Part shown: positions 1 to 41,853 of the stretch, in pieces
How positions within the stretch are numbered: the stretch's first letter is position 1
Layout: each line of letters opens with the position of its first letter
Source of the DNA: Nitrospirota bacterium
Lineage (GTDB): Bacteria > Nitrospirota > Thermodesulfovibrionia > Thermodesulfovibrionales > Dissulfurispiraceae
Length of the DNA: 41,853 nt
Assembly: GCA_004321915.1 (NCBI GenBank)
Contig: SCQE01000060.1
Span: forward strand, 1 to 41,853
Reading direction: 5' to 3'
Notes under the pieces: model-generated
The model's input: only the letters and a program-made list of their open reading frames with translations
What the model was told of the DNA's origin: nothing
Database searches by the model: none
Program-made: the position numbers and the translations under genes

Positions 1-1
1 C

Positions 2-1069
2 TGCCATGGAGAGTTGGCTGCACGCAAACCTGCCCCGATATACCTGACATCTTTTTACCTGATGGTTTCTGCAGGCGGTGCGCTCGGCGGAATATTTGTG
101 GGGCTGCTTGCACCGAATATTTTTTCTTATTACTTCGAGTTCCCCATAATGCTTACCGTATGCGGAGTACTCCTTTTTTCGGTCAATTACCGGAAATGGC
201 GAATTGCGGATATTGTGTGTTTTGCAGTCATAATCCGTTTGGTCGCGGCAACATTCATCTATATGTATTCATACTCTGATAACACAATCCTGACGCTGCG
301 CAATTTTTACGGCACGCACAGGGTCACAGAATACGATAAAGGCACCTTGAATGAGCATCGCACATTGGTGCATGGCGCCATCACTCATGGGGTACAGTTT
401 ACAGCGCCGGACAGGCGCAGAGAAAAAAACGGCTACTATGCCTCGAACTCGGGCATAGGAACCGCTTTAAAGCTCTTGCCTGAAGATGTGCGACGTGTAG
501 GAATTATAGGACTCGGCTCGGGCATACTAGCTGCCTATGGGCGGACGGGTGATTTCTATCGCTTTTATGAGATTGACCGGCAGGTCATAAACATTGCGCG
601 CACCGAGTTCACTTTCCTGACTGACTCCCTCGCGCAAATCGAAATCATCGAGGGTGACGGAAGGCTTTCGCTCAGCCGGGAGCCTAAACAATATTACGAC
701 CTATTAGTTGCCGATGCATTTTCCGGAGATTCGGTACCCGTCCATCTGCTTACTCTTGAAGCTGTAAAGCTCTACTTCAGCCATCTGAAACCCAAAGGGA
801 TTCTAGCCTTGCATATAACAAACAGAAATATTGATTTTTCGTTCATGGTAGAAAATATTAGGACAGTATTAGGCAAACATGCAGTTATTGCGAGCAGCGC
901 CGAAGAACCCGACCGCAAAATTTATGAGGCTGATTGGGTGCTTATGTCTTCGGACAGCAGCATCTTTGAAACTCCCGAGATGAAGAAGATTGCGGAAAAA
1001 CTTAAATCAAAACCGGGAATACGGCTCTGGACCGACGACTACAGCAGTCTTTTTCAGGTATTAAAATAG
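2..1069 (+). CDS. Spermidine synthase-like membrane protein, 5'-truncated
   Basis: C-terminal part of a fused membrane/spermidine-synthase-like protein; the reading frame is open from base 2, so the start lies outside the window. The first residues read CHGEL, which in this family belongs to the membrane half and is followed by a hydrophobic stretch with the segment SAGGALGG. The remaining 230 or so residues form an aminopropyltransferase/methyltransferase-like Rossmann fold: a glycine-rich GLGSGILAAYG segment binds the nucleotide substrate, then come EIDRQV, EGDGR and the DAFSGD loop that in true spermidine synthases carries the catalytic Asp. A real polyamine product is not assured, because many fused members have no proven activity. 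It converges on the minus-strand glycan locus with a 22-bp gap and no visible terminator, and is probably unrelated to that locus. Confidence 0.8.
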   Translation, partial: CHGELAARKPAPIYLTSFYLMVSAGGALGGIFVGLLAPNIFSYYFEFPIMLTVCGVLLFSVNYRKWRIADIVCFAVIIRLVAATFIYMYSYSDNTILTLRNFYGTHRVTEYDKGTLNEHRTLVHGAITHGVQFTAPDRRREKNGYYASNSGIGTALKLLPEDVRRVGIIGLGSGILAAYGRTGDFYRFYEIDRQVINIARTEFTFLTDSLAQIEIIEGDGRLSLSREPKQYYDLLVADAFSGDSVPVHLLTLEAVKLYFSHLKPKGILALHITNRNIDFSFMVENIRTVLGKHAVIASSAEEPDRKIYEADWVLMSSDSSIFETPEMKKIAEKLKSKPGIRLWTDDYSSLFQVLK

Positions 1070-1091
1070 TTTGCTTTCAGTTGGGTGCCAT

Positions 1092-2213
1092 CTAAACGAG
1101 CTTTTTAAAAATCTCCAAAGTCTGTGATGCTGAATGCTCCCACGAAAACCGCTTTGCACTCTGAAGTCCTTTATGTACCAAATCGTCCTGCAGCGTCCTC
1201 GAATAAAGAACTTTATCAATCGCATCCTGCCAACCCGACAGATCATGGGGGTCAAGCAGCATCCCATAATCACCTGTCACCTCTGGAAGCGAAGACGAAT
1301 TTGACGTAATAACCGGGGTCCCGGCAGCCATAGCTTCGAGTGGAGGGATGCCGAAACCTTCGTATATTGAGGGGAACAAGAACAACCGCGCCCCTGAATA
1401 AAGCCTGTTCATGTCCTCATCAGGAACATAGCCTAAAAACCTCACCTGATCTTCAGAAAACCCGAGTCTCCGGTATTCGGCAAATATCGCAGAGTTCTTC
1501 CACCCGGACGCTCCTGCTATAAGAAGCTGGATCCCGCTATGTTTGAATTTCGAGAATATCTTGAGCAGCATAGGGAGGTTCTTCCTCGGTTCTATGGTGC
1601 TTACAGTCAAAACATAATCTTTGTTTGTTTGATATTTTTCCGAGATATAGAGGGCCGAGTCGTTCTTATCGAGAGGCATGTAGCCGTCCGCTGCAGGATA
1701 TATCACGCTTATTCTTTCCTCAGAGATGCGCATAACATCCACAAGCGCTTTTCTGCTTGCGTCGGAAATAGTGATGATATGATCGGCCGACCTGATCGAA
1801 CTCTTTGTGAAAAAATTCATTACAAGCCTGTTGTACGCATCCATAGTCCCGGGGAAATAATGCCATACAAGGTCATAAACCGTAAGGACCTTTTTTATCC
1901 CGCCGGGAAGAAAAGGAGGGAGCATCTGCCGTGTCCCCCAGAAAATATCTATGCAGTCCTGTTTCATCATCTGTACCCCTTTACTGAAAAGCCAGAGCGT
2001 ATTGCCGTAGGATGATGATTCGGCGGTGGCGCTGTGTTTAACGCGGCATCTCAAGTTCGGCCGGTCTTGAAACATTACCGGGTTCTTGGAATATAGGAAA
2101 TATTCATCAGCGGTGTCCTCATCTAAAATATGCGACAGGATATTTCGGACATAATTAGGTATTCCAGATTTGTGCTTGGACAGCAATGGGAATGCGTCAA
2201 CAGCTATCTTCAC
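1092..2213 (-). CDS. GT4-family glycosyltransferase
   Basis: Retaining GT-B glycosyltransferase of family GT4, 373 residues, the usual length. The N-terminal acceptor domain starts [10 protein letters not shown] with a glycine loop (SGIPNY). The C-terminal donor domain shows STIEPRKNL near residue 206 and the EX7E-type signature EGFGIPPLE near 285, where the acidic residues hold the nucleotide-sugar. No membrane segments are seen, so it is probably a cytoplasmic or peripheral enzyme adding a hexose to a lipid-linked glycan. The start codon is GTG and overlaps the flippase stop as GTGA, with an AGAGGA upstream. It is the last gene of the long minus-strand glycan locus. The exact sugar cannot be read from sequence. 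Confidence 0.88.
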
Positions 2214-3655
2214 AATTTATTGATCCTCTCAAGGAAAACGTCCCTCACAAAAACGATCTCTTTTTTCGAGACAGCCCCCGTAGCCGCAAGAATAGCGGCA
2301 TACACAGCAAAATATAAAGGCAAAAACAAAAACGATCTTGCAAGATATATGACCACAGCCATCGCAGCCCCCGCAATAACAGGTCTCCATAAATGCGTAA
2401 AATAGCGGACCTGCATGATATAGCGCTTAACGAACAGAACCGTAAGGGAAAGCCCAAGAAGCTCGGTCACACCCCTTACTGCCGCCGCCCCCATAAAACC
2501 GTAATGAGGGATTAGCGCAAAATTAAGTCCGGCATTGGCCACAAGCATTATCGAGTTAAGCCACACCGCCATATATGCAAACCTGCTCGAAAGCAGAAGA
2601 TACCCAATAGGGGTGGATATATAAAGAAGAAAGATAACGAGCGCCAATGTTTTCAATCCGGCCCCGGAAGCGCTGTAATCGGTCGAAAAATACATCAGCT
2701 CGATTATCTTATCCGCAAGCATAAACGTGAGCACAGACAGGAATACACCGATGATAGCGGTGTATTTGATACTAAAATCGGTTATCTCATCTGCAACCTC
2801 AAGCTCACCGGCAGCTATGCGCGAGCTGAGCACCGGAAAAAGCACTATAGCAAAAGCCGTTTGAAATATAAGTATGGCATCGGTGATCTTAAACGCGGCA
2901 TGATAAAGACCTACTTCGACCGAACCTTTCAAATGCTGAAGAAGCACCGTATCTACCCTCTGAAAGACATTGGATATAACAACGATCAACACAAAAGGGA
3001 CAGACCTCTTCAACATTTCTGCATAATCCGACAGGGTCAATAAGTCTCCGGATATTTTTGCTATCCCAAGCTGTTTGTCCAATAATACGGATGTCACGAT
3101 CATGGATACATTTCCAATGGATATACCGACAGCTATAGCCTGCATGCCTAAACCTGCCTTTAATCCGGCCAGACTGACCACAGTTCCTATAAACGAGCCT
3201 GCAATACGTATAAGCCCGTCGGTCTTTATCCTGCCGAGTCCCCTCAGCGCCAGAATATAATTTAAGGCGTAGCTCGAAAATATTACGCTCAATCCGGTAA
3301 GCACAAAGAATATCCGGATATCCTGCGAATGCTCAAGAAGATTCAGATATGCGACAAACATAATGTAAATAACTATCCCGACACATGTGCGGAAGCGCAG
3401 AGCCAGCCCGAGGATTCTGCCGACAGCGTTCGGGTTCTGTGAAACCTCACGCGTAAGGAACATATTAAAACCAAAATCTGAAAGCACCGAGAAAAGGAAA
3501 TATATGGTCAGTGAATAAGAAAGATTACCAAATGCCGCCACACCGAGGGTACGGGCAGAGTAAATGATAAGCGCAAACTGAAATGCCCTAGAAAAAAGCT
3601 CTATTATATAGATAACCGTTGTATTTACGATCAGGCTCTTTAGGGAGGATAACAT
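2210..3655 (-). CDS. Wzx-type polysaccharide/oligosaccharide flippase (MOP superfamily)
   Basis: Polytopic membrane protein of 481 residues with about 12-14 hydrophobic segments spread over its whole length, typical of Wzx/RfbX flippases. It opens MLSSLKSLIVNTTVIYIIELF with the early FSRAFQFALIIYSARTLG region characteristic of the family. Such proteins move undecaprenyl-diphosphate-linked glycans from the cytoplasmic to the periplasmic face. In this locus it is the only obvious flippase, and it is the step needed to present a glycan to the STT3-type transferase at 19119-21179. The start is ATG nine bases after the stop of the radical SAM gene; the Shine-Dalgarno site is weak, so translation is probably coupled. 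Substrate specificity cannot be predicted. Confidence 0.88.
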   Translation of the reverse strand: MLSSLKSLIVNTTVIYIIELFSRAFQFALIIYSARTLGVAAFGNLSYSLTIYFLFSVLSDFGFNMFLTREVSQNPNAVGRILGLALRFRTCVGIVIYIMFVAYLNLLEHSQDIRIFFVLTGLSVIFSSYALNYILALRGLGRIKTDGLIRIAGSFIGTVVSLAGLKAGLGMQAIAVGISIGNVSMIVTSVLLDKQLGIAKISGDLLTLSDYAEMLKRSVPFVLIVVISNVFQRVDTVLLQHLKGSVEVGLYHAAFKITDAILIFQTAFAIVLFPVLSSRIAAGELEVADEITDFSIKYTAIIGVFLSVLTFMLADKIIELMYFSTDYSASGAGLKTLALVIFLLYISTPIGYLLLSSRFAYMAVWLNSIMLVANAGLNFALIPHYGFMGAAAVRGVTELLGLSLTVLFVKRYIMQVRYFTHLWRPVIAGAAMAVVIYLARSFLFLPLYFAVYAAILAATGAVSKKEIVFVRDVFLERINKL

Positions 3656-3664
3656 AGACTTACG

Positions 3665-5119
3665 CTATATCCTGCTCGACAACCGGTTATATATGGATTT
3701 AACAAACCCTATATTTTTTATCCTGCGCTGCAAACCCCTGCCCCAAGATCCTGACAACAGCATATTGGAAGCGGCTGCAACCGTCAAAAGCGCGACTCCT
3801 TTCAAAGCTCCGTATGTCTCGATAACCTTCTGCGGATTGCAGAGCGATATTTTATTGTAGGCATAGCTCAGAAAGGAATTCACTTCTTCACGTGTGAACT
3901 GCGCGCTTGAGAACCTCTCCCTACAATAGAAAAGCTCCGCCTCCTCGGTTGTGTCAAACCAGACCTGATCCGTTATCTCTCCTTTTGCAAGGAGTTCGTC
4001 ATAAAAAGCAGTATTGGGATGTATCTTAAAAAACTGCACATCAGCCTCGTTAAAATATTTTAGCAGCTCAAGGGTCTTAAGGATATCCTCTTCGGTCTCG
4101 TCCGGCAAGGATACCATGAAAAATCCTATGATCCAATACCCGAGGTCCCTGCAAAAACCTATCGTCTCTTCTATCTGAGCTCTGGTGATGCCTTTATTTA
4201 TGCGCTTGAGTATGCGGTCGGAGCCGCTTTCGATGCCGAATCCCAGCACCTCGCAACCCGCCTCACGCAGTCTTCTAAGGACATTCTTGCTCGTCCCTAT
4301 CCGGACATCAACCCGGAAACTGATCTTTATGTTTCTCTGCTCAAGCAAGTCGCAGAAGCTTAGAATCCGGCTTTCATTGCCTACAAAAAGGGCATCGTAA
4401 AACCTTATGTAGCCGGTACCGTACCGTTCTATCCAACCCTCGATAAGAGCCACCAGATTCTCAGGGGTCATATAGCGATACGAATGTCCCCAATGTCTGT
4501 TTGAAGCGCAAAATTTACATTGATACGGACAGCCGCGCGAAGCTATAGCAGGCAAGGCATTAAGACCCTGCATTCTTACAGGTATCTCATAATCCTTCCA
4601 GTCTGCTATCTGGTGTCTTATAAGCGAATAATCATAGCGCAAGCAGTTGATATCAGCAATAGCAGGACGGTCAGGGTTGCGAACAATATCAGTCCCGCAA
4701 CGCCATGTCAGACCTGATATCTCCTTCAGCGGCCGTCCCTGAATAATTTCTAGAACGGTCTCTTCCCCCTCCATCCTGACCACATAATCGATAAAGGGAT
4801 AATGGAGCAGTATCTCCCTGTCCAGAGTCTGGACATGCGCTCCGCCTACCATAATCAGGCAGCTTGGGTTTGCTGTTTTAACCCTTCGTGCAAGGTCAAA
4901 AACTTCGAACCGGGATTCGGTGTAACATATCAGCCCCAAATAATCTACATTAAGCGCCTTTTCTATAAGAGCTTCTGTAGAGATGCCCTGCATGCTCTGT
5001 TCAACAACCTCAACTTCGCAGTCGCTATGCTCTTTAACATACGTGCCTATAAAGCCCAGACCAAAAGACGGGATGCCAAGCGCTCCCTTAAACATCGGAT
5101 TTGCGAGCAGAAGCTTCAT
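3665..5119 (-). CDS. B12-binding-domain radical SAM protein
   Basis: Radical SAM enzyme with an N-terminal cobalamin-binding-like Rossmann domain (residues about 1-130, including GFIGTYV, DLARRVK and VGGAHV) and a TIM-barrel radical SAM core. The 4Fe-4S ligands are Cys197, Cys201 and Cys204 in RGCPYQCKFC, and the GFGIESGSD segment that contacts SAM follows. The B12-ligand histidine motif of methionine synthase is absent, as in many BchE-like members. I chose the ATG at 5119 because it overlaps the upstream stop as ATGA and has AGGGGAG eight bases before it; a longer frame to 5149 lacks these. It is clearly paralogous to 6357-7805. A role in modifying the glycan or its lipid carrier is inference from position. 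Confidence 0.9.
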   Translation of the reverse strand: MKLLLANPMFKGALGIPSFGLGFIGTYVKEHSDCEVEVVEQSMQGISTEALIEKALNVDYLGLICYTESRFEVFDLARRVKTANPSCLIMVGGAHVQTLDREILLHYPFIDYVVRMEGEETVLEIIQGRPLKEISGLTWRCGTDIVRNPDRPAIADINCLRYDYSLIRHQIADWKDYEIPVRMQGLNALPAIASRGCPYQCKFCASNRHWGHSYRYMTPENLVALIEGWIERYGTGYIRFYDALFVGNESRILSFCDLLEQRNIKISFRVDVRIGTSKNVLRRLREAGCEVLGFGIESGSDRILKRINKGITRAQIEETIGFCRDLGYWIIGFFMVSLPDETEEDILKTLELLKYFNEADVQFFKIHPNTAFYDELLAKGEITDQVWFDTTEEAELFYCRERFSSAQFTREEVNSFLSYAYNKISLCNPQKVIETYGALKGVALLTVAAASNMLLSGSWGRGLQRRIKNIGFVKSIYNRLSSRI

Positions 5120-6360
5120 CCTGTTTCTCCCCTGTAGAAAACTCCGCACCGCTCCTGCCTGCTATGAATATCAAATGCACAGCAGAAAACGCATGATTCA
5201 GGCACCTTTTCGTTAGCCGTGACGACCTGTTTCCTGAAGTTGCGGTACCCCTCCGAATTCCATATATCCATAACCGGTGTCTCAAAAACATTCCCGAAAC
5301 TATGTTCTCTCAGGAAATCCCTGCTGCTCTGCATCAGGATTGCGCAGTCCGATATAACATAGCCGTCAACGAGCACAAAAGGCTCTGTCCATCTTACACA
5401 ATCGCTCATGGGCGGCAAAGAGGAATCGTCTGAGTGTGAGAAATATAGGTTTATCCCATGCTTTAACGCGTTCTCGAATGTTCTCAGCAGGATCTCTTCA
5501 GGTATATCGCTCAAGGCCATATAGTAATTTTCTATGCCCTGAAATTTTATCAATCCTATAAATTCGACACGGGCGCGCACCCCGCGGTTCTTCAGCCCGG
5601 CGATCAGTTCGATATATTCGGGCATCTCCATATAGTTCAAGCTAGTGACCAAAAACCTGAAATGAACAACAGGGAACGGCGAACCCAGCCTTTCCTTCAT
5701 TGTAAGAAGCTTCTTTATATTCCCCAGCGCCCTCTCATAATCGCACCCTTTTTTCAGCGTCTCGTAACTCTCTTTGGTTGCGGCATCAAAAGAGACATAT
5801 ATGCTGTTGATCCCCAATTCCACTATCCTTAAAGCGTTATCTTCCTCGAAAAAATCGAACTCGTCCACAAAGTTTACATTGATATGCCTGCCTCTTGCAT
5901 ATTCGATCATACTGATAAAATCACGGTGGAGGAATGCAGAACCTATCCCTGCGATATTGAGCCATTTGAGCGACGGGATCGAGTCTATAAGGAATTTGTA
6001 GCGATCAAAAGACATCTGCTGCTGTTTCTCCCTCCAATGGGTGTGCATGCAAAAAATACATTTTTTATTGCAAACAGTAGAGTGCTCTATCTCTATTTTA
6101 AAAGGTTTCTGTGCGAGAGAAGGAAAGCGCTTATACAGAGAGACACGCAGATCGTATTCCCCTCCCTCGTCTCCAACAAAGAGCTTTGAATACCAGAATG
6201 AATACCAGCTCTTGATCCCGAAACGCCTGAGCATGTATTGCCCCAAAGGCCAGTATTCGGCCATTACATGAAAAAAGTCGGAAGGGTGTTTGAGCGGAGA
6301 GCGCTGGTGGTTAACCTTCTGCAGCTTTTCGTAGAGCTCAAGTACCCGGGATGTCATCAT
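5116..6360 (-). CDS. Radical SAM protein with C-terminal SPASM-like cysteines
   Basis: Radical SAM protein of 414 residues without a B12 domain. The SAM-cluster cysteines are Cys97, Cys101 and Cys104 in CNKKCIFC, preceded by the usual IEIEHSTV strand. The C-terminal 80 residues carry further cysteines (SDCAIL, CVFCCAF and RQERC) in a layout like SPASM/twitch auxiliary-cluster domains, and an FGNVFETPVMDIWNSE segment typical of such proteins. The first 85 residues are unassigned. It is translationally coupled on both sides (ATGA overlaps at 6357-6360 and 5116-5119) between two B12-type radical SAM genes. The substrate is unknown; peptide modification and sugar or lipid modification both remain possible. 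Confidence 0.87.
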   Translation of the reverse strand: MMTSRVLELYEKLQKVNHQRSPLKHPSDFFHVMAEYWPLGQYMLRRFGIKSWYSFWYSKLFVGDEGGEYDLRVSLYKRFPSLAQKPFKIEIEHSTVCNKKCIFCMHTHWREKQQQMSFDRYKFLIDSIPSLKWLNIAGIGSAFLHRDFISMIEYARGRHINVNFVDEFDFFEEDNALRIVELGINSIYVSFDAATKESYETLKKGCDYERALGNIKKLLTMKERLGSPFPVVHFRFLVTSLNYMEMPEYIELIAGLKNRGVRARVEFIGLIKFQGIENYYMALSDIPEEILLRTFENALKHGINLYFSHSDDSSLPPMSDCVRWTEPFVLVDGYVISDCAILMQSSRDFLREHSFGNVFETPVMDIWNSEGYRNFRKQVVTANEKVPESCVFCCAFDIHSRQERCGVFYRGETG

Positions 6361-7805
6361 GAGTTGGCTCCAGAAAGAAGCCTATGGTAAAGCCTGTCCA
6401 GACGGCCTTTAAATGGTATGTCCAGCAACGCCTTTATAAACCTGAGCGTCCCGCCGAAGATACCATGGCTCTTTAATAATGCTATAGGATTGCGAATATG
6501 GCTGTAGTATAAAAGACAGATCATCAACCAGCGGATCTCGTCGCTATAAAAACTTGCGCTTGGAAAATGCTCTTTTGTATAAAAAACCCTGTTCGGATAC
6601 TTACGGTCAAACCATATATCGTCAGAGATCTCGCCATTAGCCTTCAGTTCATTGTAAAAAGGCGTGTAAGGGAAGAGCATCAACGCATTCACCATAAAGG
6701 TATCGGGATAGCCAACTAGGCTCAGCGTGTCTTTGAAGTCATCATACGTTTCATCCGGAAGCGAAACTATAAACGACGCTACGCTCCAAAGTCCTGTCTC
6801 CCTGCATGCCTTCAGGGTCTCAAGTATCTGACTTCTAGTAATTCCCTTGTGTATCCTTTGAAGCACCCTGTCCGAGCCTGATTCTATGCCGAACCCCACA
6901 GATTCACACCCGGCGCTTTTGAGAGCCTTAAGTATCTCGATATCTGTCCCGGCCCTAATAAGCACCCTGAAATTTATCTTAAGGCCCCTCCTCTTTATCT
7001 CATCACAGAACTCGATGACCCGCGGCTTATTGAGGGTAAACAGATCGTCATAGAACCTGAAATACTCGATCCCGAAATCCGAAACAAGCGCCTCCATCTT
7101 ATCAACAATCTTTTTTGCGGAGGTAGCCCTCCACGTGCGACGCCAGTGGTCATTGGCGCAGTATGAGCATTTAAAGGCGCAGCCCCTCGACTCGATAAGA
7201 TACGCTGTCCTGAGCGCCTTAAGGTCGATAGGAGCCTCTATGTCCCCGCCGTAAAGGGTCACATCAGGCATAAGCGAATAATCTATATACAGCGCCTCGA
7301 TGTCCTGAAAAAAAGGGCGGTCGGGGTTCCTTGCAATCTTGCCCCCTGCCTTATATGTGATGCCCGAAATATCCGGGAAAGGCCGGTCACTGACTATCTC
7401 GCACATCGTCTCTTCCCCCTCACCCCGGACAATAATGTCGATATAATCGCTCTGTTCCAAAAAGAGCTGATCGAGGTGATAGACATGGGGGCCGCCTACA
7501 ACAACAAGGCAGGAAGGCTTGTGGGTTTTGACCATGCGCGCAAGGTCAAGACACTGAAACCTGATATCGGTATAGCATGAAATGCCTACTATATCGGATC
7601 CGCTTACTTTTCTTAAGATGGTATCTACGTTAAGTCCCTGAGGGACAGGGTCAAGCAGCTCTACGGTGCAACCGGCATGGTCCCTAAGGTATGTGCCTAT
7701 GTATCCTATGCCGAGCGGAGGACTGTGAGAGGATGAGACATTCTTGCCTATCTCCGACCGTTCCTGCCTGAAATATCCGTTTATAAGTAGAACTTTTTTG
7801 GCCAT
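6357..7805 (-). CDS. B12-binding-domain radical SAM protein
   Basis: Second BchE-like radical SAM protein, paralogous to the one at 3665-5119: shared order of an N-terminal B12-like domain (GIGYIGTYL, VVVGGPHVYHLD), the segment RNPDRPFFQDIEALYIDYSL, then the iron-sulfur loop with Cys209, Cys213 and Cys216 in SRGCAFKCSYC, then GFGIESGSDRVLQRIHKGIT. The C-terminal tail has the FYTKEHFPSA region shared by this subgroup. The start is taken as ATG at 7805 (MAKKVLL); a TTG three codons earlier is possible but has no better ribosome site. It follows the nucleotidyltransferase gene by 28 bases. The reaction is unknown; B12 enzymes of this type commonly methylate unactivated carbons or rearrange rings. 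Confidence 0.9.
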   Translation of the reverse strand: MAKKVLLINGYFRQERSEIGKNVSSSHSPPLGIGYIGTYLRDHAGCTVELLDPVPQGLNVDTILRKVSGSDIVGISCYTDIRFQCLDLARMVKTHKPSCLVVVGGPHVYHLDQLFLEQSDYIDIIVRGEGEETMCEIVSDRPFPDISGITYKAGGKIARNPDRPFFQDIEALYIDYSLMPDVTLYGGDIEAPIDLKALRTAYLIESRGCAFKCSYCANDHWRRTWRATSAKKIVDKMEALVSDFGIEYFRFYDDLFTLNKPRVIEFCDEIKRRGLKINFRVLIRAGTDIEILKALKSAGCESVGFGIESGSDRVLQRIHKGITRSQILETLKACRETGLWSVASFIVSLPDETYDDFKDTLSLVGYPDTFMVNALMLFPYTPFYNELKANGEISDDIWFDRKYPNRVFYTKEHFPSASFYSDEIRWLMICLLYYSHIRNPIALLKSHGIFGGTLRFIKALLDIPFKGRLDRLYHRLLSGANS

Positions 7806-7833
7806 TGATCCCAATCCGGTCGATCCGTTTCCC

Positions 7834-8559
7834 TTACTTCAAGATGCCGGCGGCCCTTTCTATATCTTCGGGAGTGGTCACATTGATATAATCACCCTCA
7901 AAATAGACAGGCTTCATCTCCTCCCCGGAATCTATCATCCTCTGGATAACGTCCGTAATCTCGACCTCGTTCCTGAGAGAGGAAGGCGGGGTCTGTCTTA
8001 TATAGCCGAAAACGCCTTTATCGAAAAAATAAAAGCCCATACCGCACAGGTTGTTGACCATAAGGCTGGGTTTCTCCACCACCTTTTTAACAAGGCCGTC
8101 CTGCATCTCAACAGAATAGCTCTGCCGGATCGTCTGCTCATTTTCGGCCACCCAGACACCTATGCCCTGCTGCATAGCATCGCTGAACCCGAAAGAGCCG
8201 CTGCATATGCAGTCCCCGAGTATCAGGACAAACTTCTCGCCAACCGAACCTTCGGCATGCATTACAGCATCCGCTATCCCTTTCCTCTCGACCTGCTCCA
8301 CAAAAGACGCATTTATAGGTTCCTTTAAAATATAGTCAATGACCATCTCTTTCCTGTACCCTACGATAAATACGAATTCGTCGGTAAACCTCCGCCAATA
8401 ATTGATCACATAATGGATCAAAGGCCTGCCATTCACAACAGTGAGAACCTTGGGCATCTCGGCGGTTAAGGGGTTCATCCTAGATCCCCTCCCTGCGCAG
8501 AGAACAACACATTTTACGCCTTTCATATCAGGCCAAGGGCCTCTATTCATTCCTGCCAT
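7834..8559 (-). CDS. Sugar-1-phosphate nucleotidyltransferase
   Basis: NDP-sugar pyrophosphorylase of the NTP_transferase family; it activates a sugar 1-phosphate with NTP in the cytoplasm to give the donor used by the neighbouring glycosyltransferases. The pyrophosphorylase signature CAGRGSRMNPLTAEMPKVL lies at the N-terminus, followed by GRPLIHYV, the metal-binding LGDCI and the EKPS loop. The length (about 240 residues) fits the short RmlA/GalU-like class without a C-terminal acyltransferase. The start is uncertain: ATG at 8559 has GAGG seven bases upstream and overlaps the preceding gene by 17 bases, whereas homologues usually begin at the ATG at 8526 (MKGVKCVVL). The actual sugar and nucleotide are not readable. 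Confidence 0.88.
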   Translation of the reverse strand: MAGMNRGPWPDMKGVKCVVLCAGRGSRMNPLTAEMPKVLTVVNGRPLIHYVINYWRRFTDEFVFIVGYRKEMVIDYILKEPINASFVEQVERKGIADAVMHAEGSVGEKFVLILGDCICSGSFGFSDAMQQGIGVWVAENEQTIRQSYSVEMQDGLVKKVVEKPSLMVNNLCGMGFYFFDKGVFGYIRQTPPSSLRNEVEITDVIQRMIDSGEEMKPVYFEGDYINVTTPEDIERAAGILK

Positions 8560-9811
8560 TAATCGCCTCATCGTACAATGTTATGTAATTTCGCATAATA
8601 CGCTCCTCATCCATTAATATAGCTATATGGCTGCGGGCAGCCTTTCCCATCCTTGCAGCATATGAGTCATCGCTAAGCAGTTTAATCACCTTCCCGGCAA
8701 AGGCCGCAGGTGAAGAGTGCTCTGCCAGCAATCCGCTCTCCTCGTCAACAACAAACTCAGGGATGCCGCCGATATCGCTCGCAACCACAGGCTTCCCAAA
8801 GCTCATAGCCTCTACAAGGACAACCGGCGACATATTTTCCCACTGCTCAGGAATAACCACCACTTGGGCCTTGCCCATATACTCCGAGACCTCCGTATAG
8901 TCTTTCTTTCCTGCAAGGACAATACGTTCAGGAAATCCGGAACCGGTTATAAGACTTTGTATCTTAGCAAAATATTCGTCCCTCTTTATAGACCCTATGG
9001 CCAACAGATGAGCGTCCGGACAAGCCTTAATAATTGAAGGCATCGCCTTGATCAGGACATGCAGCCCCTTCCTCTCCTGTATCCAGCCTATGTAAAGTAT
9101 CAAGCCCTTTTGCACAGCATTGTTATCAGGAACCGCCGCCTGCAGGGGGAAGACCTGCAGTATCTTGCGTATCCTGTTCGCCTCTATTCCGTAACCCTCA
9201 AGAACCGCTGCAGATGCGGTCGAAAGTACATGAAATGAAATGTTCTTCATAAAGGCATCAAAAACCCCTCTCCTTAAGCCTAACAGCAACATTTTCAGAA
9301 ACCGCGGCGCAGCCAGCCCCATGCATGCAACGCACCTCATCCCATGGTACACCGCACATTTCCTGTCCTCATCGTCAACCACAGTCTCTTTCGGGCAGAA
9401 AAAATAATAGTCATATATCGTAACAACAACCGGAATACCGAGCATCTGCGCGCATTGGGCGACAGAAAGACCCAGTTCGTTAACCCTGTGCAGATGGACA
9501 ACATCAGGCATAACCATCTTCAAAGCTTTATATACACCGACAAACGATAACGGATCAAAAGGCAAGACAAGCTGTTTTACCCCCCTTGCAAATCCGGTCT
9601 TTAAAAAAGAGTCCATAGTGTGTGCGGTGTAATGCGCTATACCGGCGTTTGTCAGACTGCTATCAGCAGTTGTGGTTATAACGGATACATCAATACCGGC
9701 CCGAACCGAGGCCACCATCAGCCTCTTACATGCCTGTTCAGCTCCTCCCCACGACTTATGCGAACTAGGCAGGCAATCAGAGATATGGCAGATCTTAAGC
9801 CTTTTTTTCAT
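8543..9811 (-). CDS. GT4-family glycosyltransferase
   Basis: GT-B fold glycosyltransferase of 422 residues. The N-terminal domain has the SWGGAEQACKRL loop and HLHRVNELG; the donor domain has LYIGWIQERKGL and the E-rich signature ending PVVLVEAMSFGKPVVASDIGG. A four-cysteine insertion around residues 132-155 (CPKETVVDDEDRKC, then MRCVACMG) resembles the zinc-ribbon-like insert found in a subset of GT4 enzymes. Its start overlaps the stop of the upstream radical SAM gene as ATGA. Probably one of the enzymes extending the lipid-linked glycan; sugar unknown. Confidence 0.88.
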   Translation of the reverse strand: MKKRLKICHISDCLPSSHKSWGGAEQACKRLMVASVRAGIDVSVITTTADSSLTNAGIAHYTAHTMDSFLKTGFARGVKQLVLPFDPLSFVGVYKALKMVMPDVVHLHRVNELGLSVAQCAQMLGIPVVVTIYDYYFFCPKETVVDDEDRKCAVYHGMRCVACMGLAAPRFLKMLLLGLRRGVFDAFMKNISFHVLSTASAAVLEGYGIEANRIRKILQVFPLQAAVPDNNAVQKGLILYIGWIQERKGLHVLIKAMPSIIKACPDAHLLAIGSIKRDEYFAKIQSLITGSGFPERIVLAGKKDYTEVSEYMGKAQVVVIPEQWENMSPVVLVEAMSFGKPVVASDIGGIPEFVVDEESGLLAEHSSPAAFAGKVIKLLSDDSYAARMGKAARSHIAILMDEERIMRNYITLYDEAINGRNE

Positions 9812-10986
9812 CGACCTCCGATAAACCTATGCAAACCTTGTTTTACAAGCTTTAAAAGTCCCGAAGGACACGCTTTGCAGGTAAGCGACAACATGTCAAC
9901 GGCCTTTCTAAAAGCACCGCCGCCATAATCGCCCCTCATGCATGCCGTCATTGTGAATATCCTCTTCTGCATGTCTTTAGAATATGCCTCAGATAAAGGC
10001 TCTGCATCTTTGCCGTAAAAAACGGAATCGTAATACATCTGACGGTCAAAGGGCACATAGTAGCTGAAGTGCGCATTGACATTGAGCCTAAGTGCCCACC
10101 TCAAGCTTTCCATATCGCTCTCATAACTGGAACCCGGAAGTCCGATTATAAAATAGCCGTTTACCACAGAGAAATATTTTTGTGCCGTCACTATCGCCTG
10201 CTCTATCTGGGCAATCGTTTCCCCTTTACCGATCTTATTAAGAATATCGTCAGCAGCAGACTCTATGCCAAAGCTTATAAAATCACATCCTGAAGAATAA
10301 AGCGCCTGCGCCGTATCATCATCAAACCTGTCGGCCCTCAATCCATTGGCACACCCCCAACCCAGATTGAGCGGCCTTACCATATTACAAAATTTTATAA
10401 CCCTTTCCTTGTTCGCATTAAAACAGTCGTCAAGTATTACAAATTTAGAGATCCCCCACCGTGACTTGGCCAATCTCAATTCTTCCACACAATGCTCAAC
10501 GCTTCGCATATCCACCCTTCTCCTACCCGCAGAGCAATAGGTACAAGAAAAGGGGCAACCGAGACTTGTCATTATGGCGTATCTCCATCTGCCGGTCTGC
10601 CAGTTACAAAGGAACATATCAAATGAATCGAATAATTCATAATCCGGAAACGGCAGCGTATCGCCAAACCGAACCTCTACATTAAGATCGTCATCAAAAG
10701 AAATATAAGGGTAACAACATTGAACATCCAGAAAACCGGACACAGACTTTACCTGTGCATCAGGGTATTTGTCCATGTACAGCTTTTTTATCCTTAAAGA
10801 CTCATTATAAGTCCTTGACTGGACAGAAATACCGAGAATATCGGTTTTATGTTCCAGAAAACGGTCGCGAGGAGCAGGCAGGGTATTGAGGTCTAAAACC
10901 TTTGTTGCATGATATGTGGCAGCAAAAGCGAGCCCTATGTTCGGAATATCTATGTTTGTGCCGGAATATGGATTTACAAATATCAT
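9808..10986 (-). CDS. Radical SAM protein with short B12-like N-terminal domain
   Basis: Radical SAM protein of 392 residues. Cys144, Cys148 and Cys151 in LGCPFSCTYC bind the SAM cluster, and ISFGIESAADDIL follows in the SAM-binding position. The N-terminal 120 residues look like a shortened cobalamin-binding domain (GLAFAATYHATKVLDL, then DILGISVQSRTYNES), about 80 residues shorter than in the paralogues at 3665 and 6357, so cobalamin binding is less certain. The start ATG has AAGGA four bases upstream. It lies between the polyprenyl-phosphate-sugar synthase gene (15-base gap) and a GT4 gene (ATGA overlap), which ties it to glycan metabolism. Function otherwise unknown. Confidence 0.87.
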   Translation of the reverse strand: MIFVNPYSGTNIDIPNIGLAFAATYHATKVLDLNTLPAPRDRFLEHKTDILGISVQSRTYNESLRIKKLYMDKYPDAQVKSVSGFLDVQCCYPYISFDDDLNVEVRFGDTLPFPDYELFDSFDMFLCNWQTGRWRYAIMTSLGCPFSCTYCSAGRRRVDMRSVEHCVEELRLAKSRWGISKFVILDDCFNANKERVIKFCNMVRPLNLGWGCANGLRADRFDDDTAQALYSSGCDFISFGIESAADDILNKIGKGETIAQIEQAIVTAQKYFSVVNGYFIIGLPGSSYESDMESLRWALRLNVNAHFSYYVPFDRQMYYDSVFYGKDAEPLSEAYSKDMQKRIFTMTACMRGDYGGGAFRKAVDMLSLTCKACPSGLLKLVKQGLHRFIGGR

Positions 10987-11001
10987 AAGATCCTTCCGTT
11001 T

Positions 11002-11724
11002 TTATACAAGTAAAAATTTTATTCTTTCAAACAACAACCTGAATGGCAACAAAACCGCCTCTCTCACAATCTTCTTGCTCATCTTTGAACTGCCCTCGCC
11101 CCGCTCATAAAATATTATCGGTATCTCGGCCACATTAATTCCGGACTTATGCAACCTGTACACCATCTCTATCTGAAAGGCGTAGCCGTTGGATTTCACC
11201 ATATCGAGGTCCACCTTCTTAAGCGCTTGTCTCGTATAACAGCGGTAACCGCTCGTCAGATCGGTAAATTGTGTTAGACTGAGAAGCGCAGATGCATAAG
11301 CATTGCCGAATTTTGATAACAGAAGCCTCTTAAACCCCCATCCAACAACACTTATAGTATTTCTCATATAGCGCGAACCCACAACAAGGTCGTAGCCTTC
11401 ATTGCATTTTTTTATAAAGTTGGGGATCTCTGAAGGATCATGCGAAAGATCGGCATCTATCTCGAAAAAAAGTCCGTATCCCCTGTCCAGTCCCCACTTA
11501 AAACCGTTGACATAAGCGGTCCCGAGTCCCATCTTTCTGTCTCGCCTTATAAAGAAAACCCTTCCGCTCTTAGCGATCCATGACTCGACCTTTTCGAAAG
11601 TCCCGTCTGTGGAGTTGTCATCCACCACAAGGATATCGAGGAAGTCATAAAACAGAAGCTTTTCAACTATTCTGTCTATATTCTCTGCTTCATTATATGT
11701 GGGCAATATAACAAGCACCCTCAT
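11002..11724 (-). CDS. Dolichol-phosphate-mannose-synthase-like GT2
   Basis: GT2 enzyme of 240 residues closely resembling the catalytic domain of polyprenyl-phosphate mannose synthase (Dpm1). Motifs in order: ILPTYNEAENI at the N-terminus, VVDDNSTDGT for the nucleotide, GLGTAYVNGFKWGL, the metal-binding EIDADLSHDP, VVGSRYM, and the LTSGYRCYTR/EIPIIFYERGEGSSKM end characteristic of the Dpm group. No C-terminal membrane domain is present. It would make a polyprenyl-phosphate-linked hexose, which is the donor type used by GT-C enzymes; three such membrane proteins are encoded just upstream. The start overlaps the GT4 stop as ATGA. Confidence 0.9.
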   Translation of the reverse strand: MRVLVILPTYNEAENIDRIVEKLLFYDFLDILVVDDNSTDGTFEKVESWIAKSGRVFFIRRDRKMGLGTAYVNGFKWGLDRGYGLFFEIDADLSHDPSEIPNFIKKCNEGYDLVVGSRYMRNTISVVGWGFKRLLLSKFGNAYASALLSLTQFTDLTSGYRCYTRQALKKVDLDMVKSNGYAFQIEMVYRLHKSGINVAEIPIIFYERGEGSSKMSKKIVREAVLLPFRLLFERIKFLLV

Positions 11725-12812
11725 GCATGTCTCATTTCATCTTTATCCGTTAGTTTAACAAGCAGTTGCTCCATAGCTTTTGCACTTTCAGCCCATGAAA
11801 ATTTCTTTGCGTGACCCATCGCGTTTAACGAAAGCCTTTCGAGCTCTTTTCTATCACGCAATAACTCGATGATCCTGTCCGAAAGGGCTGCAATATCGCC
11901 GCGCGGAACGAGTATGCCGGTCTCACGGTTCAGAACAGAATCCCTCAGCCCCTCGACATTATATCCTACCACAGGCGTTCCAGCCATATTCGCCTCTATC
12001 ACGACCTGCCCCCAACCTTCGCGAATGCTAGGGACTATAAGCACGGATGCCTTTCTCAAAAACTCGTATTTAAGATCTCCTGACACATAACCTAAAAAGT
12101 TCAGGCCTTCCGTGTCCTTGTATCTGTCCTCAAGCCTCTGTCTTTCCTCCCCGTCTCCGACCACATACATGACGAGTTCCGGCACCTTTTGTTTGGCAAG
12201 CAAAAAGGCCTCTATCGCATGTTCCGGATTCTTCGTTATCGCAAGCCTCCCAAGATACATAACAACCGGCTCAAAAATTTTTTTGGGTTGAAAACCCTTC
12301 TGTTCCGTCCCGTTCGGCACTATCAATATTTTTCTGTCGTCAAAGCCGTTTGATATAAGGTCGGCCTTTGTAGATTCAGAAACGGTCACCACGGTTTTAG
12401 CATTGTAAAGCCTTAACAGAAAAAGTTCCAACGACTTTAAAATATGGCCCAAAGCACCAAGCTTGGCATGCCAAAAATCCCCATACAATTGGTGTATAAG
12501 CATCATGGAATTTTTGAAAGAGAAAGTCATAAATCCAGCCCCATTGAACTGGTCAATTATGATATTGAATCTCCCTCTGTGCTTCAGGGCGTAAAAAAAT
12601 CCCCATATGTGAGTCGTCAGTTCGCAGCCCCTTCTGATATAAAGTATGCCATCTATAAGTTCCTCTCCGATGCTCCCTGAAAAAGCCGCCGAGAAATGTA
12701 CAACCTTGAAATCATCGGACAGGCGCTTGAATATCTCATGGGTGTAGATTTCAGCGCCCCCGGAGGCCGGATTTAATATGTCTCTGCGGTTTAAAATTAA
12801 AAGCTTAGTCAT
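11721..12812 (-). CDS. GT4-family glycosyltransferase
   Basis: GT4 glycosyltransferase of about 363 residues. N-terminal NPASGGAEIYTHE loop, middle VTVSESTKADL, then YLGRLAITKNPEHAIEAF and the donor-binding SIREGWGQVVIEANMAGTPVVGY with its two glutamates. The ATG at 12812 (MTKLLIL) is preferred over an upstream TTG because family members begin at this point; neither has a clear Shine-Dalgarno site. It starts 13 bases after the stop of the TMTC-like gene and is coupled to the Dpm1-like gene downstream. Probably cytoplasmic glycan assembly. Confidence 0.87.
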   Translation of the reverse strand: MTKLLILNRRDILNPASGGAEIYTHEIFKRLSDDFKVVHFSAAFSGSIGEELIDGILYIRRGCELTTHIWGFFYALKHRGRFNIIIDQFNGAGFMTFSFKNSMMLIHQLYGDFWHAKLGALGHILKSLELFLLRLYNAKTVVTVSESTKADLISNGFDDRKILIVPNGTEQKGFQPKKIFEPVVMYLGRLAITKNPEHAIEAFLLAKQKVPELVMYVVGDGEERQRLEDRYKDTEGLNFLGYVSGDLKYEFLRKASVLIVPSIREGWGQVVIEANMAGTPVVGYNVEGLRDSVLNRETGILVPRGDIAALSDRIIELLRDRKELERLSLNAMGHAKKFSWAESAKAMEQLLVKLTDKDEMRHA

Positions 12813-12825
12813 ATCAAACAACGAT

Positions 12826-14784
12826 TCATCTTCTTTTCATGGTCGCCTCAATCTGCTCGATACGTTTATTGACTTCATATTCAGTCATTTTCACATTTAT
12901 CTGATCAAGCGCTGCCGCTTCTTTGAAAGAGCCTATTGCGTCATTAAGTTTACCTTCTTTTTCATAATCTATTCCCTGTCTGATATACGCCTCAACAAGA
13001 AAGCCCCGTGCCTCTTTAAAGTTGCTGTTCAGCTTCATAACAATTTTAAACTTGGTTATAGCTTCCTCATATCTTCCCGACTCCATATATGCAACGCCGA
13101 GATTGTTATGCGTAAGGTAAAAAACCGGATTAATCTTAAGCGCCTCGTTAAGCTCATCTATAGCCTTATCGATTTTCCCTTTTCTAATATAGGCAACGCT
13201 TAGATTGTTCCTTATCACGTTATTGAACGGATATATCTTAAGCGCGGTCTTATAGGCCTCTATCGCCTCTTCGTAATTCTCCATCTTCTGATAAATTATG
13301 CCGAGCGCGTTGTAGACATGCATCGAATAAGGGCTGACCCGAGCTGCATTTGCCTTGAGCTGATATATCGCGTCATCACGCCTCCCGATCTCTTCATAAG
13401 CCCACGCAAGGCTGTGGTAAACATCGTAAGAATTCTTGTAATTCTCCTCCCCCCGCTCCTTAAGCCGATCAAAGGCAAACTCCCATAGGGTTTGTGAGTC
13501 CTTCCATACAAGTGCCTGTTTTACAGTTAGAAACGACATGGGAACAAAAAGAAGAATAAAAAATGCAGCCCCGCCTGCGGCAACAATCCTTTTGTTAACT
13601 GACTGAAGCCTTCTTAGTCCGGAAACATAAAGCAACGCTGCCCCTAAGCCCAGACTGACGCTCGGCAGATACATGTACCTGTCGGCCATGGATGCTATCC
13701 CGACCTTGATAAAACCGAGGACAGGGAGAAGCATAATAAAATAATAAAGCCATATTGAAGACCAAATCTTATTGTTCCTTATCACAAGCAGCGCGGCAAA
13801 AAAAACTACTCCAACTAATCCCAAACCGTATTTAATCGAGAAAAAGGAGGCTTCGTCAGGGAACGGATAAAGCGGGCTCAATGATAAAGGCAGCAACATA
13901 TTTACAAAATAATCGAGCAAGGCCCTGAAACCTACCAGCAGCCTTGCGAACAATGGAAACTCCGAAGCAGATTTTACGGCGTAATTGTAGCTCTGGGCCA
14001 AAACCGTAGTGACGGCCAAATCCAGCGAGATCAAAAAAAACGGTACCTTCTCAAGAAACACTCTTTTTGCAGAGAATCTATTGAACCTCTCAAAAGGGTA
14101 CCAGTCGAGTATGCAGAGAACCACAGGGAGCGTTACCGCCATAGGCTTGCTCAATAGAGCCATAAAGAAGAAGCCGAGCGTAAGCAGATAATATTTATTT
14201 GTCAGCCACAGCTTTATCGCTACCTGTGGTTCCTGTTTCGCTTTATACGCATACTGCAGATATGCCAACATGCTGAGCAGAAAAAAGAAGGCGCACAATA
14301 CATCTTTTCTCTCCGACACCCATACAACGGATTCAACATGGATGGGGTGTAGTCCGAAAAACAGCCCTGAAAAAAGGCCTGCGGCCAAAATATATTTCTC
14401 AGACAATCCGGCATTTCCATTTGCAGCAATCCTTTTGCGATGCTCGATCAGATTAACTCCGAGCAGGGCTACAAGCGCAGCATTTAGGCTGTGCCAGAAG
14501 ATGCTCGTGAAATGGTGTCCTGCAGGGTTTAGCCCCCAGAGGGCATAATCAACAGCGTGCGAAATCCATGTAAGGGGATGCCAATTTGAAGAATGGAAAT
14601 ACAAAAATGCCCACTCAAAGAAATCCAAATTGAGAGACATTATATTGGGGTTCTGGTAAACATAGGCATGGTCGTCCCAATTAACAAATTTGTTGCTTAC
14701 AGCCGGCGAATATACCACCAGCGTGGCGACAAATACAAAAAGAAGTACCGGCAATTTATTTTTATTGTTTAAGAAAGAATTCAT
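12826..14784 (-). CDS. TMTC-like GT-C membrane protein with TPR repeats (copy 3)
   Basis: Large membrane protein of 652 residues. Residues 1-430 hold about 9-11 hydrophobic segments with a GT-C-like layout: an acidic pair early in the first loop (NKFVNWDDHAYVY), then the family blocks NWHPLTWISHAVDYALWGLN, GLHPIHVESVVWVSERKD and SMADRYMYLPS. Residues 450-650 are TPR repeats (for example NNLSVAYIRKGKIDKAIDEL). The arrangement is that of TMTC proteins, whose animal members O-mannosylate proteins using a polyprenyl-phosphate sugar; bacterial relatives are mostly unassigned. It is the last of three tandem paralogues joined by 4-bp overlaps. A protein- or pilin-glycosylating role is inference. Confidence 0.85.
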   Translation of the reverse strand: MNSFLNNKNKLPVLLFVFVATLVVYSPAVSNKFVNWDDHAYVYQNPNIMSLNLDFFEWAFLYFHSSNWHPLTWISHAVDYALWGLNPAGHHFTSIFWHSLNAALVALLGVNLIEHRKRIAANGNAGLSEKYILAAGLFSGLFFGLHPIHVESVVWVSERKDVLCAFFFLLSMLAYLQYAYKAKQEPQVAIKLWLTNKYYLLTLGFFFMALLSKPMAVTLPVVLCILDWYPFERFNRFSAKRVFLEKVPFFLISLDLAVTTVLAQSYNYAVKSASEFPLFARLLVGFRALLDYFVNMLLPLSLSPLYPFPDEASFFSIKYGLGLVGVVFFAALLVIRNNKIWSSIWLYYFIMLLPVLGFIKVGIASMADRYMYLPSVSLGLGAALLYVSGLRRLQSVNKRIVAAGGAAFFILLFVPMSFLTVKQALVWKDSQTLWEFAFDRLKERGEENYKNSYDVYHSLAWAYEEIGRRDDAIYQLKANAARVSPYSMHVYNALGIIYQKMENYEEAIEAYKTALKIYPFNNVIRNNLSVAYIRKGKIDKAIDELNEALKINPVFYLTHNNLGVAYMESGRYEEAITKFKIVMKLNSNFKEARGFLVEAYIRQGIDYEKEGKLNDAIGSFKEAAALDQINVKMTEYEVNKRIEQIEATMKRR

Positions 14785-16694
14785 AACAGCTTCTCCAATC
14801 GTACAATCTTTTCCCTAATCCCTTTGAATTGCGGGTTTACTTCAAAAACAATCCTGAACTCGTTTAGGGCCTCATTAAATCTCTTCTGCCTCTCATATAG
14901 ATCGCCGAGATTATTGTGTGCTACAGCATATTTATTCTGCCTGCTTATAATATACCGGTACTCTTTTATCGCATCATCGAGCCGTCCCTGCTTGGCAAGC
15001 AAACCGGCAATTGCGAAATGAGGCCATACCAAATCTTCCTTGAGTTTAATAAGGGACCTATACGCTTCTATAGCCTCGTCAAACTTCTGCTGTTTAATAT
15101 AAACATTAGAGAGCCCCGTAAGAAGATTAACATTATTGCCGGCATTCGTACTAATATTCAAGGCATCCGTATATGTCCTTGCAGCTTCATTTAATTGTCC
15201 TGTAAGCGTAAAAGCTTCCCCAAGATAAATATAAACATCAATAAATCTTGGGTTCCTCCGTAACGTCTCAGAGAAATATTCGATGGCCTCCTGCAGCCTG
15301 CCCTGCTCTTTATACGCCTTGCCTAAAAAAAGGTAAACAAGAGAGGAATTTCTGTAATAATCTTTCCTCTCATCAGTCTTGGATATAACATACACCGCCC
15401 GCTGCCAAAGAGAGATAGAATCGCGCCAGACACCTATCTGAGCCTTCGTCAGTACCGCCAGCGCTAATATGCATATTATGGCTGATGAAGCAAGGCCGGC
15501 CCTGAAAATTGCGGATGAGCCCTTGCTAAGCTTATGGTTAATCCTTTGCGCAAAAAAAACAGCTCCGAAAGAAAAACCAAAAAACAGAGCCGCGCCCGGC
15601 AAATAAACATATCTGTCGGCCATAGATTGCGAGCCTACCTTAATAATTCCGATGACAGGCAGCAATGAGATTATGTAACAAAGCCAGACAGCCAATGCTG
15701 TCCGCCTTCCCTCTTTGGCAAGCCAGACAAGGACCGCTGAAACCAGTGACGCCAATATAAAAGATGGAACAAAAGAAACCCCGTCTATATCGTCGGGGTG
15801 CAGATACATTGGGCTGAGGTTTTGCGGCAAAAAGATGTTTCTTATATACGCAAGCATAGAGTTAAAACCGACAAACAACCTGTACATTAAGGGATAGTTC
15901 CCGACGCTCAAACTCGGCTGCGCAGCGATTGTCGCAAAAGACAGATAAAATGATATTAAGACAAAGGGTATTTTTTCATAAAACACCCTTTTTGTTTCTC
16001 CTTTCTTAAACCTGTTGAAAGGGTGCCAGTCTATAACCAAAAGCAGGGCAGGCAGCGTAACGGCCATCGCCTTGCTGAAAACAGCCATAACAAAAAATCC
16101 GAAACTCTTAAGATAGTTGCGGTCCGACAACCACGAAGGATTACATGCAGACTTGGCTCCGGAGCACGAATCAGCATAGCTGACATAGTAAATAATGCTC
16201 AGGATAAAAAACAGCCCGCAAAGAAGGTCTTTTCTCTCAGACACCCACGCAACAGACTCGACATGAATCGGGTGAATGCCAAATAAAACCCCTGAAACAA
16301 AAGCAGCAGTCATTATAGCGTTGTCTGTCAAAAGGATGTATTCAGAGGCCATGCCCCTGTAACACCTCAAAAGTTTTAGCCCCAGTAGAAATACAAGCAC
16401 AGAATTCAGGCTGTGTATAAAAATGCCGGTAAGATGGTGGCCATAGGGGTTTAGCCCCCACAAAGCATAGTCTATCGCATGTGAAATCCATGTAACAGGA
16501 TGCCAGTTGAAAGCATAGAACTCCCCGAAGGCCCATTTGATAAACCGAATGTCAAGCGAAGTAATATGAGGGTTCTCATAAATATACTCGTGGTCGTCCC
16601 ATGACACAAAATCGTTTTCGAGTGCAGGCAGATAAGCAACAACCGCAACAATAAAAATCCCGAATACAGCAATAGTTGTATCTTTTTTCTTCAT
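14781..16694 (-). CDS. TMTC-like GT-C membrane protein with TPR repeats (copy 2)
   Basis: Middle paralogue, 637 residues, with the same architecture: membrane domain with ENDFVSWDDHEYIYENPHI, NWHPVTWISHAIDYALWGLN, GIHPIHVESVAWVSERKD and SMADRYVYLPG, followed by about five TPR units (residues about 455-630; for example AVAHNNLGDLYERQKRFNEAL). The WDD acidic pair is kept, so the putative active site is intact. ATGA overlaps join it to both sister genes, which implies co-translation and possibly stable co-assembly. The three copies differ throughout and are not recent identical duplicates, so they may use different acceptors or donors. Confidence 0.85.
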   Translation of the reverse strand: MKKKDTTIAVFGIFIVAVVAYLPALENDFVSWDDHEYIYENPHITSLDIRFIKWAFGEFYAFNWHPVTWISHAIDYALWGLNPYGHHLTGIFIHSLNSVLVFLLGLKLLRCYRGMASEYILLTDNAIMTAAFVSGVLFGIHPIHVESVAWVSERKDLLCGLFFILSIIYYVSYADSCSGAKSACNPSWLSDRNYLKSFGFFVMAVFSKAMAVTLPALLLVIDWHPFNRFKKGETKRVFYEKIPFVLISFYLSFATIAAQPSLSVGNYPLMYRLFVGFNSMLAYIRNIFLPQNLSPMYLHPDDIDGVSFVPSFILASLVSAVLVWLAKEGRRTALAVWLCYIISLLPVIGIIKVGSQSMADRYVYLPGAALFFGFSFGAVFFAQRINHKLSKGSSAIFRAGLASSAIICILALAVLTKAQIGVWRDSISLWQRAVYVISKTDERKDYYRNSSLVYLFLGKAYKEQGRLQEAIEYFSETLRRNPRFIDVYIYLGEAFTLTGQLNEAARTYTDALNISTNAGNNVNLLTGLSNVYIKQQKFDEAIEAYRSLIKLKEDLVWPHFAIAGLLAKQGRLDDAIKEYRYIISRQNKYAVAHNNLGDLYERQKRFNEALNEFRIVFEVNPQFKGIREKIVRLEKLL

Positions 16695-18370
16695 GGGTTT
16701 TTCATTCTCTTCTCAGCAATCCGCATAACCTCTTCTGCCTCTGCTGGCCTGCCAGCCCGTCTAAGGGCAAGGCTTAATTTGACTACGGTCAGTGGAACAT
16801 CCTCGCTTTGGGGGTTTATCTCTATAATCTTTTCAAACTCACGCGCAGCATCCTCAGGCCTTTTGACAGAAATATAGATATCCCCTAAGAACATTCTGGC
16901 GTTAGTCTCATTAGGTTCTATAGCCAATGCTGATTGAAGCTCGGCAATAGCCATATCAGGCATGCCGTTTAGGTGGTAGGCTGAGGCCAAACCTATATGT
17001 GCCCTTGCAGACCTTCTGTAATAATCATCGCGCTCCGTCGACGTTAACCTTATCGTGTGCGACCATAAAGATATAGAGTCGCTCCATACGCCAATCTGCT
17101 TTACGGTTAATGAAACCAGCGCCATGCCAACCGCAACAATAACACACCCCGCAGCCAGCCTCAACAATGCTTTATTTTTATTTTCTTTTAAGCCCCTTTC
17201 ATAAAACATCACGCCTGCAGTTGTGACAAATAAAAACAGACTTATACTCGGCAGATATGTGTATCTGTCTGCCATAGCCTGCCCGCCTATCTTCACAAAA
17301 CCAAGCACAGGCAGAAGCGTCACAAGATAATAAAACCATACTACAAAAAAAGCTTTATATTTTTTTGCGGAAGATAAAAGCCAGACTGTAAGCATTCCAA
17401 CAGCAAGAAGCGAACTCCAATATAAAAAAAACTCAAAGGAAACATTCTTTGGTATCGAATAAAAATTTATAAGTCTTGCCGGGAAAATCATCTTTTGGAG
17501 ATAAACAAAGACCGAATCCACGCCTATCACGACTCTCGACGAGATCGGGAATGAATCAACAGATTTCACAGAGCCTCCCCACATCTGCGCTAAAAGGGCA
17601 GTGATCGTCATGCTTAGAGAGAAGATCAGGAAGGGTATTTTCTCACGCAAAGACAATCTGTTTTTGAGACGCTGAAAAGGATACCAATCCAACAAGAATA
17701 ACACTGCTGGGAGCGTTATTGCCATTGGCTTGCTAAACAAAGCGCATACAAATAAGAAAAGGCTCGACAGATACATTCTATCCATAAGTAAGTTTTTCTT
17801 TATGCCTTCTCCAATTAGCGCTTGGACATATCCCGCATAGCAAATAAGACTAAACAAATAGAAAAATGCGCACAACAGATCTTTTCTCTCTGATATCCAT
17901 GCTGCAGATTCTACATGCAGGGGATGAACCCCAAACAAAAAACCGGTAAAGCAGGCGGCATATATTACTCCTTTAGAGGATATTATCCCCCCTGCTGCCG
18001 AGCGATGAACACTCAAAAACTTTATACAGAGAACAGAAACCAGAGACGCATTTGCGCCATGCAGCAATATGCTTGTAAAGTGATGCCCGGCCGGGTTCAG
18101 CCCCCATAGCGCATAATCAATAGCGTGTGAAACCCAAGCGAACGGATGCCAGTTGGAAGAGTAGAACTCAAAAAATGCCCATCTAAAAAATTTAGAGTCT
18201 ATGGAAAAGATATTCGAATTCTTTGTCACATAGACATAATCGTCCCAGTTTACAAAGTCATTCCTGAGAGCAGGAAGATAAACCAGAATTGTAAGGATCC
18301 CGACAAAAACAGGGTAGGTATAATAATGCTTCCTGAAAACCTCTTCTTCAAGGCTGTCAACAAACCGCAT
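16691..18370 (-). CDS. TMTC-like GT-C membrane protein with TPR repeats (copy 1)
   Basis: First of three tandem paralogues and the shortest (559 residues), because its C-terminal TPR part is reduced to about two or three repeats (RSARAHIGLASAYHLNGM onward). The membrane domain keeps every family block: RNDFVNWDDYVYVTKNSNI, NWHPFAWVSHAIDYALWGLN, GVHPLHVESAAWISERKD and AMADRYTYLPS. It starts with ATG two bases after the GT2 stop. As for its sisters, the polyprenyl-phosphate-sugar-dependent GT-C assignment rests on the TMTC family; which protein it modifies, if any, is unknown. Confidence 0.85.
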   Translation of the reverse strand: MRFVDSLEEEVFRKHYYTYPVFVGILTILVYLPALRNDFVNWDDYVYVTKNSNIFSIDSKFFRWAFFEFYSSNWHPFAWVSHAIDYALWGLNPAGHHFTSILLHGANASLVSVLCIKFLSVHRSAAGGIISSKGVIYAACFTGFLFGVHPLHVESAAWISERKDLLCAFFYLFSLICYAGYVQALIGEGIKKNLLMDRMYLSSLFLFVCALFSKPMAITLPAVLFLLDWYPFQRLKNRLSLREKIPFLIFSLSMTITALLAQMWGGSVKSVDSFPISSRVVIGVDSVFVYLQKMIFPARLINFYSIPKNVSFEFFLYWSSLLAVGMLTVWLLSSAKKYKAFFVVWFYYLVTLLPVLGFVKIGGQAMADRYTYLPSISLFLFVTTAGVMFYERGLKENKNKALLRLAAGCVIVAVGMALVSLTVKQIGVWSDSISLWSHTIRLTSTERDDYYRRSARAHIGLASAYHLNGMPDMAIAELQSALAIEPNETNARMFLGDIYISVKRPEDAAREFEKIIEINPQSEDVPLTVVKLSLALRRAGRPAEAEEVMRIAEKRMKNP

Positions 18371-18372
18371 AG

Positions 18373-19122
18373 TCAGCGCTTGTTTTCTCTAAAGATCAGA
18401 AACTCCTTCAGCCCGGCCTTTTGGAGAACATACTTCATCGTTACGGCAAGAACCCCCAATCCGTATTTGATGCTCCGCCGCAGGTTTATTGAAGAGGCTT
18501 CAGGGAAATATCTCGTGGGACAGCTTATCTCTCCTATCCTGTAACCCTTGTAAACAGCCTGAACCAGCATTTCATTGTCGAATATAAAGTCGTCGGAATT
18601 TGCGCTTGTGGTTATGGTTTCGAGCACCTCTCGGGTGAAGGCGCGAAGCCCTGTATGATATTCCGAAAGTTTAACACCGAGAACCATATTCTGAAACAAA
18701 GTCAGAAACCTGTTTGCGATGTACTTGTAAAGCGGCATGCCGCCTTTCAACGACTCTCCTCCGAGTATCCTTGAACCTAAAACAATATCGTAATGGCCAG
18801 ATGCAAGCATAAAAGCCATCGATGTTACAAGCCTTGGAGAGTATTGGTAATCAGGATGCAGCATAACCACTATGTCGCCCCCATGCCTCAAAGCCTCGGC
18901 ATAACAGGTCTTCTGGTTTGCCCCGTACCCTTTATTCTTCTCATGAACGATAGTCTTTATTCCGAGCTTAGCGGCAACAGCAGCGGTATTGTCCCATGAG
19001 GCGTCATCAACGAGAATGACCTCATCCACATACTCGTGATGAAGTTCCTCATAGGTTTGAATTAGCGTCTTTTCGGCATTATAAGCCGGCATTACAACTA
19101 TAAGCTTCTTGTTCAATATCAT
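18373..19122 (-). CDS. GT2-family glycosyltransferase, polyprenyl-phosphate type
   Basis: GT-A fold enzyme of 249 residues. Motifs: [25 protein letters not shown] for the nucleotide, [24 protein letters not shown] in place of the usual DxD metal site, and LGSRILGG, then [19 protein letters not shown]. This pattern fits the DPG/DPM-synthase-like GT2 group that makes polyprenyl-phosphate sugars or adds a sugar on the cytoplasmic face. The ATG overlaps the STT3 stop as ATGA, with AAGG seven bases before it. It lies between the oligosaccharyltransferase and the three GT-C proteins, so it may supply their lipid-linked donor. Confidence 0.87.
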
Positions 19123-21179
19123 CTATTAACCTTGTAAACGACCAGCGAAGGGAACCTATCCATCACAAGTTCGAATTTTTCAAAGTTCTCTTTCAAAGAG
19201 TACATTCTATGAAATATCGTATGTTCTGCCTGCATGTCAACGACCATAAAATAAAGGATGCCGTCTTTATAAATAAGCTCCAATATTTTATTTGAAGACG
19301 ATGCTTTATTAAAACCCACCTCCCTACGCAAATTGTTATCCCGGTCTATAAAGATTATTTCGCGGTAAACACTGCGTACATCGAGCTTGTCTGCAGGAGA
19401 TGATATTCTAAGGTTCTTAATGTCAAAGACAAATACGGAACGGCAATCAAAATCGCCGCTATTCTGCTCTATCTCAACGCAACGCATAGGCGCCGACATA
19501 AGGGGAAAGGTTCCATTATCAGACTTTGTCTCATCAAACCCGAGTTTCTGAATGAAAGCATAGTCGGTCATTGCCCTGTCGAGCATTACATATACAGGCC
19601 GAGCGGGGGGATGCGGGTATGACATCGCCTGCTCATGAAGAGACTTCAGTGTTCCGAAATCTTTGGGGTAGTCGCTCCAGCGGGTGTTTGTAACAAAAGC
19701 TATGGATCTTCTCGCCGATTCGGGGCCTGAAGTCATAAGCGACTTTGCAATAAAATAAAGCTTTACAGGGTTGTAATTGGCTCCGTCGACATAGGTTCCC
19801 CTCTCAGCAAGGTACTCCACCGCAAAACCCCAATCCCACCAAGTCCAGATTAAAGCGTCTTTCTCTGTAATTGCTTTTAGACTGCCCAAGCCTTTGAACA
19901 TTTCCTGGGAGACAAATGGCTGAGGACTGTAATTAAGCCTCTGAGGCGGAAACGTGAGAAAAAGAGTGAATACCACACCCGAAAGCATTATGATTTCACC
20001 GCTGCGTTTGTATCTTTCAGAAATAAAATTGAACATGTGATATACAAGATACCCTATACCCATCCCCATAAATGGTGCAAGGTACATTATATATCTGTTG
20101 CCCGACTTGAAGGCCGACAGGCCTATAATGATGAACGGCAGCATTATAACGGTGTGGCGGAAGGAGGATAGAAACAAAATACCAAACCCCACAAGGGACG
20201 CAAAAGCCGTTATCCGGTTGTCGGTCGTAAACGCCACAAATTGTTCGGGTGTGATTGGTTGAAATTCGGTTATTGTCGAGAAGATACTCTCAGGAAGAAG
20301 GTTTACTGTTTGTTTCATGAAAACAGCGGTCGAGTATTCTTTTATATTCCAGAGTATCGCATAGAAAGACGGGTTTATGGCTATAAGAAAAAAAAGGCTC
20401 TTCAAAATAATATCCCTGACAGGGTGTCTGAAAAATACAAGACCGACAGCCAGTGAAAAAAGAAAGAAGGCTGCAAAGATATAAACATCGTACCACCATA
20501 AAAACAACCTGTAGAGGATTGCTGCGGCGATTAAATAAACATAAGACCTAAATACACTTTCTTTTTCCCTGACCGCATAAGTTATAAAAAGCGCAATAGA
20601 GAAAATAAAAAACAGTATCAGACAATCCGTATCAAAATATCCGGGAGGGGTCCTTATAGCGTATATAAAGTTAAACATCCCCAAAAAAGCCCCACCTGCA
20701 AACAAATACATAGATTTATAAGAATCGGCGAAAGTTCTTATCCACATATAAAATGGCACAAGATATAAAAGCGACAGCACAGGGGGAAGATAGACAAAAA
20801 GCCTCTCTATACGAACACCAAACCAGTCGGACAACCAGACAGCCATTAGACTTAAAAGGTATGGGGTTTCGAAGTTGGTCCTGAAATCAGGAGCGTTTGA
20901 AAGGTAGTCTATAGAGGTATATGTGCTTGACTGTATCTCTTTAGCGAAGCGTGCGTACCTAAAAGCGTCATAGGTCGAGAGTACATTCTCCGCATCAGAG
21001 AAGTTTGGAATATCTTTTAGTTTTATGCCGAGAGAAAAGAGTACTACAAGAAAAATGAGTATTATCTCTCTAAAACACCTTCTAATAAAAATGGCTAAAC
21101 TCCATAAAAAACAAATAAAAACTATGTTCCGGTGCAGCCAGAAACATTGCCTGTAGCGCTGACCGCGCAGCCAGAACAA
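19119..21179 (-). CDS. STT3/PglB/AglB-type oligosaccharyltransferase
   Basis: Membrane protein of the STT3 family, which transfers a lipid-linked oligosaccharide en bloc to asparagine on the periplasmic side. Numbering from 21179: the catalytic acidic residue of the first external loop fits [10 protein letters not shown] (Asp71), the second motif is GYFDTDC (Asp183/Asp185, like GYYDTD of PglB), the TIxE motif is STITEFQPI (Glu305), an arginine lies in [11 protein letters not shown], and the acceptor-binding WWD motif is TWWDWGF (447-451). About 12 hydrophobic segments precede the soluble tail. The start is unclear: the only legal in-frame start is a TTG at 21179 inside the pilin gene, while an ATG at 21103-21105 is one base out of frame. 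It follows three pilin genes, the likely acceptors. Confidence 0.88.
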
Positions 21180-21469
21180 CCTGCAGGCTGAGCAGTAATG
21201 GAAGCTGCGCCATCAGAGCTGACACTACAGGTTGCTCCGCCGGCCGAATTGGTTGCCGCATTACCGGTATTGGCATATTCAGCAGCAGCCATACTGCATG
21301 AGCTTGCCGCATCGTTGGCACAGCGAGATTCCTTAGCTTTTTTGGTATAGTTGACGTACTGGGGAATAGCTATTGCTGCCAATATAGCGATAATCGCGAC
21401 TACAATCAGGAGCTCTACGAGGGTAAAACCCTTTTCCTCACTCTGCCTTATATTTATCGCTCTTATCAA
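21122..21469 (-). CDS. Type IV pilin-like protein (copy 1, nearest STT3)
   Basis: Short type IV pilin. A 14-residue leader ends in EEKG and prepilin peptidase would cut before [18 protein letters not shown]; Glu5 of the mature helix is present. The mature protein is about 101 residues with four to six cysteines and a Ser/Thr/Ala-rich tail containing GCSGC. Two N-X-S/T sequons occur: NYT at mature residues 26-28 and NVS near the C-terminus, the latter only in this copy. The start is TTG at 21469, supported by AGGAG seven bases upstream; an ATG just before it runs at once into TGA. It lies 37 bases after copy 2 and about 17 bases before an ATG near the STT3 start. Confidence 0.9.
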
Positions 21470-21506
21470 TTCATATCTCCTAATAACTTTCAGAATTTTA
21501 ATATTA

Positions 21507-21845
21507 TTATGTTCCTGCGCAGGCTGATACTGTGCCTGTTGCGCTGATTGCGCAGCCGGTACAACCCGCAGGCTGTGTCTGTACTGTCATAGCGCCGTCC
21601 GAATCAATGATGCATACAGCAGCGCCTGCCGAGCCTGTTGCCGCATTGCCCGTATTGGCATAGATTGCCGACGCCACGCTGCATGAACTTCTAACGTCAT
21701 TTGCACATTTCGATTCCTTGGCCTTTTTAGTATAGTTTGCATACTGCGGTATCGCTATAGAGGCCAGAATCGAGATAATAGCGACAACTATCAATAGTTC
21801 GACCAGTGTGAAACCCTTCTCTCGATTATTGATAGTCTTTAACAT
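21507..21845 (-). CDS. Type IV pilin-like protein (copy 2)
   Basis: Pilin of 112 residues with an 11-residue leader ([11 protein letters not shown]) and a mature N-terminus [18 protein letters not shown] with Glu5. The NYT sequon at mature 26-28 is conserved; the C-terminus carries GCTGC and one more cysteine pair, suggesting disulfide loops. ATG start with GAGGGAG about six bases upstream. It lies downstream of the terminator that follows copy 3, so it should be expressed by read-through at a lower level. Its last 74 coding bases are identical to those of copy 3. Confidence 0.92.
21511..21584. repeat. 74-bp direct repeat in pilin copy 2 (partner 21924-21997)
   Basis: Bases 21511-21584 are identical to 21924-21997. 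Both encode the pilin C-terminus, including the GCTGC cysteines and the final ACAGT. The rest of the two genes has diverged more, which points to a recent partial duplication or gene conversion confined to the tail. Confidence 0.9.
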
Positions 21846-21865
21846 TTTTTCTCCCTCTCATTCCT

Positions 21866-21899
21866 AAAAAAATAAGGGGGATGGATTCCATCCCCCCTT
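21866..21899 (-). terminator. Intrinsic terminator after the first pilin gene
   Basis: On the minus strand a GC-rich hairpin (GGGGGATGG, loop AAT, CCATCCCCC) is followed by TT-A-TTTTTTT. It begins about 20 bases after the pilin copy 3 stop and lies before copy 2. It should end most transcripts and leave the downstream pilins and glycosylation genes to read-through. Confidence 0.9.
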
Positions 21900-21919
21900 T
21901 AAAATAAATATTATGTTGT

Positions 21920-22264
21920 TTACGTTCCTGCGCAGGCTGATACTGTGCCTGTTGCGCTGATTGCGCAGCCGGTACAACCCGCAGGCTGTGTCTGTACAGA
22001 CATAACTCCATCAGAAGTAATTCTGCATTCTGACGCACCTGCAGAGCCTGTTGCCGCGTTGCCCGTGTTCGCATACTGTGCAGCTGCCACGCTGCATGCG
22101 CTCGATACGTCGTTAGAGCATTTTGCCTCTTTCGACTTCTTTGTGTAGTTGGCGTACTGCGGGATTGCTATAGCCGCGAGTATAGCGATAATCGCGACAA
22201 CGATCAGCAGTTCGACCAGTGTGAAGCCCTTCTGGTTCCTCTTTGTGTGGATTGCCTTCAACAT
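21920..22264 (-). CDS. Type IV pilin, promoter-proximal major copy (copy 3, PilA-like)
   Basis: First gene after the regulated promoter and probably the major pilin. From the ATG at 22264 (GGAGGAT about nine bases upstream) the leader is [13 protein letters not shown], 13 residues, followed by [18 protein letters not shown] with Glu5 for assembly. A longer frame to 22303 exists but would give an unusual 26-residue leader and lacks a ribosome site. The mature protein is about 101 residues, small for PilA. Conserved features are NYT at mature 26-28, the [13 protein letters not shown] block, and cysteines including GCTGC. A strong terminator follows, as is common for highly expressed pilins. Confidence 0.93.
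21924..21997. repeat. 74-bp direct repeat in pilin copy 3 (partner 21511-21584)
   Basis: Second copy of the pilin-tail repeat; identical base for base to the one in copy 2. It could serve as a substrate for recombination that deletes or swaps pilin tails. Confidence 0.9.
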
Positions 22265-22347
22265 CTTTTTAATCCTCCCTGATGAATTATTTCTTTCTGC
22301 CAAGGGCAGAATACTTAAGCAACTTTCTACAACCGAGACTGATGATG

Positions 22348-22368
22348 ATTATAGCATGTTCCATGCCA
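22348..22368 (-). promoter_or_regulatory. Pilin promoter: sigma54-like -24/-12 overlapping an extended -10
   Basis: Minus strand 22368 to 22354 reads TGGCATGGAACATGC. Compared with TGGCAC-N5-TTGC it has the invariant GG and GC at the correct spacing and two mismatches. The next bases complete TGCTATAAT, a perfect extended -10 for sigma70. Either reading places the transcription start near 22341-22342, giving a leader of about 78 bases. The adjacent PilR-type activator and palindromic upstream sites favour sigma54, but the overlap leaves dual use open. Confidence 0.65.
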
Positions 22369-22423
22369 GAAGAAAAGGTTTAAACTATGCAGATAAAACA
22401 ATGATATTATACACAAGCGCAAA

Positions 22424-22466
22424 TGTCATTGACAATATTTGTCAGCTTTGTTGACATTTTTTGTCA
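22424..22466. promoter_or_regulatory. Upstream activating sites: two TGACA-N5-TGTCA palindromes
   Basis: Perfect inverted pairs at 22430-22444 and 22452-22466, with centres 22 bp apart (two helical turns). An extra TGTCA at 22424 forms a second close pair with the first TGACA. Relative to the predicted pilin start the centres are at about -95 and -117, the usual range for an NtrC-family dimer pair. TGTC half-sites match what is known for PilR of Pseudomonas. They lie just upstream of, or within, the start region of the kinase gene, so autoregulation is possible. Confidence 0.7.
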
Positions 22467-22470
22467 CTCT

Positions 22471-23688
22471 ATGCAAAATTCAACCATGTACCTGTCTTAC
22501 CTGTTCAATTACTACAGACTGGGCCGCTTTCTTTTCGCTTTGGCCTTGTTCCTCGCGTTTCAGGTCGCAGGACTCGCATCAGGCATGCCGCTGTTCATGT
22601 ATGCGCTCGGGCTCTACACGCTCATCGCGTTTTTGCGCTTCATGGCTACAGCGGAAAAGACAGGCTATTTCGATTTTCTGCTTGACATCGCCTTTGTGTC
22701 CGCCATTGTATACTTGAGCTTTGGGATATACACATACCTTTCTATGCTATATCTCTTTCCTATATTTTTCTCATCTATTCTGATACGGACAAAAAAAATA
22801 TTCATCTTCCCCATGTTCGCGGCTCTCCTATACATGATTATTTATATGATAAGCGCATCAACCGTCGATAAAGAGGGGGCGCTGAACCTCTCTCTCCATC
22901 TCCTTTCGTTCTCGCTTATAGCCTTCGCAGGGGATAACCTAAAGGAACGGATGGAGAAACAGGAAAGGTACATAAGACTGCTTGAAGAAGAGAAGATAAG
23001 GATGCAGGGATATGAACGCCTCTACCGCGTCAGCGCCGACCTTGCGCATGAACTCAGAAACCCGCTCGCCTCCATCTCTGCCGCAGTGCAGTTTCTGAAA
23101 GAGGGCAAAAACACCTCCGACTATACCGAGATGCTCGATTATGAAACAAAACGCATCACAAACCTTGTGAATGACTTTTTGATCTTTTCAAGGCCCTCAG
23201 ACGCTGCGAAAGAGAAGGTCAGCCTCACCGAACTGCTCACTACGCTCGCAAAAAACCAGCGCATAGACAAAAAGATATCCCTCGACATACAAAAAGATAT
23301 TTCTGTGACCGCAAACAGAACCTTCATTGAGTCGGCAATAAACAACATACTCAAAAATGCCTTTGAGGCGGCACAAAGCACGGTAAGCGTCTCTCTTAAA
23401 GCAGGCGAGCACTCAGAACTCCTTGACGCCATCAGAGACCTTTATTCCGAAAGGTCGCTGGATCGCTTCGGAAGCTGGACAATGGTCGAGATCGAGGATG
23501 ACGGTGAAGGGATTGACAATGAGATGAAGGATAAGATATTCGAGCCCTTTTTCACTACCAAGAATCAGGGCACCGGCCTCGGGCTCGCCATATCCTACCG
23601 CATAATAAACAGCATAGGCGGCAGGATAATAGTGGACAGGTCGGCAATGGGCGGACTTAAGTTCAGCATTATACTCCCGCCCGAATAA
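22471..23688 (+). CDS. PilS-like sensor histidine kinase
   Basis: Membrane sensor kinase that probably controls the pilin promoter with the response regulator encoded 21 bases downstream. About six hydrophobic segments fill the first 155 residues; a short coiled linker then runs directly into the HisKA domain, where His193 in SADLAHELRNPL is the phospho-acceptor. The ATPase domain shows ESAINNILKNAFEA (N box), IEDDGEGID and GTGLGLAISYRI. PilS proteins usually have a PAS domain between membrane part and HisKA; it is absent here and the protein is correspondingly short. The start is uncertain: ATG at 22471, 22486 (MYLSYLF) or 22423 all lack a good ribosome site; the first of these lies just past the palindromes. 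Confidence 0.87.
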   Translation: MQNSTMYLSYLFNYYRLGRFLFALALFLAFQVAGLASGMPLFMYALGLYTLIAFLRFMATAEKTGYFDFLLDIAFVSAIVYLSFGIYTYLSMLYLFPIFFSSILIRTKKIFIFPMFAALLYMIIYMISASTVDKEGALNLSLHLLSFSLIAFAGDNLKERMEKQERYIRLLEEEKIRMQGYERLYRVSADLAHELRNPLASISAAVQFLKEGKNTSDYTEMLDYETKRITNLVNDFLIFSRPSDAAKEKVSLTELLTTLAKNQRIDKKISLDIQKDISVTANRTFIESAINNILKNAFEAAQSTVSVSLKAGEHSELLDAIRDLYSERSLDRFGSWTMVEIEDDGEGIDNEMKDKIFEPFFTTKNQGTGLGLAISYRIINSIGGRIIVDRSAMGGLKFSIILPPE

Positions 23689-23709
23689 AAGGCACAACAG
23701 GAGGCGTTT

Positions 23710-25041
23710 ATGCGAGCCCTTATACTGGATGACGAAGCAAATATAAGAAAAGTACTAAAGACCTTGCTTGCAGAATCAGGCTTCAAAGCCCATGAGGCGG
23801 CCAACATTCAGGAGGCGCACGAACTCATAGCCGGCCATTTCTTCGACCTTGCATTTATGGACATGCGCCTGCCTGACGGCTCAGGGCTTGATACGCTCAA
23901 AGAGATAAAAGCCTCAAACCCCGAAACAAAGGTGCTTGTAATCACAGCCTTTGCCTCCACAGAAACTGCGATAGAGGCTATGAAGGCAGGAGCGTACGAC
24001 TATGTAATTAAACCGTTCAATATCGATGAGATAAGGGTCGTAATAAAGAACATAAAAGAAACCATTCAGCTGCATCAAAGAATCCGGCTTTTAGAAACTT
24101 ACACGGACGGATTTGAAGGCATCGTGGGTAAATCCGAGGCCATGAAAAAAGTCTATATGTTGATAGAAAAAATAGCCCCTTTCGATACGAGCGTTCTCAT
24201 CTTCGGAGAGAGCGGTACAGGCAAGGAGCTTGTTTCACGCGCCATTCACAACCGCAGCCTTCGTTCCGAACAGCCTTTTATCACCATAAACTGCGCCAGT
24301 CTTCCGGCTGAGCTCTTAGAAAGCGAGTTGTTCGGATATACCAAAGGCTCTTTTACCGGAGCCTACACCTCAAAGAGAGGCCTAATTGATGAGGCCAACA
24401 ACGGAACCCTTTTTCTTGATGAGATAGGTGAGATGCCGCTTTCGCTTCAGGCAAAGCTCTTAAGGTTCTTAGAGGATAAAAAGGTCCGGCCAATAGGCGG
24501 CAGCAGCGAGATAGATGTCGATGTCAGAATTATCGCGGCATCCAACAAAGATCTCCGAAACGAAGGCATATTCAGGGGAGACCTTTATTTCAGACTTTCA
24601 ACCTTTGAAATAAGTCTGCCCACGCTCGATGACAGAAAAGAGGACATTCCTCTGCTCGTAGAGCACTTTGTAAAAGCGCTTTCGAAGAAATTCCAGAAGA
24701 CCATAAAAACAATAGATCCGGTCTTGATAGATTTTCTCACAAATCAAAAGCTGAGAGGGAATGTCAGAGAGCTGAAAAACCTTATAGAAAGAGAAATTAT
24801 CCTGTCCGAAGAGGGCATCCTCAGACTGACACATTATCAACCGCCGCAAAAAAACGAACCTTCATTAACCGAAATACCCGACAACGGCTTTGATATTATC
24901 GAATACATGGCTAAGATTGAACAGACGCTCTTTTCTCAAGCGCTACAAAAAGCAAACGGTGTAAAGACGAAAGCCGCGGAATTGCTCGGACTCTCCTTCA
25001 GGGAATTCAGGTACAGGCTTTCAAAACACGGAAAGAAGTGA
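23710..25041 (+). CDS. PilR-like sigma54-dependent response regulator
   Basis: NtrC-class activator of 443 residues. Receiver domain with the acidic pocket DDE and phospho-acceptor Asp51 in FMDMRLPDGSG; AAA+ domain with Walker A GESGTGKE, the sigma54-contacting loop GSFTGA (a Ser variant of GAFTGA), Walker B TLFLDEIGEMP and an arginine-rich sensor region; Fis-type helix-turn-helix at the C-terminus (KTKAAELLGLSFREFRYRL). The start ATG has AGGAGG five bases upstream. It forms a two-component pair with the preceding kinase and most likely binds the TGACA/TGTCA sites between the kinase and pilin genes. A named pilR is reasonable by position, not proven. Confidence 0.92.
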   Translation: MRALILDDEANIRKVLKTLLAESGFKAHEAANIQEAHELIAGHFFDLAFMDMRLPDGSGLDTLKEIKASNPETKVLVITAFASTETAIEAMKAGAYDYVIKPFNIDEIRVVIKNIKETIQLHQRIRLLETYTDGFEGIVGKSEAMKKVYMLIEKIAPFDTSVLIFGESGTGKELVSRAIHNRSLRSEQPFITINCASLPAELLESELFGYTKGSFTGAYTSKRGLIDEANNGTLFLDEIGEMPLSLQAKLLRFLEDKKVRPIGGSSEIDVDVRIIAASNKDLRNEGIFRGDLYFRLSTFEISLPTLDDRKEDIPLLVEHFVKALSKKFQKTIKTIDPVLIDFLTNQKLRGNVRELKNLIEREIILSEEGILRLTHYQPPQKNEPSLTEIPDNGFDIIEYMAKIEQTLFSQALQKANGVKTKAAELLGLSFREFRYRLSKHGKK

Positions 25042-25132
25042 GCACCAAACAACACACTGAAAAAACAAACCAAAACTGTTAACAACCCATACCAAGCGCA
25101 CCTGCATACGATGTTTTATACGCACACATGTC

Positions 25133-25158
25133 CATAATCTGGCCATGTCCAGATTATG
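25133..25158. repeat. 10-bp inverted repeat between pilR-like and GT-C genes
   Basis: Arms CATAATCTGG and CCAGATTATG are perfect, with loop CCATGT. There is no T-run directly after it on either strand, so a classical terminator is doubtful. It may be an operator or a weak hairpin. The rest of the 209-base gap shows nothing recognisable. Confidence 0.6.
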
Positions 25159-25250
25159 CCACATTTTCTTCCGCTCCATCAGATACACAGACTTCGTTCA
25201 AGGGTTTCTGGCCGTTTTTGATAATGAAATATTGATAAGTTTTTTTTCTT

Positions 25251-26951
25251 GTGATACCCTACCATGTGCTGAAAAAAGAAATAATCTATATCGCACCTAT
25301 CGTTTCGCTTTGGCTTATCAGCATCATCATAATAAACCCTTTGGGAAATTTTCCCCTTAATGATGATTGGGCTTTTGGCCAGACAGTTAAACACCTGATT
25401 GAAAAAGGAGACTACCGCCCTCCGGGATGGACAGGAAACTCGCTACTCACAAACGCGCTGTGGGGCGCACTCTTTTGCATACCGACAGGATTCTCTTTCA
25501 ATGCGCTCAGAATATCAACCCTAATACTGTCTTTATTAGGCGTTATCGGGCTTTATCTTCTTGCGAGAGAGCTGGGCAAGCAGCAGTGGCTGTCAGCAAT
25601 AGCCGCTCTAACATTATGCTTCTCCCCAATTTACTACGCATTGTCAAATACTTTCATGACAGACGTTCCTTATACGGCAATAACGATCTTTGCTTCAATC
25701 TGTTTTGTGCGAAATCTTAAAAACGACTCGAATCTCGCATTTCTCGTCGGCACCATATTTGCAATTGCAGCAACCCTTTCAAGACAGAGCGCCCTATCTG
25801 TTCCTGTGGCTTTTGCCATAGCTTCTACTTTAAAAAATGGCGTGTCATTCAGAAACATCTTGCGAGCAGCCACCCCGTTCGTCTGCTGCGTCTCTGTCTT
25901 GCTGGTTTTTCAGCAATGGCTTGCAACAACCGGTAGAACTCCTGCGCTTTACGGCACCAAGTTCGACAACCTGTATCACGCTTTAACCAATCTCAAAGCA
26001 ATACCTATTGCAAAACAGGTTTACATAGCCTTGCTTTACCTCGGATGGTTTTTACTCCCGATTTTACTATTTGTCTTAGGAAGCATTTATAAAGAAAAAA
26101 ATACAAACAAAACAGCAAGTCTTATTTTTTCGAGCAGCGCGATGCTAATTGCCGGAGTATTCATATCCATGCAGGTTTGTGAAAAGATCAAAATTCTTAT
26201 GCCATTTTTCGATACTGGAAATATAATAATTGAATCAGGCATAGGTCCGCTTATTTTGCATGACACCTATTTTCTTGATCTCAATAAAATCACGGCGCTG
26301 TCTGCCGTTTTTTGGACAACCGTTACGGTTATAAGTTTGCTTGGAGCAGCATTATTAATAACAGCCATAGGGTTAAACATACTCAACTGGAGGCAGAAAT
26401 TGAAGCGCGCTAAAATTAATGATAAGGAAGCCGCCGGTGTTTTTCTATTTCTGAATGCAATAATTTATCTCATTCCTATTTTTATAATAGGCTATTTCGA
26501 TCGATACTTAATGCCGGCAATACCTTTTCTTGCTGCAGGCATCGTAAATATTTCACCGCATACCCCACAAGCTGCTACACGCACCTGCCGCTTCGCATCG
26601 ATAGTGTTACTTTGTGCCTTTTCTTTCTTTTCTATCTGCGGCACGAGGGACTATTTAACTTGGAACAAAATTCGATGGGACGCCTTAAACAATTTAATGG
26701 CAACCGGCGACATAACACCAGCAGATATTGACGGCGGTTTCGAATTCAACGGATGGCACTTATACAACCCACAGTATACAAAAAAACCGCAAAAAAGCTG
26801 GTGGTGGGTTGAACGCGATACATACAGAATAGGCTTTGGCCCGATGCCTAATTATACGACCACAAAAGAATACAGCTACCGACATTGGATGCCTCCACAT
26901 GTTGGGAAAATAGTCGTATTAAAAGAAAAATATCACAAGAATCTCGACTAA
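25251..26951 (+). CDS. GT39-like membrane glycosyltransferase
   Basis: Membrane protein of 566 residues of the ArnT/PMT-like GT-C superfamily. The first loop carries the expected acidic pair (PLNDDWAFGQ, residues about 35-44), followed by about ten hydrophobic segments, a TFMTDVPYTA segment like the MTD motif of bacterial GT39 proteins, and a soluble tail rich in aromatics. Such enzymes use polyprenyl-phosphate sugars on the periplasmic face. The start is GTG at 25251 or 25266; an in-frame stop at 25236 excludes anything longer, and neither has a Shine-Dalgarno site. It lies between pilR-like and pilC and could belong to the same pilin-glycosylation network, but it lies outside the minus-strand locus. 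Confidence 0.8.
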   Translation: MIPYHVLKKEIIYIAPIVSLWLISIIIINPLGNFPLNDDWAFGQTVKHLIEKGDYRPPGWTGNSLLTNALWGALFCIPTGFSFNALRISTLILSLLGVIGLYLLARELGKQQWLSAIAALTLCFSPIYYALSNTFMTDVPYTAITIFASICFVRNLKNDSNLAFLVGTIFAIAATLSRQSALSVPVAFAIASTLKNGVSFRNILRAATPFVCCVSVLLVFQQWLATTGRTPALYGTKFDNLYHALTNLKAIPIAKQVYIALLYLGWFLLPILLFVLGSIYKEKNTNKTASLIFSSSAMLIAGVFISMQVCEKIKILMPFFDTGNIIIESGIGPLILHDTYFLDLNKITALSAVFWTTVTVISLLGAALLITAIGLNILNWRQKLKRAKINDKEAAGVFLFLNAIIYLIPIFIIGYFDRYLMPAIPFLAAGIVNISPHTPQAATRTCRFASIVLLCAFSFFSICGTRDYLTWNKIRWDALNNLMATGDITPADIDGGFEFNGWHLYNPQYTKKPQKSWWWVERDTYRIGFGPMPNYTTTKEYSYRHWMPPHVGKIVVLKEKYHKNLD

Positions 26952-26987
26952 AAAAACAAGATAAAACCAGCGACGGAACAACCAACC

Positions 26988-28199
26988 CTATTTTGCAAGT
27001 TCACCCATTTTGAATATCGGCATATAGAGGGCAACAACTACAAAACCGACAACGGTTCCGAGAAAGACCATCATCGCCGGCTCAAGCATTGTTGTAAGGT
27101 TGTTCACCGCATTATCAACTTCATCGTCATAAAAGTCGGCGATTTTAACAAGCATCGCATCAAGCGCTCCGGTCTGTTCGCCCACGCCTATCATCTGAAC
27201 AGCCATTGCCGGCCATATGTCGGGGGACTGAGAGAGAGGCTCAGAAAGGGTTTTCCCTGAAGAAACATCAGCCTTGATCGCAAACACCGAATCTTCTATT
27301 ATCTTGTTGCCTGCTGTTTTTGCGCATATCTCCAAAGCATCGAGAATTGGAACGCCGCTGCTAATCAGCGTTCCTAATGTTCTGGTAAATCTAGCAACGG
27401 CAACCTTTCTGAGAAGGTCCCCGAACACAGGCAGCTTAAGCGCAATTCTGTCCGTATTTTTCAGGCCGCTCTTCGTCGCACGGTACCTAGAAAATGCCAT
27501 AAAAATACCTACTATCACCCCGACTATTACCAACCCTCCGAAGCCTGCAATAAAATTACTTGACGCAACGATGAATTTTGTAGGACCGGGCAGAGGGATG
27601 CCCATTTCGCCGAATATCTTCGAAAAAACCGGAACAACAAAAACCATGATTATAGCTATTACCAAAAATGCAATACCCATAACAATGGCAGGGTATATCA
27701 TTGCGCCCTTGACCTTCTTTTTCAATTTCATAGATTTCTCTATATAGTTAGCAAGGCGGAGCAGAACACCGTCGAGAATACCGCCCGCCTCTCCTGCAGC
27801 CACGAGGTTTACAAACAGATCATCGAATACCTTGGGATGCTTTTTCATAGAATCCGCAAGTGTCGAACCCGACTCAACATCAGCCTTTATGGCCCCTATC
27901 ACCTCACCGAGGGCCCGGTTGTCTATCTGCCTTGCCATTATGTCGAGTCCCTGCACAATCGGTATGCCAGCAGAAAACATAGTCGAGAATTGTCTTGTAA
28001 AGATAACAACATCTTTTTCGATGATCTTGCCTTTTTTCGAGGCTTTTTTAGGCGGGGCCTTTTTCTCAGTTATCTCCGAAACGGTAATTCCCTGACGCTT
28101 AAGGCTTGACATGGCCATGTCCCTGCTCTCGGCCACTATCTCGCCGGATTTCTGCTCTCCACGCACCGTCTTTCCCTTCCATTTAAACTGCGATGGCAT
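26988..28199 (-). CDS. pilC: PilC/GspF-family type IV pilus platform protein
   Basis: Inner-membrane platform protein on which the pilus assembly ATPases act; 403 residues, the usual length. The N-terminus (FKWKGKTVRGEQKSGEIVAES) is typical of PilC, followed by two GspF domains: the first with FTRQFSTMFSAGIPIVQGLDIM, the second with FTRTLGTLISSGVPILDALEI, each followed by hydrophobic segments. The C-terminus ends in ALYMPIFKMGELA, as in PilC. ATG with GGAGG four to five bases upstream. The usual partners pilB and pilT are not in this window. It converges with the GT39-like gene with a 36-bp gap. Confidence 0.93.
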   Translation of the reverse strand: MPSQFKWKGKTVRGEQKSGEIVAESRDMAMSSLKRQGITVSEITEKKAPPKKASKKGKIIEKDVVIFTRQFSTMFSAGIPIVQGLDIMARQIDNRALGEVIGAIKADVESGSTLADSMKKHPKVFDDLFVNLVAAGEAGGILDGVLLRLANYIEKSMKLKKKVKGAMIYPAIVMGIAFLVIAIIMVFVVPVFSKIFGEMGIPLPGPTKFIVASSNFIAGFGGLVIVGVIVGIFMAFSRYRATKSGLKNTDRIALKLPVFGDLLRKVAVARFTRTLGTLISSGVPILDALEICAKTAGNKIIEDSVFAIKADVSSGKTLSEPLSQSPDIWPAMAVQMIGVGEQTGALDAMLVKIADFYDDEVDNAVNNLTTMLEPAMMVFLGTVVGFVVVALYMPIFKMGELAK

Positions 28200-28229
28200 C
28201 AGTCCTCCAAAAACCGTTATTTAGGACAA

Positions 28230-28270
28230 ATAATATGCTTTGGACCGGTAACCGATCCAAAGCATATTAT
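28230..28270. repeat. 15-bp inverted repeat between metF and pilC
   Basis: Perfect 15-base arms (ATAATATGCTTTGGA and its complement) around an 11-base loop. It lies after the metF stop and 30 bases before the pilC ATG on the same strand. It could be a weak terminator of the C1 operon or a structure in the pilC leader; only a short T-rich stretch follows on the minus strand. Confidence 0.75.
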
Positions 28271-28303
28271 ACACAAATAACGTTGTTTTTTTAACTTTCT
28301 TGA

Positions 28304-29281
28304 CTATTCCGAAAAATCAGGCCTCGGATAGAGACCGGCAGCCTTGACTATATGTTCGATTGCAGACTCCCATTCTATGGCCTGAACATGGACGCCCTTT
28401 ATGCCCGGAATCTCCAAGGCCTGTTGAATGAGCTCCACCGTAATCTTCATACCTTCCTGCTCCTGAAGCTCCTTCGCCTTTTTCTTGTCGTCGCCTGCCG
28501 CATCCTTGGCCTTTAACATCCGCTGGATCAACTCTTTCGGAACACTGACCCCTGCGACAGACGAATCCATGTATTTGAGCATCATCGCGCTTTTGGGAAC
28601 GATTATCCCGGCAAGGACCGCTGTGCGTTCATGCAGTCCCAAATTCCGGGCCTTTTCCATCTGCACCTTAAAAAGCTCCATATCGTAAATACCCTGCGTC
28701 TGAATAAAGTCCGCGCCGGCATCCACCTTCTTTTTCAGGTTGTAAGGCCTGAAGTCTATAGGGTCTCCCATCGGCGTCCACGAGGCGCCGATGAAAAATT
28801 TCGGCGCAACCTCAAGTTTGTCGCCGCCCTGCTGCAAGCCTTCGTCGCGCATCTTTTTCATAATGCCGACAAGCTGGCAGGTGTCCACATCGTAAACATT
28901 CTTTGCGCCCGGATGGCCTTTAAGCCTTCCCGCGGCGCTGAAAGACTGATGGTCTCCGGCTATACATAGACAGTTCTTCAGTCCGAGCGCGGCCGCGCCC
29001 AAAAAGTCGGCCTGCATAGCTATCCTGTTGCGGTCCCGGCAGGTCATCTGCATGACCGGTTCGAGCCCTTCCCTTAAGGCTATGTAGGCCGCCGCAATGC
29101 TTGATATCCTTACAACAGCCGTCTGGCAATCGGTAATATTAGCGGCATCGCAGAACCCTTTCAGCTGGTTGGCCTTCTTTATCACCTCGTGGGCGTCCGC
29201 GCTCATCGGCGGTCCGAGTTCCGCAGTCACCGCGGGCTGGCCGCTCTTTATAACTTTTTCGAGATTGCTTCCACTTTTCAT
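28304..29281 (-). CDS. metF: Methylenetetrahydrofolate reductase, MetF type
   Basis: TIM-barrel flavoprotein of 325 residues that reduces 5,10-methylene-THF to methyl-THF. TAELGPP near the N-terminus supplies the catalytic Glu, followed by NITDCQTAVVRISS, PVMQMTCRDRN and the flavin-binding CIAGDH; KKKVDAGADFIQTQ is the typical late-barrel strand. It is longer than E. coli MetF and belongs to the form found in acetyl-CoA-pathway organisms together with MetV. GGAGG lies eight bases before the ATG. MetV precedes it by 17 bases. In this context it most likely serves the methyl branch of the Wood-Ljungdahl pathway. Confidence 0.92.
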   Translation of the reverse strand: MKSGSNLEKVIKSGQPAVTAELGPPMSADAHEVIKKANQLKGFCDAANITDCQTAVVRISSIAAAYIALREGLEPVMQMTCRDRNRIAMQADFLGAAALGLKNCLCIAGDHQSFSAAGRLKGHPGAKNVYDVDTCQLVGIMKKMRDEGLQQGGDKLEVAPKFFIGASWTPMGDPIDFRPYNLKKKVDAGADFIQTQGIYDMELFKVQMEKARNLGLHERTAVLAGIIVPKSAMMLKYMDSSVAGVSVPKELIQRMLKAKDAAGDDKKKAKELQEQEGMKITVELIQQALEIPGIKGVHVQAIEWESAIEHIVKAAGLYPRPDFSE

Positions 29282-29298
29282 TTTCAGGTCCTCCGCCT

Positions 29299-29982
29299 CT
29301 ATTGCTTTTCTTCTATGTCTCTGAGATGCTCGACCACAACCCTCCGCGGCCCGCCGTGGAAACTGCCGGACCAGTCACGCGGAGGCTGGACCTCAAAAAG
29401 CTTTTCCAAAGTACCGAGCTGCTTCATGCGTTCAACTATCAAAAACCACGCACAGTCAATGTCCTGACTCACTTCGCATTTGCCTTTGTTCGTGCCGCCG
29501 CAAGGCCCGTTCATCAAGGACTTTGAGCAGCGCGCAATAGGACATATGCCGCCGGTAAGATTAAGCACACAGCTTCCGCAGCCGCCGCACAGTTCTTCAA
29601 AAAAGCCCGGCTTCGGCACCCCGCCGAAAAACTGCGTGTTCACTCCCGGATACACAGGCGTCTTGCCTATCCTCGCAGACAGGAAATTCACGCCCACTCC
29701 GCAAGCAATCGAAAGCACAAGGTCATACTTTGCGAGGTCTTCAAGTACAGGCGTAAAAAATTCGTTCTCGCACTGTCTCTGAATCGCACCGTGGCTTACA
29801 TCCATAGACACCTTCTCATTTGCGGCCTTGATCTTCAACATCGAGGCCAGCGCGTCAGCCTCTTTGTCCCCGCCCGCATGGCACACTGCTATGCAGGTGT
29901 TGCACCCGAGCACCATCACCTTCCTGAAACCCTTCACCATCTCCCAAATCTCATCGAATTTTTTCTGTTGGCCGACGATCAT
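29299..29982 (-). CDS. metV: MetV-like methylene-THF reductase zinc/iron-sulfur subunit
   Basis: Cysteine-rich protein of 227 residues matching the MTHFR C-terminal domain family (MetV). The N-terminal part has VLGCNTCIAVCHAGG; the C-terminal part has ELCGGCGSCVLNLTGGICPIARCSKSLMNGPCGG followed by a run of conserved aromatic residues, the hallmark of the family. MetV pairs with MetF in acetogens and links it to electron-carrying subunits. ATG with GAGGAG upstream. It lies between the flavoprotein-MvhD fusion and metF, so the three probably form one complex. Confidence 0.9.
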   Translation of the reverse strand: MIVGQQKKFDEIWEMVKGFRKVMVLGCNTCIAVCHAGGDKEADALASMLKIKAANEKVSMDVSHGAIQRQCENEFFTPVLEDLAKYDLVLSIACGVGVNFLSARIGKTPVYPGVNTQFFGGVPKPGFFEELCGGCGSCVLNLTGGICPIARCSKSLMNGPCGGTNKGKCEVSQDIDCAWFLIVERMKQLGTLEKLFEVQPPRDWSGSFHGGPRRVVVEHLRDIEEKQ

Positions 29983-30027
29983 CTTTTGTCACTCCTCTAT
30001 AAAAGTGTTGTCTTTATTTGCAGAAAA

Positions 30028-32103
30028 CTATTTTCCCATTTCCTTGAGCTTGGCGGCCATATCCTCTATCGCCTTGACCCAGTCGCTTCCGGCTTCTCCC
30101 CCGGTCCTGAAATAGGCAAGCCTGTCCGGATCCATGCCGGTCGCGCCGAGCATCTTTTTTGCCAATTCGGTCCGCATCTTCACCCGCGGATAAACTTCCC
30201 TGTACCTGCAATCGTCAGATCCGCAGAACACGATAAAGGCCCCGTCGGCGCCGTATTCAAAAGCGCTCAGCATATCATGCACATCAACGCGGCTTGTGCA
30301 ATGGACCCTGACCTTCCTCACATTCGAGGACAGCGACGCGCCTTTCTCCGCAGCATAATGCGAACACATAAACGCAACTATGACCGGTTCTGCGCCTTTG
30401 TCGCCGATTATCGAAGGCATGCTGTTCCTGATAGCATTAACGTCATAACCGACCATTGTTATTGCCTGACAGGGACAAGCCGGGACGCACAAACCGCACG
30501 CCTGACACCTGTCAGGGGATATCTCGGCCTTGTTCGTTACAATCGGCGCATCGTAAGGACATACCCTCAGGCAGGTGAGACAGGCAACGCATTTGTCCTG
30601 ATTTACGACCGCTCCGGCGCCGCAGCTCCTGCAGCGCCGGGCCTCCCGCAAAGCAGTATATTCGTCATAACCCGCCTCGAACTGGATGAAACTTGTGCAG
30701 CGCGCGTCCGGCTCGATATGCGCCACCTTGCCGCGCGGCTGGACTGCAAGCTTCTGGATTATGTCTTTGGGCATCTCATTGATCTTGTCCTTCCGGTCGG
30801 AAACAAGAGCCGCTTCTATGTTCTTACCGCTGAGATAAAGATCTATGGCCGTCGCAACCCTGTGTCCGGTCGAAGCCGCCGCTATCGCAGAACCCGGGCC
30901 GGTAACGACCTCTCCGGATACGAACACGCCCGGAGCGCTCGACATCTGGGTGGCCTGACTCCAGACAAGGCGGCCGCGCTCATCGACCTTTACCGCGCTG
31001 TCTTTGAGGAATGAAAAATCGGACATCTGTCCGATCGCGATTATTATAGTGTCGGCCTCTATGAGCATGGTCTCGTTCTGGTCGAACTTGGGGCTGAACC
31101 TGCCGGACTCATCGAACACCGAGGTGACTTTTACAACCTCAAGCCCCTCTGCCTTGCCATTGCTTGCCTTGACCGCCTTGGGGCCCCATCTGTAATGTAT
31201 CTTTATGCCTTCCTCGACCGCCTCGTCAACTTCCCAACTCCAGGCAGGCATCTCCTCTTCGCTCTCGAGGCAGACCATCTCGACATTCTCAGCGCCAAGG
31301 CGTTTTGCGGTCCGAGCTACATCGATCGCGACATTGCCGCCGCCGATGACTAAAGTCTTTTTGCCGAGATCGACCTTCCTTTCGTAAGCCGCATCGCTCA
31401 AAAACGGCAAGGCAAGCAAAACGCCCGGAGAGTCCACTCCCGGAATGTTGAGCGACCTGCTCAAGGAAAGCCCCGTGGCTATCAATACCGCATTATATTT
31501 GGAGGAAAGCTCGGCAAGCGTAACGTCCTTGCCTATCTCGCAGTTGGTCTTTGCCTCTACGCCTTTGGAGAGCACATCGTCAATGTCCTCCTGCAGGGTA
31601 ACGCGGGGCAGCCTGTACGCCGGTATCGCGGCGGAGAGCATGCCGCCCAGTGTGGGGTTCTTTTCGAATATAGTGACCTTATAACCCAAATCCGCAAGGT
31701 CGTTCGCAGCCGTAAGCCCCGCAGGGCCCGAACCTATAATAGCTACGCTCTTGCCTTTTGTCTGCGCTACAGCGTGTCGTTTGGAGCGGCGGTAATCCGT
31801 CGCCTGCTCGAGCGCAAAACGCTTCAAATGTCTGACGCCGAGGGGCTCGTCCACACCGCAGCGCCTGCACTGTTGCTCGCAGGGATGGTGACAGATAAGC
31901 GAACAGGCAGAGGCTATCGGGTTTACGGAACGGATCACCTCGAACGCATCCGTATACCTGCCTTCCGCAACATCCGCCACATATGCCTGAACATCGGTAT
32001 GCACAGGACATGCCGCCCGGCAGGGCGGATAAGGCCTCGATTCTTTAAGCTCCGAGCTTTCGGCTGTAAAACCTTTGGTGCTTTGAATTTCAGCTGCTTT
32101 CAT
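30028..32103 (-). CDS. GltD-like flavoprotein / ferredoxin / MvhD fusion
   Basis: Multi-domain redox protein of 691 residues. Order: an N-terminal iron-sulfur domain like that of glutamate synthase small subunit (CRAACPVHTDV, then CSLICHHPCEQQCRR, residues about 28-82); an FAD site IIGSGPAGLTAAN (about 122); an NAD(P)-type site VIGGGNVAIDVA (about 255); two 4Fe-4S ferredoxin motifs (CVACLTCLRVCP and CQACGLCVPACP, about 510-560); and a C-terminal MvhD-like domain with VHCTSRVDVHDML and FCGSDDCRYRE. MvhD domains pass electrons between a hydrogenase or reductase and HdrA. Here the flavoprotein seems to replace HdrA. AGGAG six bases before the ATG. Adjacent metV and metF make it the likely electron-input subunit of the reductase. 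Confidence 0.9.
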   Translation of the reverse strand: MKAAEIQSTKGFTAESSELKESRPYPPCRAACPVHTDVQAYVADVAEGRYTDAFEVIRSVNPIASACSLICHHPCEQQCRRCGVDEPLGVRHLKRFALEQATDYRRSKRHAVAQTKGKSVAIIGSGPAGLTAANDLADLGYKVTIFEKNPTLGGMLSAAIPAYRLPRVTLQEDIDDVLSKGVEAKTNCEIGKDVTLAELSSKYNAVLIATGLSLSRSLNIPGVDSPGVLLALPFLSDAAYERKVDLGKKTLVIGGGNVAIDVARTAKRLGAENVEMVCLESEEEMPAWSWEVDEAVEEGIKIHYRWGPKAVKASNGKAEGLEVVKVTSVFDESGRFSPKFDQNETMLIEADTIIIAIGQMSDFSFLKDSAVKVDERGRLVWSQATQMSSAPGVFVSGEVVTGPGSAIAAASTGHRVATAIDLYLSGKNIEAALVSDRKDKINEMPKDIIQKLAVQPRGKVAHIEPDARCTSFIQFEAGYDEYTALREARRCRSCGAGAVVNQDKCVACLTCLRVCPYDAPIVTNKAEISPDRCQACGLCVPACPCQAITMVGYDVNAIRNSMPSIIGDKGAEPVIVAFMCSHYAAEKGASLSSNVRKVRVHCTSRVDVHDMLSAFEYGADGAFIVFCGSDDCRYREVYPRVKMRTELAKKMLGATGMDPDRLAYFRTGGEAGSDWVKAIEDMAAKLKEMGK

Positions 32104-32149
32104 CTTTGTCTCCTGTATCGTTAAAATCGTTCGACGACCGGAATCTCAC

Positions 32150-33055
32150 TTATATCCCGGCGTGGATCTTTGCGGATTTGACGGTATTCTTCATGAGCAT
32201 CGTGATAGTCATGGGCCCTACGCCGCCCGGCACCGGGGTTATCGCCCCGGCGATTTCCTTTGCCGCGTCAAAATCAACGTCGCCCTTTAGTATCGGCACC
32301 ATCTTGCCGGTCTTTTCGCTCAGTTTCTCTCCGACACGGTTGACGCCGACATCTATCACGCAGGCGCCCGGCTTTATCCATTCAGGCTTTACAAGCCCCG
32401 GCACACCAGCCGCAACTATAAGAATATCGGCGCGCTTGCAGTGGGCCTCCATATTTTTTGTGCCTGTGTGAATGATCGTGACCGTTGAATTCGCGCCTTT
32501 GCCCTTTTGCAGCATAATGTTGGCAATAGGCTTGCCTACTATGTTCGAGCGGCCTACCACAACCACTTCTGCGCCCGAGGTCTCAAAACCGGCGCGCACT
32601 ATCAATTCCTGAATGCCCGCAGGTGTGCAGGGCAGAAACTTGGCCTCGTTCCCGCCTATCATCAAGCGGCCGACATTCACAGGGTGAAAACCGTCGACAT
32701 CCTTGTCCGGGTCTATCGCATTCAGCACTTTCTTCTCGTCTATATGCTTCGGAAGCGGAAGCTGCACAAGTATGCCGTGTATCTTCGGGTCTTTATTGTA
32801 TTTCTCGATGAGCGTGAGAAGGTCTGCCTCGGAAATATCAGCCGCCTGATCGTCCTGAATCGAATTGAAGCCCAACTCGTGGGCCGTCTTCTGTTTGCCG
32901 GTGACGTAACTGACGGATGCGGGATTCTTGCCTACCAGAATGGTCACCAACCCCGGCACGACGCCGTTCTTTTCCTTCATCTCGGTAACTTCTTTTTTCA
33001 GTTCCTCTCTGATCTGTGCGGCTATCTCCGTGCCGCTGATGATTTTCGCTGCCAT
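32150..33055 (-). CDS. folD: Bifunctional methylene-THF dehydrogenase/cyclohydrolase FolD
   Basis: Interconverts methylene-, methenyl- and formyl-THF in the cytoplasm. The 301-residue length is normal. Catalytic Tyr/Lys region: SYVTGKQKTAHELG; substrate loop VQLPLPKHID; NAD(P) site VVVGRSNIVGKPIA; C-terminal TPVPGGVGPMTITML. AGGAGGAGC lies directly before the ATG. It lies 46 bases ahead of the MvhD-fusion gene and feeds methylene-THF to MetF. Confidence 0.97.
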   Translation of the reverse strand: MAAKIISGTEIAAQIREELKKEVTEMKEKNGVVPGLVTILVGKNPASVSYVTGKQKTAHELGFNSIQDDQAADISEADLLTLIEKYNKDPKIHGILVQLPLPKHIDEKKVLNAIDPDKDVDGFHPVNVGRLMIGGNEAKFLPCTPAGIQELIVRAGFETSGAEVVVVGRSNIVGKPIANIMLQKGKGANSTVTIIHTGTKNMEAHCKRADILIVAAGVPGLVKPEWIKPGACVIDVGVNRVGEKLSEKTGKMVPILKGDVDFDAAKEIAGAITPVPGGVGPMTITMLMKNTVKSAKIHAGI

Positions 33056-33108
33056 TGCTCCTCCTGTATATTATGTTTAATGTGTGAATAAGCGCATGGA
33101 AAAATCCA

Positions 33109-33666
33109 TCAATGTCTTCTTATAAGTTCGAGGGTCTCTTCTCTCGTCTTCTGCTTGCTCCGGAACAGGCCGCGGACCGCCGAAGTGACCGTCCTTGAAC
33201 CCGGCTTTTTTATCCCGCGCATGCTCATGCAGAGGTGTTCAGCGTCTATAACGACCATGCAGCCTTTGGGTTTCAGATTGCTCATGATCATGTCCGCAAG
33301 CTGGGCCGTAAGCCGCTCCTGAACTTGCGGCCTTCCCGCAAGATATTCCAATGCCTTCGGGAATTCGCTCAGACCCACAATTTTCCCGTCAGGTATGTAT
33401 GCTATGTGCGCCTTGCCTATGAATGGAAGGAGGTGGTGCTCGCAGACCGAATAAAAAGGTATGTCCTTCAAAAGCACCATTTCATCGTGGCTCTCACCCT
33501 CGATAGGCTTTAAAAGGTCTTCTTCAGGACTTTTAAGACCGGCGAATATCTCCGAAAACATCTGGGCCACGCGCTTGGGCGTGTCCTTAACACCGGGCCT
33601 TGCGGTGTCCTCGCCTATGCCTTCAAGAATAAGCCTTACGCCATCTTCTATCTTTTTCTTATCCAT
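33109..33666 (-). CDS. folE: GTP cyclohydrolase I FolE
   Basis: First enzyme of tetrahydrofolate synthesis; 185 residues, the standard type I form. Zinc ligands occur in VCEHHLLPF and in the late HLCMSMRG segment; [11 protein letters not shown] and VQERLT are family blocks. The start overlaps the cyclo-ligase stop by eight bases and has no separate Shine-Dalgarno site, so translation is probably coupled. Its presence in the C1 operon links cofactor supply to the acetyl-CoA pathway. Confidence 0.96.
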
Positions 33667-34234
33667 TGCAGCGAATTACTCTTTCGTCCGTTATTATCCC
33701 GTCGAGCATGACATCGTATTTATCCGTCGGCACCGAATCGAAAATCTGCTCCTCGTAAGCCAACGCAAAAGCAGGGGCAGTTCTCCGACTGAGTAGTCTA
33801 TCATAAAATCCCTTTCCATATCCCACACGGTTGCATTTCGAATCAAACGCAACACCCGGCACTAATATAAATTCGATATCCTCTATCAATATAAGCCTAT
33901 CTGCTGAAACCTCCGGCTCGGGTATCCCGAAATATCCCTTTACAAGTTCATCCATGCTTTTTATCTCATAAAGCAGCAGCCTGCAATTATCGGCGTCAGA
34001 CTTTGGAAGGACCGTCCGCTTTTCCTTCGAAAGGCAGTGCGAGATTATTTTAAAGGTATCGACTTCGCTTCTGAAGGACGCGAACAACATTACGGAGGAC
34101 GCTTTATCGAATGCGTCGAGCGCTATAAGCGCATTTTTTATCCTCTCGCCCTTGAGCGACCGCACTTCAGGAGAAATGGCGTCCCTAAGGGCAAAGGCCC
34201 TTTGTCTTATTGATTTTTTGTCGGACAGTGTCAA
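33659..34234 (-). CDS. 5-formyltetrahydrofolate cyclo-ligase
   Basis: ATP-dependent enzyme converting 5-formyl-THF to methenyl-THF, rescuing folate from a dead-end form. 191 residues, typical. N-terminal [13 protein letters not shown], then [10 protein letters not shown] and the C-terminal ATP/substrate motif [14 protein letters not shown]. The start is TTG at 34234 with AGGAG seven bases upstream, better than any later ATG. It follows the cooC-like gene by 50 bases. Confidence 0.92.
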
Positions 34235-34284
34235 AACAAAGCTCCTGAACGAAAGAGACTTATCCGGACCTCCGGAATCCGGAT

Positions 34285-35061
34285 TTATTTAAGGCTTTCT
34301 TCCAGCTTCTTCTTTATTGCAGAAACTTCCTGCATTATAGAAGCCCCCTGCTGAAAAGGCTCGACTCCACGCATATCCGCGTCCACCACTTCCTGATTAA
34401 AACTCAGCGACCCCAGTATGTCTATGTCTTTTATCAATCCCTTGATGAAGGAAATATCGCCTTCGCTGCGCACCTTGTTCGCAACCACAAACACATGTTT
34501 CACACCGAGGCCTTTTGCCATCTCCTTGACCACGCCTGCGGTCTGGATGCTGCGCTGTCCCGGCTCGACCACCACGATAAAGGCGTCAACCGACTCGGCA
34601 GTCCCTCTCGTAAGGTGCTCTATGCCCGCCTCCATATCAACCACTATGACATCGTCGCGCTCCGCGACCAGATGCTTTAAAAGTCTTTTTAGAAAAACAT
34701 TCTCGGGGCAGTAGCAGCCCGTTGAAGCGCCCTTAGGCTTGCCCATTATCAAAAGCGTTATGCCGTTCACCTTGTAGCCGAAGCCTTCCGGCAGGTCGTC
34801 AACGCGGGGGTTAAGCCTGAAAACGCCGCCCATAGAGCCGGGCTTTGCGCCTGTCCGCTCCTCTATCAAGGCGGACATCTCCGCAATAGGCTTGAGCTTC
34901 TCCCTTTCCTCCGCAGGCACGCCGAGCGCCTGCGCGAGGTTCTCATCCGGGTCGGCGTCGACCGCTATGACCTTCCTGCCCTCAGACGCAAAAAGGTAGC
35001 TCAACACTGCAGAGAGCGTGGTTTTACCGACGCCGCCTTTTCCTGTGACCGCAATCTTCAT
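34285..35061 (-). CDS. cooC: CooC-like nickel-insertion ATPase (CO dehydrogenase maturation)
   Basis: MinD/SIMIBI ATPase of 258 residues. Deviant Walker A GKGGVGKTT at the N-terminus, AVDADPDENLAQALG (switch I), the CYCPE segment with the CXC pair that binds metal at the dimer interface in CooC, IVVDMEAGIEHLTRG (Walker B region) and VANKVRSEGD. It helps insert nickel into carbon monoxide dehydrogenase/acetyl-CoA synthase, which is not in the window but is implied. First gene of the C1 operon; the ATG lacks a Shine-Dalgarno site. Confidence 0.9.
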   Translation of the reverse strand: MKIAVTGKGGVGKTTLSAVLSYLFASEGRKVIAVDADPDENLAQALGVPAEEREKLKPIAEMSALIEERTGAKPGSMGGVFRLNPRVDDLPEGFGYKVNGITLLIMGKPKGASTGCYCPENVFLKRLLKHLVAERDDVIVVDMEAGIEHLTRGTAESVDAFIVVVEPGQRSIQTAGVVKEMAKGLGVKHVFVVANKVRSEGDISFIKGLIKDIDILGSLSFNQEVVDADMRGVEPFQQGASIMQEVSAIKKKLEESLK

Positions 35062-35069
35062 AAGATGGA

Positions 35070-35078
35070 ATTATACCA
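35070..35078 (-). promoter_or_regulatory. Extended -10 upstream of the cooC-like gene
   Basis: Minus strand TGGTATAAT, a perfect extended -10, ends nine bases before the ATG. A start seven bases downstream would give an almost leaderless mRNA, consistent with the missing Shine-Dalgarno site. A second TATAAT at 35091-35096 would give a leader of about 25-30 bases. No good -35 is seen for either. Confidence 0.45.
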
Positions 35079-35201
35079 CAATAAACTGAAATTATAGTAC
35101 CATTATCGGACAACACGGGCAATTTCAGAGCGGACAAATAAAACTGTCCCATTTTTTTACCTTCAAGGCGAATCTTCAGCCAGAGTTATTGAGAATAATT
35201 T

Positions 35202-35468
35202 CTATCGGGAACCCTTCACTCGTTTGCGCTTAGTATTTGCAAAAACTCTAATCAATCCTTTGATGCCATTGCTGCGGTAAGACTCGGTCTTTATACGGAA
35301 CCAGTCGGCGTAAGCGTTCCCTGTGCCTCTATCTCCCAGTGATCGGAGATAGCATTTAGTGGGACACTTTAGTGCGGCCTCAAAGAGAGGAGTTGTGATT
35401 TTTATTTCTTGGGGAGGCTTGTTTGGCTGGCTTGCACTCATTCGGGAAGACATCCCTTTAGGCAACAA
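35202..35468 (-). pseudogene. N-terminal remnant of a RecB-like (TM0106-type) nuclease
   Basis: Short frame of at most 88 codons. Residues about 24-66 (LFEAALKCPTKCYLRSLGD onward, with NAYADW and ESYRSNGI) look like the first 45 or so residues of the RecB-like/Cas4-related nuclease family, including an early iron-sulfur cysteine. It then stops after a basic, unrelated tail, and no catalytic Asp/Glu/Lys motifs follow. I read it as a decayed fragment. The start is TTG at 35468 or ATG at 35453; neither has a ribosome site. The surrounding 35062-35495 contains no other gene. Confidence 0.55.
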
Positions 35469-35495
35469 TTGGTAATTTTCAAACTTCGGGTGACT

Positions 35496-35750
35496 CTATT
35501 GTAATATCAACTCTCCATGCTGTTTGATTGCTTGGTACATCGCATCGGGTGCAAGGTCAATCTCCCCCGGCCATGAAACAAAGCCATCGGTCACCTGTAG
35601 TTGATTAAATACGGCAGGATCCTTTAGTTTCTCAAAGACACCGAAAAGATGTGATGGCAGCATACGGACATTACCTGTAAGGCCATCGGCAAAAGTTACT
35701 GCGAACTCAAGATGATCAATGATTCTGGCTGAAACAACATCCCAGTGCAT
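35496..35750 (-). CDS. DUF2442 family protein
   Basis: Small protein of 84 residues with the DUF2442 pattern: a beta-rich N-terminus with FADGLTG, then LFGVFEKLKDPAVFNQ and the terminal GEIDLAPDAMYQAI. The family often sits directly downstream of a DUF4160 gene, as here (12-base gap, GGAGGAG four bases before the ATG), and the pair is suspected of being a toxin-antitoxin-like or mobile accessory module. The function is not established. Confidence 0.85.
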   Translation of the reverse strand: MHWDVVSARIIDHLEFAVTFADGLTGNVRMLPSHLFGVFEKLKDPAVFNQLQVTDGFVSWPGEIDLAPDAMYQAIKQHGELILQ

Positions 35751-35762
35751 TTTCTCCTCCTG

Positions 35763-36023
35763 TTATTTCAACGGTTCTATCTTTTTCGGCTCTTGGTGTT
35801 GGCGACAAAGTTCCCAATCTTCACGCAATTCGTTTTGGTGGAGCTCTCCCCAATCAAGTACCAATTCCTGCGCACGACGTGGGAGACGACCTTCTACAAT
35901 TTCCAGCGTCAAAATATTAAAGGATGCTTTAAACTCACCGTATTCTGCGTGAAAGTGTGGCGGAGCGTGTTCGTCAAAAAACATTCTGATAATTATCCCA
36001 TAGAATATACTGATTGTCGGCAT
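35763..36023 (-). CDS. DUF4160 family protein
   Basis: Protein of 86 residues. It starts MPTISIFYGIIIRMFFDEHAPPHFH, the family signature with its two histidines (HFH), followed by GEFKASFNI, EIVEGRLPRRAQELVLDW and ELHQNEL. The ATG at 36023 is chosen because GAGGG lies six bases before it; an earlier ATG at 36038 overlaps that site. It is the upstream partner of the DUF2442 gene. Biochemical role unknown. Confidence 0.87.
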   Translation of the reverse strand: MPTISIFYGIIIRMFFDEHAPPHFHAEYGEFKASFNILTLEIVEGRLPRRAQELVLDWGELHQNELREDWELCRQHQEPKKIEPLK

Positions 36024-36179
36024 TCTTTTCCCTCTCATTTATAGTATATCAAAACTCAGGATAGCAATTATACATCCCAAAAACAAGCAAAAATTTCACA
36101 TCCCGCCCTGCTTCTGTTGCCGCAGCCGCGTCTTTTGGGTTATAGTGTCTAAAACCTGCTGGAGACGAAAGGGGCCCCG

Positions 36180-36491
36180 ATGTTCTCACAAGTAAAAAAA
36201 GACCTCGAACAAGGGGTCGAAAAACTTAAATGGTTCTCTTCGTTGTTGTCCGAAAGGGTGAGGATAGAGCTGGAGGTATTCAAGCTCTTGTACAAATCGG
36301 AAGAGATGAAAAAGCAAAAAGACGACCTCCTTAAATCAATCGGCGAAGAAGTTTACGAGCACCGGGGACAGAACAGGAACATATATGCGCGCAGTGAAAT
36401 AATCGCAGCGATAAAAGAGATCGAGAAACTTGAGCCGGAAATAAAAGAGAGCCTCGAAAAGGCTTCCGCTATAAGCAAAATAATTTCATGA
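36180..36491 (+). CDS. Small coiled-coil protein upstream of pilD
   Basis: Hypothetical protein of 103 residues, rich in Lys, Glu and Ile and almost entirely helical by composition; heptad-like spacing suggests a coiled coil over residues 40-100. No signal peptide, membrane segment or catalytic motif. ATG with AAAGGGG about six bases upstream. Its stop overlaps the pilD start as ATGA, so the two are translated together. No family recognised. Confidence 0.7.
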   Translation: MFSQVKKDLEQGVEKLKWFSSLLSERVRIELEVFKLLYKSEEMKKQKDDLLKSIGEEVYEHRGQNRNIYARSEIIAAIKEIEKLEPEIKESLEKASAISKIIS

Positions 36492-37270
36492 CCATCCTAG
36501 ACCCGTCGGTAATTATTCTCGGGTTGGTGATAGGCTCTTTTCTCAATGTCTGCATATACCGCATCCCCCGGGAAAAATCCATCGTAACCCCGCCCTCTGC
36601 CTGCCCGTGCTGCAGTCTGGCCATCAAACCGTGGGACAACATACCAGTAATAAGCTATCTGTGGCTTCGCGGACGCTGCAGGAACTGCAGTGAGAAAATA
36701 TCACCGCGCTATCCGATAATCGAGGCGCTGAACGGGTTCCTTTATTGGGCCGTTTTCAGGCAGTTCGACATGGGCTGGCACCTCCCTGCGCTCTTTGCCT
36801 TTGTTTCGGCCATGCTGGTGATAACCCTTATCGACTTCGATTTTCAGATAATCCCGGATGCCATTACACTGCCCGGAATGATAGTCGGCGCGGCCGCATC
36901 GTTCATCCTGCCCGACCCTTTTGCAAATCATACGACAGTCGGTTTTACCAACTCGATAATCGGGCTCGTATCGGGATACGGCTCTTTTCTGCTTATCGCC
37001 GTTATCGGAAGCTGGATGGCAAAAGCCGAGGCCATGGGCGGGGGCGATCTGAAACTGATGGGAATGGTGGGCGCGTTCATGGGTTGGAAGGCCGTCCTGC
37101 TTACGACACTTGCGGGAAGCATAGCGGGATCGATTATCGGCATAGGCCTCATGGCTTTCAAAGGCAAGGACAGAAAGACCGCAATCCCCTTCGGTCCGTT
37201 TCTGGCCATAGGCGCACTGATATCGCTTTTTTTCGGCGAGGCCATAGCCTCTTGGTACCTGAGTTTTTAA
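36488..37270 (+). CDS. pilD: Prepilin leader peptidase/N-methyltransferase PilD
   Basis: Inner-membrane aspartic peptidase that removes the leader from type IV prepilins and methylates the new N-terminus; 260 residues. GSFLNVCIYRIPR near the N-terminus and the zinc-binding cysteine pairs (Cys39/Cys42 and Cys64/Cys67, in ACPCC and GRCRNC) form the cytoplasmic methyltransferase part. The catalytic aspartates are in LIDFDFQIIPD and in GGGDLKLMG. About seven hydrophobic segments. It is the probable processor of the three pilins 14 kb away and of PilC-dependent pili. Confidence 0.95.
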   Translation: MTILDPSVIILGLVIGSFLNVCIYRIPREKSIVTPPSACPCCSLAIKPWDNIPVISYLWLRGRCRNCSEKISPRYPIIEALNGFLYWAVFRQFDMGWHLPALFAFVSAMLVITLIDFDFQIIPDAITLPGMIVGAAASFILPDPFANHTTVGFTNSIIGLVSGYGSFLLIAVIGSWMAKAEAMGGGDLKLMGMVGAFMGWKAVLLTTLAGSIAGSIIGIGLMAFKGKDRKTAIPFGPFLAIGALISLFFGEAIASWYLSF

Positions 37271-37294
37271 AACTATCTCTAAATCCGGCCTGTC

Positions 37295-37303
37295 TGCTAT
37301 AAT
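37295..37303 (+). promoter_or_regulatory. Extended -10 ahead of the ROK-lepA-lepB-ribE run
   Basis: TGCTATAAT, a perfect extended -10, in the 102-base gap after pilD. It predicts a start near 37310 and a leader of about 63 bases. No recognisable -35. Confidence 0.5.
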
Positions 37304-37372
37304 AAACGTTGTCATTTTTCAAAGCCTTTTCCGGTCATAATTCAAAAACTTGTATAGGAGAAAACTAAGACC

Positions 37373-38317
37373 TTGAAGCAAGCGATAGTCGCAGACATAG
37401 GCGGTACGAACATCAGGGCCTCTCTCGTCACATCTTCCGGCGAGATAGTCCAAAAGCTTAAAGAGCCCAACACAAAAGAACCGCTTCAAACGCTATATAA
37501 GCTGATAGACGGTCTTGTCGCCGGACATGAAGCAGATTTGTCCGGGATCGGCATTGCCGTGGCCGGGCTGATCGACAGCAAAAGCGGCACCGTGCTTCAA
37601 TCGCCTAACATCTCGTCCCTTAACGGCATAAACCTTAAGCAGGAGACGGCGCAAAAATACAATGCCCTCGTAGTCGTCGAAAATGACGCCAACGCGGCCG
37701 CCTTCGGCGAAAAGTGGAAAGGCACAGGCAAAAAATTCGAAAACTTCGTGATGTTGACGCTCGGCACCGGCATAGGCGGCGGAATAATAACAAGCGGCAA
37801 ACTCCTGCCGGTCGCAGCGGAGATAGGCCATATAAGCATCAACTCCAACGGGCGCCCCTGCGCATGCGGTAATATAGGCTGTCTGGAAACATACGCTTCG
37901 GCCACCGCTATAGTCGGCAACGCCATTCTGGAAATCGAAAAAGGGACCGAAAGCATACTCAAAAGTTCCTACAAAGGAAATTTCTACAAAATCACCGCCG
38001 AAGACATTTATAAGGCCGCGATCGACGGAGATTCTATGGCAAGGGCCGTGGTAAGAGAGGCCGGAAAGCATTTAGGCACAGGCATAGCAAGCATAATAAA
38101 TATAATGAGCCCCGAAGCGATCATACTGACCGGAGGACTTCTCGGCGCATGGAACATATACATAGAAGCGGCCATAAATGAAGCTGCCAAACGCGCCCTA
38201 AAAGAACTCTACAACAAAGTTTCGATAGTTCCGTCCGAACTCGCAGACGACGCGGGTATGATAGGCGCGGCAGGGCTTGTCTTCGAACAGGCCGAGCAAT
38301 ATCGGGCCTCTAACTGA
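37373..38317 (+). CDS. ROK-family sugar kinase (glucokinase-like)
   Basis: ROK kinase of 314 residues, probably phosphorylating glucose or a related hexose with ATP. DIGGTNIRAS at the N-terminus binds phosphate; VENDANAAAFGE contains the catalytic Asp; LTLGTGIGGG follows; the zinc motif is CACGNIGCLE with GHISI before it. The start is TTG with AGGAG twelve bases upstream, somewhat far, but the DIGGT motif cannot begin later. It opens a tight plus-strand run ending at ribE. Confidence 0.9.
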   Translation: MKQAIVADIGGTNIRASLVTSSGEIVQKLKEPNTKEPLQTLYKLIDGLVAGHEADLSGIGIAVAGLIDSKSGTVLQSPNISSLNGINLKQETAQKYNALVVVENDANAAAFGEKWKGTGKKFENFVMLTLGTGIGGGIITSGKLLPVAAEIGHISINSNGRPCACGNIGCLETYASATAIVGNAILEIEKGTESILKSSYKGNFYKITAEDIYKAAIDGDSMARAVVREAGKHLGTGIASIINIMSPEAIILTGGLLGAWNIYIEAAINEAAKRALKELYNKVSIVPSELADDAGMIGAAGLVFEQAEQYRASN

Positions 38318-38320
38318 CGC

Positions 38321-40105
38321 ATGAACATCCGCAATTTCTCTATAATCGCGCACATCGACCACGGCAAATCCACGCTCGCAGACAGGCTCCTCGAATACAC
38401 CGGAGCGCTAAGTTCGAGGGAAATGACCGCGCAGGTCTTGGACTCTATGGACCTCGAAAGAGAGCGCGGCATAACCATAAAAGCCCACGCGGTAAGGCTG
38501 AAATACACGGCGGACAACGGACAGGATTATATACTGAACCTTATAGACACTCCGGGACATGTGGACTTCTCGTATGAAGTCTCGCGCAGCTTGGCCTCGT
38601 GCGAAGGCAGCCTGCTGGTGGTTGACGCCACGCAGGGCGTCGAGGCCCAGACCCTTGCAAATACATACCTTGCAGTGGACCACAACCACGAGATAATACC
38701 CGTGATAAACAAGATAGACCTGCCGGGCGCAGAGCCAGAAAAGGTCAAAGCACAGATAGAAGAAGCCGTAGGCATAGACTGCTCCGAAGCGATACTCGCG
38801 AGCGCAAAAGAAGGCATCGGCACAAAAGAAATTCTCGAAGCGATAGTAAAAACAATACCGCCGCCGGTCGGAAACCCTGACAATCCTCTTAAAGCCCTTA
38901 TCTTCGATTCCTGGTTCGACAACTATCAGGGCGTGATCGTGCTTGTCAGGATATTCGAAGGCACCATCAAACCCGGAATGAAGATCAGGCTTATGTCGAG
39001 CGGCAAGGAATACGAGATCACGAAGGTCGGAGTGTTCACCCCCAAGATGGAGGACATAGACCGGCTTTCGCCCGGAGAAGCAGGATATATTACGGCCGCA
39101 ATCAAGACCATAGGCGACACAAAAATAGGCGACACCATTACCGAGGCTTCAAGGCCGGCAGACGCGCCGCTGCCCGGATACAAAGAGATCAAGCCGATGG
39201 TCTTCAGCGGACTATATCCTGTCGAAACTCATGAGTATGTGGAGTTAAAGAGCGCCCTCGAAAAATTGCGCCTCAACGACTCTTCCTTCAGCTATGAACC
39301 CGAGACCTCTTCTGCCCTCGGGTTCGGCTTCAGATGCGGTTTTCTGGGCCTGCTGCATATGGAGATAATAAAAGAGCGGCTCGAAAGAGAGTTCGAGCTC
39401 TCCCTCATAACGACCGCCCCGACCGTCATCTACAAAATCATTCACACCGACGGCTCCCAGATATTTATCGACAACCCGAGCAGCCTGCCTACCAGCTTCG
39501 CGAGCATCGAAGAGCCGTTCGTAAAGGTAAGCATATTCGTCCCGAACACATTCGTCGGACAGATACTCGACCTGTGTCAGGAAAAACGCGGCACCCAGAC
39601 GGAATTCAACTATATCAGCAAAGACAGGCTGATGGTCGTATATGAACTGCCCTTGAACGAAATACTCTGGGACTTTTATGATACGCTCAAATCGGTATCG
39701 AAAGGTTACGCATCTATGGATTACGAATTCGTCGGCTACAAAGAGTCCAAACTGGTAAAACTCGACATCCTGCTTAACGGAGAGGCCGTTGACGCCCTCT
39801 CCCTGATAGTACACAAAGAAAAGGCCTACTACAACGGCAGGCAGATTGTCGAAAAACTCAGGCAGGTCATCCCCCGCCAGATGTATGAAATAGCGATACA
39901 GGCCGCTATAGGCGGCAAAATAATAGCGCGGGAATCAGTCAAAGCGCTCCGTAAAAACGTTCTTGCGAAATGCTACGGCGGCGACATAACGAGAAAACGC
40001 AAGCTCCTCGAAAAACAGAAAGAGGGCAAGAAACGAATGAAACAGATCGGAAAGGTCGAGATACCTCAGGAGGCCTTCCTGTCTGTGCTCAAAGTAAAGG
40101 AATAG
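38321..40105 (+). CDS. lepA: Elongation factor 4 (LepA)
   Basis: Translational GTPase of 594 residues, full length. G1 [11 protein letters not shown]3 [10 protein letters not shown]4 NKIDLPGA, then domain II and EF-G-like domains, and the LepA-specific C-terminal domain ([22 protein letters not shown]). It back-translocates or remodels stalled ribosomes. The ATG lies three bases after the ROK stop; lepB follows four bases later, the classic lepA-lepB pairing. Confidence 0.98.
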
Positions 40106-40109
40106 GGCC

Positions 40110-40715
40110 GTGAATAAAAACAAAGTTTGGGAATACGTCAAAGCCATATGCACCGCGCTGATCTTGGCGCTCATAATCAGGACTTACATCGTTCAGGCGT
40201 TCAAGATCCCTTCGGGTTCGATGATACCGACGCTGCTCGTAGGCGACCACTTATTGGTAAACAAATTCATTTACGGCACGCCTCTGCCGTTCTCGGACAA
40301 ACGCGTCCTCTTATTTTCCTCTCCGAAAAGAGGGGACATAATCGTATTCAAATACCCAGAAGACCCGAGCAGGGACTTTATCAAAAGGGTCATCGCCACG
40401 GAAGGGGATGTAGTCGAACAGAGAGACAAAAAAGTTTATGTGAACAGCGACCCTCTAAAAGAGCCTTACGCCCAGTACACCGACAAATCGATCAGGGACG
40501 GGGGCTCGGACCCGCGCGACAATTTCGGCCCTTATCTGGTACCCAAAAATAAATTTTTCGTTATGGGCGACAACAGGGACCAGAGCTATGACAGCAGGTT
40601 CTGGGGATACGTCGACATCAAAGAGATACGGGGCAAGGCCTTCATACTTTACTGGTCTTGGGACAGCGATAAAACCATGCCGCGCTTCGGAAGAATAGGA
40701 AATCTGATACACTAA
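40110..40715 (+). CDS. lepB: Signal peptidase I (LepB)
   Basis: Membrane serine peptidase that removes Sec/Tat signal peptides at the periplasmic face; 201 residues. One N-terminal membrane anchor, then the catalytic Ser37 in KIPSGSMIPTL and the catalytic Lys92 in DFIKRVIA, followed by GDNRDQSYDSRFWG. The single anchor is normal outside enterobacteria. The start is GTG at 40110 with AGGG just upstream. Confidence 0.97.
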   Translation: MNKNKVWEYVKAICTALILALIIRTYIVQAFKIPSGSMIPTLLVGDHLLVNKFIYGTPLPFSDKRVLLFSSPKRGDIIVFKYPEDPSRDFIKRVIATEGDVVEQRDKKVYVNSDPLKEPYAQYTDKSIRDGGSDPRDNFGPYLVPKNKFFVMGDNRDQSYDSRFWGYVDIKEIRGKAFILYWSWDSDKTMPRFGRIGNLIH

Positions 40716-40719
40716 CGAC

Positions 40720-41358
40720 ATGTTTACCGGACTGATAGAAGAACTCGGAGAAGTGGCTTCCATCAAGCAGAGTGCGGACGGCGCGCGGCTTTCGGTAAAA
40801 TGCGGCGGATTGCATAAAGACGCGGCCATAGGGGACAGCATCGCCACGAACGGCATCTGCCTGACGGTAGTCGCAATCAAAGACAGAATTATGTCTTTCG
40901 ACGCCTCGTCCGAGACACTGAAAAGCACAAACTTGGGCGGACTGAAAACAGGCGACAAGGTGAACCTTGAAGCCTCGCTGAAACCTACAAGCAAGATGGG
41001 CGGTCATTTCGTGACCGGACATATCGACGGCGTAGGCAAGATACGCTCAAAGTCCCAGACCGGCAATGCAATAAAAATAGAGATAGAATCGCCGCAGGGC
41101 GTACTTAAATATCTCGTCGATAAAGGCTCCGTAGCCGTTGACGGCATCAGCCTGACAGTCGTGGATGTGCTGAAGGACTCTTTCACAATCGTTATTATTC
41201 CGCACACCGCGAAGATGACGACCATCGGCTTCAAAAATACAGGCGATACCGTAAACCTCGAGCCTGATATCCTCGCCAAGTATGTGGCCAAGTTCCTGAA
41301 GACGGACGGAGGCGACCAATCTCTGATGTCGGCTCTCAAAAAATCGGGATTTGTTTGA
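40720..41358 (+). CDS. ribE: Riboflavin synthase alpha subunit
   Basis: Condenses two lumazine molecules to riboflavin; 212 residues with the two repeated lumazine-binding barrels, MFTGLIEELGEV at the start of the first and GGHFVTGHIDGVG at the second. NGICLTV and DGISLTV are the paired repeat blocks, and IIPHTAKMTT is the conserved late segment. The ATG lies four bases after the lepB stop. No other riboflavin genes and no FMN riboswitch are seen nearby. Confidence 0.96.
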   Translation: MFTGLIEELGEVASIKQSADGARLSVKCGGLHKDAAIGDSIATNGICLTVVAIKDRIMSFDASSETLKSTNLGGLKTGDKVNLEASLKPTSKMGGHFVTGHIDGVGKIRSKSQTGNAIKIEIESPQGVLKYLVDKGSVAVDGISLTVVDVLKDSFTIVIIPHTAKMTTIGFKNTGDTVNLEPDILAKYVAKFLKTDGGDQSLMSALKKSGFV

Positions 41359-41452
41359 GCCTGACCAAGCTAAAAAAACACGACTCCATTATTCCTTTTT
41401 CTCGTTAAACCTCTTATATATTTTTTGTGTCTATGTAAAACCAGGTAAAACC

Positions 41453-41515
41453 AGGGACAGCGACCGGTTTTTCATCATATTTACTTATCGCCTAAGAAAA
41501 CCGGTCGCTGTCCCT
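41453..41515. repeat. REP-like palindrome with 19-bp arms
   Basis: Perfect arms AGGGACAGCGACCGGTTTT (41453-41471) and its complement (41497-41515) around a 25-base loop. It is preceded by two tandem copies of GTAAAACCAG at 41435-41454. The layout resembles the imperfect hairpins mobilised by REP-associated Y1 transposases, though no transposase is in the window. It could also end ribE transcription. Confidence 0.8.
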
Positions 41516-41853
41516 AGTTTTATACAATATTTCCCCAATCCGAAGGTTGTTCCCTTGCCGACATGAAGCGCCTCGCCCGCTTTAATCAAGGGCATAAAGA
41601 TATCTATCGCTCCCTCAAACGATATTGTTCCTGTAAAACCGCCCATCTTCATTCTCGTGTCCTTGCGGCTCGAATATCTTTCCCAATCGTACCACTTCAG
41701 ATGCCGCTCTGCAACCGCAACGGTTTGCGCCCGTTCGATGATCCCTTTAAAGTCGATCGAAGAGGTGTCATGGCCTTCATGAAAATAGGCGAGCAGGGCG
41801 ATTCGTCTGAGCAATTGCCGGATAAGAATATCGAACTCAAGGTCAAGCACGAG
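41485..41853 (-). CDS. Cas6-like CRISPR RNA endoribonuclease, C-terminal part
   Basis: Partial gene; the frame is open at the right edge, so only the last 122 or so residues are visible. GGFTGTISFEGAI, then the Gly-rich loop GKGTTFGLGKY match the C-terminal RAMP domain of Cas6, which cuts CRISPR repeats to make guide RNAs. The family similarity ends at GLGKY; the last residues (KLGTATGFLRR) and the TAA are encoded by the REP-like palindrome and its loop. Activity could survive, because Cas6 normally ends just after this loop. Other cas genes and an array would have to lie beyond the window. Confidence 0.78.
   Translation of the reverse strand, partial: LVLDLEFDILIRQLLRRIALLAYFHEGHDTSSIDFKGIIERAQTVAVAERHLKWYDWERYSSRKDTRMKMGGFTGTISFEGAIDIFMPLIKAGEALHVGKGTTFGLGKYCIKLGTATGFLRR

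Follow-up and report, generated by a model that had tools for sequence, protein, structure and literature searches.

A putative PilR/sigma54 control region shared by divergent pilin and pilSR genes in a Nitrospirota bacterium

Described PilS-PilR systems and the layout of the locus

Control of type IV pilin transcription by PilS-PilR and sigma54 is established in Pseudomonas (PMC6058289), in Geobacter (PMC2725144) and, via Npa, in commensal Neisseria (PMC6528607). In Pseudomonas aeruginosa, where the kinase and the regulator are of the same types as those discussed here, PilR works together with sigma54 on the pilA promoter and affects a divergent gene in the same region, pilB (PMC6058289); the PilR sites, as the work of Jin et al. 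(1994) is cited in PMC6058289, comprise TGT-N11-AGA and GTCT-type elements, which are related to the TGTCA half-site that is the subject of this analysis. Geobacter sulfurreducens likewise possesses an RpoN-dependent pilA promoter under PilR, with pilR adjoining pilA (PMC2725144), and a survey of Geobacter PilR sites (Gene 2010, as cited in PMC6058289) proposed 54 loci. In commensal Neisseria, the two-component activator system Npa/Nps works with RpoN at pilE, where the activator binds upstream and gives rise to sigma54 transcription of the pilin, and bending by IHF is required (PMC6528607).

The locus analyzed here, located in a stretch of 41,853 nucleotides (hereinafter the window, which is one contig of a 3.6 Mb Nitrospirota genome), belongs to this known kind of pilin control but differs from the described cases in its architecture. 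As opposed to P. aeruginosa, there is a clean double palindrome with a fixed spacing of 22 bp, and the divergent genes are pilSR themselves; as opposed to G. sulfurreducens, where pilA is downstream of pilR, the pilins diverge from pilSR. What is added to the known picture is the fixed two-turn double palindrome that recurs in several phyla and the way in which it merges here with the predicted promoter of pilSR. A broader precedent is enteric NtrC at glnA-ntrBC, where two adjacent palindromes form the enhancer and the activator also acts on the sigma70 promoter of its own genes, whereas the half-site, the regulator and the target are all different from those in the window. No publication dealing with PilR in Nitrospirota pili turned up in a search of the literature.

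The original prediction held that two perfect TGACA-N5-TGTCA palindromes with centers 22 bp apart stand ahead of a -24/-12-like element with correct GG/GC spacing, and this layout is borne out (Table 1), including the positions of the palindrome centers at -95 and -117 relative to the predicted start. The element, which is located upstream of a pilin gene, retains the GG-N10-GC spacing and deviates from the consensus at a single position, with ATGC in place of TTGC. The "pilin start" at 22342 stands as the predicted transcription start but not as the start codon, given that the ATG of the first pilin is at 22264. The palindromes carry TGTC-type half-sites in the range of about 80-150 bp before the start that is characteristic of upstream activator sites, and they are conserved in relatives; an extra half-site, TGTCA at 22424, was dropped because it is not. 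The divergent genes had been expected to encode a matching kinase and a sigma54 activator, and profile searches agree (HisKA and HATPase_c in the former, a receiver, Sigma54_activat and HTH_8 in the latter), so the two constitute a linked PilS/PilR pair. Among the NCBIfam profiles, no named PilR or PilS equivalog scored above the cut-off in this pair, and the match of PilS to the six-helix membrane domain 6TM_PilS (PF25323; residues 7-157) reached 24.5 bits and thus stayed under the cut-off of 27 bits. The closest relative with a name that this PilR has comes from a Nitrospirae metagenome bin (JAFGXL010000015, 63% identity). The start of pilS is probably the ATG at 22486, and the ATGs upstream of it are disfavored as alternatives since the N-terminal MYLS encoded at 22486 is conserved in relatives.

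Table 1. Features of the pilin-pilSR region (window coordinates)
Feature	Position	Strand	Details
Third pilin, 115 aa as listed	21122-21469	-	Gene list and profile searches
Second pilin, 112 aa	21507-21845	-	Gene list and profile searches
Intrinsic terminator-like hairpin with T-rich tail, between pilins 1 and 2	21874-21898	-	-19.9 kcal/mol, z -2.7
First type IV pilin, 114 aa	21920-22264	-	Prepilin motif; Pfam N_methyl 1e-11; start codon ATG 22264
Predicted pilin leader, about 78 nt	22264-22342	-	RBS GGGAGGA 22279->22273
Predicted pilin transcription start	22342	-	Deduced from the sigma54 element, 12 bp downstream of the -12 GC
Sigma54 -24/-12 element TGGCATGGAACATGCT	22353-22368 (read 22368->22353)	-	11/12 defined positions of TGGCAYRNNNNTTGCW
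Pilin-side putative PilR palindrome TGACAATATTTGTCA	22430-22444		TGACA-N5-TGTCA, N5 = ATATT; center 22437, at about -95 relative to the predicted start of pilin transcription
Predicted pilSR sigma70-type promoter	22451-22479	+	-35 TTGACA 22451-22456, 17-bp spacer, -10 CAAAAT 22474-22479
pilS-side putative PilR palindrome TGACATTTTTTGTCA	22452-22466		TGACA-N5-TGTCA, N5 = TTTTT; center 22459, about -117; includes the pilSR -35 box
pilS, histidine kinase	22486-23688	+	HisKA, HATPase_c; conserved MYLS start
pilR, NtrC-family response regulator	23710-25041	+	Receiver, AAA+ sigma54 activator, Fis-type HTH, helix LSFREFRYRL

Conservation of the palindromes and of the predicted pilSR promoter

Homologous pilS loci were collected within the same Nitrospirota-like family, 25 in total, and oriented alike. 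In 18 of these, a TGACA-N5-[TC]GTCA palindrome is present just upstream of pilS; on the pilin side, 14 of the 18 contain another palindrome, TGAC-N7-GTCA, which is degenerate in the other four. The spacing between the two is 22-24 bp in 12 loci and 32 or 35 bp in two, and in relatives with an adjacent pilin, a sigma54 element matching at 10-11 of the 12 positions comes next. The pilin-side palindrome retains its aligned position and is more degenerate in sequence in relatives, and the flanks between and around the palindromes and promoter elements drift among the 18. The invariance of TGACA and GTCA in all 18 aligned loci is partly a matter of construction because the alignment was anchored on that very pattern, and the evidence is accordingly limited to the count of 18 out of 25 and to the flanking positions. 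Furthermore, the compared genomes are mostly metagenome assemblies, and conservation inside a single family is not independent evidence for each of them. The 37-bp double site, with two mismatches at most, occurs once each in 10 of the 31 family genomes, always at pilSR except for G025, where it is at pilA, apart from pilSR; relaxing the search to TGAC-N7-GTCA pairs brings the number to 15 of 31, mainly by adding the same locus.

The -35 box of a predicted pilSR promoter, which the original prediction overlooked, lies inside the pilS-side palindrome. The T that precedes the palindrome and yields TTGACA is found in 17 of the 18 relatives, and in the hexamer exactly 17 bp further on, the T, A, A and T of TAnAnT are conserved in 16, 17, 17 and 18 of the 18 loci, respectively, with mostly variable bases in the spacer. 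Conservation of TTGACA-N17-TAnAnT at the palindrome indicates that the -35 region of a sigma70-type promoter of pilSR carries the putative PilR site, that is, the regulator site overlaps the regulator's own promoter as in autoregulated operons, with TAnAnT present in most of the 18 loci. The pilS ATG, usually that of MYLS, is conserved 5-10 nt past the -10 hexamer (17 of 18 loci), so that the expected 5' end of the pilSR transcript falls on the start codon or close by and the pilS mRNA would be nearly leaderless. Given that the palindrome holds the -35 box, bound PilR should also limit or tune pilSR transcription; we infer that the sign of this effect is negative, which amounts to the prediction that in this Nitrospirota family, PilR would restrict its own synthesis. 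In the genus of the window, the -10 hexamer is weak (CAAAAT, AGAAAT, compared to TACACT in relatives), which makes autoregulation less certain there, and it is not obligatory, considering that pilSR lacks the palindromes when apart from pilA (G025, as well as G029 and G003, in which pilA was not located).

Occurrence of the double site across genomes

Across 230 genomes of the class, a search for exact half-sites that left the gap free recovered 10 sites, compared to none for the control, eight of which are at pilSR, one at the pilins of another family (L136) and one in an unrelated place (L135). The double site of L136, in a genome from a different family of the order (G130), has a 20-bp spacing and is located upstream of pilins, with the sigma54 element TGGCATAAAATATGCT. 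Double sites at pilin-linked loci of the named set had been detected in Rokubacteria (L037) and Acidobacteriota (L072) before the respective classes were scanned blindly. The blind scans yielded 8 sites, 6 of these beside pilins, in the class of the Acidobacteriota genome G240 (193 genomes), 9 sites with 8 beside pilins in the class of the Deltaproteobacteria (Desulfuromonadia-like) genome G235 (146 genomes), and 4 sites with one beside a pilin in the class of the Rokubacteria genome G230 (95 genomes), where "beside a pilin" means that a GFTLxEL-like prepilin motif is no more than about 400 bp away. Most of the pilin-adjoining sites in these three classes come with a sigma54 element, and three pilin-side sites (L151, L159 and L160) lack a strict sigma54 match in between; in the Desulfuromonadia-like genomes, the double site is again located at pilins that have pilR as a neighbor. 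Altogether, the four scans at no more than two mismatches (465 genomes from four clades) produced 31 sites compared to 2 for the reversed control, with 25 of the 31 at pilin or pilSR genes, or 24 of 30 when the window itself is discounted. The pattern matches L135, L153, L154, L164 and L166-L168 were rejected as pilin sites because they are not at pilins.

The expectation that the motif is precise enough to predict regulon members is vindicated across genomes, where it points to pilin promoters in other phyla; within the genome of the window, no further member came to light. The genome-wide search for the motif returned exactly one pair, the one at the pilins and pilSR, along with five other perfect single palindromes that are not next to pilus genes. 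Most of these five fall within unrelated genes or in the gaps between such genes. For none of the five is there a plausibly positioned sigma54 element, and we take them as chance occurrences. Judging from the motif, the PilR regulon looks narrow, with about one double site per genome, as against the 54 loci proposed in the Geobacter survey. A precise DNA signature of this kind for PilR makes type IV pilin promoters findable by sequence alone in poorly studied phyla, and it reaches the e-pilin-like genes of Desulfuromonadia-like genomes.

Alternative explanations and a possible mechanism

So could the palindromes be explained without PilR or without the pilins? One alternative, namely that an AT-rich inverted repeat arose here by chance or that the motif is merely a terminator-like hairpin, draws on the weak terminator-like call that overlaps 22440-22456 and on the roughly chance frequency of single palindromes in the genome: there are 7 perfect ones against 3.7 expected from composition and 2 for the reversed control pattern, so that singles are close to background. 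The pair is a different matter. From its composition, the window in its entirety should contain about 0.04 perfect palindromes, and among 200,000 simulated intergenic regions, 106 contained one palindrome and none contained two; chance origin of the double palindrome is excluded. Together with the persistence of the motif at the same position in 18 relatives despite the drifting flanks and with the excess over the control in the four scans, this refutes the alternative on statistical grounds already, and we give it virtually no credence. Another alternative is that the palindromes are bound by some other NtrC-type activator rather than by the adjacent PilR, considering that the genome encodes about 30 such related activators and that Fis-type HTH domains commonly recognize palindromes of such a size. 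The PilRs that adjoin double sites in other clades have in common the C-terminal recognition helix [ST]FRxxRY[RK]L, and among the 26 activators of the window's genome with a readable C-terminus, the FRxxRYR-type helix is found only in this PilR. The pairing of helix and site is correlative, yet it spans phyla, and pilR is adjacent to the site and co-conserved in the family; on these grounds, binding by a different activator appears very unlikely.

The remaining alternative accepts PilR as the binding protein but holds that the palindromes serve mainly the autoregulation of pilSR, with the effect on the pilins being secondary. The pilS-side palindrome is indeed more regular than its pilin-side counterpart, and its position matches that of the -35 box. 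Moreover, in four genomes where inserted genes separate pilA from pilSR (G026, G030, G006 and G022), the double site on the pilSR side persists: three of them have two perfect palindromes, and in G022 one palindrome is degenerate. In G025, however, pilSR lacks the double site, which instead accompanies pilA and the sigma54 element of that gene (L129); where genes are inserted, pilA possesses palindromes or half-sites of its own near its sigma54 element (L126:397 and L128:2133, weaker in L125 and L127); and the blind search in three other clades finds the site at pilins, mostly accompanied by a sigma54 element. These observations suggest that the site serves pilA first and, where it is shared, probably pilSR too, which renders a primary role in pilSR autoregulation very unlikely. 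The inserted genes themselves (L125-L128, in two genera) are, by appearance, Uma2-like and/or nucleotidyltransferase plus HEPN-like ones.

Thus, we consider it highly probable that 22353-22486 is a bidirectional control region that combines PilR/sigma54 activation of the pilins with tuning of pilSR by PilR. At the level of sequence, this reading is backed by the palindromes, the sigma54 element, the conservation of the layout, the cross-phylum association with pilins, the helix, and the -35/-10 overlap in relatives; of these, the original notion of a PilR-type enhancer and a sigma54 promoter that would drive the pilins draws on the footprints, the blind scans across phyla and the match between helix and site. 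Under this scenario, PilS, a membrane kinase, would phosphorylate PilR, and dimers of the latter would bind both palindromes side by side on one face of the DNA, 22 bp being about two helical turns. The bound PilR would then oligomerize via its AAA+ domains and, through DNA looping, remodel the sigma54-RNA polymerase waiting at the -24/-12 element, with the ensuing activation of leftward transcription of the pilin genes from about 22342. PilR on the pilS-side palindrome would, at the same time, limit or tune transcription of pilSR, the first nucleotide of which presumably falls on the pilS start codon or right beside it. A bolder generalization, which we advance tentatively and rate somewhat below an even chance, is that the FRxxRY[RK]L helix and the palindrome pair make up a PilR recognition code kept in at least four phyla, and that in this Nitrospirota family, the pair is fused to the -35 box of a nearly leaderless pilSR promoter, so that one binding event would both activate the pilins and throttle the sensor pair.

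Two other aspects of the pilin transcript merit mention. The predicted leader includes an inverted repeat, TTCTGCC-CTT-GGCAGAA (22295-22311, minus strand), the stem of which is preserved in the sister genome G001 (L006). Further downstream, the strong terminator-like hairpin after the first pilin gene implies that this pilin should exceed pilins 2 and 3 in amount. Beyond the pilins, also on the minus strand, the window encodes an oligosaccharyltransferase of the STT3/PglB type (19119-21179) and a family 2 glycosyltransferase (18373-19122), together with three large membrane proteins that resemble one another and carry TPR repeats at the C-terminus (12826-18370); this gene set (12826-21179) is possibly involved in glycosylation of the pilins or the cell surface.
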